Source: Alkalicoccus halolimnae (GTDB taxonomy: Bacteria; Bacillota; Bacilli; Bacillales; Salisediminibacteriaceae). Taken from it: DNA of 64,000 bases. Position 1 is the stretch's first letter, and the number at the start of each line of letters is the position of its first letter. The notes beneath the pieces were generated by a model that worked only from the letters and a program-made list of their open reading frames with translations, had not been told where the DNA came from and searched no databases. A program made the translations under genes and the position numbers. Where the stretch lies: the NCBI RefSeq assembly GCF_008014775.2, contig NZ_CP144914.1:620001-684000 (forward strand), given 5' to 3'. This document shows positions 1-64,000 of this stretch, piece after piece.

Positions 1-151
1 ACAGAACGACAGCCGGAACTTATAAAATGGAGTCAAATAGAAACGTTAATAAAATCCTTCTCTTAAATGAACAGCTTCCTGTTATGAGTTAACAGGAATA
101 AACGGTGCCTGTATCGAAGCAGTGAAGTAGACATGATGAGGAGAGATGACA

Positions 152-2665
152 ATGAGAGAATCCCCCGTTCAGATACAGGAAAAGAAAGGCTTTTTTCAAA
201 GGAAGGCAGTTAAAAGGCTCCTCATAGCAGCAGCAGTATTTTTAATTCTCCTGCTTCTCGTTCTGCTTGCAGGGTACTGGTTTGTTTCCAAAAGCCATCC
301 GGATCTGGACGGGGAGACAATTGCGGCACCGGTAACGAGCGAAGTGGACGTGATCCGGGACGATCGTGGAGTTGCGAAAATCGAAGCAGAAAATCTGGAG
401 GATCTGTTTTATACGCAAGGGTATGTCATGGCCCAGGACCGGCTGTTTCAAATGGATATGACGAGGAGACTCGCCGGCGGAGAACTGGCGGAAGTGGTCG
501 GGGAAGAGGCGCTGGAAAGTGATGAATATTTCCGTACATACGGCATGCACCGCTCCACAGAAGCGCTGACAGAAGAGTTTGACGAAGAAACAACGGCGAT
601 GGTCGACGCGTTTGCCTCCGGCGTGACGGCTTATATCGATGAAGCCTTTGCTGAAGGGGAGCAGCCGCTTGAATTTCGTATTCTTGGTTATAAACCGGAT
701 CCGTGGACGCCGGAAGATACAGCGATTGCGGTAAAGTATATGGGCTACACGCTGACCGGGAATTTCCGCGAAGAAGTGGAGAACTATGAACTCGTACGAA
801 CACTGGGGCAGGAAGCAGTGGAGCTGTTTCCCGACTATACGAACTTCAGTGACTTCCCGATTATTATGGAAGAAAACGCTCCAGCTTTATCGGAGGCAGG
901 CAGCCGTATAGATGCAGCAGGACATGAAGACGCTCCGCTGCAATTGGAAGAACTGACCGCGCTTTTTGATTTTATGCCGGAGACGTGGAACGGAAGCAAC
1001 AATTGGGCGATAAGCGGCGAACATACAGAAAGCGGCTTTCCGATGATAGGTGACGACCCGCACCTGGGGCTTGCGATTCCGAGCGTCTGGTATCAGACTC
1101 ATCTGGAACTGGAGGACGATTTTCATTCGGTCGGCGTGACCGTACCCGGAATTCCCGGAGTGGTGCTCGGCCATAACGGAAGCGTCAGCTGGGGGGTGAC
1201 GTCGATGTCGGCGGACTATGAGGATCTTTTTTTAGAAAGGGTGAACCCGGACAACCCGAATGAATATCTTTACGACGAGGAGTGGGAGGAAGCAGAACGG
1301 ATCGATGAAGAAATATACATCGATGGAGAAGAAGAGCCGCACATGCACCGTGTGGAAATTACGCGGAACGGGCCGATTATGAATAAATTTGTAGAAGAAG
1401 GCCCGTATCAGGCGGTGGCGCTGAAGTGGAGCGGGCTGGAAGCAGGAGAAGAATTAAATGGCATTCTGCGGCTCAACCGCTCCGAAAATGCAGAGGAATT
1501 TCTGGAAGGGCTCGATGGATTCGTTACCCCGGGACTGAGCTGGGTTTTTGCGGATACTGATAACAACATCGGCTACAGGGGACAGGGTCTCCTGCCGATC
1601 CGCGGCAGTTCGGATGGAACATTCCCGGTCCCGGGATGGGATCCGGATTACCAGTGGCAGGGATTTATTCCTTCCGAGGAACTGCCGACGATTATGAATC
1701 CGGACAGTGGTTATATTCTCACCGCTAACAACATGCCGGCAGCAGAAGACTATGAGTATGAAATCGGCCGCAGCTTTTTCCCTTACCGCGCGCTGCGGCT
1801 CGAGGAAATGTTGGAAGATCAGATAGCGGAGGGAACACCGTTTACGCTTGAGGACATGGCGGATCAGCAGACGGATTTGAAAAACACCCAGGCGGAAAGG
1901 CTTCTGCCGATTCTCATCGATGCAGTGGAAGCGTGGAATCCGCAGGAGGAGGCGGTAAATGCTGAAGGCGAAGTACTCGAAGCATTGGATGATACCGAGC
2001 AGGAAGCGCTCGCCGCTTTGAAAGACTGGGAATTTACAGAAGAAGCGGAAAGCTCTGCCGCACTGATCTGGCAGCTCTGGTATGAAAGCCTCCCCGAGCA
2101 CCTGTTTGAACGCTACCTGAATGTGAACGTGACGAATCATTTAACACGTCACCAGGTTATTACAGCTGCCGGTGGGGACGAAGATGGAATGCTCTTCGCT
2201 GGTTTAAATGAAGATTATCACGTATCTTTTCCAAAAGCGGCTCGGGAAACTTTTTATGAAGCGGTAAATCGAGCGGAAGAGGAGCAGGGGTCGAACCCGG
2301 AGAGCTGGGAGTGGGGAGAGTTTCACACTGTTGGCATTGACCATCCGCTTGGATCCGTTTTTCCATTGAACCTTCTTTTTAATATTGGAGGGTGGGAAAT
2401 GGGAGGAAGCGGGGCGGTGCCCGGCGCATTAAGCTACGATTCTGCCACAGGTCAGGCCGATCACGGAGCAGGATGGCGTTTTATCGGAGATCTTTCTTCT
2501 ACGGAATCCTTTTACGACGTCAATATTCCAGGTCAGTCCGGTCAGTGGTTATCCCCAAATTACGACAACCAGATGGACACGTGGGTCGAAGGAGAATACT
2601 ATCCGGTGATCTATGACAAAAGCCCGGACGACGGGTTCGATCATGTGCGCTTCGTTCCCGAATGA
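152..2665 (+). CDS. Penicillin acylase family protein (N-terminal nucleophile hydrolase)
   Basis: Amidase that would cleave acyl groups from beta-lactams, N-acyl amino acids or acyl-homoserine lactones; the true substrate cannot be told. The 837-aa product has a short basic N-terminus, one membrane anchor (about residues 23-45) and an extracytoplasmic body. The family's autoprocessing site is visible as WNGSNNWAISG near residue 280, where the Ser would become the N-terminal nucleophile of the beta chain. The C-terminal half carries the usual GLNEDYHVSFP and YDNQMDTW stretches. ATG at 152 is preferred over the ATG at 146 because GAGGAG (138-143) lies 8 nt before it but only 2 nt before 146. 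A small hairpin (CCTGTT/AACAGG, 78-96) lies upstream. It is very rich in Glu and Asp, as expected for a salt-exposed protein. Length is normal for the family. Confidence 0.9.
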   Translation: MRESPVQIQEKKGFFQRKAVKRLLIAAAVFLILLLLVLLAGYWFVSKSHPDLDGETIAAPVTSEVDVIRDDRGVAKIEAENLEDLFYTQGYVMAQDRLFQMDMTRRLAGGELAEVVGEEALESDEYFRTYGMHRSTEALTEEFDEETTAMVDAFASGVTAYIDEAFAEGEQPLEFRILGYKPDPWTPEDTAIAVKYMGYTLTGNFREEVENYELVRTLGQEAVELFPDYTNFSDFPIIMEENAPALSEAGSRIDAAGHEDAPLQLEELTALFDFMPETWNGSNNWAISGEHTESGFPMIGDDPHLGLAIPSVWYQTHLELEDDFHSVGVTVPGIPGVVLGHNGSVSWGVTSMSADYEDLFLERVNPDNPNEYLYDEEWEEAERIDEEIYIDGEEEPHMHRVEITRNGPIMNKFVEEGPYQAVALKWSGLEAGEELNGILRLNRSENAEEFLEGLDGFVTPGLSWVFADTDNNIGYRGQGLLPIRGSSDGTFPVPGWDPDYQWQGFIPSEELPTIMNPDSGYILTANNMPAAEDYEYEIGRSFFPYRALRLEEMLEDQIAEGTPFTLEDMADQQTDLKNTQAERLLPILIDAVEAWNPQEEAVNAEGEVLEALDDTEQEALAALKDWEFTEEAESSAALIWQLWYESLPEHLFERYLNVNVTNHLTRHQVITAAGGDEDGMLFAGLNEDYHVSFPKAARETFYEAVNRAEEEQGSNPESWEWGEFHTVGIDHPLGSVFPLNLLFNIGGWEMGGSGAVPGALSYDSATGQADHGAGWRFIGDLSSTESFYDVNIPGQSGQWLSPNYDNQMDTWVEGEYYPVIYDKSPDDGFDHVRFVPE

Positions 2666-2752
2666 ATCTGCAGCGAGATTTCCTTTTCACAGCCTTTTCT
2701 GATCCTGTCTGCTTCTGCCCGTCAATTATAATGATCTTCAGGAGGGAATTGC

Positions 2753-3964
2753 ATGAACATCACGCCTTCGTCAGCTAAAGAAAGAATTTTAACAATTGAT
2801 ATTATCCGCGGTTTCGCTCTTTTAGGAATAATTCTGGCAAACATGGCTTACTTCAAATCGCCTGTGCTCCAGAAAACCGGACTTTTATATGAAACGGCGC
2901 CGCTTCCGGATCAGGCGCTGGATATCTTTGCCGTTGTATTTACAGACACCTTCGTGCTCGGGAAATTTTACCCGATGTTTTCCCTTTTGTTCGGGCTTGG
3001 TTTTTACTTGTTTTATGAAAGACTCATCCAGAAAGACCTGGACGGAAAGCAGTTTTATAAACGAAGGCTTGTCTTCCTGCTGGTGATTGGATTTATTCAC
3101 CTCGTTTTCATCTGGTCGGGGGATATCCTTGTCACGTATGCCTTAGGTGGCTTTCTGCTGCTGCTTTTTATCAACCGCACACCCAAGTTCATTCTTACCT
3201 GGGGGATTCTGCTGATTGCCGGGCTGTCGGTTGTCATGACAGGACTGGTCGTATTAGGCAACTTCTTCCTGCAGATGGATGCTGTTTCGGAATTCCAGGC
3301 GGGAACCTCCCAGGCGGTTTCTGAAGCCTACACGGTGATGAGCCAGGGTTCATATACAGAAATTCTTGCGTTCCGGTTCACGAGCGAAATTATTCTCATC
3401 CTCGGCAACCTGCCGATTTCTGTTTTAAATGTTTTCGGAATTTTCCTTATCGGACTTTATTTCGGAAAGCAGGGATGGTTCCGCAATGTCGGGGAGCACC
3501 TTGCAGGGTGGAAAAAAATCCGCCTGCATGCAGGATGGAGCGGCATTTTATTAACCGCGCTTTTTGCAGCACTGAAATTTGATGTGACGGGTCTTCCTTT
3601 CTGGATGGCCGATGGTCTGGCCCAGGGTCTCAATCTGATCGCAGGACCGCTGCTCATGCTGTTTTATGTTTCCGTAATGGTTCTCCTCCTTCACGGGAAA
3701 GCACCGGGTCTTATCAGTACTTCGCTTGCTGCTGTCGGAAAAATGGCGCTCACGAACTACTTAATGCAGTCGATTATCTGCGTCCTGATCTTCTTCGGAT
3801 TCGGATTTGGCCTCTATGGGAGCGTGGGTGCGTTCACCGGCATGGTTCTGGCCATACTGATTTATTTTGCCCAGATCGTTTTCAGCAGAGTGTGGCTGAC
3901 CCGCTTTAACCAGGGACCGATGGAAGCACTGTGGCGAAAGTGGACGTATAAAAAAGCGTCTTAA
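2753..3964 (+). CDS. DUF418 / YeiB-type membrane protein
   Basis: 403-aa polytopic membrane protein. It opens with the signature ILTIDIIRGFALLGIILANM, typical of DUF418 proteins, and has about ten hydrophobic segments along its length. The DUF418 C-terminal region (ALTNYLMQSIICVLIFFGFG and the following segment) is complete. The biochemical role of this family is not established; transport or envelope modification has been suggested for relatives. AGGAGG at 2740-2745 sits 7 nt before the ATG. It follows the acylase gene by 87 nt on the same strand with no obvious terminator between, so the two may be co-transcribed. Confidence 0.88.
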   Translation: MNITPSSAKERILTIDIIRGFALLGIILANMAYFKSPVLQKTGLLYETAPLPDQALDIFAVVFTDTFVLGKFYPMFSLLFGLGFYLFYERLIQKDLDGKQFYKRRLVFLLVIGFIHLVFIWSGDILVTYALGGFLLLLFINRTPKFILTWGILLIAGLSVVMTGLVVLGNFFLQMDAVSEFQAGTSQAVSEAYTVMSQGSYTEILAFRFTSEIILILGNLPISVLNVFGIFLIGLYFGKQGWFRNVGEHLAGWKKIRLHAGWSGILLTALFAALKFDVTGLPFWMADGLAQGLNLIAGPLLMLFYVSVMVLLLHGKAPGLISTSLAAVGKMALTNYLMQSIICVLIFFGFGFGLYGSVGAFTGMVLAILIYFAQIVFSRVWLTRFNQGPMEALWRKWTYKKAS

Positions 3965-4427
3965 AAGAACTGGTTCAGGCGATCATTTAGTGTGGAAATG
4001 GCGGAATTAATTACGAGTGGCAGAAAAGCAGGGAGAAAATACTGGATTACCATCTAAAGTGGCGGTAATAAGGAATAAAGTGGTAAAATTAAAGAAGGAA
4101 GTGGTGGAAAAGCAGGGAAGTTGGAAGCGAATCAAGGCTGAACCGGGCCCGGTGGACTGACCGGGCCGCTTTTTGTGATGCCAATCGGGCATTGGCCTTA
4201 CGACCGTGGAGAAGCAGAGACGAGGATCCAGACATAAAAAGGAGACACAAACCGCGCGGAACAGGACTTTTGGAAGGGCTTGAATACTTTTTCATTACAT
4301 AGTAGACTCTTTAGCTATGCGCAGAATATGTAAGACTCTGCATCAGGAAATTCTGCAGACCAGCGGGACAGTCTCCTGAAAACACGTCCCGAAGCTGTAA
4401 ACCATTTATTAAAGAGGAGGATAAACG
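3965..4427. other. Intergenic region without a recognisable gene
   Basis: About 460 nt with no supported ORF. The first half is purine-rich and contains loosely repeated tracts around AGTGG-AGAAAAGCAGGG (near 4015-4035 and 4100-4125). A terminator hairpin lies at 4147-4174. A weaker stem (CGGGAC/GTCCCG, near 4363-4392) lies just upstream of the glutamate symporter; it lacks the conserved T-box sequence and was not called a riboswitch. Confidence 0.5.
4147..4174 (+). terminator. Rho-independent terminator
   Basis: GCCCGGT and ACCGGGC form a perfect 7-bp GC-rich stem around a 6-nt loop, followed by CGCTTTTT. It would end transcripts from the acylase/DUF418 genes. Confidence 0.7.
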
Positions 4428-5774
4428 ATGAGTATTGAAAGCTTAACGATTGACTTAGGACTTATTTCTATTTTGCTGCTTATCGGAATAGTTCTCCGGG
4501 CGAAAGTGAAACTGCTGCAAAAACTATTCATTCCAGCAAGCTTTATCGCAGGAATTCTCGGACTCATTTTCGGACCGAACGGACTTGGCCTGCTGCCGTT
4601 TTCAGAATTAATATCTGATTATCCGACGATTCTGATCGCGGTCGTATTTGCCGCTATCCCGATAGGTGCAGCAAAAGTAAACTGGAAAGAGAAATTTACC
4701 AAAATTCGTAACATGTGGTTTTATTCGATGACGCTGACGCTCTTAATGTGGCCGGCGGGTCTTCTTGTTACTTATTTGATTTTAGAACACATATGGACGC
4801 TGCCGACAGGATTTGGATTTGCGCTCGGTGCAGGCTTTCTTGGCGGGCACGGAACAGCAGCTGCGGTAGGCGAAGTCTTCAACGCCCAGGGATGGGAGGA
4901 AATTACGGATATCGGCTACACGGCAGCAACGGTCGGACTGCTTGCCGCGGTCGTCGGCGGGCTGGCTATTATTAAAAGAAATACCCGCCGAAAACAGACA
5001 AGCTTCCTTGCTGAATTTGACGATCTTCCGGACGACCTTCGTACAGGGCTTATTAAAAAAGAGGACCGGGCTTCTTCCGGTACAGACACCGTTTCGAGCA
5101 GTACCGTTGATCCTTTATTCTTTCACGCTGCTATTATAGGGGGAGTCGTGCTGGTCAGTTATTATCTTCAGCAGCAGCTCACAGACTGGTTCCCTGACTT
5201 ATCGTTTCCGCTGCTGAGCCTGGCTTTCATCATGGGGCTGATCGCCCAGCTCGCTCTGAGAAAATCCAAGGCGGATTACTACGTAGATAAACGAGTAGTG
5301 ACGAGAGTAGGAGGAACGGCGACAGATTTGATCGTTGTTTTCGGAATTACCTCGATTAACCTGGCTATTGTTGCAGATTATGCTGTTCCGCTGATTTTAA
5401 TGTTCGTTTTTGGGGTAATATGGGCATATGCAATCTTTCATTTCATCGCTCCCCGTGTCTTTCATCAGAACTGGTTTGAGAACGGTATATTTGGGTTTGG
5501 CTGGTCGACAGGGACGGTTGCTATGGGAGTCGCGCTGCTTCGTATTGTAGATCCGGATAGTGAAAGTACGACTCTGGACGATTATGCGCTCGGCTATACT
5601 GGAATGGTTCCGGTGGAAGTGGCAATCATCACGTTCGGTCCGCTGCTCATCATTTCCGGATTAGGGCTTCCGTTTATGATTGGACTGTTTGTCATATGGA
5701 TCGTACTTATGCTCGGCTGTGCGAGAGCAGGCTGGCTTGTACCGAAAGGCACGCTGCGAAAACGATTTAAGTAA
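4428..5774 (+). CDS. gltS: Sodium:glutamate symporter, GltS (ESS) family
   Basis: Secondary transporter expected to take up glutamate with Na+. The 448-aa protein has two halves of about five hydrophobic segments. The first pore-loop signature of the family is seen as GAGFLGGHGTAAAVGEVF near residue 138, and the pseudo-symmetric second one as FGWSTGTVAMGVALLRI near residue 360. A hydrophilic linker (about residues 185-225) joins the halves. AGAGGAGG at 4413-4420 lies 7 nt before the ATG. It is followed after only 28 nt by an asparagine synthetase, which points to an amino-acid supply operon. A paralogue is encoded at 8368-9777 on the other strand. Confidence 0.85.
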   Translation: MSIESLTIDLGLISILLLIGIVLRAKVKLLQKLFIPASFIAGILGLIFGPNGLGLLPFSELISDYPTILIAVVFAAIPIGAAKVNWKEKFTKIRNMWFYSMTLTLLMWPAGLLVTYLILEHIWTLPTGFGFALGAGFLGGHGTAAAVGEVFNAQGWEEITDIGYTAATVGLLAAVVGGLAIIKRNTRRKQTSFLAEFDDLPDDLRTGLIKKEDRASSGTDTVSSSTVDPLFFHAAIIGGVVLVSYYLQQQLTDWFPDLSFPLLSLAFIMGLIAQLALRKSKADYYVDKRVVTRVGGTATDLIVVFGITSINLAIVADYAVPLILMFVFGVIWAYAIFHFIAPRVFHQNWFENGIFGFGWSTGTVAMGVALLRIVDPDSESTTLDDYALGYTGMVPVEVAIITFGPLLIISGLGLPFMIGLFVIWIVLMLGCARAGWLVPKGTLRKRFK

Positions 5775-5802
5775 CACTAAATTTCAGGAGGAGAGAAAAA
5801 CA

Positions 5803-7308
5803 ATGTGCGGTATTTTTGCAATGACAGGAACGATTAATAACGAAAAGATGGACAGGGTGCTCGCTTCGATGACGCACCGGGGGCCGGATGAAGGTTCCGA
5901 TAAGAAAATGGAATCATTTCACCTCGGTCACCAGCGGCTGTCGATCGTCGGAGTTAATCACGGAAAACAGCCGATCAGCAATGCGGATGAATCAAAATGG
6001 ATAGTCGTTAATGGCGAAATTTATAATTACCGCCAGCTGCAGAGGGATCTTCCGTCCGATACAGCCTATTTAACGGAATCTGACAGTGAACTTGCTTTGA
6101 AATGGTACGAAAAAGAAGGGGCGTCATCGGTGCGACGCATGGACGGCATGTTCGGCTACGTTATTGTCGATAACGAAAACGAGACGTTCATGGCTGCACG
6201 GGATACCCTCGGCATCAAGCCTCTCTACTATGGTAAAGACCAAGCTGGCAACATGGTTTTTGCCTCGGAAGTGAAAACGCTGTATGTCGTGACGGACGAT
6301 GTAAACGAATTTCCAGCCGGACATTACTATACACCGGAGGAAGGTTTTGTTTCCTACCGCAAAATTAACCTGCCGGCGGATGAAGAAATTTATGACGAGA
6401 AAGATGTTCCGCAGATGCTTGCCGGCATTCGCAGAGAGCTTGGAGAAGCGGTGGAAAAACGACTGATGGCCGACGTGGAAGTCGGCGTCCTGCTGAGCGG
6501 GGGTCTCGACAGCAGCCTGATTGCAAAAATAGCCCATGAAAAAAGAAAAACAAGTAATCCGATGAAGTCTTTCTGCGTTGGGAGTGAAGGCAGCGAAGAC
6601 GTGCTGCGGGCACGGGAAGTGGCAGAGGAAATCGGCACAGAGCACTACGAATATATTTATACGGAAAAGGAGCTCGTTGAAGCGCTTCCGGAAGTTATTT
6701 ATCATCTGGAGTCCTATGATTCATCCCTCGTCCGGAGCGCGATTCCAAGCTATTTCGTTTCAAAGCTTGCTGCCGAACACGTCAAAGTGATTCTCTCGGG
6801 CGAAGGTGCGGATGAGCTCTTCTCCGGATACAGTTATTTGAAAGAGATAAATAACACGAAAGAGTTAAATGAAGAGCTGCTGCGGATCATCAATACGCTG
6901 CACAACATCAACCTTCAGCGTGCCGATCGTATGAGCATGGCCCATTCTCTGGAGCTGCGTGTGCCGTTCCTCGACCTGCAGCTCATTGAATATGCTTTGA
7001 AAATTCCTTCCCAGCTCAAGCTCGGAGAAGACGAGATTGAAAAGTGGATCCTTCGAAAAGCATACGATGGAGAGCTTGCAGACAATATTATCTGGCGCTC
7101 GAAAGCAGAGTTTTCGGAAGGAAGCGGAGCGCTGGATATTTTGGAAAAGTATGCGGAAACGCAGTACACGGAGGAAGAAGTGGCTGAGGCAAATAAAGAA
7201 AATGAATGGGTTCGTTCCAAGCAGGAGCTCCTTTATTATGAAATCTTTAAAGAGCACTTCCCGCACGATTCCATTCTCACTACCGTAGGACACTGGGCAA
7301 CAAGTTAA
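5803..7308 (+). CDS. asnB: Asparagine synthetase (glutamine-hydrolysing)
   Basis: Makes asparagine from aspartate, ATP and glutamine. The start is fixed by MCGIF: Cys2 is the catalytic nucleophile of the class II glutaminase domain (about residues 1-190, with RGPDEG, LGHQRLSIVG and VNGEIYNY). The synthetase domain follows with the PP-loop LLSGGLDSSL near residue 230 and GEGADELFSGY near residue 332. At 501 aa it is shorter than the usual 550-640-aa enzymes, mainly through a compact C-terminus, but both active sites are intact. AGGAGGAG at 5786-5793 lies about 9 nt before the ATG; upstream in-frame codons lack a ribosome binding site and overlap gltS. Probably co-transcribed with the symporter, so that imported glutamate feeds the glutamine donor. 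Confidence 0.9.
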   Translation: MCGIFAMTGTINNEKMDRVLASMTHRGPDEGSDKKMESFHLGHQRLSIVGVNHGKQPISNADESKWIVVNGEIYNYRQLQRDLPSDTAYLTESDSELALKWYEKEGASSVRRMDGMFGYVIVDNENETFMAARDTLGIKPLYYGKDQAGNMVFASEVKTLYVVTDDVNEFPAGHYYTPEEGFVSYRKINLPADEEIYDEKDVPQMLAGIRRELGEAVEKRLMADVEVGVLLSGGLDSSLIAKIAHEKRKTSNPMKSFCVGSEGSEDVLRAREVAEEIGTEHYEYIYTEKELVEALPEVIYHLESYDSSLVRSAIPSYFVSKLAAEHVKVILSGEGADELFSGYSYLKEINNTKELNEELLRIINTLHNINLQRADRMSMAHSLELRVPFLDLQLIEYALKIPSQLKLGEDEIEKWILRKAYDGELADNIIWRSKAEFSEGSGALDILEKYAETQYTEEEVAEANKENEWVRSKQELLYYEIFKEHFPHDSILTTVGHWATS

Positions 7309-7321
7309 ATACGATTCACTG

Positions 7322-7358
7322 CATCTTCCCGAGATTCATTCCCGGGGGATGTTTTTTT
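7322..7358 (+). terminator. Rho-independent terminator after asnB
   Basis: Stem CATCTTCCCG paired with CGGGGGATG (G-T wobbles) followed by seven T. It begins 13 nt after the asnB stop. Confidence 0.75.
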
Positions 7359-7586
7359 GTGGTTCCGTTTTTATTTTCTTTTGCATGCCGTGCTGTCAAA
7401 TACGAAAAATATTGTTCTGGAAGAAAAATCGAAGCGGAAACATGTCCCGGAAAGAAAGAGATCGGAAGATCCCGAAGGAGGCAGGAAAGCAATGTTCTAT
7501 ATAAAGGATGATTATTTCTAACATATAAAGGAAATGAAGGCGGGTACGGCGAAAGGTTAAAGTAGTAAACTGGAGGAGTGATACGT

Positions 7587-7970
7587 ATGAATGAGGAAAA
7601 ATCAATGAAAAGATTCCCGCTGCAGTCCATTTTTGATAAGTTTGCCGAGAAGAGGGATGTGACGCTCGTTTATGGGGATCCTATTAAACTTGAACACCGG
7701 ACGATTCTGCCTGTTGCCAAAGTGAAATATAATCTGGGTGCCGGAAGCGGATACGAAGATGGGGATGAAAGTGAAAACAAAAAAGGCAGCGGAGGAGAAG
7801 GAGGCGGTGGACAGTTTTTGATTAAGCCGGTGGGTGTTTACGATATTACAGACGAAAAAACCACTTACAAACCGGTGGTGCCTCTGGAAATGATCTTTAT
7901 TATTCCTTTAATTATTACCGGGCTCGCCATGCTGTTAGGTTCGAAATCAAACAACTGCGGAAACAGATAA
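7587..7970 (+). CDS. gerW: GerW (YtfJ) family spore protein
   Basis: 127-aa member of the YtfJ/GerW family, made during sporulation in Bacillus and linked to spore germination. Seen here: an N-terminal LQSIFDKFAEKRDVTLVYGDPI block, a Gly/Asp-rich middle (GAGSGYEDGDE and GGEGGGGQF) and the conserved FLIKPVGVYDI strand. A hydrophobic C-terminal segment (about residues 103-120) suggests membrane association. ATG at 7587 is chosen over an in-frame GTG at 7578, because GGAGGA at 7572-7577 lies 9 nt before the ATG and touches the GTG. A sporulation sigma-factor promoter would be expected upstream, but I could not identify one with confidence. The zinc-ribbon gene starts 74 nt downstream. Confidence 0.85.
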   Translation: MNEEKSMKRFPLQSIFDKFAEKRDVTLVYGDPIKLEHRTILPVAKVKYNLGAGSGYEDGDESENKKGSGGEGGGGQFLIKPVGVYDITDEKTTYKPVVPLEMIFIIPLIITGLAMLLGSKSNNCGNR

Positions 7971-8044
7971 AAAATCCGGATGAAGAGGAATCGGCAGACT
8001 GAAGGTCAGTTTCCTTTTCGTCGGAAAGGGGGGGATGATAAAAA

Positions 8045-8200
8045 GTGAACCTTAAAGAGTTGTTCGGAAAGAAAACCTGTCATTTCTGCAAAAAACGGAC
8101 CAGTCAGACCTATAAATATTTCAATGACAAAAATGAAAAAATCATTGTTTGTGCTGCCTGTGCTCCCTATGCTGAACGGAGGGCTTTCCGCAAAAGATAA
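8045..8200 (+). CDS. Small zinc-ribbon-like protein (51 aa)
   Basis: Short ORF with GTG start, 10 nt after a strong AAAGGGGGGG (about 8025-8034). The product is basic and has two CxxC knuckles, CHFC (residues 12-15) and CAAC (residues 36-39), which would bind one zinc ion. The C-terminus is Arg/Lys-rich (ERRAFRKR). Function is unknown; such mini zinc ribbons often bind nucleic acid or protein. Position next to gerW hints at, but does not prove, a sporulation link. Two cysteine pairs at regular spacing and a good ribosome binding site support a real gene. Confidence 0.65.
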   Translation: MNLKELFGKKTCHFCKKRTSQTYKYFNDKNEKIIVCAACAPYAERRAFRKR

Positions 8201-8306
8201 AGAAAGAGAAATGATTGGCCGCTCAGAAAGGCTTTTCCTTTGATTGATGGAGTTTCCTTGTCTGCTCCGGTGGGAATTGGCGCATATACTTATACTATAA
8301 CCGGGT

Positions 8307-8343
8307 AAAGCCTTCAGGACGAATGCCGTCCCGAAGGCTTTAT
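8307..8343 (-). terminator. Bidirectional terminator between the zinc-ribbon gene and the minus-strand symporter
   Basis: AAAGCCTTC-a-GGAC pairs with GTCC-c-GAAGGCTTT, giving a 13-bp near-perfect hairpin with A and T tracts on either side. It lies 25 nt downstream of the minus-strand symporter stop. Confidence 0.8.
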
Positions 8344-8367
8344 AAAATCCCGGTGAAATTAACCGCA

Positions 8368-9777
8368 TTATTTTTTTCCGAAGTATAAAAGGCCAAAGAT
8401 CATCCAGGCAATCGTAACAGCCGAACAGCCTATAAGAAACGGCACAGCTCCGAACTGGAAAATGAGCGGCATGGCAGCGGCGGTTACAAGTCCCCCGCCG
8501 ACAAACGGTTCAAACAGGACCTGCTTATATCCAAACCCTTCCAGAGCGGGAGTTTCATTGTTAGGGTCGGCCACTTTCATCAGCAGTAAACCGGTAGCGG
8601 CAATCCCGGTAGCCTGACCGAAATCACCTAGTCCGCGCTCAAACCAATAGGAGGGAATCATTTTCGGTGCCAGGTAAAGGAAAGCAAAAACGTTCCAGAC
8701 AATTCCTAAAACGGCAAGTGAAACAAAGGTGACCAGGTTATCGCCAATTACAGAAACGGAGATAGTTGCCAGAGCACTTACGATCAGAATATCAAGTGAA
8801 AGGCCGCTTACGCGGTTGATTGTTTTCCGGTCAATGACCTGGAACCGGTCAAGCTTATCCGACAGAATCTGTACGATAATACCGCCGATCATAGCCAGCG
8901 GAAAAAGGGGTACATATTCGAACAAATAGACGTCGGTAGCAGCACCGTAGGTTACTGCTTCCAGCCATACGAATCCTTCAAGCAGCACCCAGCCGATTCC
9001 GATCGCCAGTCCTACATAAGCAATGTGGATCGACAACGGATCGACTGATTCGGGACGGGTCGTCATATCTCCGCTGGCATCCCGGTTATGTAAATCGACG
9101 ATGCCGTGCTGTCCTTTGCTGGAAAAGGAGGCTTTACCGCCAACATATTTCGCTTTCCCGGTTCTTGCACCAATGTTAATAAGGATAATACCTATAATGA
9201 CCCCGCTTAAAATACCAATGGTGGCAAGACCGACGGAAAGATCGTACCCTTCCGCAAAACCGAGTTCATCGAATGTTTCCCCGAGACCAGCTGCTGTGCC
9301 GTGTCCACCGACAAAACTGATTTCAATTAAAGCTCCTGCCAGTGGATTGGTTCCGAAAAAAGGAGTAAGAATCAGGATTACGAGGAGCATCCCTAATGCG
9401 TACTGCCCCCAGGAAACCATCTGCCCCATGGCTACCTGCGGACCACCGATAATCCATACCTTTTTCAGGCTGGGCAGAGTAGTTCCAATGAAAAGAGAGG
9501 CAAATACAATGTTAATAAACAGGCCGGGAAGAGCAGCCCAGACTTCAAGAATCGTTTCCGTAAGGAGCCCCTGGGCAAGAAAATGGTCTGGTGAAAAAAC
9601 AGCAGCGGCTGCAGCTCCCAGCACTTCCGGTCCGATGAGGAGGGCTATCAGCCCGGCAATGATGGAGGAAGGAAGAAACAGCTGCTGCATAAGGCTGGAA
9701 TAAACACGTATCCACTTTCCGAGGACGAGGAAAATACCGAGGATAAGAAAAGCAAAACCGACTTCATTTGCTGTCAT
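8368..9777 (-). CDS. GltS-family sodium:carboxylate symporter (paralogue)
   Basis: 469-aa transporter related to the symporter at 4428-5774. It carries both family loops: SFVGGHGTAAGLGETF near residue 155 and LGDFGQATGIAATGLLLMKV near residue 390. It has about ten to twelve membrane segments and a hydrophilic central linker with HNRDASGDMTTRPESVDP. The substrate may be glutamate or another dicarboxylate; the sequence does not decide. On the minus strand GAGAGGAG precedes the ATG by 9 nt. It is a single-gene unit with its own terminator (8307-8343), divergent from the CPBP protease gene. Two family members within 5 kb suggest different affinity or regulation rather than a recent duplication, since the proteins differ over most of their length. 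Confidence 0.82.
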   Translation of the reverse strand: MTANEVGFAFLILGIFLVLGKWIRVYSSLMQQLFLPSSIIAGLIALLIGPEVLGAAAAAVFSPDHFLAQGLLTETILEVWAALPGLFINIVFASLFIGTTLPSLKKVWIIGGPQVAMGQMVSWGQYALGMLLVILILTPFFGTNPLAGALIEISFVGGHGTAAGLGETFDELGFAEGYDLSVGLATIGILSGVIIGIILINIGARTGKAKYVGGKASFSSKGQHGIVDLHNRDASGDMTTRPESVDPLSIHIAYVGLAIGIGWVLLEGFVWLEAVTYGAATDVYLFEYVPLFPLAMIGGIIVQILSDKLDRFQVIDRKTINRVSGLSLDILIVSALATISVSVIGDNLVTFVSLAVLGIVWNVFAFLYLAPKMIPSYWFERGLGDFGQATGIAATGLLLMKVADPNNETPALEGFGYKQVLFEPFVGGGLVTAAAMPLIFQFGAVPFLIGCSAVTIAWMIFGLLYFGKK

Positions 9778-9912
9778 GAGTGAGAACTCCTCTCATAATT
9801 GAGTTTATGTATAAAACACTGCCTTCAATATACATACCCTGAAAAAGAATAATATCCACCAGAAAATTCTATAAATGTATGTTAAATCAAAAATAGAAGC
9901 CGGGGTGATGAT

Positions 9913-10641
9913 ATGGAAGAAAAAGTGATTGAACAGCATTCATTAGGCAAGTCGGTTTTTCTGCATTTGTTCCCTGGTCTTTTGATACTGCTCGTATTTA
10001 TCGCCTCTGCACCAATTTTGTATCAAAATAATATACCTGTCCTGTTCGGTATTTTATTTGCCATCATAACTGCACTGGTCCCTTTTCAGCTGGGTGTGAT
10101 TTTATGGGCAAGTAAAAAACAGTACGGGAACTATTCTCTTAAAGCGGCGCTCGTTTATACCAGGCCGATGTCAAAATGGTTATTTGTACTGCTGATCCTG
10201 GTCCTGTTTCTCTGGTCAGGCATAACGCTGCTGATTGCGGGATGGCTTGATCAGCCGATTATGGATAGTTTGTTTAACTGGCTTCCGGCCTGGTTTTTCG
10301 TTATCGAAGACTTCTCTGTCTACTCGAATGCGATGCTTGTTACTCTTATTATCTTCATGCTTCTGTTGAATGGACTGCTCGGGCCGGTCGTTGAAGAATT
10401 GTATTTCCGCGGCTATTTACTGCCGCGAATCGAACACTTCAAAGCTGCTGCCCCGGTGCTGAACGCTGTGTTGTTTTCCGTTTATCATTTCTTTTCCCCC
10501 TGGCAGAATATCGGTCGAATGATTGGGCTTATTCCAATGTGCTATGTCGTGTACCGGATGAGAAATATATATGTCGGCATCTTTGTTCATTGTATGGGCA
10601 ATATTTTTGCCTCACTGAGCCTGCTGGTCTTCTTGTCTTAA
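9913..10641 (+). CDS. CPBP family intramembrane metalloprotease
   Basis: 242-aa polytopic protein of the CAAX protease / bacteriocin-processing (Abi) family. The catalytic motif EELYFRGYLLPRI near residue 160 supplies the EExxxR glutamates and arginine, and VLFSVYHFF near residue 182 supplies the second-motif histidine. Six to seven hydrophobic segments surround it. Relatives cleave prenylated or membrane proteins or serve in peptide immunity; no partner peptide gene was found nearby. The ribosome binding site is weak (GGGGTGAT, 9901-9908). Divergent from the symporter gene, with a 135-nt shared upstream region. Confidence 0.85.
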   Translation: MEEKVIEQHSLGKSVFLHLFPGLLILLVFIASAPILYQNNIPVLFGILFAIITALVPFQLGVILWASKKQYGNYSLKAALVYTRPMSKWLFVLLILVLFLWSGITLLIAGWLDQPIMDSLFNWLPAWFFVIEDFSVYSNAMLVTLIIFMLLLNGLLGPVVEELYFRGYLLPRIEHFKAAAPVLNAVLFSVYHFFSPWQNIGRMIGLIPMCYVVYRMRNIYVGIFVHCMGNIFASLSLLVFLS

Positions 10642-10679
10642 TCACGTGTAAGAGACTGCTGCCCAACTGTAAAAGTAAC

Positions 10680-10712
10680 GGTTTTCTTCATTCCTGACAG
10701 AAAACCTTTTTT
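10680..10712 (+). terminator. Terminator after the CPBP protease gene
   Basis: GGTTTTC/GAAAACC stem followed by TTTTTT. The repeat element at 10719 begins immediately behind it. Confidence 0.65.
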
Positions 10713-10718
10713 AAGCAG

Positions 10719-11014
10719 CTATATATGTTGAACTTAATAATTAGTCTCCGCTTCTGTAACCGGACGTTTTCGTTTTCATGGGGATGCTCCAGGCCGGTCT
10801 CAGCTAATCCCTTCCTCCCTGCGGTCGGGCGGGATGGATTTTCGGCTCGTCCTGATCCGCCCGATGTGCCCTTCAGCAGCCTGTTCTCCATTTCTGTTCT
10901 TTCTGCTGGTATGGTCTGCCGATAAAAATGATAACATCCTTTTTCTTTCGACAGGAAAGACCGCTTTCGAGGTGATACATTCTATATTTATAAATATTTA
11001 GTTCAATTAATATG
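10719..11014 (+). repeat. Non-coding MITE-like repeat, copy 1
   Basis: About 296 bp. Left end CTATATATGTTGAACTTAAT and right end (reverse complement) CATATTAATTGAACTAAAT are imperfect inverted repeats. The interior carries the shared stem-loop core of the window: CATGGGGATGCTCC, then CTCAGCTAATCCC, then GATGGATTTTCGGCTCGTCC. It aligns over its whole length with the element at 47177-47492. No ORF is supported inside. Confidence 0.75.
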
Positions 11015-11144
11015 TTTTACTGGAAGAACAGAATTAAAGATTTCATATTTTCACATAGAAAATTAGATTTTCGAGAGATTATTTGTATGCCTGTTGCTTT
11101 AAAATGAATAGAGAATACAATAATTGACAAAGGGTGTTTCGTTT

Positions 11145-11876
11145 ATGAAAGCAAATTTCAAACTGATGTCTCTCGCGGCAGTTCCATTTGTTTTAGCTGC
11201 ATGCGGAGGAAATGATGCAGAAACAGAAGAAAATACAAACGGAAATAATGCTGCTGAAACAAATAATAATGCAGCAGAAGAACCGGAAGAAAACGAAGCA
11301 GAGGAAAACGAAACTGGAAACGAAGAAGCCGGGGGCGGCGAAGTAGAAGACCTGGCCGGTGAATACGGGCTGGAAATCACCACAGCGGAAGGGAGCGGGG
11401 ATGCCCCGGAAGCTTCTCTTGATGAACTGGAAGAAGCGTTTGAGCTTATTTCCACAGCGAAAGAAGCCGAAATGCTGGAATTTTCAGCTTCTCCTGAAGC
11501 GGGAGAAGCTGAAGAATCCGGTGAGGCGTCAGGAGAGTATGCTGTACCTGGTGTAGAGATGGAGAATATTGAATCTTCCATCATGATTCAGTTCTCTTAT
11601 GAGCTTAGTGGAGATCTTGAAGATGACTCTGTTTTCCCTTCTTTTGATGAAGTTTCTGAGGCGGAAGCTTCCCATGAAGGAGCCGAATTCCTTTCCTGGA
11701 GCGAGTCTCAGACAGAAGCGGAAATTACTGGAGCAGGTACAATTGCTGAATTCACTTCTGAAGGATCATGGGACCTTATTGCTGAATACGAAGGCACAGA
11801 AATTTCTGTAGCAGAAGAAGACAGCTGGACTGCAGAATTTTCAACTAACACCCTGGCTGGTGTGGAAGAAGAATAA
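11145..11876 (+). CDS. Acidic secreted lipoprotein of unknown function
   Basis: 243-aa protein with a lipoprotein signal peptide (MKANFKLMSLAAVPFVLAAC); the lipobox Cys is residue 20. A linker very rich in Glu, Asn and Ala follows (residues 25-75), and the rest is also strongly acidic, with short repeated themes of the form SGEASGEY and EAEITGAGTIAE. No known domain was recognised. The lipidated protein would sit on the outer face of the membrane; its acidity suits high salt. The ATG at 11145 follows AAAGGGTG by 8 nt and begins a canonical signal peptide, so the upstream in-frame codon at 11124 is rejected. A strong terminator follows, so it is a single-gene unit. Confidence 0.75.
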   Translation: MKANFKLMSLAAVPFVLAACGGNDAETEENTNGNNAAETNNNAAEEPEENEAEENETGNEEAGGGEVEDLAGEYGLEITTAEGSGDAPEASLDELEEAFELISTAKEAEMLEFSASPEAGEAEESGEASGEYAVPGVEMENIESSIMIQFSYELSGDLEDDSVFPSFDEVSEAEASHEGAEFLSWSESQTEAEITGAGTIAEFTSEGSWDLIAEYEGTEISVAEEDSWTAEFSTNTLAGVEEE

Positions 11877-11892
11877 GTAAAGAAACAACCAG

Positions 11893-11926
11893 GCCTTCCG
11901 GAGCAAATGTTCCGGAAGGCTTTTTT
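11893..11926 (+). terminator. Rho-independent terminator
   Basis: Perfect 10-bp stem GCCTTCCGGA/TCCGGAAGGC with an 8-nt loop and TTTTTTC tail, 17 nt after the lipoprotein stop. Confidence 0.9.
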
Positions 11927-12143
11927 CTTCGGGAAAAGGGGGGAGGATATTTTTATCAGGAAATAGAATGAAGAAAATATACAGTTCCCACTTATCGTTG
12001 TTTAGAACAAATAACTTTATCAGCAGAGTTTCCCGAAACTAACACCGGCGAACATTATCAGGGCAGATAGAAAAACCATGATTGAACACGACCTGTGAAA
12101 TATCTAATACAGAAAAAAGAGAGAAGTTAAGGGAGGAGAAGGG

Positions 12144-13094
12144 ATGAATACTCATAAAACAGTACTGATTACAGGAGCAAACTCAGGAATAGGACTGGCT
12201 GCTTCTGTTCTTTTTGCACATGAGGGATGGAACGTTATAATGGCCTGCCGCAATGAACTGAAAGGCATGGAAGCGAGACGGGCCGTTGTGCGGGCTGCGA
12301 AAAATGAACGAATCACTATGCTGCAGGTGGACCTCTCCTCTTTTCAGTCTGTTCGTCATTTTTCCCGCCAGGTGAAAGGCCGTTTCATGAAACTGGACGC
12401 TTTAATTAATAATGCGGCCTATTTTGCGCACGGCTCGCCCCACCGGCTGAGCGAAGACGGAATAGAACTTACTTTTGCTGTCAATACAGTGGGGCCGTAC
12501 CTTCTAACGGAAGAATTAAAAGAGCTGCTTTTAAAGGCTGAAGATCCCCGGGTGCTTCATGCGTCAAGTAACATTATCAAACATTTTTTCGATCCGAAAA
12601 AAGAACTTCGTTTAAACAGGGTTACCGGTCCCTGGCCGGTACAAGATACATTCACGGTCTATGATCAGTACCGCGATTCGAAAATGGCTTTAGTGATGCT
12701 GATGTTTAAACAGGCATCTGTATACAGGGGAACTCCTATCAGCTTTCACGCCCTGCAGATAAACGGAGCCAAAATGTCAAAGTCCACCCTTGAAGGGATA
12801 GCTTATCCATGGAAAGCAGCAGCCCGCATTCAAAATCTGTTCTTTCCGCCTCCGGATAAAATGGCGGAAAAATATTTGCAGGTCTGTTCTTACAGCCAGT
12901 TTGGTGAAATCTCCGGAAAGCTGATTAATCATCGACTGCAGGTGATGGAGCCGGCATCCAAAAATCCATCGTTTTCCATGCAGACAAAACAGGTTCTGCA
13001 TGCCGATTATTATCCCTTTTATGCAGATAATGAAAAAGTTCAAAATGAGCTGTGGGAATTATGCGGTGAGCTTACGAACAAGCAGCCGTTGTAA
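12144..13094 (+). CDS. Short-chain dehydrogenase/reductase (retinol-dehydrogenase-like)
   Basis: 316-aa NAD(P)-dependent oxidoreductase with a Rossmann fold. Visible motifs are the cofactor loop TGANSGIG (residues 9-16), NNAAYF in the NNAG position, and the catalytic YxxxK as YRDSK near residue 176. Length and the long C-terminal extension fit the retinol dehydrogenase-like SDRs rather than FabG. Substrate unknown. A strong AGGGAGGAGAAGGG precedes the ATG. Single gene between the lipoprotein terminator and csbD. Confidence 0.85.
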   Translation: MNTHKTVLITGANSGIGLAASVLFAHEGWNVIMACRNELKGMEARRAVVRAAKNERITMLQVDLSSFQSVRHFSRQVKGRFMKLDALINNAAYFAHGSPHRLSEDGIELTFAVNTVGPYLLTEELKELLLKAEDPRVLHASSNIIKHFFDPKKELRLNRVTGPWPVQDTFTVYDQYRDSKMALVMLMFKQASVYRGTPISFHALQINGAKMSKSTLEGIAYPWKAAARIQNLFFPPPDKMAEKYLQVCSYSQFGEISGKLINHRLQVMEPASKNPSFSMQTKQVLHADYYPFYADNEKVQNELWELCGELTNKQPL

Positions 13095-13135
13095 ATTGGG
13101 ATTATTGAGAAAAATCTATAAAAAAACAGCAGGTA

Positions 13136-13161
13136 GTTTTTTTATAGAAGGAAGAGGGAAC
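13136..13161 (+). promoter_or_regulatory. Candidate SigB (general stress) promoter for csbD
   Basis: GTTTTT (13136-13141), 14-nt spacer, GGGAAC (13156-13161). This is close to the Bacillus SigB consensus GTTTAA-N12-14-GGGTAT and lies about 40 nt before a csbD gene, a classic SigB target. Confidence 0.45.
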
Positions 13162-13199
13162 AGATATGTATAAATAATTTAACCAGGGGTGAATTTTAA

Positions 13200-13379
13200 A
13201 TGGCTAAAAATGACGGAATGAGCGATAAAGTGAAAAGTAAAGTAAACAAAGTAAAGGGAGAAGTAAAGGAACAGTACGGAAACGCTGCTGACAATAAACA
13301 AAAAGAGTCAGAAGGAAAAAAGGACAAAATGAAAAGTGATTACCAGAAGACAAAAGGAGATTTCAAAGAGAAATTGTAA
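13200..13379 (+). CDS. csbD: CsbD family stress protein (59 aa)
   Basis: Small, highly charged, Cys-free protein beginning MAKNDGMSDKVKSKVNKVKG and containing the KxKGEVKEQYGNA block typical of CsbD-like general stress proteins. Molecular function in the family is unknown; in Bacillus it is induced through SigB. AGGGGTG (13185-13191) lies 8 nt before the ATG. A SigB-like promoter is seen upstream, and a terminator follows 22 nt after the stop, making a self-contained unit. Confidence 0.85.
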   Translation: MAKNDGMSDKVKSKVNKVKGEVKEQYGNAADNKQKESEGKKDKMKSDYQKTKGDFKEKL

Positions 13380-13401
13380 GCTGGTTTCATCAGGTTTGGA
13401 A

Positions 13402-13437
13402 AAATCAACCCGTCGTCACCGGCGGGTTGATTTCTTT
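13402..13437 (+). terminator. Terminator after csbD
   Basis: 11-bp perfect stem AAATCAACCCG/CGGGTTGATTT around a 10-nt loop, then CTTTG. Confidence 0.8.
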
Positions 13438-13479
13438 GATATAGTGAAGCAACAGAATCATCACAAAGGAGATGAGCAC

Positions 13480-14508
13480 ATGGCAGATAAAATGAAAGCC
13501 GTCGGTCTTTACGAATATTTACCTATAGATGATCCGAAAAGTCTGCAGGATGTAAAAGTGAAAAAACCGAAAGCAAAAGGGAAAGATATTCTCGTGGAAG
13601 TAAAAGCGGTATCCGTTAATCCGGTGGATACGAAAATCCGCGCTCCAAAAGAAGGAAAAGAAGAAGAGCCGAAAATCCTCGGCTGGGATGCCGCGGGAGT
13701 TGTAAAGGATACAGGAGACGAAGTAGAACTGTTCCAGCCCGGGGATGAAGTGTATTATGCAGGCGCGGTGAACCGTCAGGGCTCTAACAGCGAATTCCAT
13801 CTGGTAGATGAGCGGATAGCAGCAAAAAAACCTGAAAATCTTGATTTTTCCGATGCTGCAGCGATGCCGCTTACGACCATTACGGCCTGGGAAGCGTTGT
13901 TTCACCGCATGGGTATTTCCATAAACCCGGAAGACAATGAAGGGAAAAAGATATTGATGGTAGGCGCTGCCGGCGGTGTCGGATCTATTGCCGTGCAGCT
14001 CGCTAAATACGCCGGCCTTACGGTCATTGGAACGGTCTCACGCGAAGAAACGGCAGAGTGGGCAAAGAAAAACGGGGCAGATTACTTCATCAATCACTAT
14101 AAGGATTTTCCTGAACAGCTGCAGGAGCATGGAATTCAGGAAGTGGACTTTATCTTCTGCATGAATTCGACGGAAACGCACTGGGAAAACATGAGTGAAG
14201 TGATCGCTCCCCAGGGGAAAATCTGCTCGATTGTAGAATCAAAGGAAGAACTGGATATGAACTTGATTAAAAATAAGAGTGCTGCTTTTCTCTGGGAATT
14301 TATGTTTACCCGGCCGATTTATCAGACGGAAGATATGATAGAGCAGCACCGTCTATTAAAGGAAACGGCCCGCTTAATCGAGAACGGTGACATTCAGACA
14401 ACAGCTACAAAGAAAATGCAGGGTCTGAGAGCCGAAACATTCCGGGAAGCGCATCAGATTGTAGAGGAAGGAAAAATGATCGGGAAGCTGGTCATAAAAA
14501 TAGACTAG
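13480..14508 (+). CDS. Zinc-type alcohol dehydrogenase / quinone oxidoreductase family protein
   Basis: 342-aa medium-chain dehydrogenase/reductase. The N-terminal GroES-like domain has LGWDAAGVV near residue 67. The NAD(P)-binding domain has MVGAAGGVGSIAVQLAKY near residue 160. The cysteine ligands of structural and catalytic zinc are not evident, which fits the NADPH:quinone reductase-like branch that reduces quinones or enals. ATG at 13480 follows AAAGGAG by about 9 nt. The much longer in-frame ORF upstream runs through csbD in another frame and is not used. Substrate not determined. Confidence 0.85.
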   Translation: MADKMKAVGLYEYLPIDDPKSLQDVKVKKPKAKGKDILVEVKAVSVNPVDTKIRAPKEGKEEEPKILGWDAAGVVKDTGDEVELFQPGDEVYYAGAVNRQGSNSEFHLVDERIAAKKPENLDFSDAAAMPLTTITAWEALFHRMGISINPEDNEGKKILMVGAAGGVGSIAVQLAKYAGLTVIGTVSREETAEWAKKNGADYFINHYKDFPEQLQEHGIQEVDFIFCMNSTETHWENMSEVIAPQGKICSIVESKEELDMNLIKNKSAAFLWEFMFTRPIYQTEDMIEQHRLLKETARLIENGDIQTTATKKMQGLRAETFREAHQIVEEGKMIGKLVIKID

Positions 14509-14653
14509 ACACCTGCAGAATATTTGGATTCTGACTTCATTTCCGGAGAGCGAAGAAAACAGAAAAAGGGCCTTTCTCCGGAGAAAAGATGCTATTTTCT
14601 TCACGATGTTCTATAATAAAGAACAGTGATTAAGAGATGAAAGAGGTTCTGTG

Positions 14654-15319
14654 ATGAAAAAAACGTTGAACACAAGTATGCGGCTTACAGTGGCTGTAGC
14701 AGCAATTATTCTTTTCGTAGGGGTTCTGTATGCCTTTATTTCCTATCAGCATTCCAGTTCGCCGGAGAGTAACAGTTCTTCAACAACATCATCACAGGAA
14801 ATTGCAGCTAATGAAATTCCGGCCGATTTTATTCCAATTTATCAGGAAGCGGCGGAAGAATATGAGATTCCATGGAAACTGCTTGCAGCGGTTCATCGTA
14901 TAGAGACCGTTTTTTCCACGATGGATCCCCTGCTAAGCCCGGTTGGAGCGGAAGGCCATCTTCAATTTATGCCCTGTACGTGGACGGGATGGAGCCACCC
15001 AACCTGCGGAGAAGCGGGGAAGGGAGATATTTCAGAGGAAACAAAAACTGATCCTGAAGCGATTGCGGAATACGGCGGCTACGGAGTAGACGGAAGCGGC
15101 AGCGGCACGGCAGATCCTTATGATATAGAAGATGCCGTATTCAGTGCAGCGAATTACCTTGCGCAGTCAGGAGCGGATGAAGGCAGACTTTACGATGCCG
15201 TCTACGCTTACAACCGTGCTGACTGGTACGTACTGGACGTTCTTGATTATATGGAAAATTACGAAGAAGGATATGAAGAAGTGCATTATGAATATGCACT
15301 CGATTATACTAATAATTAG
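14654..15319 (+). CDS. Membrane-anchored lytic transglycosylase
   Basis: 221-aa protein with one N-terminal membrane segment (about residues 10-28), a Ser-rich linker, and an SLT-type domain from about residue 55. The domain has LLAAVHRIETVFS, with the likely catalytic Glu, then SPVGAEGHLQFMPCTW and a later AVYAYNRADWYV. It would cut the glycan strands of peptidoglycan outside the membrane, for wall remodelling. GTG at 14651 is in frame but directly abuts the ATG used. AAGAGGT at about 14641-14647 lies 7 nt before it. Relatives occur in phage and conjugative elements too, but nothing else here suggests either. Confidence 0.82.
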   Translation: MKKTLNTSMRLTVAVAAIILFVGVLYAFISYQHSSSPESNSSSTTSSQEIAANEIPADFIPIYQEAAEEYEIPWKLLAAVHRIETVFSTMDPLLSPVGAEGHLQFMPCTWTGWSHPTCGEAGKGDISEETKTDPEAIAEYGGYGVDGSGSGTADPYDIEDAVFSAANYLAQSGADEGRLYDAVYAYNRADWYVLDVLDYMENYEEGYEEVHYEYALDYTNN

Positions 15320-15387
15320 AAATATGGATACGCTGGGAAAAGTACAGGAAGAACAGCTGATTTCAACAGAATTAATGAAATAGAGGG

Positions 15388-15424
15388 AAGAAGCCGGTCT
15401 AAGCTCTATAGACCGGCTTCTTTT
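15388..15424 (+). terminator. Terminator after the transglycosylase
   Basis: Perfect 14-bp stem AAGAAGCCGGTCTA/TAGACCGGCTTCTT with a 7-nt loop and TTC tail. A repeat element starts 1-2 nt behind it. Confidence 0.88.
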
Positions 15425-15425
15425 C

Positions 15426-15589
15426 AGGCTGTTTATAAAGTGTTTTTAATGTACAATATACGGTTCGCTGCTTCCACCTGCACGTTGGAAGAAATGGATG
15501 TTCGGCTCGTCCATGATCGCCTCGGAGCCGCCCTATGCGCCTGCAGCAGGGAGATAAGAAGAAGTTTCTTCTTTTTGAAAGGATGCCTT
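15426..15589 (+). repeat. Repeat fragment starting AGGCTGTTTATAAAGTG
   Basis: Starts like the short element at 30278 (AGGCTGTTTATAAAGTGTTT, CGGTTCGCTGCTTCC). It contains only the right half of the stem-loop core (GAAATGGATGTTCGGCTCG, then GGAGCCGCCC). It is abutted by the next element and no gene is supported. Confidence 0.6.
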
Positions 15590-15906
15590 GAAAATAAAGT
15601 ATTGAAGCGGTGAACGGGCGCTTTCGTTTCCATGGGGACGCTTTCCGGGCGGGCCGGCTTCAGCTAATCCCGTCCTCCCGGAGGTCGTGCGGGATGGATC
15701 TTCAGCTCGTCCTCATTCGCATCGGAGTCGCCCCATGGCCACTCCAGCTCACGGTAAAAGACAGGACAGCATCTGCCTTCTAAAAAGAAACCTCTTCTTG
15801 AACACCAATGATTCCACCTGCATAAAGGGAAAGCTTCATTTTTATAAAAGAAGCCTGTTTACATCCATCATGGTGCAGCGATCCTGCATGCGTGTCTCTT
15901 TTAAAG
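15590..15906 (+). repeat. Non-coding repeat with full stem-loop core
   Basis: Left end GGATGCCTTGAAAATAAAGT, right end CTCTTTTAAAG. The core reads TTTCCATGGGGACGCTTTCC, CGGGCGGGCCGGCTTCAGC, then GATGGATCTTCAGCTCGTCC and GGAGTCGCCCCATGG. It is the same layout as 35795-36122 and, in reverse, 23616-23860 and 24124-24437. ORFs crossing it are by-products of the repeat. Confidence 0.7.
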
Positions 15907-16256
15907 CTCTGGGTTCTTACGTACGTTTGAAGAAAACAAACTATATCTTACAAAAAAGTTAATTTCCTCCTTGAAAGTTCTGCCGTTTAAGCCTGGCTCA
16001 GCAACTTTTTCAGTAAAGTTAGGTGCTGTATTCCTAAGCCGAAAAGCCAAGTCCCTTTTTCGCGTAAGAACCAAGCTCTGTGTTGTTTTTAAAGTGCATG
16101 CGGCTCCCCTGACCTCCGGGAGGATCTTCCCGCTTTCTTTTACTGCAGGCGTCTCTGCCCTGGCACTGGTATCCACTTTAGTACATTCTTGATTCAACCA
16201 GCAGGCTTTCTGTATTGAAAAATTAAAACGAAGTGGAAACGTGCCCGTGGAAGATA
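15896..16256 (+). repeat. Composite repeat fragments
   Basis: Two stretches recur elsewhere. CCGAAAAGCCAAG...CTTTTTCGC (about 16039-16066) is found inverted at 36139-36164. AGCAGGCTTTCTGTATTG through CGTGCCCGTGGAAGA (about 16200-16255) is found inverted at 37140-37200. The ends GGGTTCTTACGTACG match the terminus of 36112-36304. It looks like nested or recombined copies; no coding sequence supported. Confidence 0.5.
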
Positions 16257-16315
16257 GATAGGACTACAAAGGAACGAGAGGAACTGATAAAATACGGTCA
16301 GGAGAGTGATCGGAC

Positions 16316-16782
16316 GTGGATGCACGGGAACACGAAGATTATCAGCAGGAAGAAGAACGACTTCAGTTTACAGTCGATTATATGAAACAGGTGATCCAGG
16401 CTGCGGAAGCGAAAAGGCTGGATTTTAAAGGTAACATGAAACAGGCGATGGTAGATCTGGACCACCTGGACAGTTCCTTACTACGGAAAGGGATCTGCGT
16501 AATTTAAAAGCGGTCGAAAACAAACCGTATTTTTCGAGACTTGATTTTACTCCTCAGGGGAACGAGGAACCGGAAAGACTTTATATCGGAAAAACTTCCC
16601 TGTTTAAAAAAGATACGAATGAGCCGGTAATTGATGAGAGCCATCCCGGACTTTTTGCTTCTACAAGGCTCATGCTTCCGGAAACGAGCAGCCAACAAGC
16701 AAGAAGAAAGAATCCTTCTCCAGTAAAATTAGAGGGAGAAGATCCAGAAAATCAGCAGGAAAATAAAAAGAGCTCTTCTTGA
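16316..16782 (+). pseudogene. helD: helD (RNA polymerase-recycling helicase) remnant, frameshifted and truncated
   Basis: A GTG-started ORF gives about 55 residues of HelD-like N-terminal coiled coil (HEDYQQEEERLQFTVDYMK, then MKQAMVDLDHLDSSL). It then leaves frame. In another frame from 16486 the continuation reads ERDLRNLKAVENKPYFSRLD and later LYIGKTSLF and NEPVID, which is the HelD segment leading into the first helicase domain. About 25-30 residues between the two pieces are missing. After NEPVID, where intact proteins continue into WRAP-type sequence, the reading is unrelated and ends at 16782. All ATPase motifs are lost. HelD removes stalled RNA polymerase from DNA; a working copy may exist elsewhere. 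The composite repeat lies 60 nt upstream. Confidence 0.7.
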
Positions 16783-16810
16783 CGATACGTCGTCACGAAG
16801 AGCTCTTTTA
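16766..16810 (+). terminator. Long terminator hairpin
   Basis: AAAAGAGCTCTTC plus TGACGA pairs with TCGTCA plus GAAGAGCTCTTTT around a TACG loop. It overlaps the end of the helD remnant and ends 20 nt from the stop of the minus-strand lipoprotein gene, so it can act in both directions. Confidence 0.8.
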
Positions 16811-16829
16811 TGCGAAGGGGCTCGTCAGC

Positions 16830-17243
16830 CTAGGCTTTATCCACCTTCTGGATGGATCTCATCCATGATTCTTTCGAGAAACGATTTACTTCCGTAAGAA
16901 GTTTTTCTTCAATGATTTCAAGCGGATAGCTGCCTTCAATTTTTAAACGGACTTCCTGATCTTCCATTAATATTAAACACGGATATGTGGTAATTTCGAA
17001 CTGGCCGGCTTCCACAGCATGTTCGGAGGCGGTAGCGACATGTGTTTCGATTGGGGAGGAATGCTGAATTGCCAGAAGGGCATCCAAATAAGCATGGTTG
17101 GCTTCCTCATTTATATCTGTTACAAAGACCACGGCATGGAGGCCTGATTCTTCCAGTTCCGGAAAAGCGTCATAAATGGTTCCGCTGCTGCATCCAAATA
17201 TACAGAGTAGAAGCAGCAGCGTCCCGAGAAGTGCTGCTTTCAT
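16830..17243 (-). CDS. Lipoprotein with thioredoxin-like fold, no CxxC
   Basis: 137-aa lipoprotein: MKAALLGTLLLLLCIFGC gives a signal peptide with lipobox Cys at residue 18. The rest resembles a small thioredoxin-like fold, with a first strand AVVFVTDINEE and the cis-Pro-type stretch FEITTYPCLILMEDQEV near residue 95. No CxxC redox pair is present, so disulfide chemistry is doubtful and a structural or binding role is more likely. ATG at 17243 is chosen because AGGAAGG lies 5-6 nt before it and it starts the signal peptide; the longer in-frame ORF adds 24 hydrophilic residues without a ribosome binding site. Family assignment is tentative. Confidence 0.6.
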   Translation of the reverse strand: MKAALLGTLLLLLCIFGCSSGTIYDAFPELEESGLHAVVFVTDINEEANHAYLDALLAIQHSSPIETHVATASEHAVEAGQFEITTYPCLILMEDQEVRLKIEGSYPLEIIEEKLLTEVNRFSKESWMRSIQKVDKA

Positions 17244-17501
17244 GCGATCCTTCCTTCCGTTCTGCTTTTCTTCATCATACAGGACTATTTCAAATAAATT
17301 GCCAATGTCATGCAACTATCACCGAATCGTTACAAAAGTGCAAAGAACATTATAGATTCATGGACAATTTATCAAAATCTGAAGAGGAAATGTGACGACG
17401 TTCGTATTTAAGGTAGTTCAGATTTCTTTGAGAAATGATACACTGAAACTAGCACCTGTAAGCATGTTTTTATCATTCATTATCGAGGAGCTGAAAATAG
17501 A

Positions 17502-19307
17502 ATGGCAGAAAAAACGAAAATGAGGCAAGATATACCTGCTCAGGAAACCTGGAATTTAACTGATTTATTTTCGACGGAAGAATCATGGGAGAAGGAAGCG
17601 GCAGATATTCCCCTTGAAATAGAAAAACTAACAGTTTACAGGGGGGAAGTGACGGCGGATGCCGCTGCATTGCTTGCCTGTTTGGAACAATGGGATGAGC
17701 TGAAAGAAAAAATAATGAACATCGTTACATATGCCTCGCTGAAAGATTCTGCAGACGGGACAGATCCTGCCAACCAGAACTTATCAGCCCGGGCCGCATC
17801 GCTCTATGCACTTGTGCAGAGAGAGACAGCGTTTATTGAATCAGAAATTCTCACATTGACGGAAGAACAGCTGGAAGGATACATTGAAGAGCAGCCTGTA
17901 CTGGCAGAGTTCCGCAAACCACTGCGAGATATTATCCGGAGCCGGCCGCACCGGCTGGACCCGGCAGCGGAAGAAGTCCTTGCTGCTTTCAGTGAAGTCC
18001 TTCAATCTCCTTACATGATTTATCAGCGCAGCAAAACGTCGGATATGAGTTTTCCTTCGTTCCAGACGGAAGACGGGAGGGAGTTTCCGCTCACTTTCAA
18101 TTCCTTCGCGACGTATGAGGCAGAGGCCGATACGGAAATCCGCCGGAAAGCATATGAAACGTTCACTTCCGTATTAAATCAATACAAACATACTTATGCG
18201 GCCACACAGGCAACCGAAATGAAAAAGCAGGTGACAGAAGCCGGGATGCGCGGGTTCGCTTCGGTGACAGATATGCTGCTTGATAAGCAGGATGTGACGC
18301 AGGATATGTATCACCGGCAGCTTGATACCATCCAGGAAGAGCTCGCACCCCATATGCGCCGCTTTGCTAAGCTGAAACAACGTGTACTTGGATTGGAAGA
18401 AATGCGCTTCGCTGATTTGAAAGCTCCCCTCGATCCGGGCTTTGATCCGGAAATTACTTACGAAGAAGCCGGGGATCTTGTTCTGGAAGCTTTAAAAGTG
18501 ATGGGTCCTGAATACATGGAAATCATGGAAAAAGGAGTAAAAAACCGCTGGGTGGACCGCGCCGATAATATAGGGAAACGTTCGGGTGCCTTCTGTTCGA
18601 GCCCTTATGGAGCGCATCCCTATATTATGATGACGTGGAGCAATTCGATGCGGAATGCTTTCACGCTGGCCCATGAACTTGGCCATGCCGGGCACTTCAG
18701 CCTGGCTGGAAGCTATCAGCGTATTTCAAGTACAAGGCCGTCCCTTTACTTTATTGAAGCCCCTTCGACCATGAATGAAATTCTTCTCAGCCAGCATATC
18801 GTGCGCAAATCCGAGGACGAGCGCATGCGCCGCTGGGTTATTCTTCAGTCGCTCGGCACGTATTACCACAATTTTGTGACGCATATTCTTGAAGGGGAAC
18901 TGCAGCGCAGAGTTTATGCTATGGCAGACAGCGGTGTTCCGATTACAGCCGAGGTCCTCTGCGGGGAGAAGGTCGAGGTACTGAAAAATTTCTGGGGGGA
19001 TGCGGTGCACATCGATGAGGGAGCAGGCCTTACCTGGATGCGACAGCCGCATTATTACATGGGACTGTACTCATATACGTATTCCGCGGGATTGACAGCT
19101 TCTACAGCAGCTGCGGAAACCATCCAACGAGAAGGACAGCCTGCTGTAGACCGGTGGCTGGAGGTTCTCAAAGCAGGAGGAACAAAGACGCCCCTTGAAT
19201 TAATGAAGATGGGCGGAGTCGACATGACGACGGAGGAACCGATCAAACAGGCCGTGGCCTATGTCGGCAGTCTTGTTGACAGTCTGGAAGCAGGTTTCGA
19301 AAAATAG
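17502..19307 (+). CDS. pepF: Oligoendopeptidase F (M3B metallopeptidase)
   Basis: 601-aa cytoplasmic zinc peptidase that degrades short peptides. The HExxH zinc motif is seen as AHELGHAGHF around residue 390. It is followed by the helix supplying the third ligand (STMNEILLSQ) and the C-terminal signature HYYMGLYSYTYSAGLT. The N-terminal coiled domain begins IPAQETWNLTDLF, standard for PepF. Length is the family norm. GAGGAG precedes the ATG by about 10 nt. Single gene; the following MFS gene starts 84 nt later. Confidence 0.93.
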   Translation: MAEKTKMRQDIPAQETWNLTDLFSTEESWEKEAADIPLEIEKLTVYRGEVTADAAALLACLEQWDELKEKIMNIVTYASLKDSADGTDPANQNLSARAASLYALVQRETAFIESEILTLTEEQLEGYIEEQPVLAEFRKPLRDIIRSRPHRLDPAAEEVLAAFSEVLQSPYMIYQRSKTSDMSFPSFQTEDGREFPLTFNSFATYEAEADTEIRRKAYETFTSVLNQYKHTYAATQATEMKKQVTEAGMRGFASVTDMLLDKQDVTQDMYHRQLDTIQEELAPHMRRFAKLKQRVLGLEEMRFADLKAPLDPGFDPEITYEEAGDLVLEALKVMGPEYMEIMEKGVKNRWVDRADNIGKRSGAFCSSPYGAHPYIMMTWSNSMRNAFTLAHELGHAGHFSLAGSYQRISSTRPSLYFIEAPSTMNEILLSQHIVRKSEDERMRRWVILQSLGTYYHNFVTHILEGELQRRVYAMADSGVPITAEVLCGEKVEVLKNFWGDAVHIDEGAGLTWMRQPHYYMGLYSYTYSAGLTASTAAAETIQREGQPAVDRWLEVLKAGGTKTPLELMKMGGVDMTTEEPIKQAVAYVGSLVDSLEAGFEK

Positions 19308-19390
19308 TTTTCGGACAGCCCATGAGAAAAATTCATTTTTAGTGGAGCTTTCAGACTGGATCTATTCGTTTTAATAGGGAGGAAGGAACT

Positions 19391-20575
19391 TTGTTTTTTA
19401 GAAAGCCGCTCGTCGCAGTAACGTTTACGGGCTTCCTGGCCCTCGCTATCGTGATGGGAATAGGGAGATTTGCGTACACGCCGCTGCTCCCGTATATGGA
19501 AGAATCCCATTTAAATTCTATACAGGCAGGAATGCTTGCGTCTGTGAACTATACTGGTTATTTTATCGGAGCTTTTCTTGCTGCCAAGATGAGGAAAAGT
19601 GTCCTTCTTCTGCACCTGATGATTCTGGCCAGCGTGATTACAACTACGGCAATGGGCTTTACGTCTTCCCTTTCGTGGTGGTACGGCCTTCGCTTTGCTT
19701 CCGGTATCGCGGGGGGAATTGTTTTTGTTCTCGTTTCGAGCATGATTCTTGCTGAAGTCCGCAGGAAAAGTTCCAGTCCTTATTATGCCGCTTTTCTTTA
19801 TGGCGGAGTCGGTTTTGGAATCTTTTTATCGGGAATGTTTCTTCCTCCTGTACTTGCCCTGTTTGGAGGATGGGAAGCCGGGTGGATTACGCTCGGGATT
19901 GTAGGTGCCCTGTTTTACGTCTTGATTCTGCTCGGGTTCAAACCGGAAAACAGAGGGAAAGAAAAAGAATCGGCAAGAATAAAACGGCTGTCCAAGCACG
20001 AAAAACAGCAGCTTCGACGTCTTTATACTGCCTATTTCTGCGAGGGGTTCGGCTATATTATTTTCGCTACATTTATCATTTCCATGGTCGTGTCCACGAC
20101 GGATCTTGGATGGTCCGCTCCTTATGTATGGGCAGCTGCCGGAATTGTGGCAGTGCCATCCTGCCTCTTCTGGGCATGGATCAGCAGGCTTGCCACCCTT
20201 TCTTCCGCTCTGCGCGCGGCGTATGCAGTACAGCTGACAGGGCTTCTGCTTCCTGTTTTTTCTTCTTCTGAAGTGATGATCGTGATCAGTGCCGTCTGCT
20301 TCGGAATTACTTTTATGGGGATTACGATGCTGACTATTTCTCTTGCAAACGAAGCTTTTCCGAGGCAGAGCCAGCGGGCGATCGGGAATCTTACTGGTCT
20401 TTATGGAATCGGACAGCTTCTCGGACCGCTCGCAGCAGGAGCATTAATTATGATCGCTCCTTACAGTATCGCGTTTCTCCTGGCAGCCGGGTTCATTGCA
20501 GCTGCTATGATTCAAATTCACTTTCTTCATCAAAAGGAAAAGGGGGTGAGGAAAAATGCCTTACGTGAACATTAA
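19391..20575 (+). CDS. MFS transporter, YbfB/YjiJ type
   Basis: 394-aa major facilitator with twelve predicted membrane segments. It begins FRKPLVAVTFTGFLALAIVM and GIGRFAYTPLLPYM, the N-terminal signature of the YbfB/YjiJ subgroup. The central basic loop (residues about 185-210) separates the six-helix halves. Substrate unknown. The start is TTG at 19391, with GGGAGGAAGG just upstream; no ATG with a ribosome binding site is available before the first helix. Its last 20 nt overlap the tautomerase gene, so the two are translationally coupled and probably act on the same small organic compound. Confidence 0.83.
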   Translation: MFFRKPLVAVTFTGFLALAIVMGIGRFAYTPLLPYMEESHLNSIQAGMLASVNYTGYFIGAFLAAKMRKSVLLLHLMILASVITTTAMGFTSSLSWWYGLRFASGIAGGIVFVLVSSMILAEVRRKSSSPYYAAFLYGGVGFGIFLSGMFLPPVLALFGGWEAGWITLGIVGALFYVLILLGFKPENRGKEKESARIKRLSKHEKQQLRRLYTAYFCEGFGYIIFATFIISMVVSTTDLGWSAPYVWAAAGIVAVPSCLFWAWISRLATLSSALRAAYAVQLTGLLLPVFSSSEVMIVISAVCFGITFMGITMLTISLANEAFPRQSQRAIGNLTGLYGIGQLLGPLAAGALIMIAPYSIAFLLAAGFIAAAMIQIHFLHQKEKGVRKNALREH

Positions 20576-20765
20576 AGTAACAAAGGAACATGGGGGACTT
20601 ACAAAGGAAGAGAAGGCCGAACTGATTGAAGGAGCGACCTCTCTTCTGGAAAAAACGCTGAATAAAAACCGTGCCTCCACCGTCGTCACAATTGAAGAAA
20701 TTGATACAGATAACTATGGCCTCGGCGGGGAGCAGATTACAGAACGGCGAAAAAGAGGACAGTAA
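20556..20765 (+). CDS. 4-oxalocrotonate tautomerase family enzyme
   Basis: 69-aa tautomerase. Met is followed by Pro (MPYVNIKVTKEHGGLTKEEK); after Met removal Pro1 is the catalytic base that moves protons in keto-enol tautomerisation. The VVTIEEIDTDNYGLGG stretch near residue 43 is the usual second signature. AAGGGGGTGAGG precedes the ATG inside the end of the MFS gene. The natural substrate is not known; coupling with a transporter suggests catabolism or detoxification of an imported compound. Confidence 0.88.
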   Translation: MPYVNIKVTKEHGGLTKEEKAELIEGATSLLEKTLNKNRASTVVTIEEIDTDNYGLGGEQITERRKRGQ

Positions 20766-20855
20766 TTAAATAGTCCAGGACCGTTTCAAGCTCGCTTCAG
20801 CTGCAGTGATGAACGGAAGACAAATCACACAGCTTAATAGTTTTCAGCACACAGC

Positions 20856-20893
20856 AAAACCTTCACGACAGCAGTTGTCGTGAAGGGTTTTTT
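20856..20893. terminator. Bidirectional terminator
   Basis: AACCTTCACGACA/TGTCGTGAAGGGTT stem with TTTTTT on the plus side and AAAA on the other, between the convergent tautomerase and ectD genes. Confidence 0.8.
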
Positions 20894-20923
20894 AGTCTTT
20901 TTCGGTGGCCGTGGAGGACTATT

Positions 20924-21853
20924 TTAATTCTTTTCTGTCTGCTTTAAGCCGCTGACAGGAGTGATTGGCTTGATATTTTCACGATTGGCAAGAAACTCCG
21001 GTCTTGGAGCTTTACCATTGAATGGCTGCTCCAGCTTGTTGTGGATAGAGTTGTAAACAAAGAATACATTGCTTCTCGGATAAGGGGAAATATTCCCTGC
21101 AGACCCGTGCATCGTATTACAGTCAAACAGAAGAACTGATCCTGCCGGACCGGTAGCGCGGTCGATTTGTCCGCCGGCCTGTTCCACGAGCCATTCCATG
21201 CTCTTTTCATCAGGAACACCGACCTCCTGCTTCTGCAGGGAGGACTCGTAGTTTTTGTCCGGTGTCTCTCCTGCAGTGGAAACGTAATAGTCCTGCGAGC
21301 CGGGCACAAGCATGAGTGGCCCGTTATACTCGTAGTTATCCGTAAGCACGATAGAACAGCTGAGGGCGCGCATCCGCGGCATACCGTCTTCTACATGCCA
21401 CGTTTCAAAGTCAGAGTGCCAGTAAAACTCTTTTCCTTTAAATCCCGGCTTAAAGTTAATGCGGGACTGGTTAATATAAACCTCGCTGCCTAAAATCTGC
21501 TCGATAATCTTAACAAGCCGTTCATCGCGGGATAAACGCTCGAAAAAACCTTCGTCTTTATGGATTTCAAAAATAGAACGGACTTCATTGCTGTTCGGCT
21601 CCTTAATTACATCGGGGCCGTTGCGGTCTTCATTTTCTTTCATCTTCTGATCGAGCTCTTCTTTCAGCATTTTCAAATCTTCACCGTCAAAAAACTTTTC
21701 CAGCATAATATATCCATTCTTCTCGTAAAAATCAAGCTGGTTATTAGTAAGAGGTCCATCTTTTGCTGCTTCTCTATTATGAATGACGGGATCCTGACGC
21801 TCCATCATTTTAGGCGTTTCGCTGACGCGGGATGGATAAATATCTTTGACCAT
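20924..21853 (-). CDS. ectD: Ectoine hydroxylase (Fe(II)/2-oxoglutarate dioxygenase)
   Basis: 309-aa enzyme that converts the osmoprotectant ectoine to 5-hydroxyectoine using Fe(II), O2 and 2-oxoglutarate. The iron ligands are visible as HSD in FYWHSDFETWHVEDG (about residue 145) and the distal His in DCNTMHGSAGN. The substrate-contact stretch MPRMRALSCSIVLTDN is intact. It begins VKDIYPSRVSE, normal for EctD. ATG at 21853 follows AGGAGG by about 10 nt; the longer in-frame ORF reads through that site. No ectA, ectB or ectC is nearby, so synthesis of ectoine must be encoded elsewhere or ectoine is imported. Confidence 0.93.
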   Translation of the reverse strand: MVKDIYPSRVSETPKMMERQDPVIHNREAAKDGPLTNNQLDFYEKNGYIMLEKFFDGEDLKMLKEELDQKMKENEDRNGPDVIKEPNSNEVRSIFEIHKDEGFFERLSRDERLVKIIEQILGSEVYINQSRINFKPGFKGKEFYWHSDFETWHVEDGMPRMRALSCSIVLTDNYEYNGPLMLVPGSQDYYVSTAGETPDKNYESSLQKQEVGVPDEKSMEWLVEQAGGQIDRATGPAGSVLLFDCNTMHGSAGNISPYPRSNVFFVYNSIHNKLEQPFNGKAPRPEFLANRENIKPITPVSGLKQTEKN

Positions 21854-22524
21854 AGGTAATCTTCCTCCTTGAAAATTTACTATCATTTTAAACAGGCAGC
21901 TTTCCTTTTATCATCTTTAGACTTATAAAATAAAGATATAAAAATACTCACTCCTTTCCTTAAAATTACATAAAAGGTTGTATGCCTGTTGATTGATGTA
22001 CCCTCTTCATTCTAAAATAAACAATATTAGGATAATTTAGGATCTAATGCCTAGTTTTTGTAAGTGAATAGCTGTTTATACTATCTTATGATTCGGTTCT
22101 TTCCTCCTTTAAACAGGAACATGAAAAAAAGACAGGCTTCGATAACTTATTAAAATCTAAACTAGTAGAACATAACGGTTATTCCTGAAATTGCTGCAGA
22201 AACGTTGTAACGCGGAAAGGTATTTCGCGCTATAACGTTTTCAGGGCGCACAGCTGCAGTCAACAAGAAGGGATTGGAGAGGCGAACGGGAAAAAACTTA
22301 TGACATTTGACTAAATGACAGAACCGGCGAGTTAAAGAACGACTGGAAACATACCTCTCCTGCTGGATCGCACAGCGTTCGAAATGACGTTATAACATAA
22401 TGATTTATGGGTGATGAAAATTCAGGGAAGGAAAGCTCAACGTATAGGGAGAGCTGCCGGAACCAGGGAGGTGAAGGGGAAGGTAACATTACGAATAACT
22501 GTTAAAAACTTTATATCAATCCTC

Positions 22525-22553
22525 CCGGCTGAAGCCTGTTTCAGCCCGGTTTT
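22525..22553 (+). terminator. Isolated terminator-like hairpin
   Basis: CCGGCTGAA-gcctg-TTTCAGCC followed by CGGTTTTG. It has no recognised gene upstream on this strand. Confidence 0.4.
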
Positions 22554-22651
22554 GTGCATAAACAAATGAAAGCCCGGAGTGGATGACAGTATAATATTTT
22601 TAAAAAAGTTAAAATTGAAATGAAGAAAAATGTCTAATTTTTCTCTGAAAG

Positions 22652-22666
22652 TATGGTATTCTCATA
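22652..22666 (+). promoter_or_regulatory. TATG-N7-CATA dyad upstream of the secreted protein gene
   Basis: TATGGTATTCTCATA lies about 35 nt before the GTG start and overlaps a plausible extended -10 (TGGTATTCT). It resembles the PlcR box (TATG-N8-CATA in B. cereus) but is one base shorter, so it is only a weak candidate. Confidence 0.25.
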
Positions 22667-22699
22667 TCAGGGTAAAATTATATATAAGGAGGAAAGCAT

Positions 22700-23590
22700 G
22701 TGATAAAAATTTCTAAAATTTTGAATTTTACTTCTTTGGCGTCGGTGCTGCTCGTCTTCGCAGCATTTGCATTATTTTCAGAAGGAAGTTATGTTCACGC
22801 GCAGGATCATACATTGGAAGCAGTGGAGTTGAATGAAATGAAGTATGATAACAAAGTCACTAAATTAGTAAATGAAAATCTGGATGCCGGAAAATATACT
22901 TCCGAAACCGGGAACATTATCAATGATATTCCCAAAGCGGAAGTGATGGATAGATACTTAGAAGAACTTAACGGAAAAAAGACAGGGCCGCGTATAAGGG
23001 ACGCTGTCGACAGAATATTTGAAATTGATATCGATTATGTTTCGAAAAATAATTACGGCAATACGCTGAGCAGCTATGAAGAGTCGATTATGCAGGATGT
23101 AAGAGCATCTTTTCAGCTTGATCCGGAATCCGAAATAAGAGACGAACGAATAATGGATATGAAAAAAAACCAGGTGATGGACCGCGTCATTCGTCAGCGG
23201 GGAGATGTAGACGGTGCGGAGGCACGCGTAATTATTAACCAGATTTTCGGCATTAATTTAAATGGTATTTCGGGACTTGAAGGTGCTCAGCTCGGAATAT
23301 TTTCAAAAGGTCAGTGGATTATCAAATCAGAAAACGATCTGTTTGTTATTTCATCAAGCACGGACGATGTAGAGCTTTATGTATATGCCACCGATTATTA
23401 TGAGGAGAAGTTTGGAACATATGAACTTCCTGAATCTTTAAAAAGGGAGCTGGAAAGGCTTGAATTCGTTTATGATGCGGATAAGAAGCAGTATACGTGG
23501 ATAAACCCGACAGGAGAATCCGCGCCGGATGTTTTTAAAACCGAAGCAATCGGCTATATCATGGCAGCGATCATTCGTGCTAATCAGTAA
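22700..23590 (+). CDS. Secreted protein of unknown family with an internal duplication
   Basis: 296-aa product with a signal peptide (hydrophobic residues about 10-27, likely cleavage after YVHAQ) and no retention motif, so probably secreted. Two related segments are seen at residues 79-115 and 156-191. Both run VMDR, a variable stretch with G, an R-containing helix, then IFEIDIDYVS or IFGINLNGIS. The C-terminal third (LFVISSSTDDVELYVYATDYY, then KRELERLEFVYD) looks like a separate folded domain. No known family recognised. The start is GTG at 22700, after AAGGAGGA by 7 nt; an overlapping ATG at 22698 is immediately followed by TGA. A dyad upstream weakly resembles a PlcR box. Confidence 0.65.
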   Translation: MIKISKILNFTSLASVLLVFAAFALFSEGSYVHAQDHTLEAVELNEMKYDNKVTKLVNENLDAGKYTSETGNIINDIPKAEVMDRYLEELNGKKTGPRIRDAVDRIFEIDIDYVSKNNYGNTLSSYEESIMQDVRASFQLDPESEIRDERIMDMKKNQVMDRVIRQRGDVDGAEARVIINQIFGINLNGISGLEGAQLGIFSKGQWIIKSENDLFVISSSTDDVELYVYATDYYEEKFGTYELPESLKRELERLEFVYDADKKQYTWINPTGESAPDVFKTEAIGYIMAAIIRANQ

Positions 23591-23615
23591 TCAAGTACTA
23601 ATCTCATCATTCATT

Positions 23616-23860
23616 TGAACAGAGACACTCATGAAAATATTTTTGCACCATGAAGCATGAAAATGATCTTCTATAGTGCTGGGACTTCCCTTCTGTGCTT
23701 GTGGAATGAATGATAGTCAGAAGGGGGCTTCTTTAATTTAGAAGGCAGGTTCTTCCCTGTCTTTTTACCGTGAGACGGAATTAGCTGAGTCCGGCCCGAC
23801 CGGAAAGCGTCCCCATGGAAACGAAGGCGCACGCTTATTTACTTTATTTTCAAGGCAGCA
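23616..23860 (-). repeat. Non-coding repeat, reverse orientation, core partly deleted
   Basis: On the minus strand it starts GCTGCCTTGAAAATAAAGTA, runs through TTTCCATGGGGACGCTTTCC, GGTCGGGCCGGACTCAGC, and ends near GTGTCTCTGTT. The distal half of the core is missing relative to 24124-24437. It lies between the secreted-protein gene and a terminator hairpin. Confidence 0.65.
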
Positions 23861-23871
23861 GATCAAATATA

Positions 23872-23910
23872 AAGAAGCCCTCATGACAGCCTTGTTATGA
23901 GGGCTTCTTT
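23872..23910 (+). terminator. Terminator separated from its gene by a repeat
   Basis: GAAGCCCTCAT/ATGAGGGCTTC with TTT tail. The nearest upstream gene ends at 23590; the repeat at 23616-23860 fills the gap. Confidence 0.75.
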
Positions 23911-24112
23911 ATGGACTCAAGTATCAAGACACACGTAACACGAAGACGGACGAGGATCGAAGGGGGAACCAAAAAAGGAATTCCTCTTAAGAGGTGTTTT
24001 ATTTTCAACGCAGCTATTAAAAACTGTAACTATCACCAATACCTGGAATGCTCTTTTAATATTTTGTTTAATAATGTAAAATTTGAGCTAATATGTATTC
24101 TTTTTTTGAAGG

Positions 24113-24134
24113 CTCTGTTAAAGCTTTAACAGAG
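24113..24134. repeat. Head-to-head element termini (22-bp perfect palindrome)
   Basis: CTCTGTTAAAG directly abuts its reverse complement CTTTAACAGAG. The same 11-mer bounds 36112-36304 and, with small changes, ends other elements, so this marks a junction of two element ends. Confidence 0.7.
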
Positions 24135-24437
24135 ACGCTCATCCAAATATTTTTGCGCCATGAAGCATGAAAATGCCCTTTTACAAGAATAGATTTTCTC
24201 CTCTATAAAGGTGGTATGAAGGATGTTCAAGAAAGGATCTTCTTTAGTAGGTGGCAGATACTTCTCTATCTTTTTACCGTAAGCTGGAGTGGACAGGGGT
24301 CGACTCCGGGGCGAATAAGGACGAGCACCACCCCTGCCGAGAGAAGGGAGGAAGGGATTAGGCGAGGCCGGCCCTGCGCCCCCATGGAAACGAAAGCGGC
24401 CATTCATTGCATATCTGTTTTATTTTCAAGGTAGCTT
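24124..24437 (-). repeat. Non-coding repeat, reverse orientation, full core
   Basis: Same layout as 15590-15906 read on the minus strand: TAGCTTTGAAAATA-like left end, TTTCCATGGGGGCGCAGGGC, GGCCTCGCCTAATCCCTTCC, then GGGTGGTGCTCGTCC and GACTCCAGC-type blocks, ending CTCTGTTAAAG. It lies immediately upstream of the PAS-GGDEF-EAL gene. Confidence 0.68.
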
Positions 24438-24483
24438 TTGTGAAAGATTTAAGAATACGAAATAATGAGGTGAGAAGTAAACG

Positions 24484-26352
24484 TTGAGATATACAGGAAG
24501 GATATTGATTTGTCTTATTAGTGTTTTGATTACCATAGTCTGGCTCATTTACCGTAACGTCACGGGAATACTGCTGGTGACTTATTACGAGATCATTATT
24601 TATATTCTTATTCTTCAGCCCGCTTTATGGTGGGTGGGTAAACAGTACGACAAATCGACTTATCATTCGAAAACACAGTTACTGCAGCAAAAAGAGTTGG
24701 AAAGCCTGTTCAATAATAATTATTCATTTCTTTGGGTTATCGACGAAATGGATAAAAAGCTGGTAGTTTCCAGAGGCATAGAAGAAATTGCTGGTTATAC
24801 TTCAAAAGAGTTCGAAGGGAATTTCGAACTTTGGATGTCGAGAACTTACCCTGAAGATCAAGAAAAAGTACATAATCACTACAGAAGACTGCTGGCTGGA
24901 TCTCCTTCTAAATGTGAATGGCGATTTTTCCGCAAGGATGGAGAAATCAGATGGCTGGAGGTTTTCGGGAATCCGATTTTTAGTGAATCTGGTACCTTGA
25001 TAAAATTAAATGGTGTAGCTTATGATATTACAGAGCGAAAACAGCTGGAAGAAAAACTTGAAAAAATGGCATATTACGATAGTTTGACAGGCTTACCTAA
25101 TCGCCGGTTTTTCAAAGAATCTTCCCAAAAAGCCATTTCCCGCTGTGTTCAATATAATCAAAATTTAGCAGTTATGTTTATCGATTTGGACAGGTTCAAA
25201 TTTATAAATGACACGATGGGGCACGATATAGGGGACAAGCTTTTAAAGAAAGTCAGTAAAAGAATCAGTCGATGTATTCGTGATACAGATATTGTGGCCC
25301 GTCACGGTGGAGATGAATTTATCATTTTACTTGATGATATAGAAAAACCGGAAGTAAGTAAGATTGCTGCACGAATCCTGAATGAGTTCAGCACGCCCTT
25401 CGAATTGGAAGAAGGAGAATTATTCACTACTCCAAGCATTGGGATCAGCTTGTATCCACGAGATGGAGAAAATATAGCCGCGCTTACGAAAAAAGCAGAT
25501 AATGCAATGTATCTCGCTAAAAAGCGGGGGAAAAATAATTTCCAATTTTATGTATATGAGAACGAAGATATTATGGAGAGAAGGTTGAAAATAGAACAGG
25601 GGTTAAAAGCTGCTTTAGATAACAGCGAATTCGAACTTCATTATCAGCCGAAAATCGTTTTAACATCCGGGGAAATATGTGGAGTGGAAGCCCTGCTCCG
25701 TTGGAGACATCCAGAATTAGGGGTGATTTCTCCGTTAGAATTTATTCCTGTTGCTGAAGAAACAGGCTTCATCCGAAAAATAGGGGAGTGGGTCATTAAA
25801 GAAGCATGCAGACAAAATAAGCTGTGGCAGAAATCCGGTCTTTATATTAAAGTGGCTGTGAATGTTTCAAGTATCCAGTTTGAAGATGACCTTTTTGCAG
25901 AAAGAATACGGCAGGCTTTAATGGAAAGTCAACTATCACCTGAATATTTAGGAGTGGAAATAACAGAGAGTGTAATGCAGAACGTCGAGCTGACCTCAGT
26001 GACCCTTCATGAACTTAAACAACTGGGGGTGAAAGTATCTGTTGACGATTTCGGAACTGGTTATTCATCTTTAAGTGTTCTAAGTAAGATGCCTATCGAC
26101 TTAGTAAAGATTGATAAATCGTTTATAGATGAAATGCTTACTGATTCTAACACGGCTTCTCTGGTTAAGACGATGATTACGATGGCAGAAGATCTGGAAC
26201 TGGATATAATTGCTGAAGGAATAGAGAATGAACAGCAGGTTACTTTCCTGATTGAAAATGGCTGTCAGTTTGGACAGGGGTATTTATACAGTCCTCCAAT
26301 TCCGAGTGCAGAAACAGAAAAAATATTAAAGCAGCAATTAATGCCGGTTTAA
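24484..26352 (+). CDS. Membrane PAS-GGDEF-EAL protein (c-di-GMP turnover)
   Basis: 622 aa. Two membrane segments (about residues 5-25 and 30-52) are followed by a PAS domain (about 75-185, ending in the PAC-type GVAYDITERKQLEEKL). Next come a diguanylate cyclase domain (about 190-350) with intact GGDEF near residue 275, and an EAL phosphodiesterase domain (about 370-615) with EALLRWRHP near residue 402 and the later DDFGTGYSSL. Both active sites look complete, so it could make or degrade c-di-GMP; which prevails is likely set by the PAS signal. The start is TTG at 24484, 9 nt after GAGGTGAG. A repeat element ends about 47 nt upstream, so its promoter may lie in or next to that element. Confidence 0.88.
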   Translation: MRYTGRILICLISVLITIVWLIYRNVTGILLVTYYEIIIYILILQPALWWVGKQYDKSTYHSKTQLLQQKELESLFNNNYSFLWVIDEMDKKLVVSRGIEEIAGYTSKEFEGNFELWMSRTYPEDQEKVHNHYRRLLAGSPSKCEWRFFRKDGEIRWLEVFGNPIFSESGTLIKLNGVAYDITERKQLEEKLEKMAYYDSLTGLPNRRFFKESSQKAISRCVQYNQNLAVMFIDLDRFKFINDTMGHDIGDKLLKKVSKRISRCIRDTDIVARHGGDEFIILLDDIEKPEVSKIAARILNEFSTPFELEEGELFTTPSIGISLYPRDGENIAALTKKADNAMYLAKKRGKNNFQFYVYENEDIMERRLKIEQGLKAALDNSEFELHYQPKIVLTSGEICGVEALLRWRHPELGVISPLEFIPVAEETGFIRKIGEWVIKEACRQNKLWQKSGLYIKVAVNVSSIQFEDDLFAERIRQALMESQLSPEYLGVEITESVMQNVELTSVTLHELKQLGVKVSVDDFGTGYSSLSVLSKMPIDLVKIDKSFIDEMLTDSNTASLVKTMITMAEDLELDIIAEGIENEQQVTFLIENGCQFGQGYLYSPPIPSAETEKILKQQLMPV

Positions 26353-26409
26353 AACTATGAATATTTTTAAATGAATCTCTCCTGAAATGCATTCACCAAT
26401 AATCACTTT

Positions 26410-26443
26410 AAGCCTTCATGACAGTGTTTGTCATGAAGGCTTA
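26410..26443. terminator. Terminator hairpin between convergent genes
   Basis: AAGCCTTCATGACA pairs with TGTCATGAAGGCTT around a short loop. It lies 57 nt after the GGDEF-EAL stop and 50 nt after the minus-strand permease stop. The T tract is poor on both sides. Confidence 0.6.
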
Positions 26444-26493
26444 TCAATGGTTCTGATGCCAGTTCATTTTTAAGGTGTCTCAGCAGGCTGCCA

Positions 26494-27201
26494 TTACTCC
26501 ATTTTTATTCTGACATCCTTTAAAACGACAAAAGCGAAGAAAAAAAGACTCATGACGAGCAGCATACTGGCAAGGAAAGAAAATAGAAAAGGAAGAGCCT
26601 GAGGTGGAAAAGTAAAGCCGAGCAGAAAAGTTTCGGTTTCCCAAAGAAAGCTTTCCAAAATTAATATTACAATACCGGCAGCAGTGAAACCTAATCCGTA
26701 AAGCCACCCATAACGATAGTAGCCGGAAGAGATAAACATACCGAGTGCAAAGTACACCCAGGAACTGAGAATATAGATCATGAAAGAGGTAATCAAATTA
26801 GTTTCCTCGTTGAAAGGATAAGCAGAGAGAAAGTTTCCTTCCTTCGCAGCTTCCGGGAGCAGGAAATTTTCAATGCCGAGTAACAGGAAGGTAATAACCG
26901 CAAATAAGACAGCGGCTGCTGCAGAGGCCTGAATGGAAGAAGTTAAGAAAACTCTTCTCGTCAGTCCGTTGCTGACAAAGTACTCAAGGAACCTGTAGAC
27001 GATCAGCAGTCCTGTGACGAGCATAAAGATTTTAGTGAACTGATGCGCGAATTCTGCGAAACCGGTCATTTCCATTTCAGAAACAGAAAAAAAGAAATAT
27101 AGTAAATGCTGAAGGATTCTTATAGTAAGCACAATACCGATCAGCCATCCTGCCCACTTTAAAAGCTCCATAAACAGTTCAGCGGCGGTGCTCCGTTTCA
27201 T
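26494..27201 (-). CDS. ABC-transporter membrane subunit (unrecognised family)
   Basis: 235-aa hydrophobic protein with about six membrane segments and no soluble domain. It overlaps the upstream ATP-binding gene by 23 nt and has its own GGGGAGGAG just before the ATG, so the two are translated as a pair and it is most likely the permease partner. I do not recognise the family; its size fits ABC-2-like exporters or bacitracin-type permeases. The 3' end faces the GGDEF-EAL gene. Confidence 0.65.
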   Translation of the reverse strand: MKRSTAAELFMELLKWAGWLIGIVLTIRILQHLLYFFFSVSEMEMTGFAEFAHQFTKIFMLVTGLLIVYRFLEYFVSNGLTRRVFLTSSIQASAAAAVLFAVITFLLLGIENFLLPEAAKEGNFLSAYPFNEETNLITSFMIYILSSWVYFALGMFISSGYYRYGWLYGLGFTAAGIVILILESFLWETETFLLGFTFPPQALPFLFSFLASMLLVMSLFFFAFVVLKDVRIKME

Positions 27202-28075
27202 TGTGCTCCTCCCCCTTTGTCAGTTGGGTAATCACGTCCTGAAAACGAAGAGTGCTGATGCGCAGTCCCGACTTCCTTGCCTGTTGAAGAGTCTCGGAAG
27301 GGATTTCTCCGTAAACGGCTACGGATTTGCCGGTGCCCAGTCGTTCTTCATTTAAAATCTCATATGGTTTTGTGATGGCATCAACGATTTCAGCATCACC
27401 GGTTACCGATATGCCTTTGGAAATAATGCTCGTATAATCATCGTGCAATACGACTTTTCCTTCGCTCAGGACAATAATTTCCTCTAAAAGATGCTCCATT
27501 TCTGAAGCGAAGCGCGTAGACAGAATAAATGTCCGGGGGAGGCGGGTTTGTTCATCAAGCAGTTCATCGTAAAAGAGTTTTCTTACCGGCTCATCGATCC
27601 CGAGATAAGCTTCATCAAAAATGGTGACAGGAGCTCTGGCTGCGAGGCCGCAGATGATCTGGAAAATTCCGGCCATTCCCTTGGAAAAAGTATTTACCGG
27701 TGAATTCAGATCAAGCTTGAATTTATCGGCCAGATCCAGCGCATAGCCCATATCGAAATAGACACGGTGCCGGGCTAAAATTTCCAGTTTTCGTTTTGCT
27801 TTGTGGTAATCTGTTTCAAAACTTCGGGGATAAACAAAATATACAAAAGGTGTAAGGCGGGCGTTTTCGAACAACGTTTCTTCATTCAGTGTCACAGTGC
27901 CTGAAGAGGGTTTCTGAAAAGAAGCGATAAGACTTAACAGCGACGTTTTACCGGCACCGTTCCGGCCGAACAACCCGTATATTTTGTGAGGACGAAAAAC
28001 GAGGTTGATATTTTTTAATGCGTGCACCGGTCCGTAGTGAAGATTTACTTGTTTAAATTCAAGTTCTGCTTTCAT
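27179..28075 (-). CDS. ABC transporter ATP-binding protein (ABC-2/YtrB-like)
   Basis: 298-aa nucleotide-binding subunit. The Walker A motif GRNGAGKTS is near residue 38 and the Walker B VTIFDEAY near residue 160. The signature loop is the divergent FSKGMAGIFQI rather than LSGGQ, as seen in YtrB-like exporters. A roughly 90-residue C-terminal extension follows the ATPase core. ATG at 28075 follows AGGAGAGG by about 6 nt; the longer ORF to 28108 lacks a site. No GntR-type regulator is adjacent, unlike many YtrB systems. Cargo unknown. Confidence 0.85.
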   Translation of the reverse strand: MKAELEFKQVNLHYGPVHALKNINLVFRPHKIYGLFGRNGAGKTSLLSLIASFQKPSSGTVTLNEETLFENARLTPFVYFVYPRSFETDYHKAKRKLEILARHRVYFDMGYALDLADKFKLDLNSPVNTFSKGMAGIFQIICGLAARAPVTIFDEAYLGIDEPVRKLFYDELLDEQTRLPRTFILSTRFASEMEHLLEEIIVLSEGKVVLHDDYTSIISKGISVTGDAEIVDAITKPYEILNEERLGTGKSVAVYGEIPSETLQQARKSGLRISTLRFQDVITQLTKGEEHNETEHRR

Positions 28076-28276
28076 AACTGTCCTCTCCTTTTTTGAAAGC
28101 CGATCCATTGGGCCCGTAAACGTACGCCGTTATCAACATGCTCATCTGCCTGGAAGGTTGTCTGTACAATAGAAAACGGCCTAAAGCTGTATTACAAAAA
28201 CATGCTTATGTATATAAATGTATAACTTTGGGATGATTTGTCAATATAATAATTACATTTTAGTGAGGAGGAATAT

Positions 28277-28312
28277 AAAAAATCGTCATGAAAAAGGGTT
28301 TTCATGACGATT
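28277..28312 (-). terminator. Terminator after the flavodoxin gene (minus strand)
   Basis: AATCGTCATGAAAA/TTTTCATGACGATT stem; read on the minus strand it is followed by a run of T. Confidence 0.7.
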
Positions 28313-28353
28313 CGGACATTATTCATGTAATAGTAATCAAATTTTGAGTGACT

Positions 28354-28803
28354 TTACTGAGAAAGAAGAGAAGCAGAAATTTCTTTGCTGAACAGGGAAG
28401 CTTTTTCTTCCACTTCCTCTTCATCGAGCATTATATCGACTTTCATGCTTTCCGTAATCATCTTTCCCCCCCGTGCTTTCAGGAGATCGGTAAATTTATC
28501 GACTGCTCCTGCGAAATGATCGTAAAAAGTGTCTCCTGAACCAAATACAGCCGTTGGTTTTCCATCGAGCTCCATTTCCTCGATCTCTTCATAAATATCG
28601 AGCATATCATCCGGGACATCCCCATCCCCGTACGTATACGTTCCAATCAGGACAGCATCATACGCGGGAAGGTCACTCCCGGAAATCTCATACGACTCTT
28701 TTACATCCACTTCGATGGCCCCGCTCTTCAGATTTTCTTCTATAAGAGAAGCGAGTTCCTCGGTATGGCCGTTCAATGTAGCATATATAATAACAACTTT
28801 CAT
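28354..28803 (-). CDS. Flavodoxin (short chain, YkuN/YkuP-like)
   Basis: 149-aa FMN electron carrier. The phosphate-binding loop is YATLNGHTEELA (residues 7-18). The isoalloxazine-side loops are GTYTYGDGDVPDDM near residue 56 and FGSGDTFYDHFAGAVD near residue 90. In Bacillus, such flavodoxins replace ferredoxin when iron is low and donate to P450 or desaturase enzymes. ATG at 28803 (AAGAAGGTG just before it) is chosen over an in-frame TTG at 28821 that has no site. Monocistronic, with its own terminator. Confidence 0.9.
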   Translation of the reverse strand: MKVVIIYATLNGHTEELASLIEENLKSGAIEVDVKESYEISGSDLPAYDAVLIGTYTYGDGDVPDDMLDIYEEIEEMELDGKPTAVFGSGDTFYDHFAGAVDKFTDLLKARGGKMITESMKVDIMLDEEEVEEKASLFSKEISASLLSQ

Positions 28804-28950
28804 CTTAACACCTTCTTTCAAAAAATAGTTCTTTATTAATTTATTATATAAGGAATGAGAAAGCTAAAGAAAGGGAACAAAAGAAAATAAGGATTTTCGA
28901 TGGGATTTCCTGTTGTCATAGGTACGATTTAAAGGAGAGGATGAGGGGAC

Positions 28951-30174
28951 TTGAAGCCAATTAATATTCATTCTGAAATAGGGGAGCTTACATCCGTGCT
29001 GGTTCACCGCCCGGGAAATGAAATCGAAAACTTGACGCCTGAATCGATGGAACAGCTTTTATTTGATGATATTCCTTATTTACCTGCGATGCAGAAGGAA
29101 CATGATGTCTTTGCCGCTGCTCTTCAGGAGCGGGGAATTGAAGTCCTCTATCTTGATAAACTGATGGCGGAATCCCTGCAGAGTGAAGAGGCTCGATCGG
29201 ATTTTGTAGAGAAAATGATGAGGGAATCGAGGCTTCCGGCTGATGGATCATCAAAGGCGCTGAAAGAATATCTTCTTTCCAAAAATTCTCCTGACCTTGT
29301 CGATTGTATGATTTCCGGAGTTTTAAAAGAAGAACTTCCTGAACAGAAAAAGCAGCACTTGTATGAAATGATGGCGCGCCACTATCCTTTTTATCTTGAT
29401 CCGATGCCCAACTTATATTTCACGAGAGATCCTGCGGCGGTAATCGGAGAAGGGATTTCCATTAATCCGATGAGCCAGCCTGCGCGCAGGCGCGAATCCA
29501 TGTTTATAGAACACATTATCCATCGTCATCCGCGTTTTTCGGGAGTGGATATTCCCCTCTGGATTGACCGGTTATATGACTTTCCTATTGAAGGAGGAGA
29601 TGAGCTGGTTCTGAGTAAAACGGTTCTTGCTGTCGGAGTGAGTGAGAGAACCTCGGCCCGGGCTGTGGAGCAGATTGCAGAGAATCTTTTCAAGCAGCGC
29701 AGCGGTATTGAAAAAGTGGTAGCCGTGGAGATTCCTAAAAAAAGATCTTCCATGCATCTGGACACGGTGTTTACGATGGTTGATTACGACCAGTTCACGA
29801 CACATGCCCAGGTAGTTGATAAAGATGGAAAGATGAACATTTTTATTCTCGAAAAAGGAGATCCGATCCGCATTTACCGGCGGGAGAATTTGAAGGAGAC
29901 CTTGAAGGAAGTGCTCGGCCTTGCGGAAGTGAATTTAATTCCGTGCGGGGGAGAGGATAAAATAGCTTCGGCCAGAGAGCAGTGGAACGATGGGTCTAAT
30001 ACGCTCGCGATCGCTCCGGGATCAGTAGTTACGTACGAGCGCAATTATGTATCCAATGAGCTGCTTCGGGATAACGGAATAGAAGTGATCGAAGTACCCA
30101 GCTCTGAACTTGTAAGAGGAAGGGGCGGCCCGCGCTGCATGAGTATGCCGCTTTACAGAAAAGACTTGAAATAA
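28951..30174 (+). CDS. arcA: Arginine deiminase
   Basis: 407-aa enzyme hydrolysing arginine to citrulline and ammonia. It starts [19 protein letters not shown], the family opening. Further marks are the substrate-binding [20 protein letters not shown], the catalytic Glu/His segment [11 protein letters not shown], and the nucleophile Cys in [13 protein letters not shown] at about residue 396. All key residues are present. The start is TTG at 28951 behind AAAGGAGAGG. No arcB, arcC, arcD or ArgR/Crp-type regulator is adjacent, so it is not in a classical ADI operon; ammonia production for acid resistance or arginine catabolism through a distant operon are the options. Confidence 0.92.
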
Positions 30175-30244
30175 AGGCATCACCGTTGAAAGGTACATTA
30201 TTATTGATACACAGGATGATTATATAATGCAGATAAATAGAGAG

Positions 30245-30277
30245 GCGCCGCCATGATAAAAGCCGTCATGGCGGCGC
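30245..30277 (+). terminator. GC-rich hairpin without T tract, abutted by a repeat
   Basis: Perfect 12-bp stem GCGCCGCCATGA/TCATGGCGGCGC. Instead of a T run it is followed at once by the AGGCTG end of the element at 30278, as if the insertion displaced the tail of arcA's terminator. Confidence 0.6.
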
Positions 30278-30386
30278 AGGCTGTTTATAAAGTGTTTATT
30301 ATGTACAGGCAGACGGTTCGCTGCTTCCGCCTCCCGGGGGGGAAGCGCACGTTCACCGATTTTCTACTTTATTTTCAAGGCAGCCT
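30278..30386 (+). repeat. Short (about 109 bp) non-coding element
   Basis: Begins AGGCTGTTTATAAAGTGTTT and ends with the reverse complement of AGGCTGCCTTGAAAATAAAG, so the termini are imperfect inverted repeats. The middle retains only CGGTTCGCTGCTTCCGCCTC and a fragment of the core. It looks like an internally deleted family member. Confidence 0.6.
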
Positions 30387-30410
30387 TTTATTGAATTGTA
30401 TCAATACTAA

Positions 30411-31256
30411 TTATAGATCTACGCCGAGCTTTGAAAAGTTTCGTCGTTTCATTTCTTTGAAAAGCACCGCGTAGGCGGTTAAAGCTACAAGGCTGGTGAG
30501 TACATAAACGAGATATTGAATAATCATCTGCAGAACACTGCTTCCCAAAGTCGTCTGTAGTACAGCCGCTGCTGTCCGGTCCACTAATGACATTGTAACG
30601 AAAAAGACAACTAAATAGGCGGTTATCCACCAGCCGAAACCGCGTGTGAATTTCCAGCTGCGGCTTATCCCGGCAAAATTTCCATCGATAACGGAAAAAC
30701 CGAAAAACAAGCAGATCCTCGCTGAAATATAAAGAGTGAGGATGACCGCTGCAGCAATACCGATGATTTCTATTATAAGTATTCCGGAAAGCGAAAAAAG
30801 TAAAATAGCGACAACGATGCCAATTCCAATAATGGTCATATAAAATATGTAGGCAATCCAGCTGCTGATCATTCGAAAATAACTGGCAAGGGCATGTCGA
30901 AGAGCCTGTTTTTCTGAAACTGGTTCATTTTCCCGCCAGATCAAATAGTATAATCCGGCTCCCCAGAGCAGCGGATAGCTGAGTAACAAAAGCAGGTCCA
31001 ATCCTATAAAAGGAGTTTGGACGGAAGAAAAAGCGTTTCCTTCCTGCTCGTTTAAAAATACTTGTGTCCATGTCTGCTCCGTCCCTTGACCCTGTATAAA
31101 CGGAAGACCAAAAACAGCCCCCAGAACGAGGTGCAGAACTAAAAGCGGCGCTGCAATCCAGCAGGCCACTTTCAGCAGGGAGGAGAAGCGTGTATTCAGT
31201 AAAGATAAGGTTTCTTTAACAAGCTCTGAAAATGTGCTCTCGGTGTCTCGACTCAT
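30411..31256 (-). CDS. Polytopic membrane protein of unknown function
   Basis: 281 aa with six predicted membrane segments and a soluble N-terminus. A conserved-looking ISRSWKFTRGFGWW motif near residue 200 resembles the DUF975/glycerophosphodiester-phosphodiesterase membrane-domain type of proteins, but I cannot name the family with confidence. GGAGGG lies 6 nt before the ATG. It begins 41 nt after the PapR-like ORF on the same strand with no terminator between, so it is probably co-transcribed and under the same peptide-sensing control. Its 3' end lies 24 nt from the repeat at 30278-30386. Confidence 0.6.
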   Translation of the reverse strand: MSRDTESTFSELVKETLSLLNTRFSSLLKVACWIAAPLLVLHLVLGAVFGLPFIQGQGTEQTWTQVFLNEQEGNAFSSVQTPFIGLDLLLLLSYPLLWGAGLYYLIWRENEPVSEKQALRHALASYFRMISSWIAYIFYMTIIGIGIVVAILLFSLSGILIIEIIGIAAAVILTLYISARICLFFGFSVIDGNFAGISRSWKFTRGFGWWITAYLVVFFVTMSLVDRTAAAVLQTTLGSSVLQMIIQYLVYVLTSLVALTAYAVLFKEMKRRNFSKLGVDL

Positions 31257-31297
31257 GCTTTACCCTCCCTCTAACATGTCTGCACTATCGAGCTTCC

Positions 31298-31420
31298 TTA
31301 TCTTTCGTATGGAAGGTCCTGCTGCTGCACTTCGCCTGCTTCCTGGAAATCAGCGGCGGAAACAGTACCAAATCCGGCAAATGTAAATGCCATCGCAAAT
31401 AATATGAAAAGTGTTTTCAT
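31298..31420 (-). CDS. PapR-like quorum-sensing propeptide (40 aa)
   Basis: Short ORF behind a strong AAGGAGGG placed 8 nt before the ATG. The product has an N-terminal signal peptide (MKTLFILFAMAFTFAGFG, then TVSAA) and a short hydrophilic tail, DFQEAGEVQQQDLPYER. The C-terminus DLPYE matches the heart of B. cereus PapR peptides, which end in DLPFE plus an aromatic or His residue. It is divergent from a PlcR-type regulator, its expected receptor. By analogy it would be exported by Sec, trimmed outside, re-imported by an oligopeptide permease and bound by the TPR domain of the regulator. Here the last residue is Arg, unlike known PapR types. The gene is outside usual ORF size limits. Identity as a PapR homologue is inference from motif plus context. 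Confidence 0.72.
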   Translation of the reverse strand: MKTLFILFAMAFTFAGFGTVSAADFQEAGEVQQQDLPYER

Positions 31421-31441
31421 GTGAACAACCCTCCTTAATGT

Positions 31442-31461
31442 AGTATAATTGTCCTAATACT
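31442..31461. promoter_or_regulatory. Dyad between papR-like and plcR-like genes; plcR-like promoter
   Basis: AGTATAA-ttgtcc-TAATACT is a near-perfect inverted repeat. Its outer TAT/ATA triplets are 10 nt apart, the same geometry as the B. cereus PlcR box (TATG-N8-CATA), although the inner G/C differ. It overlaps TATAAT (31444-31449), the likely -10 of the plus-strand gene (GTGAAC at 31421, 17-nt spacer). It is the only dyad in the 58-nt divergent spacer and a natural operator for the regulator. Confidence 0.5.
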
Positions 31462-31478
31462 GGAAAACAGGTGATCGA

Positions 31479-32372
31479 ATGAATAAAAACAAGCTTGGAC
31501 AATCTATCGAAATGCTCAGGAAAAAGAAAAACATGTCACAAGGGCAGCTCGCTGAAGGGATCTGCACCCAGCCGGCTGTTTCCCAGATTGAGAAAGGAAA
31601 AGTTTACCCTAAAGTAGATACTCTTTATTATTTCGCTTCCAAGCTGGACACTTCCTTATCGCACTTTGTTGAAGTCCTCCTCGAAGAACCGGAAGAAAAA
31701 CAAAATGAAGTGATCCAAAAACTCAATCGTTTAAGCACCGAGCAGAAACACGAAGAAATACTTGCCTGCATAAAAGGGCTCTCCAGCCCACTGCCTCCAT
31801 GGATGAAACTGTTTACGGGCTGGCTGCAATATTTAAGCGAACATTATTTAGGTTTTCGTTCACTAAAGGAAACGATTTACATATTCAAATCGCTCCTCCA
31901 GGAAGAGGATCCTATTCTTATCCGAAGAAATCATCTGCATATAAGCATTATGAATTCCATCGCCTTTCTGTATGCAGCGGACGGGCACTATCTGGAAAGC
32001 CTCTACTATTATGATAAAATTCTCTCGCCGGAAGAAGCTCTTCCTGTTTCTTCAGAAGTGATCGACATCGATATTTACCGCATCCGCGTCATGTACAATA
32101 AGGCAAAAACGCTTTACGATATGGGGGAAACGACAGCTTCCCTGGAAACGATTGAAGCTGGGATAGAAGCTTCCCTGCACAAAGAAAGTATGGCTCTTCT
32201 CGGTCAGTTTTACTACTATAAAGGCCAGTGTTATGAAAAGCTTGATGAAGAAAAAGAAATCATCTGTGAATGCTACCAGCGTGCGCTGTCTCTATTTGAA
32301 ATTCTAAATAAAAAACTGTACAGCAGACTTTTATGGGAGCATAAATCCTCCTTTTTAAATCAGCTGGACTAA
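31479..32372 (+). CDS. PlcR-family transcription regulator (HTH + TPR, RRNPP)
   Basis: 297 aa. The N-terminal Xre-type HTH (about residues 5-60) contains MLRKKKNMSQGQLAEGICTQ and AVSQIEKGKVYP; the same layout is known in PlcR. The remainder is a helical TPR array (about residues 75-290). The segment SMALLGQFYYYKGQCYEKL near residue 235 closely resembles the corresponding PlcR segment, as does VMYNKAKTLYDMGE. PlcR proteins bind a re-imported peptide in the TPR groove and activate genes for secreted factors. A PapR-like gene is divergent 58 nt away. AGGTGATC lies just before the ATG. This is PlcR/NprR-type, not Rap, because the HTH is present. Confidence 0.85.
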   Translation: MNKNKLGQSIEMLRKKKNMSQGQLAEGICTQPAVSQIEKGKVYPKVDTLYYFASKLDTSLSHFVEVLLEEPEEKQNEVIQKLNRLSTEQKHEEILACIKGLSSPLPPWMKLFTGWLQYLSEHYLGFRSLKETIYIFKSLLQEEDPILIRRNHLHISIMNSIAFLYAADGHYLESLYYYDKILSPEEALPVSSEVIDIDIYRIRVMYNKAKTLYDMGETTASLETIEAGIEASLHKESMALLGQFYYYKGQCYEKLDEEKEIICECYQRALSLFEILNKKLYSRLLWEHKSSFLNQLD

Positions 32373-32526
32373 TTCTTTTGACTTCGGACCGGCAGAAGAC
32401 TGCCTGTAATTAAACGGTATGATTGGAATTTTCTTAATATTTGATTTTCATCCTACCTTTCGAAAAATAGAAATGCAACCTTCTTACACGAAAAAAATAT
32501 AAGCATGCTTATGTTACCGACAAAAA

Positions 32527-32559
32527 ACGAGCAGGGAGCCCGTGCGGCTCCCTGCTCGT
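32527..32559 (-). terminator. Terminator hairpin, left copy
   Basis: Perfect 14-bp stem ACGAGCAGGGAGCC/GGCTCCCTGCTCGT with a CGTGC loop, preceded by an A run (a T run on the minus strand) but with no T run on the plus side. A second copy is at 32971-33003. Confidence 0.75.
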
Positions 32560-32970
32560 CAGAGTGTTGATTAAGTAAAGAAAGAAGTTTATTTATTCTA
32601 TTCCTTGCATTTTCTCCTGCGCTTACCGGCGGAAGCCTGCCGTGGGGCTTGTCTTCAGCTATTTCCAATGCCTGGCTGCATTGGAAAGGATCTTCAGACT
32701 GCGCTTTAATCCCACTGGCGTCCCCGCCGGACACTGCAGAGAAAATCACTTTTTTTATAGGAAAAACCTGTATGAAGTACGCTTGTTTTCGCAGCAAAGT
32801 CTTTCTTTTTGTTCAGATGCTGGAGCTGTAGAAGGTGACTCCGGAAGAATGATTCTTTGTTTTATGAAAAGGAGGTCAGCTGAGAGAGTGCCCTCCGGAA
32901 ATCGACTCTTCGAAAGTGGAAACAGCCAACTATATACATATACAGGAAGAATTACTTTGTAAACAGCCTA
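32560..32970 (+). repeat. Non-coding element inserted between two copies of a terminator hairpin
   Basis: About 410 bp. It contains a stem-loop core of the CCGGCGG type (CCGGCGGAAGCCTGCCG at 32627, CTTCAGCTA, AAAGGATCTTCAGACTGCGC, then GGCGTCCCCGCCGG) plus, near 32840-32905, a second degenerate inverted core (GGTGACTCCGGAAGAATG, then GCCCTCCGGAAATCG). Bounded by 33-nt hairpins. No gene supported. Confidence 0.65.
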
Positions 32971-33008
32971 ACGAGCAGGGAGCCCGTCCGGCCCCCTGCT
33001 CGTTTTTA
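32971..33008 (+). terminator. Terminator hairpin, right copy
   Basis: ACGAGCAGGGAGCC/GGCCCCCTGCTCGT (one mismatch against the left copy) followed by TTTTT. Together with the left copy it would make one bidirectional terminator for the convergent plcR-like and SDR genes if the element were removed. Confidence 0.75.
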
Positions 33009-33153
33009 ATATTATTGTTCTGTACGGATTTCTTTCCTTTACAAGCCGATGCTTTTCCGGGGGACTTGATATCGTCTGTATCCCGAATGGCGGGCCGGCT
33101 GCGGTGAAGTTCCGTCATTCTAAAAGGATGCATGTCAACTGCTTGTTTTGTTG

Positions 33154-33867
33154 TTAAAACGGGTTGGTTCCCCACAGGGCAGCAGTTTTAATGAACGTTC
33201 GCTGTTCGAGCTTGAGCTGGGAAACCATGTATTCGGCAAGATCTTCCGGCTGCATAAACTTATCAGGGTTTCTTTCGCCATCGCCCCGGGTCAAATCTGT
33301 TTCCACAAGGCTTGGAGTCAGGGCACTGACGCGAATATTGTTTCTGCGTACTTCCTGCATCAGGGACTCGCTTAAACCGAGCACAGCGAATTTTGAGGCG
33401 CTGTAAGCTCCGGAGCCTTCGGTGCCTTTTAAGCCGGACATCGAGGAAATATTAATAATATCCCCTTTGTTTTTTTCAATCATTCCGGGCAGTGCTGCTT
33501 TCGTAATGTGCACGATTCCCATTACATTTACGTCGAGTGCTTTTTTCCAGTCGGCTGCTGTGAGATCCATAAACTTTCCCCGGACAGCAGCACCGGCATT
33601 ATTTATGACGATATCAAATGCACCGAGTTCTGCTTCCAGCTGTTTTACTGCCTGGGTCGCTTCTTCTTCTGAAGAAACGTCCGCCGGCGCGCTGTAAAAC
33701 TCTGCCTTCATTTTCTTCAGTTCCTCTTCCACTCCCGAGAGACTTTCTTTAGACGTGGCTGTAAGTCCGAGTTTAACTCCTTCAGCTGCGAGAGCAAGGG
33801 CCGTTGCCCGTCCGATTCCCCGGCTCGCTCCTGTAATAAGTGCTTTTTTTCCTGTTAAATTCTGCAT
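33154..33867 (-). CDS. FabG-like 3-ketoacyl reductase (SDR)
   Basis: 237-aa short-chain dehydrogenase of the classical type. It has the cofactor loop TGASRGIG (residues 12-19), NNAGAAVRG near residue 88, catalytic Ser and YSASK near residue 152, and the C-terminal SLVETDLTRG. B. subtilis YoxD/YmfI-type 3-ketoacyl-ACP reductase homologues are the nearest match by eye; the true substrate is not fixed. ATG at 33867 follows AGGAAAGGATG; the in-frame extension to 33981 has no ribosome binding site. Confidence 0.85.
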   Translation of the reverse strand: MQNLTGKKALITGASRGIGRATALALAAEGVKLGLTATSKESLSGVEEELKKMKAEFYSAPADVSSEEEATQAVKQLEAELGAFDIVINNAGAAVRGKFMDLTAADWKKALDVNVMGIVHITKAALPGMIEKNKGDIINISSMSGLKGTEGSGAYSASKFAVLGLSESLMQEVRRNNIRVSALTPSLVETDLTRGDGERNPDKFMQPEDLAEYMVSQLKLEQRTFIKTAALWGTNPF

Positions 33868-34015
33868 GTTAGTTTCATCCTTTCCTGGTATCTCTTTATC
33901 TATTAACGTAATGCGGAAGAAAGAAACTTCTTTCGTGAAAATTTCTGCTTTATGTTTAAAATTTGGAGAATGAGGAAACACTCATAGTAGAATAAAAATA
34001 GGGAGTGGGGTATAT

Positions 34016-35416
34016 ATGTACTTGAAGTATTTTTACGACAATAAACTTGCACAGGCGTCTTATATGGTAGGATGCCAGAAAACCGGAGAAGCAGCGGTGA
34101 TTGATCCGTCCCGGCAGGTGGATGAATATACAGCAGCAGCTGAGGAGCAGGGATTTACTATTACAGCAGCTCTCGAAACGCATATTCATGCCGACTACGT
34201 ATCAGGAAGCCGTGAGCTTTCAAGTCGTACAGGCGCTGTTATCTATCATTCTGTTGAAGGGGCGGAAAACGGAGGATATGACTTTCCGGATGAAGAAAAA
34301 ACAAAAGGAATGAAAGAAGGCGACAAAATTGAAGTAGGCAACACGTGGATGGAGGTTCTACACACCCCGGGTCACACGCCGGAACACGTTTCCTTTCTAC
34401 TCACAGACGGCGCAAATCCGGATAAACCGATTGGCATTTTCACAGGCGATTTCGTTTTCGTAGGCGATGTCGGCCGTCCCGACCTGCTGGAAAAGTCGGT
34501 CGGGGTGAAAGATTCCGCAAAAGAAGGGGCTGAACAAATGTTTGCCTCTCTGAAAAAATTTAAACAGCTGGATGATTACCTGCAGATCTGGCCCGGACAC
34601 GGGGCTGGAAGTTCATGCGGCAAGGCACTGGGAGCTGTCCCAACATCGACTGTCGGTTATGAGAAGCTGTTTAACCCGGCTCTTCAACCTGATAAGGAAG
34701 AAGAATTTATCGATTTTCTCCTTGACGGGCAGCCGGAACCGCCATCTTATTTCGGGAAAATGAAAGAAATTAACGTGGGACGTGTACCGCTTCTCTCAAG
34801 CATTGAACAGCCGGTACGCTACTCGTACAATGCCGGACAGATTGAAAAGCTGGCTGAAGATAAGAATGTCATGGTTGTTGATACACGGAGTCCTGCTGCC
34901 TATGCGGGTGGAAGCGCAGAAGGAACAGTGAATATTGCTTTGGAGGGGCCTTTCCTCGAGTGGATGGGCTGGCTCGCTGATTATGAAGCAGACCTCTATT
35001 TTATTACCGAAGAAAAAGATCAGCAGGACATTCTCCAGGCGCTTGCAAAAATCGGACTGGATAATGTTAAAGGATTTTTCTCTCCAAAAACATTGAAAGG
35101 AAGCGGACTCCGCACCTATGAAAATGTTTCTGCGTCCGACTTGAGCGAAAAGGACAGCATTCAGGTTGCTGACGTTCGTTTTGACGATGAATGGAAAACG
35201 GCGCACATTCCTGGAGCTGTACACATTAAATTGAACGAGCTTCAGAAAAAAGGTGAGAAAAAACTTTCTAAAGATAAACCGGTCGCTGTTCACTGCGAAA
35301 CCGGAGTGCGGTCCGCTATCGCTGCAAGTATTCTGCTGAACCAGGGCTTTGACGTGAAAAACCTGCAGCACGGGTTTCAGGAGTGGAAAAAAGCTGAACT
35401 CGCTGTAACGTCATAA
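34016..35416 (+). CDS. CstB-like persulfide dioxygenase-rhodanese
   Basis: 466 aa in three parts. A metallo-beta-lactamase-fold persulfide dioxygenase domain (about 1-245) has ligand segments THIHADYVSG (residues 55-64), TPGHTPEH near 118 and WPGHGAGSSCG near 197. A rhodanese-like domain (about 260-355) lacks a catalytic Cys. A second rhodanese domain has the active loop HCETGVRSA, Cys at about 425. This MBL, pseudo-rhodanese, rhodanese order is that of Staphylococcus CstB, which turns cysteine or CoA persulfides into thiosulfate for sulfide detoxification. No CstR-type regulator is adjacent. GGGAGTGGGG precedes the ATG. It is divergent from the SDR and single-gene with its own terminator. 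Confidence 0.88.
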   Translation: MYLKYFYDNKLAQASYMVGCQKTGEAAVIDPSRQVDEYTAAAEEQGFTITAALETHIHADYVSGSRELSSRTGAVIYHSVEGAENGGYDFPDEEKTKGMKEGDKIEVGNTWMEVLHTPGHTPEHVSFLLTDGANPDKPIGIFTGDFVFVGDVGRPDLLEKSVGVKDSAKEGAEQMFASLKKFKQLDDYLQIWPGHGAGSSCGKALGAVPTSTVGYEKLFNPALQPDKEEEFIDFLLDGQPEPPSYFGKMKEINVGRVPLLSSIEQPVRYSYNAGQIEKLAEDKNVMVVDTRSPAAYAGGSAEGTVNIALEGPFLEWMGWLADYEADLYFITEEKDQQDILQALAKIGLDNVKGFFSPKTLKGSGLRTYENVSASDLSEKDSIQVADVRFDDEWKTAHIPGAVHIKLNELQKKGEKKLSKDKPVAVHCETGVRSAIAASILLNQGFDVKNLQHGFQEWKKAELAVTS

Positions 35417-35430
35417 TGAACGAAAAAAGA

Positions 35431-35468
35431 AAACTCCCCGGGAATAAGCGTTACCCGGGGAGTTTTTT
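35431..35468. terminator. Bidirectional terminator
   Basis: AAACTCCCCGGG/CCCGGGGAGTTT around an 11-nt loop with T run. It overlaps the stop region of the minus-strand small membrane gene and serves the convergent cstB-like gene. Confidence 0.85.
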
Positions 35469-35773
35469 TATAATACGATAATAAAGCTGGCTATAATGCT
35501 CACAATAACGATCAGACAGGAGGCGGCAAAAGTAGCGCTGACCGGCAGCTGTTTTTCCTGCTGCTTCGGTATGTAATTTCCGAAAGAAGCAGTAGCCGTA
35601 TATCCTTCACGGAGCTGGTTAAAGCCTGGTCCGCTGTAGCTGAAAAAGGCTGTAAGCACTCCGCCGACGAGCATGACGTTGACGAGTGAAATATTAAAGA
35701 AAAAAGCAATTCCCATCAGCACAGCCATCAGTACAGCTCCGCGTATTAATACATGAACGAGGAATTGGGTCAT
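35468..35773 (-). CDS. Small membrane protein of unknown function
   Basis: 101 aa with three hydrophobic segments (about residues 8-26, 30-46 and 80-100) and a short soluble loop (NQLREGYTATASFGNYIPKQ). No known family recognised; the size is typical of small Bacillaceae membrane proteins with DUF annotations. AAAGGATGATG precedes the ATG. Its promoter must be very close to, or within, the repeat element that begins 21 nt upstream (35795). Confidence 0.55.
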   Translation of the reverse strand: MTQFLVHVLIRGAVLMAVLMGIAFFFNISLVNVMLVGGVLTAFFSYSGPGFNQLREGYTATASFGNYIPKQQEKQLPVSATFAASCLIVIVSIIASFIIVL

Positions 35774-35794
35774 CGTGTCATCATCCTTTTCTGT

Positions 35795-36122
35795 AGGCTG
35801 CCTTGCAAAATAAAGTAGATAAGTGATAAACAGTCGCTTTCGTTTCCATGGGGACGCTTTCCGGGCGGGCCGGCTTCAGCTGACCCCGTCCTCCCTGCGG
35901 TCGTACGGGATGGATTTTCAGCTCGTCCTCCATCGCTCCGCAGTCGTCCCATGTCCACTCCAGCTTACAGTAAAAATCAAAGAAAAGGAGATCTGTCCCT
36001 AATTAAGAAGACCTTTGCTGGATATCATTGATTCTACCTATATAGAGAGGAGATCCATTCCTATAGAAGGACTCTTTCATGCCTCATGGCGCAGGGATTT
36101 TGCATGAATGTCTCTGTTAAAG
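35795..36122 (+). repeat. Non-coding repeat with full stem-loop core
   Basis: Left end AGGCTGCCTTGCAAAATAAA; core TTTCCATGGGGACGCTTTCC, GGGCCGGCTTCAGCTGACC, GATGGATTTTCAGCTCGTCC, GTCGTCCCATGTCCACTCC; right end GTCTCTGTTAAAG at 36112-36122. It aligns with 15590-15906 throughout, including the outer part CATGCCTCATGGCGCAGGG. Confidence 0.72.
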
Positions 36123-36304
36123 CTCCGGATTTTTAAGCGAAAAAGGGGGCTTGGCTTTTCGGCATACGATGACAGAAGATAACTTCACTTAAAAAGCTGG
36201 TGGATCATGCTTAAATAATAGAAGTTTTAAGGGTGAAATCAGCTTTTTTGTTAGATATAAAATATTTTAACCAAACGTGTGTAAGAACCCTGACTTTAAC
36301 AGAG
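36112..36304. repeat. 193-bp element with 11-bp perfect terminal inverted repeats
   Basis: CTCTGTTAAAG (36112-36122) and CTTTAACAGAG (36294-36304) are exact inverted repeats. The interior contains AAAAAGGGGGCTTGGCTTTT and TGTAAGAACCCTGAC, both also present around 15896-16070. The left terminus is shared with the preceding element. Confidence 0.65.
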
Positions 36305-36454
36305 CTTTTCAGTAAGTCTACTTTTTTATACGTGCCGCCTGTAAAAATGTTTCTTAATTGAATGAATTTCATAATATACTTTTTAAGTTTTTTACAAACA
36401 TTTCATCAAATAATAATATGAATATTCGTATATCAAGTCGGATGATTGAAACGA

Positions 36455-36561
36455 CAGACGGTGACTCCGGCGGGATGAAGCGAAGTCTGAAAATCCATTC
36501 TTCCTGTGTGAAGCACTGGAAGAATTAGTTGAAGACGAGCCCCGCGGAAAGCGTCCGTCTG
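36455..36561 (-). repeat. Stem-loop core of the CAGACGG type
   Basis: Bounded by CAGACGG and CCGTCTG. On the minus strand it reads CAGACGGACGCTTTCCGCGG, GGCTCGTCTTCAACTAATTC, GAATGGATTTTCAGACTTCG and CCGGAGTCACCGTCTG. It is the same block order as the larger elements with different outer stems. The adjoining short ORF at 36663-36851 is not supported. Confidence 0.65.
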
Positions 36562-36932
36562 AAGTGGGAAATCATTCACAAAGTTCGGAAATACCTTTCT
36601 GACAGAGACTTATGAAATGGATTCAATTATAAACCGCCTTCAATTTTCGTTCTGCGAAGGGCTTGAAGGAGGTAAGGCAGAGTGGAGGGGCGTACGTTTC
36701 TTTTAATGCAGCGGGTGGTTCTGTTCATTCAGACATAAGTTCTTTTATTTCAGAAGAAAGTTCTTTTATGTCCCCCGGTTCTGTTAATTACAGCGGATCT
36801 TCTTGTAATCTGCGCTTCGGTTCTCTTCATTCCCTGCACTTCCGATTTTAAACGAATAACAAAACGGAGCCCGGGATCAGAAAGCCTCGTTTGTCCGCTG
36901 GAACCATCCTTACACGGGTAGAAACATATAAA

Positions 36933-36986
36933 TTGACAGAAGAAAACAGATAAGATAAAGTAATATTATCTCGAATTCGAGATAAT
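36933..36986 (+). promoter_or_regulatory. Promoter with MhqR-type operator
   Basis: TTGACA (36933-36938), 17-nt spacer, TAAAGT (36956-36961) form a SigA-type promoter. A perfect 22-bp palindrome (36965-36986) with half-site ATTATCTCGAA covers the start point. The half-site ATCTCGAA/TTCGAGAT is that reported for the MarR-type quinone sensor MhqR of B. subtilis, whose targets include mhqO. The next gene downstream encodes an MhqO-like protein. Confidence 0.65.
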
Positions 36987-37034
36987 TTGCATTCCAGGTT
37001 ATTTCGAATGCACAGAATTATCATTTTAACTTAA

Positions 37035-37389
37035 GGCTTTGTTAAAGCATTCTGTTGTTGATATATATAAGAAAACTTCGCTTCAACTGGCCTGCCGTGG
37101 AGGAGATTTCCGGGTAGGGCTGTGTCCTGCGGGATCTTCCAATCTCCTTCTTCCACGGGTATGTTTCCGCTTCGTTTTGATTTTCCAATACAGAAAGCCT
37201 GCTGGTTGGATTAAGAAGATATCAAGGTAAAAACCAGTGCTAAGGTGATTTTTCAAGACGCCTGCGGAAAAAGAAAGCGGGAAGATCCTCCCGGACGCAA
37301 GGGAGGGAGAGCTGAAGGCTTTCTCCGCGGCAAGCGAAGAAAAAAGAGCCGCAGGCACTCCGAAAACAACAAGGAGCTTTAACAGAGCC
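37035..37389 (+). repeat. 355-bp element between the MhqR-type promoter and mhqO
   Basis: Inverted termini GGCTTTGTTAAAGC and (reverse complement of the right end) GGCTCTGTTAAAGC, both followed by TGTTGTT after a few bases. The interior shares CGGGAAGATCCTCCCGGACG and the TTTCCGCTTCGTTTTGATTT block with 15896-16256. No transposase is present; it would lie in the 5' untranslated region of mhqO. Confidence 0.65.
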
Positions 37390-37423
37390 TAATTTAAAAA
37401 CTAATCTACAGGAGGCACCATTA

Positions 37424-38407
37424 ATGGAAGGATTAAAAGGACTTCACCATGTCACGGCCATTACGAGCAGCGCTGAAAAAAACTATGAATTTTTCACGTA
37501 TGTACTCGGAATGAGACTTGTTAAAAAGACCGTAAACCAGGATGATATTCAGACGTATCACCTGTTTTTTGCAGATGATAAAGGGAGCGCGGGCACGGAT
37601 ATGACGTTTTTTGATTTTCCGGGTATCCCAAAAGGTTCCCACGGCACGAATGAACTTTATAAAACAGGCTTCCGCGTACCCGGCGATGAAGCCATTGAGT
37701 ACTGGGAGAAGCGCTTTAACCGGCTGGATGTTAAACATACGGGTGTGAAAGAAGTTTTTGGAAAGAAAACTCTCAGCTTCAGCGATTTTGATGAGCAGCA
37801 GTATATGCTCGTTTCGGATGAATACAATAAAGGGGTACCTGCAGGCATTCCATGGCAGGATGGACCGATCCCGCTTGAATATGCGATTACGGGACTCGGA
37901 CCGATGCATATACGCATTGAGCCGTTTGAGGGGTTTAAAGAAGTTTTGGAGAAAGCATTTGAATTTAAGGAAATTGATTCAGAAGGATCGCTTCACTTAT
38001 TTGAAGTCGGAGAAGGCGGAAACGGCGGGCAGCTTTTTGTGGAGAAAAGCACGGTGCTCCAGCCCGCTCAGCAGGGCTATGGGACCGTTCACCATATGGC
38101 TTTCCGCGTAGCGGACAAACAGGTGCTGGATCAGTGGATAGACCGGCTGCACGGGTTAGGATTTCAGACGTCGGGGTTTGTTGACCGCTTTTATTTCAAA
38201 TCTCTTTACACGCGTGTCGCTCCCCAGATTCTGTTTGAACTTGCTACAGACGGACCGGGATTTATGGAAGATGAGCCTTACGAAACGCTCGGCGAAAAGT
38301 TATCGCTTCCTCCGATGCTCGAGCCGCGCCGGGAGCAGATTGAAAATTACGTCCGCCCGATTGATACATTGAGAAGTACAAAAACGTTTGAGAAAGAATA
38401 CGAATAA
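37424..38407 (+). CDS. mhqO: Ring-cleaving dioxygenase, MhqO/MhqA family (glyoxalase fold)
   Basis: 327-aa vicinal-oxygen-chelate protein with two domains: GLHHVTAITSSAEKNYEFF (residues 4-22) opens the first, and YGTVHHMAFRVADKQVLDQW near residue 218 opens the second. His and Glu metal ligands (LHHVTA, VHHMAF, ILFELATDGPGF) are present. B. subtilis MhqA, MhqE and MhqO are of this type and confer resistance to hydroquinones by ring cleavage under control of MhqR. An MhqR-type operator lies 440 nt upstream, on the far side of a repeat element. AGGAGG precedes the ATG. No mhqN, mhqP or mhqR gene is adjacent. Confidence 0.85.
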   Translation: MEGLKGLHHVTAITSSAEKNYEFFTYVLGMRLVKKTVNQDDIQTYHLFFADDKGSAGTDMTFFDFPGIPKGSHGTNELYKTGFRVPGDEAIEYWEKRFNRLDVKHTGVKEVFGKKTLSFSDFDEQQYMLVSDEYNKGVPAGIPWQDGPIPLEYAITGLGPMHIRIEPFEGFKEVLEKAFEFKEIDSEGSLHLFEVGEGGNGGQLFVEKSTVLQPAQQGYGTVHHMAFRVADKQVLDQWIDRLHGLGFQTSGFVDRFYFKSLYTRVAPQILFELATDGPGFMEDEPYETLGEKLSLPPMLEPRREQIENYVRPIDTLRSTKTFEKEYE

Positions 38408-38541
38408 AAGTCATTGTCTCCCGGTACTTTGTGCTGCGGAGACATTTTTTTCTGAAACAAAGGAAATAGTGAAACTTTCTAGTTTGAATTGCGTACTTCA
38501 TGTATAATGAATATGGATATACTATATTTGGAGGCAGAAAA

Positions 38542-39459
38542 ATGGGAAAAAGAGTTTTATTATTTATTTTAACGAACATCCTCGTTATAACAACCATCAT
38601 CGTTGCCTGGACGCTGATTGTTAGCTTTACCGGCGTCAGCGGATCTTTTGAAACAGGCGGCGGCGGTCTCGGAATCAATTATGTGTCACTTGGTATCTTT
38701 AGTCTGCTGGTCGGTTTTGTCGGATCCTTTATGTCACTGGCCATGTCCAGATGGATAGCCAAAAAGATGATGAAGATAAAAGTACTGGATCCTGATGGAA
38801 ACCTTTCCCGTCAGGAAAAAGAAGTGGTCGAAAAGGTCCACCGCTTTTCCAGAGCTGCAGGGCTTATGCATATGCCGGAAGTCGGTATCTATCAGTCCTC
38901 AGAGGTCAACGCTTTTGCTACTGGTCCTTCGAAGAAACGCTCACTCGTAGCTGTTTCCCACGGGCTTCTGCAGTCGATGGATGACAATGCTGTTGAAGGT
39001 GTTATTGCCCACGAAGTAGCGCACGTTGCTAATGGAGACATGGTGACAATGACGCTCCTGCAGGGTATTGTGAACACGTTTGTTGTGTTTTTCTCACGGA
39101 TTGCTGCGATTCTCGTGTCCAGGCTTGTACGTCCGGAGCTTGAATTCATCGTCCGATTCGGAGCAATTATTATTTTCCAGATTCTCTTTTCCATTCTTGG
39201 AAGTATCGTCGTCATGGCGTACTCCAGGTACCGCGAATTCCATGCGGACCGGGGTGGAGCGGATCTGGCCGGAAAAGATAAGATGGCCCACGCTCTCCGT
39301 TCCCTGAAAGCTCACGTTGAACGGGCGAACGTCAAAGACAACCGCACCGATGATTCTGCAGTACAGACGATGAAAATCAACGGAAAACTCGGAGTGGCAA
39401 AGCTTTTCTCCTCCCACCCGGACCTTGATGAAAGAATTGCACGACTGGAAGAAAGATAA
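38542..39459 (+). CDS. htpX: Protease HtpX (M48 membrane metallopeptidase)
   Basis: 305-aa membrane zinc protease that degrades damaged membrane proteins. Two N-terminal membrane segments (about 5-27 and 40-65) precede the catalytic domain with HEVAH near residue 157 and two further hydrophobic stretches. The third zinc ligand lies in [15 protein letters not shown]. The C-terminus [16 protein letters not shown] is the HtpX hallmark. ATG at 38542 follows TTTGGAGGC; the upstream in-frame ATG at 38500 lies in the promoter region (TATAAT at about 38502). Stress regulation is likely by analogy but no operator was identified. Confidence 0.93.
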
Positions 39460-39460
39460 T

Positions 39461-39503
39461 AAAAAGACCAGCTGGATGTTTTTAATCCAGCTGGTCTTTT
39501 TTT
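39461..39503 (+). terminator. Terminator after htpX
   Basis: GACCAGCTGGAT/ATCCAGCTGGTC with flanking A and T runs (TTTTTTT). A repeat fragment starts about 25 nt behind it. Confidence 0.9.
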
Positions 39504-39527
39504 ATGGCTGTTTTGAAAATAGAACAT

Positions 39528-39632
39528 CTATATATGTTGAACTTCTTAAATCGTTTCCGCTTCTGTAACCAGCCGCTTTCGGTCCCATGGAAACGAAAGC
39601 CCGCGTTTATCTACTTGATTTTAAAGGCAGCT
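39528..39632 (+). repeat. Truncated repeat (about 105 bp)
   Basis: Starts CTATATATGTTGAACTTCTT like copy 1 at 10719, contains CGCTTCTGTAACCAGCCGC, then jumps to the inverted left end of another member (CCATGGAAACGAAAGC and GATTTTAAAGGCAGC). The middle core is absent. Confidence 0.6.
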
Positions 39633-39650
39633 TAAAGAAAACATCGCTAC

Positions 39651-41294
39651 TCAGCCTCTGCGCATAGTAGGAGGAATTTCGTCTGGATCGACTATTACTT
39701 CGACGACAAACGGGTGATGCAGAGGGAACACTTTTGACAGAGCTTTTTCGAGTTCTTCCTCCGTACGGCACGTGACTGACTCTGCTCCGAGCGAAGAAGC
39801 AAAGCCTGCCACATCAAGAGGGGTGTGATATTTCGTACCGACGGATTTGCCGATATGTACTTTCATACCTTTATCGACCATATCAAGTGCCTGGTTATTC
39901 ATCACAATAAACAGAACCGGAGCATTGGATTCGACTGCGGTAGCTACTTCTGTCCCGTGCATGAACATACATCCGTCTCCGGTAAGGCAGGCGATGGGTT
40001 CTTCGGGGGCTGCCAGCTTTGCACCTACAGCATATCCGATCCCGTGACCCATGGCGCCGAATACATCATCAAAGTAAAAGCCGCACGACTGTTTAATGTC
40101 ATAATGCTTAATAGCATAAAAAGTGTGGCTCCCGTCATCGCCAAAAAGCGTAGTGTTCGGCGGGAGGGAACGGTTAATAGTTTTTACAGCCGCAACGGAA
40201 GAAAGATAACCGGAGCCGTTTTCTGTCTCCTGTTCGTCCACCGCCGCCGCCTGCTCTCCTGACAGTACATAGGAAGGAGCATCTGTCAGTTTTCCCGGCG
40301 GAAGCGCCTGGAGGAGGTGGTTGAGATTTGCCTTTAAGTCTCCTGTGACAGCGGTCGTTTTCACGTTCATTGCTCTGCCGATAAAAGTGGGATCGGCATC
40401 GAAGTGAATAATCTGCTCAGGAAAATGTTCCGGTTTCCAGCCGGCTGTGCTCATGTCACTTAATTTCGAGCCGCAGACGATCAGAGTGTCGATACCGCTC
40501 TCCACGTATTCACTGGCAGCGTCTGTGCCTCCAAGTCCATAAGCGCCTAAAGACAGAGGATGTTTGGACAGAAAAGTTCCTTTACCTCCCGGGGTTGTTG
40601 CCACAGGAAGCTGAAAAGCTTCCGCAAACTGTTCAATTTCTTTATAGGCCCCGGAGGAATGCACTCCTTTTCCGAGCAGGAGAAGGGGACGTTCCGCCCG
40701 GCTGATCAGAGTCTCCACTTCAGGAAGCTTTGTGGAGATGACATGATCCGGCTCAGGGATGTCGATTGAAAAAGGTTCTGCATCAGCCAGAAGCACATCG
40801 GCAGGAATGGAGAGATGCACCGGTCCTTTAACGCCTGAAAAAGCTTCTCTTAAAGCATGCTGAAGGATCGGCTTGACAAGGTCGGCACGGTCAATTCTTC
40901 CGCTGTATTTCGTCACAGAAGAAAACATAGCGGTGACATCGGTGCCAAACGATGTTGAATCCTGGCCTATAGGCATGCCGAGCGATTGAATTGAAGGATG
41001 TCCCGTAAAGATAATCATAGGAATATGGGAAGCTTTTGCCTGGGCAGCCGCAGTCATCAGATTGGTTGCACCCGGGCCGGAAGTGCCGACAGCTATACCT
41101 ATCCGGCGGGACATGAGCGAATATCCGGCTGCTTCATATCCAGCTGCCCCTTCATGCTTACTCAACACGAAAGACACACCTGCATTATCTGCAGCTACTA
41201 TTAACGGAACAACAGCTCTGCCGGGAATGCCAAACATATGGGTGACTCCCCATGTACGGAACTGTTCTGCTAAAATTGATGCTATCGTTTTCAC
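39651..41294 (-). CDS. Thiamine-diphosphate-dependent enzyme (acetolactate synthase-like)
   Basis: 547-aa ThDP enzyme of the acetolactate synthase / benzoylformate decarboxylase superfamily. The N-terminal pyrimidine-binding domain has the catalytic Glu in VLSKHEGAAGYEAAGY (near residue 48) and GTSGPGATNLMTAAAQA. The C-terminal PP domain has the GDG...NN cofactor motif as TGDGCMFMHGTEVATAVES and IVMNN. The central domain has TTPGGKGTFLSKHPLSLG. It lacks a clear match to IlvB (no ilvN nearby) or AlsS (no alsD), so the substrate is open; 2-oxo acid decarboxylation or ligation is likely. Transcribed with or after the downstream-named c-di-GMP gene, 23 nt from it. Confidence 0.82.
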   Translation of the reverse strand: MKTIASILAEQFRTWGVTHMFGIPGRAVVPLIVAADNAGVSFVLSKHEGAAGYEAAGYSLMSRRIGIAVGTSGPGATNLMTAAAQAKASHIPMIIFTGHPSIQSLGMPIGQDSTSFGTDVTAMFSSVTKYSGRIDRADLVKPILQHALREAFSGVKGPVHLSIPADVLLADAEPFSIDIPEPDHVISTKLPEVETLISRAERPLLLLGKGVHSSGAYKEIEQFAEAFQLPVATTPGGKGTFLSKHPLSLGAYGLGGTDAASEYVESGIDTLIVCGSKLSDMSTAGWKPEHFPEQIIHFDADPTFIGRAMNVKTTAVTGDLKANLNHLLQALPPGKLTDAPSYVLSGEQAAAVDEQETENGSGYLSSVAAVKTINRSLPPNTTLFGDDGSHTFYAIKHYDIKQSCGFYFDDVFGAMGHGIGYAVGAKLAAPEEPIACLTGDGCMFMHGTEVATAVESNAPVLFIVMNNQALDMVDKGMKVHIGKSVGTKYHTPLDVAGFASSLGAESVTCRTEEELEKALSKVFPLHHPFVVEVIVDPDEIPPTMRRG

Positions 41295-41317
41295 TTAACT
41301 TCAACCCCTTATAATAA

Positions 41318-43561
41318 TTATCTTTTTGAGAGCACTTCTTCTACAATATTTGTATATTCTTCCATAAATTTATTGCCGGAGAGCGGTTTCATGAAGTAAT
41401 AGCCCTGAATGAAATAGCAGCCCAGCTCCATCAGATAGTCAAGCTGACCGCGGTCTTCAACTCCTTCAGCTATGACTCTTAGGCCGAGGTTCTCTGCCAT
41501 AACTATCATCGTCTGGACAATTGTTGCGTCATCGTTTTCTCTGCAGAGGTCATCGATAAACGTTTTATCAATCTTAATGGCGTCGATTTTAAATCGTTTT
41601 AAGTAATAAAGCGAGCTGTAGCCGGTTCCGAAATCGTCCATGCTGACCCCCACACCGAGATTTTTCAATTCTTTTATCACGTTTTCAGCATAGCTGTAAT
41701 CCATTGTCATCGATTCCGTGATCTCGAATTCCAAATACTGCGGATCGATGCCGGACTGCCGGATAACGTTGGCGGTTGTCTGGACAAGATCCTGCTTTAA
41801 AAACTGCTGGGCAGATAAATTGACGCTGACTTTGATAGGAGGCAGCCCTGCTTTTAACCATTCCTGGTGCTGCTCACAGGCTGTACGGATGACCCAGTCT
41901 CCGAGAGGGAAAATCAGGCCTGTTTTTTCAGCGAGTGGAATGAAAGTGGCCGGAGAGAGAAGGCCTTTTTCCGGATGATGCCAGCGGATGAGAGCTTCAA
42001 CTCCAACGATATTACCGGTGCGCGCGTCGACCTGGCCCTGGTAGACAAGAAACAGTTCATCACGGTTAATCGCCTGCCGGAGGTCATTTTCCAGAAGAAG
42101 GTTCTCACTTTCATTAATATACATTTCCGGAGAAAAAATCATATAATCATTTTTTCCCTGGGATTTTGCTTTGTACATCGCTGCATCGACGTGCACCATG
42201 TAGTCTTCCAGGCTTGGTACCGTTTCGTGATAGAGGGCTGCTCCGATACTTGCTGTTGTGAAAAAACAGCGCTCGTCTATCATAAACGGCTCTTTAAACT
42301 GGTTTAAAAGAGTTTCCGCCATGGCGCGTACATCGGCTTCACTCAGAACGTCAGGCATGAAAATCATGAATTCATCCCCGCTTATTCTCGCGAGAAGGCC
42401 ATTTTCTCTGCAGCAGATTTTCATCCGTTCTGATACAGACTGCAGGAGCTTATCCCCGTTGCTGTGGCCGAATGTATCATTAATATTCTTAAACCCATCC
42501 AGATCAATCAGCAGCAGAGCAGCCGTTTTTTTATTTTCACCGATAAACTTTTCCAGTTCGTTTTGGAAGTACCGGCGGTTCGGCAGTCCCGTCAGTTCAT
42601 CATGATAAGCAAGGTAGTTGTAGGATTCCTGAAGGCGGAACCGTTCTGTAATATCTCGCAGCTGCGCAAACGCCCCGATGACGGTATCCTTTTGATTATC
42701 GTATATCGGCTGTGCGTCAAACAGACAGATCATTTCATCATTATTGTTGTTGTTAAACTTCATTTCCACATCTTTAAATATCTGCTGTTTATGGAGAACA
42801 TCGTGAAAGTATTTCCCGGTTATATCGGATTTGAAAATATCGCGGCCGACAATTTCTTCACTCGTAAACCCGGAAAGAATTTCAGCGAACGCATTATATT
42901 CTGTAACGATGCCTTCCGCATCTGTAACAATGATCGCATTCTGGGTCCGGCTCAGCATAATTTGATTTAAAATATTCAGCTTCCTGTTCTGCTTGCGTAA
43001 AAGAAGCTCTCGTTCTATAGAGTCAACAACGTTGGAAAGCATGTTCAGGAAAAGGGGATTTTTCTCCTCCAGGGCTGTCATGATTGAAATACTTCCAAGA
43101 AGGTTATCCAAGTCTGTGTAATGAAAAGGAGCGCTGTAACATGCAGTGCCGTGCAGAAATTGAAAGAAATGGTCATCTCCGATCAGGGTCACAGGATGAC
43201 GCTGCTGGAGAGCAAGAGAAATGACGTTTGTTCCCAAATCCTCCTGAGTAAACCGGACCCCAGCTTCAATTCCCAGTTTCTGAACCATGTCTTTTATCGT
43301 TTCATCCCCGACAATATCCAGAATATATCCGTTTTCATCTGATATAACGATAAGAATCGGAGTTCCGGCGAGCGAATGAAGAACTTTATCTGAAAAAAAG
43401 CTGACAACTTCCAGAATTTCATTGTAGTCGTTTCGTTTAGTGAACAATTCCCTTGCGGACATACGTTCACTGGGGATGCGGACCTCTCCAGGATCCATTC
43501 CAGCCTGCCAGCATTTTTCTCTGGATTCATTCACGAAATCAGCTGTTATTCTTCCATTCAA
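41318..43561 (-). CDS. GAF-PAS-GGDEF-EAL protein (c-di-GMP turnover)
   Basis: 747-aa cytoplasmic protein. The N-terminal sensor region (about 1-190) resembles the GAF domain of AcoR-type regulators (RFTQEDLGTNVISLALQQRH). It is followed by a PAS domain (about 200-310), a GGDEF domain whose active loop reads SGDEF near residue 394, and an EAL domain with EALIRWHHP near residue 520 and DDFGTGYSSLYYL. SGDEF is a tolerated variant in active cyclases, so activity is likely but not certain; the EAL site looks complete. Start choice: GTG at 43570 has AAAGGA only 2 nt away, while TTG at 43561 has AAGGAAGG at 8 nt, so 43561 is preferred. It precedes the ThDP gene in the same direction and may be co-transcribed. 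Confidence 0.87.
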   Translation of the reverse strand: MNGRITADFVNESREKCWQAGMDPGEVRIPSERMSARELFTKRNDYNEILEVVSFFSDKVLHSLAGTPILIVISDENGYILDIVGDETIKDMVQKLGIEAGVRFTQEDLGTNVISLALQQRHPVTLIGDDHFFQFLHGTACYSAPFHYTDLDNLLGSISIMTALEEKNPLFLNMLSNVVDSIERELLLRKQNRKLNILNQIMLSRTQNAIIVTDAEGIVTEYNAFAEILSGFTSEEIVGRDIFKSDITGKYFHDVLHKQQIFKDVEMKFNNNNNDEMICLFDAQPIYDNQKDTVIGAFAQLRDITERFRLQESYNYLAYHDELTGLPNRRYFQNELEKFIGENKKTAALLLIDLDGFKNINDTFGHSNGDKLLQSVSERMKICCRENGLLARISGDEFMIFMPDVLSEADVRAMAETLLNQFKEPFMIDERCFFTTASIGAALYHETVPSLEDYMVHVDAAMYKAKSQGKNDYMIFSPEMYINESENLLLENDLRQAINRDELFLVYQGQVDARTGNIVGVEALIRWHHPEKGLLSPATFIPLAEKTGLIFPLGDWVIRTACEQHQEWLKAGLPPIKVSVNLSAQQFLKQDLVQTTANVIRQSGIDPQYLEFEITESMTMDYSYAENVIKELKNLGVGVSMDDFGTGYSSLYYLKRFKIDAIKIDKTFIDDLCRENDDATIVQTMIVMAENLGLRVIAEGVEDRGQLDYLMELGCYFIQGYYFMKPLSGNKFMEEYTNIVEEVLSKR

Positions 43562-43570
43562 TGTCCTCAC

Positions 43571-43953
43571 CTTCCTTTCATTTCAGTATAACGATAATTT
43601 TGGCACAGCGGAACTAAAAACACTGAAAAAAAACAAAAATAGGCATTATGAAAATTATTAAAAAGCATAATGAAACAAAAGACACGGGTCCTGCGTAACT
43701 AATATAAAGAACGAAAGCCAGTAATCCCAGGTGTGAGCTTATTCCATAAACCGTCTTATATCAATTTAAGTTTATTCCCCAATTTTTCTTTCGGTAAACG
43801 GCAGCTTTCTTGAAAAAAACCCCCGGCGGGAGTAAGATTCGATAAAGAGATAAAATCCTTTTTCCACAATATTGTCAGAACGTACTGATTCAAATACCTG
43901 CTTTACTTAATGGTATGAAAAAGAAAGGAAGAATAAAAAGGGAGGTCATGTAA
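43571..43953. other. Intergenic region between divergent genes
   Basis: About 380 AT-rich nt with no supported ORF, no window-wide repeat and no clear dyad. It must contain the promoters of the GAF-PAS-GGDEF-EAL gene and the small membrane-anchored gene. Confidence 0.4.
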
Positions 43954-44385
43954 ATGTTATGGTTTCTTATGATGCTCGTTATCGTTTTTGCTTTTGTTAT
44001 TACCATTACTCTGATTGATCAAAAGACGGAAAAGAAGAAGCCCGGGGATAAAAAAGCAGCCGTAAAAAAGAGTTTGAAAGCGAGAACAGGAACATTTGAT
44101 GTTACCTTATTCGAAGTCCCAAGTGCCTATGAAGACCGATGTTTTCGGATAGAATTTCATCAGAAATCGACTCTCGTGCATAAAGATATCGATTACCTTC
44201 CTACCACCTATACGTATACCGACGTGGTCAAACATTTTGTGAAAAAGTTTGATCAGCTGAAGGATTCAGATAGAAGCGAAAAACAGCAGCGGGAAGAAGC
44301 GCGTTTTGAGCTCGAACACTGGGACGGAGACGTTTATGAAGAAGATGCAGTAGAAATCCCTAAAAAAGAAGCTCCAAGAAGCTGA
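43954..44385 (+). CDS. Membrane-anchored protein of unknown function (143 aa)
   Basis: One N-terminal membrane helix (MLWFLMMLVIVFAFVITITL) is followed by a Lys-rich stretch (residues 24-45) and a mixed charged soluble region with FRIEFHQKSTLVHKDIDYLP. The C-terminus is Glu-rich and probably coiled (residues 100-125). No family recognised. AGGGAGG lies just upstream of the ATG. A terminator overlaps its last codons, so it is monocistronic. Confidence 0.6.
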   Translation: MLWFLMMLVIVFAFVITITLIDQKTEKKKPGDKKAAVKKSLKARTGTFDVTLFEVPSAYEDRCFRIEFHQKSTLVHKDIDYLPTTYTYTDVVKHFVKKFDQLKDSDRSEKQQREEARFELEHWDGDVYEEDAVEIPKKEAPRS

Positions 44386-44406
44386 CGGCTTCCGGAGCTT
44401 CTTTTT
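44362..44406 (+). terminator. Terminator overlapping the stop of the 143-aa gene
   Basis: AAGAAGCTCC/GGAGCTTCTT outer stem with an inner GAAGC/GCTTC stem and TTTTTC tail. Confidence 0.8.
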
Positions 44407-44874
44407 CTTCACAGGAAATTAACAGAGAGATTCAGACAGGAATGCTGCATCATAATGGATGGTAAGATCTTTCGATACAGGGGCAGCGAATCCTTTTGAA
44501 AGCGTGCTTCTTCCTAAGAAGGATGAAAAACGAGGTAATATATAATAGATGGTTTTTAAGACAGCTTTATAAATAGAAAGATGCACAGGTCTTCACAGGG
44601 TTGAGAATCAGATGTGTTAATGTAAGGAAAGCAGGGAATAGGAAACGAACGGGTAAAGCTGTCAGCTAAGTTTTTATTTGGGACAGCCATAACTTTAATA
44701 ACAGGAGAATTGTAAAAAAATAATCTGGATGCTTTAACAGGGTAAAGATTTAATTGATTACCTAAGCTATATACGGCACTTTAAGAATGTCTGTTTTCTT
44801 AATGGTCTCACCTATAGAAAGGGCTGCTGCCCTGTTTCACACCCACGCATAAGTCATGCAGGAAGGAGAGCCAT
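44407..44874. other. Intergenic region without a recognisable gene
   Basis: About 470 AT-rich nt. I see no ORF with a ribosome binding site, no core of the window's repeat family and no conserved riboswitch motif. A small GGGC-tgct-GCCC hairpin lies at about 44820-44832. Confidence 0.4.
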
Positions 44875-45759
44875 ATGCAGCTTGATCGTCTTAAAGGAGC
44901 CTTGTTTGGTTCAGCGATAGGAGATGCGCTCGGAGGAACGACAGAATTTATGTCTGAAGAGCAGATAAAAAAAGATTACGGGACGGTCGACGAAATAATC
45001 GGAGGAGGCAAATGGCATTTAGAGGCGGGAGAAACTACAGATGATATCTTTATGATGCTCTCTGTAGCCCGGGGGATTGTAGCGAATCCGATAGAGCCGG
45101 TCCAGAAAATTGCTGACCAGTTTCTCCATTGGCTGAATTCAGAACCGAAAAACGTCGGGTTAACGGTTCACTGCTCTCTTGCATACTTTAAACACGGCGA
45201 GCCGCTCGAACGGGCTGCAAAAATGGCCCATGATGATATCGGTACCGAAAACGTCGGCAATGGTTCTTTAATGCGTACACTGCCGGTAAGCCTGGCTTAC
45301 AGAAATTACTCTAAAATGATCGAAGTTTCCAATGCTCAATCGGAAATTACCCATCCGGAACAGCTTGCTTCGGAAGCCTGTGCCCTCTATAACAGCGTCG
45401 TTTACGATATGCTTGAAAAAAACCTGGCACTGAAAGAGGCCCTTGTTCATCGTTTAACCGGAACGAGATACGAACGCTCTCTAAGCGAAGAACCCGGGGA
45501 GCTTCCTGGTGGATGCGTCCTTAAAACATTTCACTGGGTCACTTACGTACTGATGAAAGAAACGAATTTTTCTTCTGTCGTGGAGACGCTGGCGAACAAA
45601 GGAGAAAATGCAAATGCGACTGCTGCTATTGCAGGAGGATTAAGCGGCCTGGAAACCGGTTATTCCGGACTGCCGGGAAAATTCACGGATAAAATTCTTA
45701 TCCATGAAGAACTGGATAGTATGTCGAGCGATCTGTTCAATATCCGCGCTGGAAACTAA
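44875..45759 (+). CDS. ADP-ribosylglycohydrolase family protein
   Basis: 294-aa DraG/ARH-type hydrolase that removes ADP-ribose from proteins or cleaves related glycosides. The family opening LKGALFGSAIGDALGGTTEF (residues 5-24) and the metal-binding ETTDDIFMMLSVARG near residue 54 are present. The later metal site, expected as a D-x-D-type stretch, appears as GENANATAAIAGGLSGLETG near residue 245; the canonical DTDT is replaced by NANAT, which may weaken di-metal binding. AAGGAGAG precedes the ATG. No partner ADP-ribosyltransferase was found nearby. Confidence 0.8.
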   Translation: MQLDRLKGALFGSAIGDALGGTTEFMSEEQIKKDYGTVDEIIGGGKWHLEAGETTDDIFMMLSVARGIVANPIEPVQKIADQFLHWLNSEPKNVGLTVHCSLAYFKHGEPLERAAKMAHDDIGTENVGNGSLMRTLPVSLAYRNYSKMIEVSNAQSEITHPEQLASEACALYNSVVYDMLEKNLALKEALVHRLTGTRYERSLSEEPGELPGGCVLKTFHWVTYVLMKETNFSSVVETLANKGENANATAAIAGGLSGLETGYSGLPGKFTDKILIHEELDSMSSDLFNIRAGN

Positions 45760-45800
45760 AAAAAGCAGTTTCTCCGAAAATCCGGGGAACTGCTTTTTTA
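45757..45800. terminator. Terminator after the ADP-ribosylglycohydrolase gene
   Basis: AAAAAAGCAGTT/AACTGCTTTTTT outer stem with an inner CCG/CGG pairing; T run on both strands. Confidence 0.8.
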
Positions 45801-45975
45801 ATTATCTTCGCTGAATCAGACCCCTGCCACGAAGGACATGAAAGGGAAAATGGCACGATCGAGCCCGGGATTGTAAAGGGGAAGCTTTTCTGAATTCTAT
45901 GTTTCGTTTAATATAAATTATAGAGGGAATTTGATCAACAGGACTAATGACAGCTGGAAAGAGGAGTGGGGGAAC

Positions 45976-46482
45976 GTGGTTTCGATTAGAAAGATGACAT
46001 CTGCAGACTGGCCGAAGGTAAAAGAAATTTATGCAGAAGGGCTGGCTACGAAACTGGCTACTTTTGAAACAGCGGTACCTGACTGGAAGCAGTGGAATGA
46101 GAAGCACCACTCCTTCTGCCGGCATGTGATTGAAAAAGGAGAAACGACAGCAGGATGGGCCGCTCTGAGTCCTGTTTCCCCGAGATATGTGTACAGAGGA
46201 GTCGCGGAAGTGAGCATTTACGTCCGCTCTGACATGGGAGGGATGGGACTTGGTACCAGGCTGCTCAGTCACCTGATTGAAGAAAGTGAAGCCCACGGGA
46301 TCTGGACTCTGCAGGCTGTCATTTTCAGCAGAAATATGGTAAGCCGGCGGATGCACGAACGAGCAGGTTTCCGCGAGGTAGGATACCGGGAGAAAATTGC
46401 GTCATTGAACGGAGTCTGGCACGATACAATTCTAATGGAAAGGCGCAGCCCCGCTGTGTCAGAGGAGGAACAGCATGCATAA
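45976..46482 (+). CDS. GNAT N-acetyltransferase (phosphinothricin acetyltransferase-like)
   Basis: 168-aa acetyl-CoA-dependent transferase. The start is GTG at 45976, 9 nt after GAGGAG, giving VSIRKMTSADWPKVKEIYAEG, the normal opening. The acetyl-CoA loop is seen as RSDMGGMGLGTRLLSHLIEE near residue 90, and the Pat/YncA-type TLQAVIFSRNMVSRRMHERA follows. Members acetylate amino-acid-like toxins (phosphinothricin, methionine sulfoximine); the substrate here is not proven. Its last 8 nt overlap the HAD gene, indicating an operon. Confidence 0.82.
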   Translation: MVSIRKMTSADWPKVKEIYAEGLATKLATFETAVPDWKQWNEKHHSFCRHVIEKGETTAGWAALSPVSPRYVYRGVAEVSIYVRSDMGGMGLGTRLLSHLIEESEAHGIWTLQAVIFSRNMVSRRMHERAGFREVGYREKIASLNGVWHDTILMERRSPAVSEEEQHA

Positions 46483-47155
46483 AGTTATCATGTACGATGC
46501 CTATGGAACCCTTTACGACGTTACTTCCACAGAAAAAACGCTCCAGAAATACTTCCCGGATAAAGCAGAATCCATTGGAGCCGTATGGAGAAAAAAGCAG
46601 ATTGAGTATGCATTTATCCGGCAGATGACCGGGATCTACAAACCATTTTCAGAAGTAACGGCGGATGCGCTCGCATATTCTTTGAAGGCCAACGGGGAAA
46701 ATCCCGGGCAGAGCGAATTTACTTCCTGTATAAAAGCATACGAAATGCTGGAACTTTTCCCGGAAAGTGAAGAAGTGCTGTCTAAACAGACCGGTGCATT
46801 GAACGCAGTAGTATCAAACGGATCAAAGGATATGCTGGAGCCGCTGATTGAAGGGTCGGTTCTGCTTCCCTATTTGGAAAGCATCGTCAGCGTAGATGAT
46901 ATCAAGCAGTTCAAACCGTCCCAGACTGTCTATCAGTACGCTATGAATTATTTTCAGGTAGAGCGTAAGGACGTGCTGTTTGTTTCGTCGAACTCCTGGG
47001 ATATTATAGGGGCAAACACGTTCGGTTTTGACACCCTCTGGGTTAACCGGGGCGGAGCGCCTTTTGAAGAGGGGTACGAAAAGCCGGATTACACAGGAGA
47101 AAACCTGTATGCCGTGCTTGATATAGAAAATGCCGAAGAAGACGTAACAGAATGA
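46475..47155 (+). CDS. Haloacid dehalogenase type II-like HAD hydrolase
   Basis: 226-aa HAD-superfamily hydrolase. Motif I is MYDAYGTLYDV (nucleophile Asp8), motif II VVSNGS near residue 110, motif III Lys in FKPSQTVYQYA near residue 148, and motif IV SSNSWDIIGANTFGF near residue 170. This set matches 2-haloacid dehalogenases, where motif IV has SSNxWD, better than phosphatases. GAGGAAC lies before the ATG inside the end of the GNAT gene. Its 3' end is followed at once by a repeat element. Confidence 0.85.
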   Translation: MHKVIMYDAYGTLYDVTSTEKTLQKYFPDKAESIGAVWRKKQIEYAFIRQMTGIYKPFSEVTADALAYSLKANGENPGQSEFTSCIKAYEMLELFPESEEVLSKQTGALNAVVSNGSKDMLEPLIEGSVLLPYLESIVSVDDIKQFKPSQTVYQYAMNYFQVERKDVLFVSSNSWDIIGANTFGFDTLWVNRGGAPFEEGYEKPDYTGENLYAVLDIENAEEDVTE

Positions 47156-47176
47156 CGCAGCTGTAGATAATGCTGC

Positions 47177-47492
47177 CTGTATAAATTGCACTTCATCTAT
47201 TTGTTCCAGATCCGGTGAACGGCAGCCTTCGTTTCCATGGGGACGCTTTCCGGGCGGGCCGGCCTCAGCTAATCCCTTCCTCCCTGCGGTCGGGCGGGAT
47301 GGATCTTCGGCTCGTCCTGATTCGCCCTGGAGTCGCCCCATGTCCACTCCAGCGGCCTGTTTTCCATCTTTGTTCTTCCTACAGGTATGGCCGGCCGTTA
47401 AAAATTATAACACCCTTCTTTCTTTCGATAGAGAAGACCGCTTTCGAGGTCATACATTCTGTCTTTATAAATATTAAGTTCAATTTATACAG
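47177..47492. repeat. 316-bp MITE-like repeat with terminal inverted repeats
   Basis: Left end CTGTATAAATTGCACTTCAT and right end, as reverse complement, CTGTATAAATTGAACTTAAT differ at two positions, a clear terminal inverted repeat. The interior has the complete core: TTTCCATGGGGACGCTTTCC, GGCCGGCCTCAGCTAATCCC, GATGGATCTTCGGCTCGTCC, GGAGTCGCCCCATGTCCAC. It matches 10719-11014 through both ends. No transposase. Confidence 0.8.
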
Positions 47493-47614
47493 CCTCTTAA
47501 TAAGAAATACCTTCCTCCTGCGAAGTGAATCACCTTTCTGGAGCTGAAGAAGAGGCCCTCAGAAAACTTCTGCCTGAGAGTGTAAGAAAGAACAAATAAT
47601 ACAGCTGTAACAAA

Positions 47615-47646
47615 AGCCTCCCGCCAAATTGACGGGAGGCTATTTT
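47615..47646. terminator. Terminator hairpin
   Basis: AGCCTCCCG/CGGGAGGCT followed by ATTTTA on the plus strand; on the minus strand the tail is TTTTG. It lies between the HAD gene plus repeat and the yesL-like gene. Confidence 0.7.
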
Positions 47647-47734
47647 ATGAGGGGGAAATGCACTGAATTTATTCGGACAGGGCTTAAGCTTGTTTTATGG
47701 ACGCAGAGCTTTTCTTTATTAATAGACCATCGGG

Positions 47735-48379
47735 TTAAGATATTCCGTACGCGCTGGTCGGCTGAATGCTTCTTTTGGGAGACAGCTTCATGTCCACAGC
47801 TTTCATGTAGAGAAAAGCGAAGGCGGAAGCGCCCCAGAATGTGAGCAGTACCGGGAATACGAAGAAGGCAGCTGCCAGTACGGCAGAACCTCCAAACGCG
47901 AGCAGAAAAACGGAAGTCCTGGAAAACGGCAGGAAAAAAGCCAGCTTTACGGTGTTTTTAAAACCAAGATCCGGCATCGATGCATAAACAGGAAAAAAGA
48001 AAGCCAGCGTCGTTAAAAAGAGGAAAATGGTAAAAATCATACCGGACATGATACCGATAAGCAGCAGACCGGAAAACTGTGTTAACAAAAGCAGGTTAAC
48101 TGTCAGCAGCAAAGCACCTGCCCAGAAAAACAAGCCATATTTATTACTGCGGATGAACTCCTCCTTATAAAACAAGGCATAGTGCTGCAGCACATCGTTT
48201 AACGTTTCTCCGCGGACGAGACGGCGGAGCATGTGAAACAGGGCAGCTGTAGCAGGGAAAACCCCTGCCACTACACCACCGGCGAGAGTGAAAATAACCC
48301 AGAGGAAATTAAGATAGGTCAGTTTTACGAGGCGGTCACATGCCGTATAGACAGGATTGGACATCCACTGAATAAACAT
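47735..48379 (-). CDS. YesL family (DUF624) membrane protein
   Basis: 214-aa protein with about five membrane segments. The family start is FIQWMSNPVYTACDRLVKLT and the signature FTLAGGVVAGVFPATAALFH follows. YesL proteins are found beside carbohydrate ABC importers and YesMN-type regulators in Bacillus, and their exact job is unknown. It is the last gene of the importer operon, 3 nt after the GH43 stop. Confidence 0.85.
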   Translation of the reverse strand: MFIQWMSNPVYTACDRLVKLTYLNFLWVIFTLAGGVVAGVFPATAALFHMLRRLVRGETLNDVLQHYALFYKEEFIRSNKYGLFFWAGALLLTVNLLLLTQFSGLLLIGIMSGMIFTIFLFLTTLAFFFPVYASMPDLGFKNTVKLAFFLPFSRTSVFLLAFGGSAVLAAAFFVFPVLLTFWGASAFAFLYMKAVDMKLSPKRSIQPTSAYGIS

Positions 48380-48382
48380 AGG

Positions 48383-49972
48383 TTAACGCTCCTTTTTTTC
48401 TTCTTCATACAGGAAATAATCAAAATCGGCCGGTTTCCGGCTTCCACTGTAGTCCTGGGAAGCCATCCCGATAAATGTGCCGGTAAACCGCACGTCGGGT
48501 GCCGAATCATCGGACATATGAGTCGTATCCAGAACAGGACCAATTTTTGACCAGTCGTTCATCTCTTCGTCGCGGTAATAGAGCTGAAGTTCGTCTTCAT
48601 GGATCTCCCCGCGCAGGTAGAGGCTTCCCGTTTGAGAGATGCGCAGCGGCGGCAGAAGCACTTCTTCGTAATTACCGCTGACCGTGCGGAGAATCTGCAG
48701 CACCCGGCCTTTTAATTCGTGATGGGTCACATGCAGATAGACGTGATCTTCCGTATCGTAATAAACGACCAGTCCAGCTTTATGCTGGTAATATTCCGGA
48801 TCGTAATCAATCTTCGTTTCAAACGTGCAGTAAAAAGATGTCTGTCTTCTCGCGATAAGGCTCTGCTGGTGCACCGAAGAGAGGGACTCCCGCCCATAGA
48901 GCCGCAGATAACCGGGGCGTTCGGAAAGAGAAGCCCAGGAAGGATCGACAGGAATCCGGAGAGAATTCCAGCAGCCGCGCAGGCTCGAATCGTCAAAGTC
49001 ATCTTTCGCCGGTTCCGGATCGAAAGTGTGCTCCGCCAGTGCAGGAGCGGTCGTGGCCGCGTGGGGGAAATGTCCTCCGTCCTCCAGCTGCAGCCATCCG
49101 TCTTCGGTCCATTCGACCTTTTGCAAAGAGGTTTCCCGGCCGAGCGTGCAGTATTTACCTTTCAGAGGACGTCCGCCGAGATGGACCAAATACCATTCGC
49201 CGTTCTGCGTCTCAACGAGACTTCCGTGTCCGGCTTTTTGAATAGTTAATTCTGGATTAGCACGGGAGCTGACGAGAGGGTAGTTTGGATCGGTTTCGTA
49301 CGGTCCTTCGAGTTTCTGCGATCGTGCCAGGGTTGCGGCATGGTCATATTCCGTCCCGCCTTCTGCAGTGAGAAGGTAGTACCATCCGTCTTTTTTATAC
49401 AGATGAGGTCCTTCCGTCAATTTAATGTCCGTACCTGTATAGATTGTTTTTACAGGGCCTGTCAGCTTTCCTTCTTCTAAAGAAAGCTCCTGGAGGATGA
49501 TCCCCGCAAATGGATGATTCCCGGAGCGGTAGTCCCAGATCATGTTGACGAACCATTTGCGGCCGTCGTCGTCATGAAACAGGGAAGGGTCAAAGCCGCT
49601 GCTGTTTAAGTAAACAGGCTCAGACCAGGGTCCTTCCACAGAAGGGGCAGTGACGAGATAATTATGAGCGTCTTTATAGGCACCGTGCCACTGTTTCACA
49701 TCAGTATAAATAAGGTAAAACGTGCCGTTGTCGTAGGAGAGACACGGGGCCCAGACACCGCCGGAATTCATATTTCCCTTCATATCGAGCTGGGAACGAC
49801 GAGTAAGCGGACTTCCGGCGAAACGCCAGTGGCGCAGGTCTTTTGAATGATGGATCCGGACACCCGGAAACCATTCGAATGTGGAAGTGGCAATATAATA
49901 GTCATCTCCCACCCGAAGAATAGAGGGATCGGCATGAAAGCCGGGGAGAATTGGATTTTGAATCAAAGTCAT
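48383..49972 (-). CDS. Glycoside hydrolase family 43 (beta-xylosidase / arabinofuranosidase type)
   Basis: 529-aa enzyme without signal peptide, so cytoplasmic. The five-bladed propeller begins NPILPGFHADPSILRVGDDY with the catalytic base Asp. GFDPSLFHDDDGRKWFVNM carries the pKa-modulating Asp, and LTEGPHLYKKDGWYYLL the general acid Glu. A C-terminal beta-sandwich (about 330-520) is typical of the XynB-like GH43 enzymes that release xylose from xylo-oligosaccharides. ATG at 49972, 10 nt behind AAAGGAG, is preferred over TTG at 49978. It lies directly downstream of the importer permeases, so its substrate is the imported oligosaccharide. Confidence 0.9.
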   Translation of the reverse strand: MTLIQNPILPGFHADPSILRVGDDYYIATSTFEWFPGVRIHHSKDLRHWRFAGSPLTRRSQLDMKGNMNSGGVWAPCLSYDNGTFYLIYTDVKQWHGAYKDAHNYLVTAPSVEGPWSEPVYLNSSGFDPSLFHDDDGRKWFVNMIWDYRSGNHPFAGIILQELSLEEGKLTGPVKTIYTGTDIKLTEGPHLYKKDGWYYLLTAEGGTEYDHAATLARSQKLEGPYETDPNYPLVSSRANPELTIQKAGHGSLVETQNGEWYLVHLGGRPLKGKYCTLGRETSLQKVEWTEDGWLQLEDGGHFPHAATTAPALAEHTFDPEPAKDDFDDSSLRGCWNSLRIPVDPSWASLSERPGYLRLYGRESLSSVHQQSLIARRQTSFYCTFETKIDYDPEYYQHKAGLVVYYDTEDHVYLHVTHHELKGRVLQILRTVSGNYEEVLLPPLRISQTGSLYLRGEIHEDELQLYYRDEEMNDWSKIGPVLDTTHMSDDSAPDVRFTGTFIGMASQDYSGSRKPADFDYFLYEEEKKER

Positions 49973-49996
49973 AAACAAAGCACTCCTTTGCGATAA

Positions 49997-50878
49997 TTAC
50001 CCTTTTACAGAGCCTGAAGTCATTCCTTCAACGATCCGGTTGCTCAGAATAAAGAAAGCGATCAATATCGGAAGCATGCTGATAACGAGCGTAGCACCGA
50101 TAGCGCCCCAGTCTGTTGCATACTGGCCGATGAAGTTCTGGATGCCGACCGTCAGGGTTTTAAGATTGTCTGAACTGATGAACGTATTAACGAACACAAA
50201 TTCGTTCCAGTTGTAAATCATATTGATAATCGCTGTCGTAGCGACAACCGGAGCCGTAATCGGCAGGATGATCCGGAAGAACATCCGGTGAATCGAGCAT
50301 CCGTCCACGATCGCTGCTTCTTCGAGCTCTCTCGGAATCGTGTAATAGAAGCCGAGCAGGATCATCATTGTCAGCGGCAGGTTGAAGGCGGTATACGTTA
50401 AGATGATGGAGAGATGATTGTCCATCAGCCCGATCGTCGTGAAAAAGCTGAAGAGTGGAATAAGAGTGGAATGAACAGGGATCATCAGTCCGACCATAAA
50501 CAGCCCGAGAACGACCTTGTTCAGTTTCCAGTTCATACGTGTAATCGCAAATGTGACGAGACTTGCGAGCAGCACGGTTAAGATAACAGAAACGCCCGTA
50601 ACGACAACACTGTTAAAAAAGTAAAGGCCGATATTTCCATCTACCCATACTCTTGCATAGTTGCCCCATTGAGGATCGGAAGGCAGGGCAAGAGGAGGAA
50701 GGTTGAATACTTCCTGGTTATCCTTCAGGGAGAAAAGAAGCAGCCAGATCAGCGGAAGAATTTGCGCCACAGCTACGACCCCGAGAATAATATAAAGAAT
50801 AAGACGGGAAATTCGCAGCCGGAAGGAGCCAATTTTCACTCCTTCTTCTGTTCTTGCAGCAGCAGTATTGGAACTCAT
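49997..50878 (-). CDS. Carbohydrate ABC transporter permease (MalG type)
   Basis: 293-aa inner permease with six membrane segments. The ATPase-docking EAA loop reads YTIPRELEEAAIVDGCSIHR, followed by MFFRIILPITAPV. It forms a heterodimer with the permease at 50892-51773. No ATP-binding gene is in the locus; a shared MsmX-type ATPase from elsewhere is expected, as in B. subtilis. A ribosome binding site (GGAGGG) lies just upstream of the ATG. Confidence 0.92.
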   Translation of the reverse strand: MSSNTAAARTEEGVKIGSFRLRISRLILYIILGVVAVAQILPLIWLLLFSLKDNQEVFNLPPLALPSDPQWGNYARVWVDGNIGLYFFNSVVVTGVSVILTVLLASLVTFAITRMNWKLNKVVLGLFMVGLMIPVHSTLIPLFSFFTTIGLMDNHLSIILTYTAFNLPLTMMILLGFYYTIPRELEEAAIVDGCSIHRMFFRIILPITAPVVATTAIINMIYNWNEFVFVNTFISSDNLKTLTVGIQNFIGQYATDWGAIGATLVISMLPILIAFFILSNRIVEGMTSGSVKG

Positions 50879-50891
50879 TGGAATTCCCTCC

Positions 50892-51773
50892 TTAGTATTG
50901 AACTTCGTCTTCTTTAGACGTGGTAGCTTTACGGATCAGATAAGTAACGATCAAAATCAGGACGAGAAGGAAAAAGCCGACGGCGCTTCCGTAACCGAAG
51001 TCATTTGTCCGGAACGCGAGCTTATACATATAGGAAGCCATCACTTCACTGGCTCCGTTTGGTCCTCCGTCAGTCATAACATAGATTAAATCAAAATATT
51101 TCAGGGAACCGATAACTGCAAGGACAATCGTTACTTTGATAACACCGGCGATAAGTGGAAGCTTGATTTTATAAGCGATCTGCACCGGAGTCGCACCGTC
51201 GATTTTTGCAGCTTCTTCAAGTTCTTTAGGTACATTTTTCAATGCGGCATAATAAATGATGATATAAAACCCGGCATACTGCCAGATAATCGGGATGAAT
51301 ATGGCAAACAGAACAATGCTCGTATCAGAAAGCCACAGAGGCGGATTTTCAATACCGATAGTAGTTAAAAAGCGGTTCATGACCCCATTGGTAGGATGGT
51401 AGATACGCATCCATAATTGAGCGATTGCTACGGAAGAAAGCAGCATTGGGATCAGATAGATTTTCCGGAAAAGGTCGGCCCCTTTCATGTTGCTGGATAG
51501 CACGAGAGAGACGGCCAGGTAAAGCACAAGACTTCCGACTGAGAAAAGGGCAAGCAGCAGGGAATGGTAGGCGCTGCTCCAGAACATGCCGTCCGTGATC
51601 AACGCGGCGTAATTTTCAAGGCCGACAAATGTCATGGCACCGATACCGTCCCAGTCCATTAAGCCGTAGTAGCCGGTCAGGACAATTGGTACGTAAATCA
51701 ATACAAGAATAAGCAGCAGGGCTGGGAGAGTATAGAGAGCGATGACCCGCTTGTCTGACATAATCTGATTCAT
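50892..51773 (-). CDS. Carbohydrate ABC transporter permease (MalF/UgpA type)
   Basis: 293-aa permease with six membrane segments. The EAA loop KNVPKELEEAAKIDGATPVQ is intact. It partners with the MalG-type permease 13 nt downstream. Upstream lies the binding-protein gene, separated by 80 nt that hold a stem-loop (51808-51838), which would lower permease expression relative to the binding protein. Confidence 0.92.
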   Translation of the reverse strand: MNQIMSDKRVIALYTLPALLLILVLIYVPIVLTGYYGLMDWDGIGAMTFVGLENYAALITDGMFWSSAYHSLLLALFSVGSLVLYLAVSLVLSSNMKGADLFRKIYLIPMLLSSVAIAQLWMRIYHPTNGVMNRFLTTIGIENPPLWLSDTSIVLFAIFIPIIWQYAGFYIIIYYAALKNVPKELEEAAKIDGATPVQIAYKIKLPLIAGVIKVTIVLAVIGSLKYFDLIYVMTDGGPNGASEVMASYMYKLAFRTNDFGYGSAVGFFLLVLILIVTYLIRKATTSKEDEVQY

Positions 51774-51807
51774 ATAAATACTCCTTTCGCAAAAATCTGA
51801 TAAAAAT

Positions 51808-51838
51808 GCCCCATAAATTCACGAGGAACTTATGGGGC
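51808..51838 (-). terminator. Intercistronic hairpin / attenuator after the binding-protein gene
   Basis: GCCCCATAA/TTATGGGGC stem, followed on the minus strand by ATTTTTA. It likely gives partial termination or mRNA protection so that the binding protein is made in excess. Confidence 0.7.
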
Positions 51839-51853
51839 GCGGACAGAAAAGGG

Positions 51854-53215
51854 TTATTCGTCTTCCTGAAGGGCTTCCTCATGTGTTTCTGCAAATTCTT
51901 CCGGAGTCACTTCTTCTCCAAACAGCGACTGAATCATGTTCAAGTGTGTTTCAGCAACACTGGAGCTCATCTGTACGTCAGCGAAAAGAGTAATGTTGGA
52001 AGCGTTGTTCAGGTCATCAAGCACGTCGATGAACAAGTCAGGCAGGTCTACTTCCTCTGTGTTTACCTGCGTGCCCGGGATAACTCCCGCATCTTCTACA
52101 GAGCGCTTGCCCCATTCTTCTGTAAAGTGTTTAACGAACGCTTTGGATTCTTCCTTAACGTCGGAATCTTCTGAAACGAACAGTCCAACTCCAGGTCCTC
52201 CGACCCAGCTGTCGATGTCGCCGTCTCCGCCTTCGACTTCAGGGAATTTGAAGAAATCGATGCTGTCACGGAATTCCTGTGGAATCTCTTCGTTTGTTGT
52301 GTAGTTAGGAAGGTCCCATGAACCGATCAAGTACATAGCGGCATTACCGTTCATGAATTCCGATTTTGCTTCCTGGTCGGAAAGACCATTAAATCCGGAA
52401 ACAAACGCGTTATGATCAACCATTTCCTGAATGTTGGCTGCAGCATCGACAAGGCGCTCATCCTCAAAAGAGCCGCTTCGGTCAATCGCTGAATTCAGAG
52501 CATCCGGACCACCGATGCGGTCTGCAAGATACATATACCAGAGCGAACCGGTCCAACGGTCGCGGTTTCCGAGAGCGATAGGAGTAACTCCGTTCTCATC
52601 AAGCGTGTCGATGACTTCCAGAAGCTCGTCGTATGTTTCAGGAACCTCGACGCCGTTTTCTTCAAAAATAGCTGTGTTATAGAAAACAGGTGCAATGTTT
52701 AACTCCAGCGGCAGAGCATAAGTCTGATCTTCTACGGAATAAGCATCAAGTGTACCCGCAACGAAGTCATCGCGCATGCCGTCTTCGAGCACGTCATCAA
52801 GCGGGGTGAAAAGTTCTCCATTTACGTAAGGCTCAAGAAAGCCGGCCGGCCATGTCATCCCTACATCAGGAAGCTGATTGGAAGAAGAGACGACCTGGAG
52901 CTTGTTTTTATACTGCTCGTTTTCGAGAACTTCGAGTTCCACCGTTACGTGAGGATGCATTTCTTCAAAATCTGTGATGATGTCCTCCACAATCCGGTGG
53001 TGGTCCGGGGAACTGCCTTCCGGCCAGAGGTGCATGAAATCGATTGTCACATCTTCCTGTTCTGCTTCGGCATTGCTGCCTTCTGTATTTTCGTTACCTG
53101 AGTTACCTGAGTTACCTGCGCTTGCTTCTTCACCGTCATTGCTGCCGCATGCGGCAAGGGTGAAAAGAGCTGCTGTCGAGAGCGTCACAAAAGGGATAAA
53201 GGCCTTCTTTTTCAT
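51854..53215 (-). CDS. Extracellular solute-binding lipoprotein (family 1, sugar)
   Basis: 453-aa lipoprotein. The signal peptide MKKKAFIPFVTLSTAALF ends in the lipobox LAAC (Cys at about 23), then an Asn/Glu/Gly-rich linker with two GNSGN repeats. The body is a typical family 1 sugar-binding protein (MTWPAGFLEPYVNGELFTPL; NGNAAMYLIGSWDLPNY). Strongly acidic. It should capture xylo-oligosaccharides outside the cell and pass them to the two permeases. AGGAGG lies 8-9 nt before the ATG. A promoter and cre-like site lie upstream (53250-53278). Confidence 0.92.
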   Translation of the reverse strand: MKKKAFIPFVTLSTAALFTLAACGSNDGEEASAGNSGNSGNENTEGSNAEAEQEDVTIDFMHLWPEGSSPDHHRIVEDIITDFEEMHPHVTVELEVLENEQYKNKLQVVSSSNQLPDVGMTWPAGFLEPYVNGELFTPLDDVLEDGMRDDFVAGTLDAYSVEDQTYALPLELNIAPVFYNTAIFEENGVEVPETYDELLEVIDTLDENGVTPIALGNRDRWTGSLWYMYLADRIGGPDALNSAIDRSGSFEDERLVDAAANIQEMVDHNAFVSGFNGLSDQEAKSEFMNGNAAMYLIGSWDLPNYTTNEEIPQEFRDSIDFFKFPEVEGGDGDIDSWVGGPGVGLFVSEDSDVKEESKAFVKHFTEEWGKRSVEDAGVIPGTQVNTEEVDLPDLFIDVLDDLNNASNITLFADVQMSSSVAETHLNMIQSLFGEEVTPEEFAETHEEALQEDE

Positions 53216-53249
53216 TCAGTAATTCCTCCTTGGAATGTAGTGTAACGTC

Positions 53250-53278
53250 AGTATAGCAGTGATGTAAGCGCTTCATAA
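53250..53278 (-). promoter_or_regulatory. Promoter and cre-like site of the importer operon
   Basis: On the minus strand TTATGA, 17-nt spacer, TATACT. Between them lies ATGTAAGCGCTTCAT (53262-53276), which fits the CcpA consensus WTGNAANCGNWNNCW at all fixed positions but one. Catabolite repression by CcpA is expected. Confidence 0.6.
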
Positions 53279-53342
53279 GGTAACGGTGATTAGGGAAAGT
53301 ACCACTTTCATTAGGTCATTAAACTAAGATTTTAGGCGGACT

Positions 53343-54107
53343 TTACTCCTCAAGCTTTTCTTTCCGGTATTTGCTCGGTGTTATATTTTCGTACTCTTTA
53401 AATATCTGGATAAAATATTTGGCTGTCTGATAACCGACCTCTTCTCCAATTTCGGCAACCGGCTGATCGGTCGTAAGCAGCAGCCTTTTAGCCTGCTGCA
53501 GTCTTTTTCTCGTCACAAATTCACTGAAGGTAATCCCGATATGATCTTTAAACAGCACACTGAAATAACTGGGGTTCAAATGAACTTCTGCTGCGATATC
53601 CTTTAAGCTGAATTTTTCCCCGAGGCGCTGATCAATTAAGGAAGCAGCTGTCTGCAGGGATTCGGGGAGGTTTCTAATATTTTCCAAATAGGGATCTGCG
53701 GCCGCATCTGTCTGCTTATCGGGGTGAAGAGTTTCGACTGTTTTGAAGGCTGCCTCGACCGCTTCGAGGAAAGCTTCTTTGCTGACAGGCTTTAAAAGGT
53801 AGTTGACGACGCCCATTTTCAGTGCCTGCTGGGCGTATTCGAATTCCGAATACGCCGAAATAACAAGGAAGACAGGCTGAACGCTCAGTTTTTTCGTCTT
53901 TTCAATTAATTCGAGGCCGGTCATCTCCGGCATGCGGATATCAGTGATCAGCAGATCGATGGAAACTTCCTCCAGTAAGTGAAGCGCCTCTTTTCCCGAG
54001 GAAGCAGTTGAGATAACAAGGTTTTCATCCCACGCTTCAAGCCGCCTTTTTAAACCCTGTCTGGAGCGGGGTTCATCATCCACTATTAAGACGTGACGTT
54101 TTTGCAT
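53343..54107 (-). CDS. YesN-type response regulator (REC + AraC HTH)
   Basis: 254-aa regulator. The receiver domain has the acidic pocket VLIVDDEPRSR (residues 6-16) and phospho-Asp in LLITDIRMPEM near residue 56, with Lys in YLLKPVSKE near 106. The C-terminal AraC-type double HTH (about 150-250) has KDIAAEVHLNPSYFSVLFK and the closing GYQTAKYFIQIFKEYENITP. It would activate the importer operon that starts 128 nt downstream. ATG at 54107 has AGGAG 9 nt before it and overlaps the kinase gene by 32 nt. Confidence 0.9.
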   Translation of the reverse strand: MQKRHVLIVDDEPRSRQGLKRRLEAWDENLVISTASSGKEALHLLEEVSIDLLITDIRMPEMTGLELIEKTKKLSVQPVFLVISAYSEFEYAQQALKMGVVNYLLKPVSKEAFLEAVEAAFKTVETLHPDKQTDAAADPYLENIRNLPESLQTAASLIDQRLGEKFSLKDIAAEVHLNPSYFSVLFKDHIGITFSEFVTRKRLQQAKRLLLTTDQPVAEIGEEVGYQTAKYFIQIFKEYENITPSKYRKEKLEE

Positions 54108-55857
54108 CTGCATCTGCTCCTCTCTTTGGAATGATAAAAGTAACGTTTGTTCCTTCACCGGGCCGGCTGTCAATATAAAGTCCACTGTGAGAATTATTCG
54201 GATAGGCAAGCTCGAGCCGCTGGTAAATGTTTCGCATGGCAAGACCTGTCCCTTTTGATTCCACAGCGGCCTGGGTGTGCATCGAGGAGCGGACTTTCTG
54301 GAGCGTTTCTTTTTCCATGCCCCGTCCGTTGTCTCTCACGCAGATTTCTATATATCCCGTTAAGTCCGCTTCTTTTATTGTAACCGTAATTTTACCCTGT
54401 TTCGTTGATTCTCCAATCCCGTGGATGAGCGCATTTTCGATAACGGGCTGGATCAAAAGCTTAGGAAGCGTATAAAAAGAAAGCTGTTCATCCATGGAAA
54501 TCTCCCAGTACAGACGATCGCCAAAACGAAGCTTCATAATATGCATATACCTCTCGACCTGCTGCAGTTCTTCACAGAGCGTGACCCAGTCTTCATCATC
54601 CACATCGGAAATCGTATAGCGGAACAAATTGGAGAGGGAAATGATCATATCGGCCATATCCTCATCTTTTTCTTCCAGCGTCCAGTATACGGCTTCGAGC
54701 GTATTAAAGAGAAAATGGGGGTTTATCTGTGCTTGAAGCGCTTTCAGTTCGGCCCGCGTCTTTAAGAGCTCTTCTTCGTAGACAGCTTTTATTAAATGGT
54801 TCGTCGTTTCAACCATTTTGTTGTAGGTGTCATTTAACTCCGTGATTTCTGTCGTTGAAGATATACGCTGGCTTTTCTTCAGCGCTCCGAGCGTTCCGAA
54901 GCGCATCGCATGCGTCAGCTGGCGGATCGGTTTGGAAATATAGCTGGAGACGATCCACGAGGCAGCTACAAAAATAATCAGCCCGACGAGGCCGGCTGCG
55001 AGGATCGCAGTGCCAATTCCGGTAATGCCCTGGAGCAGGCTGTTAACCGGGGTGAAAATAACGAGTGTCCAGCCGGTATGATCTGAGGTCGTTTCCACAC
55101 GCACATGCTCTTCTCCATCAATTTCCACCGATTCCCTGTCAGAAAAGACAAGGGATTCATCGACACTTTCCGAGAGAGTCCCGGCTACCTGCCGGCTATT
55201 CTGATCAAGAATAACGGCCTGGTCCAGCTGTATGTCGAGGGTGTCGGATACGCTGGAAAGGTTAAAATAGTTTTCATGAACTTTCGTGACGAGATACCCC
55301 CCGGCACGGAAATCTTCTTCTATCAGGTTAATCTGGTTGATCGTCAAAAAAGATCCGTCATCGAGAGGATCCTCTCCAGCCCAGATCATCCGTCCGTCTG
55401 CCTCCTGTGCACTATCAATCCATTCGGGAGGGACGCGGGCAAACAAAGGCAGTTCGCTTAAGGGAAAGAGGCGCCGGTCATCGGTGAAGTATAATTCGAA
55501 AGACGTGAGGCCCGTCACATAGGCCTGGTATCCGTTGATGACTTCATTCATGGACTGCCGGGCCGCAAATCCTGCTTCGCCCCCTGTTTCTTCCTGAATA
55601 AGCAGACTCTGCACAGAGGGATTGGTTGCGATCTGGCTCGTGATCATCTCAATTGTTTCATACTGGGAATCAATCCGGCCAAGGCTCTGCAGGGCAGTCT
55701 GTTCAATTTGTGTCTGCGCATTATCTTTAATAATTTCTGTAACAAGGTTGAACGTTAAAGCCCCGACAACAAGAAGGACGATAACCATAACGGCTGCGAA
55801 AATCGATAATATTTGCGTCCGCAGCGTATTCCATCTGCGAACGGCACGCTTTTTCAA
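54076..55857 (-). CDS. YesM-type sensor histidine kinase
   Basis: 593-aa kinase. Two membrane segments (about residues 15-40 and 285-310) flank an extracellular sensor domain of about 240 residues, probably Cache-like. A HAMP region follows (SYISKPIRQLTHAMRFGTLG). The His_kinase domain has the phospho-His in LQAQINPHFLFNTLEAVYW, and the HATPase domain has VIENALIHGIGE and DNGRGM. It probably senses the sugar-loaded binding protein or extracellular oligosaccharides. Start TTG at 55857 has GGGAGG 7 nt before it; the longer ORF to 55905 runs through that site. Confidence 0.9.
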   Translation of the reverse strand: MKKRAVRRWNTLRTQILSIFAAVMVIVLLVVGALTFNLVTEIIKDNAQTQIEQTALQSLGRIDSQYETIEMITSQIATNPSVQSLLIQEETGGEAGFAARQSMNEVINGYQAYVTGLTSFELYFTDDRRLFPLSELPLFARVPPEWIDSAQEADGRMIWAGEDPLDDGSFLTINQINLIEEDFRAGGYLVTKVHENYFNLSSVSDTLDIQLDQAVILDQNSRQVAGTLSESVDESLVFSDRESVEIDGEEHVRVETTSDHTGWTLVIFTPVNSLLQGITGIGTAILAAGLVGLIIFVAASWIVSSYISKPIRQLTHAMRFGTLGALKKSQRISSTTEITELNDTYNKMVETTNHLIKAVYEEELLKTRAELKALQAQINPHFLFNTLEAVYWTLEEKDEDMADMIISLSNLFRYTISDVDDEDWVTLCEELQQVERYMHIMKLRFGDRLYWEISMDEQLSFYTLPKLLIQPVIENALIHGIGESTKQGKITVTIKEADLTGYIEICVRDNGRGMEKETLQKVRSSMHTQAAVESKGTGLAMRNIYQRLELAYPNNSHSGLYIDSRPGEGTNVTFIIPKRGADADAKTSRLNSG

Positions 55858-55949
55858 GTGAAAACCTCCCTCGATAATTATTTCAGGCTGGTATGGGAAT
55901 GACAAGGAAGCTCAACGGCCAGCGTTGGCTATTTGAAAAAAGCGGCTTT

Positions 55950-57107
55950 CTACCCGAAGTAGTGAAACTGCTTTTCGAGAAAATGTTCGATACTGAAGGC
56001 GGCAAGTCCCTGGACGGAAGCATACTGATAGTTTTCATTAAAAACGATCTCTGTCTCTGCAATCAGAGCCGGCAGCGTCCGTTCTGTTACCGCCTGCTGA
56101 ATCTCTGTTTCTATTAACTCTTTCGCCTGTACGAGGCGGTTGCCGACAACGACTTTTTCGGGATTGAACGTATGGATGATATTTGTGAGACCAATGCCGA
56201 GATAATAGCCGATTTTTTCAAACGTGGCCCGGACTTTTTCATCTGTTTCCGCTCTTTCAATCAGAGGTTCAATCTCACGGGGCGTGCCGTTTTGCTTAAA
56301 GGAAGAAAGAAGAGCCATTTCTGAAGCGTACATTTCCCAGCATCCATAATTTCCGCAGCGGCACTTCAGGCCTCCGTCGACAATTGTCGTATGCCCGACT
56401 TCACCGGTAAAGCCGCTGGCTCCGCGGATCAGTTTTCCGTCGAGAACGACACCGGCACCAATCCCCATGCCTGCACTAATATAAACGAAGGACTCGCTGT
56501 TTTTAGCTGCTCCATACGTTTTTTCTCCATAAGCCCCGGCATTTGCTTCGTTTTCGACGATGATTGAAGTGTCGTAATGATCACTGAAAATTTCCTTTAA
56601 GTTGGACTGATGCCAGTCCAGGTTCGGGGTGCTGAGAATGATTCCGTCTTTTGTTACAAGTCCGGGGACACCGAATCCAATACCGATAAGGCCGAAAGGG
56701 GAGGGGCTCATGTTATTAATACATGTATCAATCATTGATTTTACTTCCATGACAGTCCGGGTAAAATCATTCGTATCAAAAAAACGGTGGATTTCAAAGA
56801 TCACCATACCGCGGAGGTCGGACATCGTCGTAAAGATATAATTGACGCCTATATCACAGCTGATGGCAAAACCTGCTCTCTCGTTGAACTGCAGCATAAG
56901 CGGACGTCTGCCGCCGCTGGATTTTCCGAGGCCGGTCTGATAGCAGTATTCTTCAGTAATCAATTCTTCCACTAAGGAAGAGACAGTTGCTTTTGTTAAA
57001 CCGAGTGTCTGGGCAAGGGTTGCGCGTGAAATAGGTTCATGGGTCCGGATGGCATCTAATACGATTGCTTTGTTTGCCAGTTTAACGGCCTGCTGGTAGT
57101 TTGCCAT
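55950..57107 (-). CDS. xylR: Xylose repressor XylR (ROK family)
   Basis: 385-aa ROK repressor. The N-terminal winged HTH has RATLAQTLGLTKATVSSLVE near residue 30. The ROK domain has the nucleotide-like loop FAISCDIGVNYIFT, VENEANAGAYGEKTYG, and the zinc-binding CRCGNYGCWEMYAS motif. Xylose or xylulose relieves binding to operators of xyl genes. An xyl-type operator lies at the xylA promoter, 750 nt away in divergent orientation. ATG at 57107 follows AGGAGA by 6 nt. The YesM-type kinase gene follows on the same strand after 92 nt. Confidence 0.9.
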   Translation of the reverse strand: MANYQQAVKLANKAIVLDAIRTHEPISRATLAQTLGLTKATVSSLVEELITEEYCYQTGLGKSSGGRRPLMLQFNERAGFAISCDIGVNYIFTTMSDLRGMVIFEIHRFFDTNDFTRTVMEVKSMIDTCINNMSPSPFGLIGIGFGVPGLVTKDGIILSTPNLDWHQSNLKEIFSDHYDTSIIVENEANAGAYGEKTYGAAKNSESFVYISAGMGIGAGVVLDGKLIRGASGFTGEVGHTTIVDGGLKCRCGNYGCWEMYASEMALLSSFKQNGTPREIEPLIERAETDEKVRATFEKIGYYLGIGLTNIIHTFNPEKVVVGNRLVQAKELIETEIQQAVTERTLPALIAETEIVFNENYQYASVQGLAAFSIEHFLEKQFHYFG

Positions 57108-57169
57108 GTTTTCTCTCCTAACATTGTTTATTCGTTCTGTTTGAATCAAATTTCATAATAGAAGTCCGT

Positions 57170-57307
57170 CGTGTAAAACCAAATAAGGCAGATGACCTCG
57201 GCTGTAGATGGACGATTTCCTGCTCGTCTTCAACTAATTCTGCCGGTCTGTTGTGGATGTATCTAGAAAACTCCGCTTCGGCTCTGCCAAGGAATGGAAC
57301 TTCCCTT
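57170..57307 (+). repeat. Degenerate repeat fragment
   Basis: Contains GCTCGTCTTCAACTAATTC (57220 region), a block shared with 36455-36561, and CTCCGCTTCGGCTCTGCC. Outer ends are not recognisable. Confidence 0.4.
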
Positions 57308-57535
57308 CTATACATGTTGAATCAATGATGTTCAAGAAGGGGCTTCTTTATTAGAAGACGGGTTCTGCTCTGTCTTTTTACCGTAAGCTGGAGGGAACAT
57401 GGGGCGACTCCAGGGCGATGAAGGACGAGCCGAAGATCATAGACCGCAGGCAGGGAGGAAGGGGTCAGCTGAGGCCGGCCGGCCCGCCCGGAAAGCGTCC
57501 GTTTATCGCTTATCTTCATTATTTTCAAGGTAGCC
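57308..57535 (-). repeat. Non-coding repeat, reverse orientation
   Basis: On the minus strand it begins GGCTACCTTGAAAATAAT, then GGACGCTTTCCGGGCGGGCC, GGCCTCAGCTGACCCCTTCC, GATCTTCGGCTCGTCC, GGAGTCGCCCCATGTTCCC, and ends near ATTCAACATGTATA, the same terminus as at 10719. It lies between xylR and xylA. Confidence 0.68.
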
Positions 57536-57745
57536 ATTCAATAAAAACTGCAGCAAGCGAAGAAAAGAAGCGTCAGGCGCTCTTTATAACAACACTGGAC
57601 TTTAAAAGAGCATAATAAGAAGAAACTTTGTTCAAGGAAGACTACTTGTTTTTTCCTGTTATCGTTAAAAAAGAGTTGGATACCCGATTAGAATAGAAAT
57701 GAAGTTTTTTGAGAGAACAAAGTTTAACTTCAAGAGCAATCCAGT

Positions 57746-57764
57746 GAAACGATATATGTTTCAA
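57746..57764. promoter_or_regulatory. Perfect dyad TGAAAC-N7-GTTTCA upstream of xylA
   Basis: Inverted repeat with 6-bp arms and an AT-rich 7-nt centre, about 100 nt upstream of the xyl operator. Not a cre site (spacing and centre differ). It may bind an unidentified regulator of xylA. Confidence 0.35.
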
Positions 57765-57853
57765 CGGGTTATTGAATTTTGCAGTATTGTTTTATTTTAA
57801 CGCAGAAGAGAAAGTGCTGCCTTAAATACGATAAAAAAAAGATTTTTAAATCA

Positions 57854-57895
57854 TTAGTTAATTCAATGGACAAACTAAGTTTACCCTGCTACAAT
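57854..57895 (+). promoter_or_regulatory. xylA promoter with XylR operator
   Basis: A 25-bp operator at 57854-57878 has left arm TTAGTTAAT and right arm ACAAACTAA. Bacillus xyl operators have TTAGTTTGT and ACAAACTAA with the same length. The promoter TGGACA (57867-57872), 17-nt spacer, TACAAT (57890-57895) has its -35 inside the operator, so XylR binding would block RNA polymerase. Confidence 0.75.
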
Positions 57896-57938
57896 ACATT
57901 TATCAACTGCAAATTAAATTATATGGAGGCGTTAACGT

Positions 57939-59276
57939 ATGGCTGAAACAACAACATCTTACTTTAAACAGGTTCCCGAGATTCAGTACGAAGGAGCGGC
58001 TTCTACTAATCCGTACGCATTTAAGTATTATAACCCGCAGGAAAAAGTCGGCGGAAAATCAATGCAGGAGCAGCTCCGTTTTTCTGTTGCTTACTGGCAT
58101 ACGCTTACACAGGACGCGTCTGATCCATTCGGCGCAGGGACAGCGGAACGTCCGTGGGACCACCTGGAGGGTATGGACAAGGCGAAAGCAAGGGTAGAGG
58201 CAGCTTTTGAATTTATCGATAAGGTACAGGCACCTTTCTTTTGTTTTCATGATATCGATATTGCACCGGAAGGAAATACGCTGAAAGAAACAAATCAGAA
58301 TCTTGATACTATCGTTTCAATGATAAAAGAGTACATGAAAACTTCGGATACAAAACTGCTTTGGAACACAGCGAACATGTTTACCCACCCTCGCTTTGTA
58401 CACGGCGCAGCCACTTCCAGCAACGCAGATGTATACGCTTACGCGGCTGCTAAAGTTAAAAAGGGACTTGAAACAGGAAAAGAACTCGGCGCAGAAAACT
58501 ATGTATTCTGGGGCGGACGTGAAGGCTACGAAACGCTGCTGAATACTGATATGAAGAGGGAATTCGATAATCTCGGCCGCTTCTACCATATGGCCGTGGA
58601 TTACGCCAAAGAAATCGATTTTGATCCACAGTTTTTAATTGAGCCGAAACCGAAAGAGCCGACGACCCACCAGTATGATTTTGATGTGGCTACTGCAACC
58701 TCTTTCCTTTATCAGTACGGGCTGCAGGATCATTTCAAATTTAACATTGAAGCCAACCACGCAACGCTTGCCGGTCATACGTTCGAGCATGAACTGCGTA
58801 CGGCAAGAATCAGCGGCATGCTCGGTTCGGTGGATGCGAATCAGGGCGATCCGCTTCTCGGATGGGACACGGATGAATTCCCGACGGATCTTTATTCGAC
58901 AACCCTTGCGATGTACGAAATTCTTAAAAACGGCGGCCTCGGACGCGGCGGCTTAAACTTTGACGCAAAAATCCGCCGTGGATCGTTCAAGCCCGAAGAC
59001 CTGTTTCATTCACACATTGCAGGAATGGACAGCTTTGCGATCGGCCTGAAAGTAGCTAATAAAATGATTGAAGATAAGTTCTTTGAGAATATTGTAGATG
59101 AGCGGTACTCTACTTTTAAGAGCGGCATCGGCGAGAAAATCACTCAGGGAACAACAAATTTTCATGAGCTTGAAAAGCATGCGCTGACGCTCGGCCATAT
59201 CGACCAGGCTTCCGGTCAGCTGGAGAAAATTAAAGCAGGAATCAACCAGTATCTGCTTCGCGTGAACGAGCTGTAA
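57939..59276 (+). CDS. xylA: Xylose isomerase
   Basis: 445-aa cytoplasmic enzyme converting D-xylose to D-xylulose, with two divalent metal ions. Signatures: [12 protein letters not shown] (catalytic His near residue 104), [40 protein letters not shown] near residue 190, and [17 protein letters not shown] with metal ligands. It belongs to the longer class II type with an N-terminal extension, as in other Bacillaceae. GGAGG precedes the ATG. Controlled by XylR through the operator at 57854-57878. Confidence 0.96.
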
Positions 59277-59284
59277 TAAATCAA

Positions 59285-59320
59285 AGGGGGCTTTCCAGCA
59301 GGAAGCCCTCTGTTCTTTTA
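59285..59320 (+). terminator. Weak terminator after xylA
   Basis: AGGGGGCTTTC/GAAGCCCTCT stem with a CAGCAG loop and an interrupted T tract (TGTTCTTTTA). Confidence 0.55.
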
Positions 59321-59379
59321 TATTCAACAGATCAAATTCATAGCATTGTATGTTTTTTAATTTTCGATTCGATAAAGGG

Positions 59380-59575
59380 GAGCCTTCGTTTTCAAAGGGA
59401 TGCTTCTATTCACAAGCCAGTGGTTAGCGTATTTAGAGGATAATTTCCACCACAGGCGGACCCTTTTCGCGGGACTGGCCTGCTAACTGATTCTTCCTCA
59501 GCTGTGCTTCGTTAGAATGGATTTTCAGACTGCACTTAATCCCACTGGAGCCGCCGCCTTTTGTTTCGTATAAGC
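59380..59575 (+). repeat. Non-coding repeat between xylA and xylB
   Basis: Core variant: GGCGGACCCTTTTCGCGGG, CTTCCTCAGCTGTGC, AGAATGGATTTTCAGACTGC, TTAATCCCACTGGAGCCGCC. It separates the two genes of an otherwise contiguous xylose operon and ends at the cre site before xylB. Confidence 0.6.
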
Positions 59576-59590
59576 TGCGAACGCTTACAA
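59576..59590 (-). promoter_or_regulatory. cre site upstream of xylB
   Basis: TTGTAAGCGTTCGCA on the minus strand satisfies every fixed position of WTGNAANCGNWNNCW. It lies 27 nt before the xylB ATG. CcpA could repress xylB here. Confidence 0.6.
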
Positions 59591-59616
59591 AGACATTATA
59601 ATCAGGAGGGAAGTTT

Positions 59617-61110
59617 ATGAGTTATGTACTTGGAGTGGACTTAGGTACGAGTGCCGTGAAAGTTCTGCTCGTTGGAAAAGAAGAAAAAGCTGTGGCTGCG
59701 GAGGCAAGCAGAGAATATCCGCTTTATCATGATCACGCAGGCTGGAGTGAGCAGGATCCGGAAGACTGGGTTGAAGCGACACTGGAAGCCATTAAAGAAG
59801 TTTCTGCAAGCGTAAATGATAAAGCATCCATTGAAGGGATAAGCTTCGCCGGCCAGATGCACGGCCTCGTTCTTCTCGACAAAAATCAGAAACCGCTCCG
59901 TCGTGCCATGCTCTGGAACGACACACGGACGACGAAGCAGTGCCGGGAAATTGAAGACAAGGTAGGAATGAAAAAGCTGCTCTCCATTACGAAAAATCCG
60001 GCTCTTGAAGGCTTTACGCTTCCGAAACTGCTCTGGGTAAAACAGGAAGAGCCGAAAGTGTTCGACCAGGCGGAAGCATTTGTGCTGCCAAAAGACTACG
60101 TGCGGCTCCGGTTAACGGGAGATCTTGCGATGGAATACTCCGATGCAGCCGGAACTCTGCTTTTTGATATTTCGAAAAAGGCGTGGAGCAGCGATATATG
60201 TGAAGCAGTTGGACTTTCCCTTTCCCTCTGCCCGCCGCTGATGGCGTCCCACGAAGAGGCGGGAGTACTCAATGCAGATTCCCGGAAAGCGTCCGGCCTC
60301 GGAGAAGTACGTGTTTTTGCCGGCGGGGCGGATAATGCATGCGGCGCTGTAGGGACAGGCATCCTTGAAGAAGGGGTCGTTCTGAGCAGTACGGGAACCT
60401 CCGGCGTGGTGCTTGCCTATGAAGCAGATGCAGAAAAAGATTTTGAAGGAAAAGTCCATTATTTCAATCACGGAAAATCCGATGCCTATTACAGCATGGG
60501 AGTGACGCTTGCCGCGGGTCATAGTTTCAGCTGGTTCAAAGAGACGTTCGCTCCGGATCGTTCATTTGAAGAGCTTCTGAAGCTGGCTGAACAGTCGCCT
60601 CCGGGAGCAAACGGGCTGCTTTTCACCCCGTATATTTCGGGAGAGCGGACGCCTCATGCCGACGCGGATGTGCGGGGCAGCTTTATCGGGATGCATGCGT
60701 CACACACACTGGGTGATTTCACGAGAGCAGTGATTGAAGGAATAACATTTTCACTTCAGGAAACGATGAGCATGTTTAAAGATCAGGGGAAACAGATAAA
60801 CAAAGTGATTGCAACCGGCGGGGGAGCGAAAAGTGATCTCTGGCTGCAGATTCAGTCCGACATTTACAATTCACCGGTCGTCAAGCTGAAAAGCGAACAG
60901 GGACCGGGTCTTGGTGCTGCGATGATTGCCGCGTACAGCCTTGGATGGTATCCTTCTCTGAAAGCAGCGGCCGATATCTTCGTTGAAGAAACAGATCGTT
61001 TTGAACCGGACGAAAAAAGAGCAGAAACCTACGAAAACTTATTTTCCCTCTATCAGCAGGTGTATAGTGCCACGAAAAACCTGAATGGTTCGCTGAAAAA
61101 ATACAGATAA
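59617..61110 (+). CDS. xylB: Xylulokinase
   Basis: 497-aa FGGY-family kinase phosphorylating D-xylulose to xylulose-5-phosphate. N-terminal YVLGVDLGTSAVKVLLV (phosphate 1 loop), IEGISFAGQMHGLVLLD near residue 73, substrate region AMLWNDTRTTKQC, and C-terminal ATGGGAKSDLWLQIQSDIY (adenosine loop, about residue 400) are all present. Length is standard. AGGAGGG precedes the ATG. A repeat element and a cre site lie between it and xylA. Confidence 0.96.
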   Translation: MSYVLGVDLGTSAVKVLLVGKEEKAVAAEASREYPLYHDHAGWSEQDPEDWVEATLEAIKEVSASVNDKASIEGISFAGQMHGLVLLDKNQKPLRRAMLWNDTRTTKQCREIEDKVGMKKLLSITKNPALEGFTLPKLLWVKQEEPKVFDQAEAFVLPKDYVRLRLTGDLAMEYSDAAGTLLFDISKKAWSSDICEAVGLSLSLCPPLMASHEEAGVLNADSRKASGLGEVRVFAGGADNACGAVGTGILEEGVVLSSTGTSGVVLAYEADAEKDFEGKVHYFNHGKSDAYYSMGVTLAAGHSFSWFKETFAPDRSFEELLKLAEQSPPGANGLLFTPYISGERTPHADADVRGSFIGMHASHTLGDFTRAVIEGITFSLQETMSMFKDQGKQINKVIATGGGAKSDLWLQIQSDIYNSPVVKLKSEQGPGLGAAMIAAYSLGWYPSLKAAADIFVEETDRFEPDEKRAETYENLFSLYQQVYSATKNLNGSLKKYR

Positions 61111-61183
61111 ACCACCCTTCAATTTACATTCCGGCAAAACTCCCTTATTCTTAAAGTAATTAAGAAGAAAGGGAGTTTTTTGC

Positions 61184-61537
61184 ATGGGTTTATTCAGCAG
61201 AGGAGATAATAAGGCAAAACATATTGAACAGGCGGAAGAGTTTTTATTTGATAGGGAAGAAGTTCTCAGCACGTACGGCCTCATGGTCGACTTCGCTGCT
61301 TTTACAAGTCACCGGATCCTTTTTGTGGACCGCTCGTTTATGACAAAGTCCAAATCGGTAGTGGTCAGTATTCCTTACTCCAAAATCGAAGAAATCGCTA
61401 TTGAAAAAACGGGTTTCTTTGCCTTTTCCAATACGATCGAAATAGCGACAAAGTCTGATAAACACGCCCTCCAGTTTATGAAAGACACAGACGTCATGGA
61501 AGTTTACAGGGAGCTGTCAAAAAAGATCTGCAACTAG
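61184..61537 (+). CDS. PH domain-containing protein (bacterial PH_1)
   Basis: 117-aa cytoplasmic protein. Nearly the whole length matches the bacterial pleckstrin-homology-like fold, with FAAFTSHRILFVDRSFMTKS near residue 38 and VSIPYSKIEEIAIEK near residue 64. Members form oligomeric rings; function unknown. A ribosome binding site AAGAAAGGGAG precedes the ATG. The GrpB gene follows after 20 nt, suggesting co-transcription. Confidence 0.85.
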   Translation: MGLFSRGDNKAKHIEQAEEFLFDREEVLSTYGLMVDFAAFTSHRILFVDRSFMTKSKSVVVSIPYSKIEEIAIEKTGFFAFSNTIEIATKSDKHALQFMKDTDVMEVYRELSKKICN

Positions 61538-61557
61538 AATAAGGGAGGCGGCAGATA

Positions 61558-62082
61558 ATGCGCAGGGTCGAAGTAGTCCCATATGATGAGAGCTGGCCTG
61601 AACTTTATGAACGGGAAGCGGCATATCTGCAGAGTATCCTCCAAGACTGTATCCAGGAGATTCATCACATCGGAAGCACCGCGGTACCTGGATTTTTCGC
61701 CAAACCCACTATCGATATTATGCTGGTCGCTGAAAGCCTGCATACACTCGATGCAAAAGAAGCCGTCATGATAGAAGCGGGCTATAAACCTCGTGGTGAA
61801 AATGGCATTAAGAACCGTCGTTTTTATACGAAGGATGTAGACGGGAAAAGAAAGTACCATTTACATTTCTTCGAAGAAGGGAGCCCGCATATTATCCGGC
61901 ACATTGCCCTGCGTGAATATTTAAAAGCGCACCCGAACGCCCGTCGTTCCTACGGAGGTTTGAAAAGGTCGCTTGCATGGGAATACCCTTTTAATATGAA
62001 GGCTTATGTAGAAGGCAAACACGAATTTGTCAGAGAACTGGAGTGCCGCGCGATCCGCTGGTACAATCAAAATTCGAAATAG
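61558..62082 (+). CDS. GrpB family protein (nucleotidyltransferase-like)
   Basis: 174 aa. The family core IHHIGSTAVPGFFAKPTIDI near residue 35 carries the GS and DxD-type features of nucleotidyltransferase folds. RFYTKDVDGKRKYHLHFFEE and HIALREYLKAHPNA follow as usual. Actual reaction unknown in the family. GGGAGGCGG lies before the ATG, and the SDR gene starts 25 nt after its stop. Confidence 0.88.
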   Translation: MRRVEVVPYDESWPELYEREAAYLQSILQDCIQEIHHIGSTAVPGFFAKPTIDIMLVAESLHTLDAKEAVMIEAGYKPRGENGIKNRRFYTKDVDGKRKYHLHFFEEGSPHIIRHIALREYLKAHPNARRSYGGLKRSLAWEYPFNMKAYVEGKHEFVRELECRAIRWYNQNSK

Positions 62083-62107
62083 CTCATATTGAAAGGAATG
62101 TGATCAT

Positions 62108-62752
62108 ATGAAAGTATTTGTAGTAGGTGCAAACGGACAGATAGGGCAGCAGGTTGTGGAGAAACTGCATAAAAGCGAACAGCATGAGCCTGTAGCGATG
62201 GTACGAAAAGAAGAGCAGGCCCAGAAGTTCCGCAAAGACGGTGTAGAAGCGGTTGTTGCAGACTTGGAAGGCACAGTCGACGAGATTGCAGAAGCTGCCA
62301 AGGGATGCGATGCCGTCGTTTTCACAGCAGGTTCCGGAGGCAGTACCGGTCCTGATAAAACACTGCTTATCGATCTCGACGGCGCTGTGAAAACGGTGGA
62401 AGCTGCCGGGAAAGCCGGTATCGGCCGATTTATTCAAGTGAGTGCGATTCAGGCTCACAACCGTAAAAACTGGAGCGAAAAGATCCGCCACTATTTTGCG
62501 GCAAAACACTATGCGGACCGGGAATTGATGAAAAGCGGATTGAACTATACGATTATCCGTCCGGGCGGCCTGCTTAATGAACCGGGCACCGGCAAAGTAA
62601 AAGCAGCAGAAAACCTCGAGAGGGCTTCCATTCCGCGGGAAGACGTTGCTTCTACAATCGTGGCAGCGCTCGATGAAGAAAAAACGTACGAAAAAGGCTT
62701 CGACCTTATTTCAGGCGACATGACCCCGGAAGAAGCGCTGAAGCAGCTTTAA
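62108..62752 (+). CDS. NAD(P)-binding atypical SDR (YhfK-like)
   Basis: 214-aa Rossmann protein: MKVFVVGANGQIGQQVVEKL is the GxxGxxG cofactor loop, followed by AVVFTAGSGGSTGPDKTLLI and IIRPGGLLNEPGTGKV near residue 155. This matches the atypical SDR5-type proteins such as B. subtilis YhfK. It probably reduces or binds flavin or quinone-like compounds, unproven. GAAAGGAATGTG lies just before the ATG. The three genes 61184-62752 look like one transcript ended by the terminator at 62840. Confidence 0.88.
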   Translation: MKVFVVGANGQIGQQVVEKLHKSEQHEPVAMVRKEEQAQKFRKDGVEAVVADLEGTVDEIAEAAKGCDAVVFTAGSGGSTGPDKTLLIDLDGAVKTVEAAGKAGIGRFIQVSAIQAHNRKNWSEKIRHYFAAKHYADRELMKSGLNYTIIRPGGLLNEPGTGKVKAAENLERASIPREDVASTIVAALDEEKTYEKGFDLISGDMTPEEALKQL

Positions 62753-62839
62753 AAGATTCGAAGTCTGAATAAGTAGGAATATAGTGCACGGTTATGAAAG
62801 AATTTTAAAATAGAGACGGGTCATAAACCCCGTAAATGA

Positions 62840-62877
62840 GAAACGCTCCCCGCTATAAGAGGGGAGCGTTTCTTTAT
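62840..62877. terminator. Bidirectional terminator
   Basis: Perfect 12-bp stem GAAACGCTCCCC/GGGGAGCGTTTC with TTTATA tail, between the SDR gene and the convergent antiporter gene. Confidence 0.88.
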
Positions 62878-62932
62878 AAAGAGAGGGTTTAAAATATTTT
62901 TGTATTCCGTTAAAAAAAGCAAGGTTCGTATT

Positions 62933-64000
62933 TTATTCAAATTTACTCTTACGCACCATTCTCTGCGTAATCAGCCAGCTGTAAAGCAGTGTCACAACAG
63001 GCGAGAGCCATAGAAAAACGGCGGCCGGAAGATAATAGAGAACCGGAACCCCGAGGATGGTACTGCAGAGAATTGCGAGCAGGCTCCACGGGACCATTCC
63101 GGCAAATACTACGGTGGAATCAGCGAGCGTGCGGGCAAGCAGCCTTTTCTGAAAATGTTTCTCCCAGTGGGGAAGCAGGGCGCGTCCGGTTAAAAGAATA
63201 GGAAACGATTGATTCGGGGAAAGAAGCGAGACTCCGCCGGCTACACCGATCGTCTGGGCCGTGTTTTTCGTCAGCGACGTCGTGTTTGTGAAGACTCTTT
63301 CCAGAAACGGCTGCAGCATCCCTGTTTCCTCAATGATTTGACAGTAGGCTCCGACAATCAAAATGAAAATGACGAATGGGAGCATGTCGACAAGGCCGTT
63401 TAAGGACTCAACTCCCCAGAAGGCTCCCTGGATCCATTCCAGAGGACCGCTCCCGCGCAGAAGCAGAATGACTCCGGCAGCGGCAATCGCAGTGAGAAAG
63501 CTCGTTTTCATTTCCTTACCGAGAAAAATCATGACAAGAAGCAGTAAAGGCGGTATAAGAGAAATCGAAGCAGAACTCCAGCTGACAGCTTCTACGGCAG
63601 TTATTGCTCCGTTCCCATCCGCCGTCAGCAGGTCAATGAAAAAGAAAACTCCTGCCGTCGCGGAGACGGTGATCAGCATCGTTGGCGTAATCGTGCGCAG
63701 GTGTTCACGGATACTCAGCTCCGTTGAAAATGCAAGCAGCTGAAACGAGCTGGAAAGCGGAGAGGAGCGGTCCCCAACGAATGCGCCGGAAACAAGGGCC
63801 CCGGCAATAAGTACGTCCGGCATTCCAAGTGTAAGTCCTGCACTCATCAGCGGAATGCCGACAATACTCAGGGAACCGACGGCGGAACCAACAGTAAAAG
63901 ACATAAGACCTGTGATCAGAAAAGCGAGTGTGAGAAAGTGTTCACGGGAGAGAAACGTCAGGAACAATGTATTTAAATCTTCAATCGTTCCGGCCATGCC
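62933..64000 (-). CDS. nhaC: Na+/H+ antiporter, NhaC family (5' end outside the window)
   Basis: At least 354 aa of a polytopic antiporter with ten or more hydrophobic segments. ALVSGAFVGDRSSPLSSSFQ near the visible N-terminus is the NhaC signature with buried charged residues. GVAGGVSLLSPNQSFPILLT is the symmetry-related second loop. NhaC-type proteins expel Na+ in exchange for H+ and support growth at high pH or salt. The reading frame stays open to the window edge and about 80-100 N-terminal residues expected for the family are missing, so the Met at 63997 is probably internal. Confidence 0.87.
   Translation of the reverse strand, partial: GMAGTIEDLNTLFLTFLSREHFLTLAFLITGLMSFTVGSAVGSLSIVGIPLMSAGLTLGMPDVLIAGALVSGAFVGDRSSPLSSSFQLLAFSTELSIREHLRTITPTMLITVSATAGVFFFIDLLTADGNGAITAVEAVSWSSASISLIPPLLLLVMIFLGKEMKTSFLTAIAAAGVILLLRGSGPLEWIQGAFWGVESLNGLVDMLPFVIFILIVGAYCQIIEETGMLQPFLERVFTNTTSLTKNTAQTIGVAGGVSLLSPNQSFPILLTGRALLPHWEKHFQKRLLARTLADSTVVFAGMVPWSLLAILCSTILGVPVLYYLPAAVFLWLSPVVTLLYSWLITQRMVRKSKFE

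Follow-up and report, generated by a model that had tools for sequence, protein, structure and literature searches.

PlcR is the virulence master switch of one group of pathogens. The locus described here raises the question of whether a receptor and peptide of the same kind, with their genes pointing apart, also occur in Alkalicoccus, a salt- and alkali-tolerant genus. The window analyzed is a stretch of 64,000 bp (G000:C1:620001-684000) from a single-contig genome of 3.69 Mb, and the named relatives nearest to it by protein are Alkalicoccus saliphilus, A. urumqiensis, A. luteus, and Alkalicoccus sp.

The Regulator and the Facing Small Gene

The features first needed are as follows.

31479..32372, forward strand: PlcR-type regulator, 297 aa, with an HTH at residues 10-62 and an RNPP_C TPR domain at residues 81-293
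31298..31420, reverse strand: papR-like pro-peptide gene, 40 aa, with a hydrophobic leader and the tail DFQEAGEVQQQDLPYER
31429..31436, reverse strand: Shine-Dalgarno sequence AAGGAGGG of the pro-peptide gene, 8 nt before the ATG
31421..31478: shared intergenic region of 58 bp, with TAGTATAATTnTCCTAA conserved in three sister species and no PlcR box
30411..31256, reverse strand: membrane protein (hydrophobic by eye), 281 aa, beginning 41 bp after the pro-peptide stop on the same strand

The forward-strand gene has the make-up of an RNPP/RRNPP receptor (HTH plus TPR RNPP_C, 250-500 aa), as its 297-aa product matches RNPP_C at E=3e-50 (171 bits, cut-off 26.5) and HTH_3 at E=5.7e-10 (39.5 bits, cut-off 23). 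With the regulator as query, no PDB sequence distinct from PlcR (2qfc/3u3w/4fsc; E=3.4e-32) reaches E <= 0.01, and the regulator stretch SMALLGQFYYYKGQC is aligned with PlcR SMALIGQLYYQRGEC. PlcR is also the best among the Foldseek matches listed for the predicted structure. The first-pass annotation had called this gene a PlcR-family HTH/TPR regulator, and the two domains, the PDB match, and the PlcR-like model bear it out, at about 31% identity to B. cereus PlcR.

The small ORF reported opposite the regulator, with a Shine-Dalgarno sequence, a leader, and a DLPYER tail, is likewise real, being intact and having AAGGAGGG 8 nt from its ATG. Its 40-aa product, MKTLFILFAMAFTFAGFGTVSAADFQEAGEVQQQDLPYER, ends in QQDLPYER, and a combined hydrophobicity and Shine-Dalgarno scan recognizes it as a small adjacent pro-peptide with an export signal. 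The heptapeptide QDLPYER has the form x-D-L-P-[FY]-E-x that is typical of the PlcR-PapR subfamily, and the pheromone is predicted to be the C-terminal 5-8 residues of the pro-peptide, or about QDLPYER. The start codons of the two genes point apart, with 58 bp between them.

Short ORFs are common, which is the case for a chance ORF with a coincidental DLPYER end. Small ORFs with a Shine-Dalgarno match and a hydrophobic N-terminus number 219 in 299 kb, comprising the window and 22 fetched stretches mostly chosen for such regulators or nearby proteases. Thirteen of these carry D[LFM]P[YFHW]E within their last 14 residues, and by position all 13 lie upstream of an RNPP regulator on the opposite strand; one is a second copy, ~1.5 kb further out, in locus L048. 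In three sister species, the 39-codon peptide gene shows a dN of 0.06-0.08 versus a dS of 0.23-0.47, based on few changes (5-6 codons non-synonymous, 4-7 synonymous), and its last eight residues, QHDLPYEW, are invariant. Both the placement of the 13 ORFs and the excess of dS over dN argue against coincidence, whose probability is practically negligible.

The pattern D-L-P-[YF]-E-x-stop has six further matches in the window genome. The L098 match has no ORF of at least 28 aa in frame and is antisense to a long ORF, while the L100 match ends a 69-aa ORF (DFPFET) that by eye lacks a hydrophobic leader; neither was kept as a peptide gene. The remaining four are copies of one sequence and were also rejected, the copy inspected (L083) having no ORF of at least 25 aa in frame.

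In a set of 5.8 billion proteins, the 40-aa pro-peptide matched zero other proteins. Because this search requires shared 5-residue words and had one candidate, the result suggests, at most, that such small pro-peptide genes are seldom annotated.

Recurrence of the Pair in Relatives

At the family level, 35 genomes were searched, 31 of which have a regulator match at E <= 0.001, and the best locus of each of the 13 best genomes (36-100% identity) was examined. Eleven of these 13 loci possess a divergent small ORF with a ribosome site, a hydrophobic leader, and a DLPYE-like tail, namely DLPYER, DLPYEW (three species), DLPYES, DLPYED (two species), DLPYEA, DFPYEG, DLPYEP, and DLPHEF. No DLPYE-like peptide gene was found near the regulators of the other two, L009 and L010. 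Two additional family loci carry such a peptide, L051 (DSPYEA) and L052 (DLPYEK).

By eye, the flanks of L003 and L004 are those of the window, with arginine deiminase on one side and an SDR plus an MBL/rhodanese protein on the other, and a subtilase in place of the window's membrane protein. The contig of L005 stops on the peptide side, and comparison there covers the regulator side. Loss of the small ORF from genomes that keep the same flanks had been named as evidence against the pair; sisters with these flanks retain it, with the tail DLPYEW.

A search at the order level covered 397 genomes, 178 of which have a match at 1e-20, and the best 30 loci of these 178 genomes were taken. Of the 21 loci that were new, 11 have a divergent DLPYE-like peptide, with tails that include DLPHEV, DLPYEV, DLPYET, DLPYEN, DLPFEH, DLPYEY, TFPFEH, and DLPHEFSVKLDK, in which the core is not terminal. 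One more (L072) has a convergent DLPYE-like peptide, DLPFEDVLSQNFK. Five have a divergent exported peptide that lacks a DLPYE-like core, two a convergent peptide ending in DIPFHH, and two no peptide gene that could be found.

Across the 23 loci with a DLPYE-like peptide, the residue after Glu is of 13 kinds (R, W, S, D, A, G, P, F, V, T, N, H, Y), and in 21 of them it is the very last residue. The window's Arg, which had been taken to suggest a distinct signalling specificity, fits such a specificity as judged from the peptides, yet it is one variant among many because this position is freely variable.

Several loci depart from the one-peptide, one-receptor arrangement. PlcR-type receptors with no recognizable DLPYE-like peptide gene nearby (L009, L010, L060, and L069) are possible eavesdroppers. 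Conversely, L048 has two peptide genes, at 1871(-) and 3385(-), with DLPYEG and DFPYEG ends, upstream of one regulator, and what by eye appears to be a transposase fragment lies between them. The window genome itself carries a second, distant RNPP regulator (G000:C1:1178780-1179517; L002; L053:5769-6671) with a divergent exported peptide of 36 aa ending in GLPYRHG (L053:5461-5571(-)). Counterparts at this second locus end in DLPYRHR in G004 and DLPFRHR in G006, each followed by a subtilase.

Receptor Ancestry and Gene Order

Relationships among the receptors were drawn from a tree of 43 rows rooted at its midpoint. Near-duplicates or long branches were left out (L017, L021, L023, L027, L028, and L029), while L018, L022, L030, L031, L051, and L052 were never in the tree, and L054-L059 and L067 are duplicates. 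B. cereus PlcR falls with the window regulator inside a 32-row clade (100/100) versus 11 more distant rows, and this grouping with PlcR is that expected of the PlcR-PapR subfamily. B. cereus PlcR has L072 as its sister (100/99), and there too the peptide gene comes after the regulator, but on the opposite strand.

A head-to-head DLPYE-like peptide gene occurs in 22 of the 31 other clade members, with L072 as one more in convergent order. Together with the 11 of 13 best family genomes, these counts supply the conserved pairing of ORF and regulator that the first-pass annotation had proposed looking for. Nine of the 11 rows beyond the clade carry a recognized peptide, in head-to-head order in seven and convergent in two. 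Within the tree, a DLPYE-like core is restricted to the receptor clade except in L026.

Head-to-head is thus the commonest order among the sampled relatives and is not peculiar to the window strain, whose pair departs from the B. cereus type with papR downstream on the same strand. As the first-pass annotation had it, papR of the B. cereus group follows plcR, at a distance of 70 bp (PMC4147580). From the tree, the head-to-head order is likely ancestral and the B. cereus order derived; this is likely rather than proven because branching at the clade's base is not resolved and the tree is rooted at its midpoint.

In their discussion, Felipe-Ruiz et al. state that in the Bacillales systems, including PlcR, the pheromone gene directly follows that of the receptor; in their introduction, they accept either side, upstream or downstream, in general (PMC9765709). 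The head-to-head loci do not fit the former statement. A structural phylogeny published in 2025 makes mention of a Bacillaceae PlcR clade, with orientations given in a figure (PMC12700828), and the RRNPP_detector paper tabulates orientation per cluster in its Fig. 3, according to the legend (PMC10075063). Some of the pairs described here may appear in the tables of either. No earlier report of this pair was found in the literature searched, mainly the text of open-access papers.

The Predicted Ligand Groove

In PlcR, the glutamate of PapR is described as contacting Lys89, Gln237, and Tyr275 (PMC6568020), and for PlcRa, docking set the peptide backbone against an asparagine and a lysine of TPR3 (PMC3519770). 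Gln243 and Tyr281 of the window regulator align with PlcR Gln237 and Tyr275, while a counterpart of Lys89 is ambiguous, Lys90 being possible in an alignment that is off by one (EQKH here). Asn159, Asn207, and Lys210 correspond to PlcR N159, N201, and K204, and every one of the 23 clade members that have a DLPYE-like peptide retains the equivalents of these three. In the same 23, position 237 is Q or N in 22 (Leu in L077) and position 275 is Tyr in 22 (His in L065).

The groove residues alone are no specific proof of this ligand because L009, L010, L060, and L069, for which no peptide was recognized, retain the same ones. Where the peptide core is altered to PGIGWRY (L074-L076), the N159, N201, and K204 equivalents are retained, with Pro at position 237 and His at 275; L079, likewise lacking the core, has Ser275. 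Position 237 is acidic in 11 of 11 distant rows versus Q or N in 22 of 23 DLPYE-like members, a contrast confounded by ancestry. An exception to the pattern is L026, in which HLPYEH occurs with Glu237.

Promoters and DNA Sites

Three further features lie in or near the shared region.

31422..31449, forward strand: sigma-A-like promoter of the regulator, TGAACA-16-TATAAT, a 10/12 match to consensus only
31442..31447, reverse strand: possible -10 (TATACT) of the pro-peptide gene, proposed from its sequence
32496..32515: near-palindrome AATATAAGCATGCTTATGTT, which three sister species conserve, ~127 nt past the stop of the regulator gene

The regulator's promoter match, to be read against 7 sigma-A-like sites in 2.4 kb and 3.8 +/- 2.0 in shuffles, overlaps the start region of the pro-peptide gene. 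The possible -10 of the latter overlaps that of the regulator, the conserved core TAGTATAATTnTCCTAA containing -10-like elements of both, and no -35 good enough for the consensus-match list was found for the pro-peptide promoter.

Such an arrangement would suit a regulator that acts as a repressor, with apo-regulator sitting on overlapping divergent promoters and keeping papR off until peptide binds. Some Rgg-type regulators behave in this way, their repression being relieved by peptide. The likely -10 elements overlap within the 58 bp, the regulator's promoter reaches into the start of the peptide gene, and divergent order lends itself to mutual control. Against repression, the lack of a good -35 in the peptide promoter fits a need for an activator, and PlcR, the closest characterized relative, is described as an activator (PMC2464732). 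Repression is accordingly considered unlikely, and activation is the preferred reading.

What the regulator might bind is less apparent. The PlcR box (TATGNAN4TNCATA) is absent from 31200-32700 of the window, with a best match of 6/10 between the two genes, and no other clear operator was found in the 58-bp region when the sisters' regions were also compared. Among relatives, perfect PlcR boxes occur between the genes in L070 and L073, and 9/10 matches in L077 and L014. Matches of at least 9/10 are present in 4 of 35 intergenic regions (0.5 expected) and 10/10 matches in 2 of 35 (0.02 expected), counts reached by 0 of 400 shuffles in each case. L072 has a perfect box, TATGAAATATTGCATA, in front of its peptide gene. 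In L060, L062, L066, L012, and L013, the regulator is preceded by a variant site, TATAAGTAGATTAATA / TATAAATAGATTTATA, or by one that deviates at a single base. Both this variant and the PlcR box are absent between the genes in the window and its close sisters.

The near-palindrome behind the regulator stop resembles this variant site. An exact AT-rich palindrome, TATAAGNNNNCTTATA, from which the window copy is one base off, occurs once per genome in G000, G004, G005, and G006. It sits behind the regulator in the last three (stretches L039, L040, and L041) and, in G000, upstream of a displaced subtilase gene at C1:2341314 (L125 near 6585). G002 and G007 have one site each and G001 and G003 none, while a control pattern occurs 0-2 times per genome. 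The palindrome looked like an operator because TATAAGNNNNCTTATA is single per genome and similar sites lie upstream of related regulators. It could be an operator or a terminator, for example a two-way one, and within the 330 nt aligned no clear conservation was seen beyond it.

A 34-nt hairpin sequence (AACGAGCAGGGAGCC...) occurs twice nearby, at 32526-32559 and 32970-33003, in copies that are 94% identical and 444 bp apart. It is likely a dispersed repeat element because the ORF between the copies resembles L106:1084-1383, beside the displaced subtilase.

Neighboring Genes and Possible Output

In 11 of 23 loci, papR is followed on its own strand by a gene for a secreted-type subtilase (PF00082). 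Pfam identifies ten of them as such (L039, L040, L042-L044, L047, L050, L146, L148, and L149), and the eleventh (L041) is a contig-edge fragment 94% identical to its neighbor over 197 residues. At L009, where the peptide gene is missing, it is the subtilase that faces the regulator. NprB, a PlcR-controlled protease, is reported to aid PapR maturation in the B. cereus group (PMC4147580, PMC4701985), and by analogy the subtilase beside papR could be a target, a processor, or both.

In the window, the subtilase position of the sister species is occupied by the 281-aa membrane protein, whose gene is a candidate for co-transcription with the pro-peptide gene. This protein has no Pfam or NCBIfam match at E <= 1, and homologues are present in 10 of 35 family genomes including its own, the closest being 46% identical (G007). 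Of the other eleven loci without a subtilase, L156 has a VKOR at this position, and eight encode proteins with an export-like N-terminus by eye and either no family or only a DUF (L048, L049, L150 with DUF6060, L151, L152, L153, L154 with DUF2712, and L155). L147 has a Yip1-domain protein. In the convergent L072, no same-strand gene precedes the regulator, and on the far side of the PlcR box papR is faced by an exported-looking protein of 407 aa.

The absence of an adjacent subtilase here, and at the second RNPP locus where G004 and G006 have one, could mean that the pair is a relic, drifting to an orphan or eavesdropping state since that gene was lost, perhaps as in L009 and L010, which lack such a peptide gene nearby. 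Intact ORFs, a strong ribosome site, and intact groove residues weigh against decay, as does the retention elsewhere in the genome of a subtilase (C1:2341314-2342447) that is 71% identical to that of G004. A relic is considered improbable.

In L147 (2043-7036), a PlcR-type regulator and a divergent DLPHEFSVKLDK pro-peptide head a cluster in which the Yip1-domain protein is followed by a C39 ABC exporter and a class IIb bacteriocin match. This cluster speaks for the small ORF being a secreted peptide of another role, bacteriocin-like or concerned with immunity, and no ligand of the regulator. Such a role is very improbable, as the tail core matches the PapR ligand ADLPFEF (PMC6568020) and, among the tree rows, is limited to the receptor clade except in L026.

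Proposed Circuit and Its Meaning

The preferred reading, with a probability of roughly 0.87, is that of a head-to-head PlcR-type RNPP peptide quorum-sensing pair. Comparison backs the divergent PlcR-PapR type module of the first-pass annotation through the conserved pair and its orientation, the receptor clade, the peptide core, and the groove residues. Since the pairing recurs in many relatives, often by a secreted protease gene, it is very probably a cell-to-cell signalling system.

In the proposed circuit, the 40-aa pro-peptide would leave the cell by the Sec route, be cut down extracellularly to its C-terminal ~5-8 residues (around QDLPYER), and return through an oligopeptide permease; lipoproteins of such permeases are generic, being present in 11 of 14 control genomes. 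Once in the TPR groove, the peptide would make the regulator change transcription, presumably by activation, first at the shared 58-bp promoter region with positive feedback on the pro-peptide gene. Further targets would be exported products, including in the sisters the secreted subtilase directly behind the pro-peptide gene and, in the window strain, the 281-aa membrane protein (30411-31256) and perhaps also the displaced subtilase (C1:2341314).

A wider reading has an even chance of being right. It holds that PlcR-PapR is an offshoot of a wide, mostly unannotated Bacillales family of head-to-head pairs, ancestrally tied to a secreted subtilase that was maybe both output and pro-peptide processor. 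In B. cereus and its sister lineage, papR would have moved downstream, and the residue after Glu, with 13 kinds observed, would serve as a free address position, so that many species would each have a signal to which the others are deaf, the window's being Arg.

The same peptide code and receptor groove are common, head to head, in environmental Bacillales relatives and stand repeatedly beside secreted proteases, which suggests that such pairs had an earlier role in controlling exported enzymes at the level of the population. The loci also offer a natural series of peptide-receptor pairs for studying how the terminal residue sets specificity.

Comparison with Known Systems

Rgg-SHP pairs of streptococci have a divergent regulator-peptide order in some groups and, by structure comparison, share the fold class of the regulator. 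The candidate pairs of RRNPP_detector share the same computational signature (PMC10075063).

PlcR-PapR of the B. cereus group is alike in regulator architecture, clade, and groove residues, in having a small exported pro-peptide with a D-L-P-aromatic-E-X end, and in its association with secreted degradative enzymes, which are neighbors here and targets in B. cereus. The window pair differs from it in gene order, peptide end, PlcR box, and the neighboring gene. Thus, papR is 70 bp downstream of plcR (PMC4147580) but upstream and divergent here; the window peptide has Tyr for Phe and Arg as its last residue; and no PlcR box was found in 31200-32700, beside a regulator of ~31% identity.

PlcRa-PapRa, also of B. 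cereus, resembles the window pair in having its pro-peptide gene upstream of the regulator, a P-Y-E core (CSIPYEY), and targets at which no PlcR-type palindrome was found, as described in PMC3519770. It differs in its 93-aa pro-peptide with an internal signal, and PlcRa is about 29% identical to PlcR.
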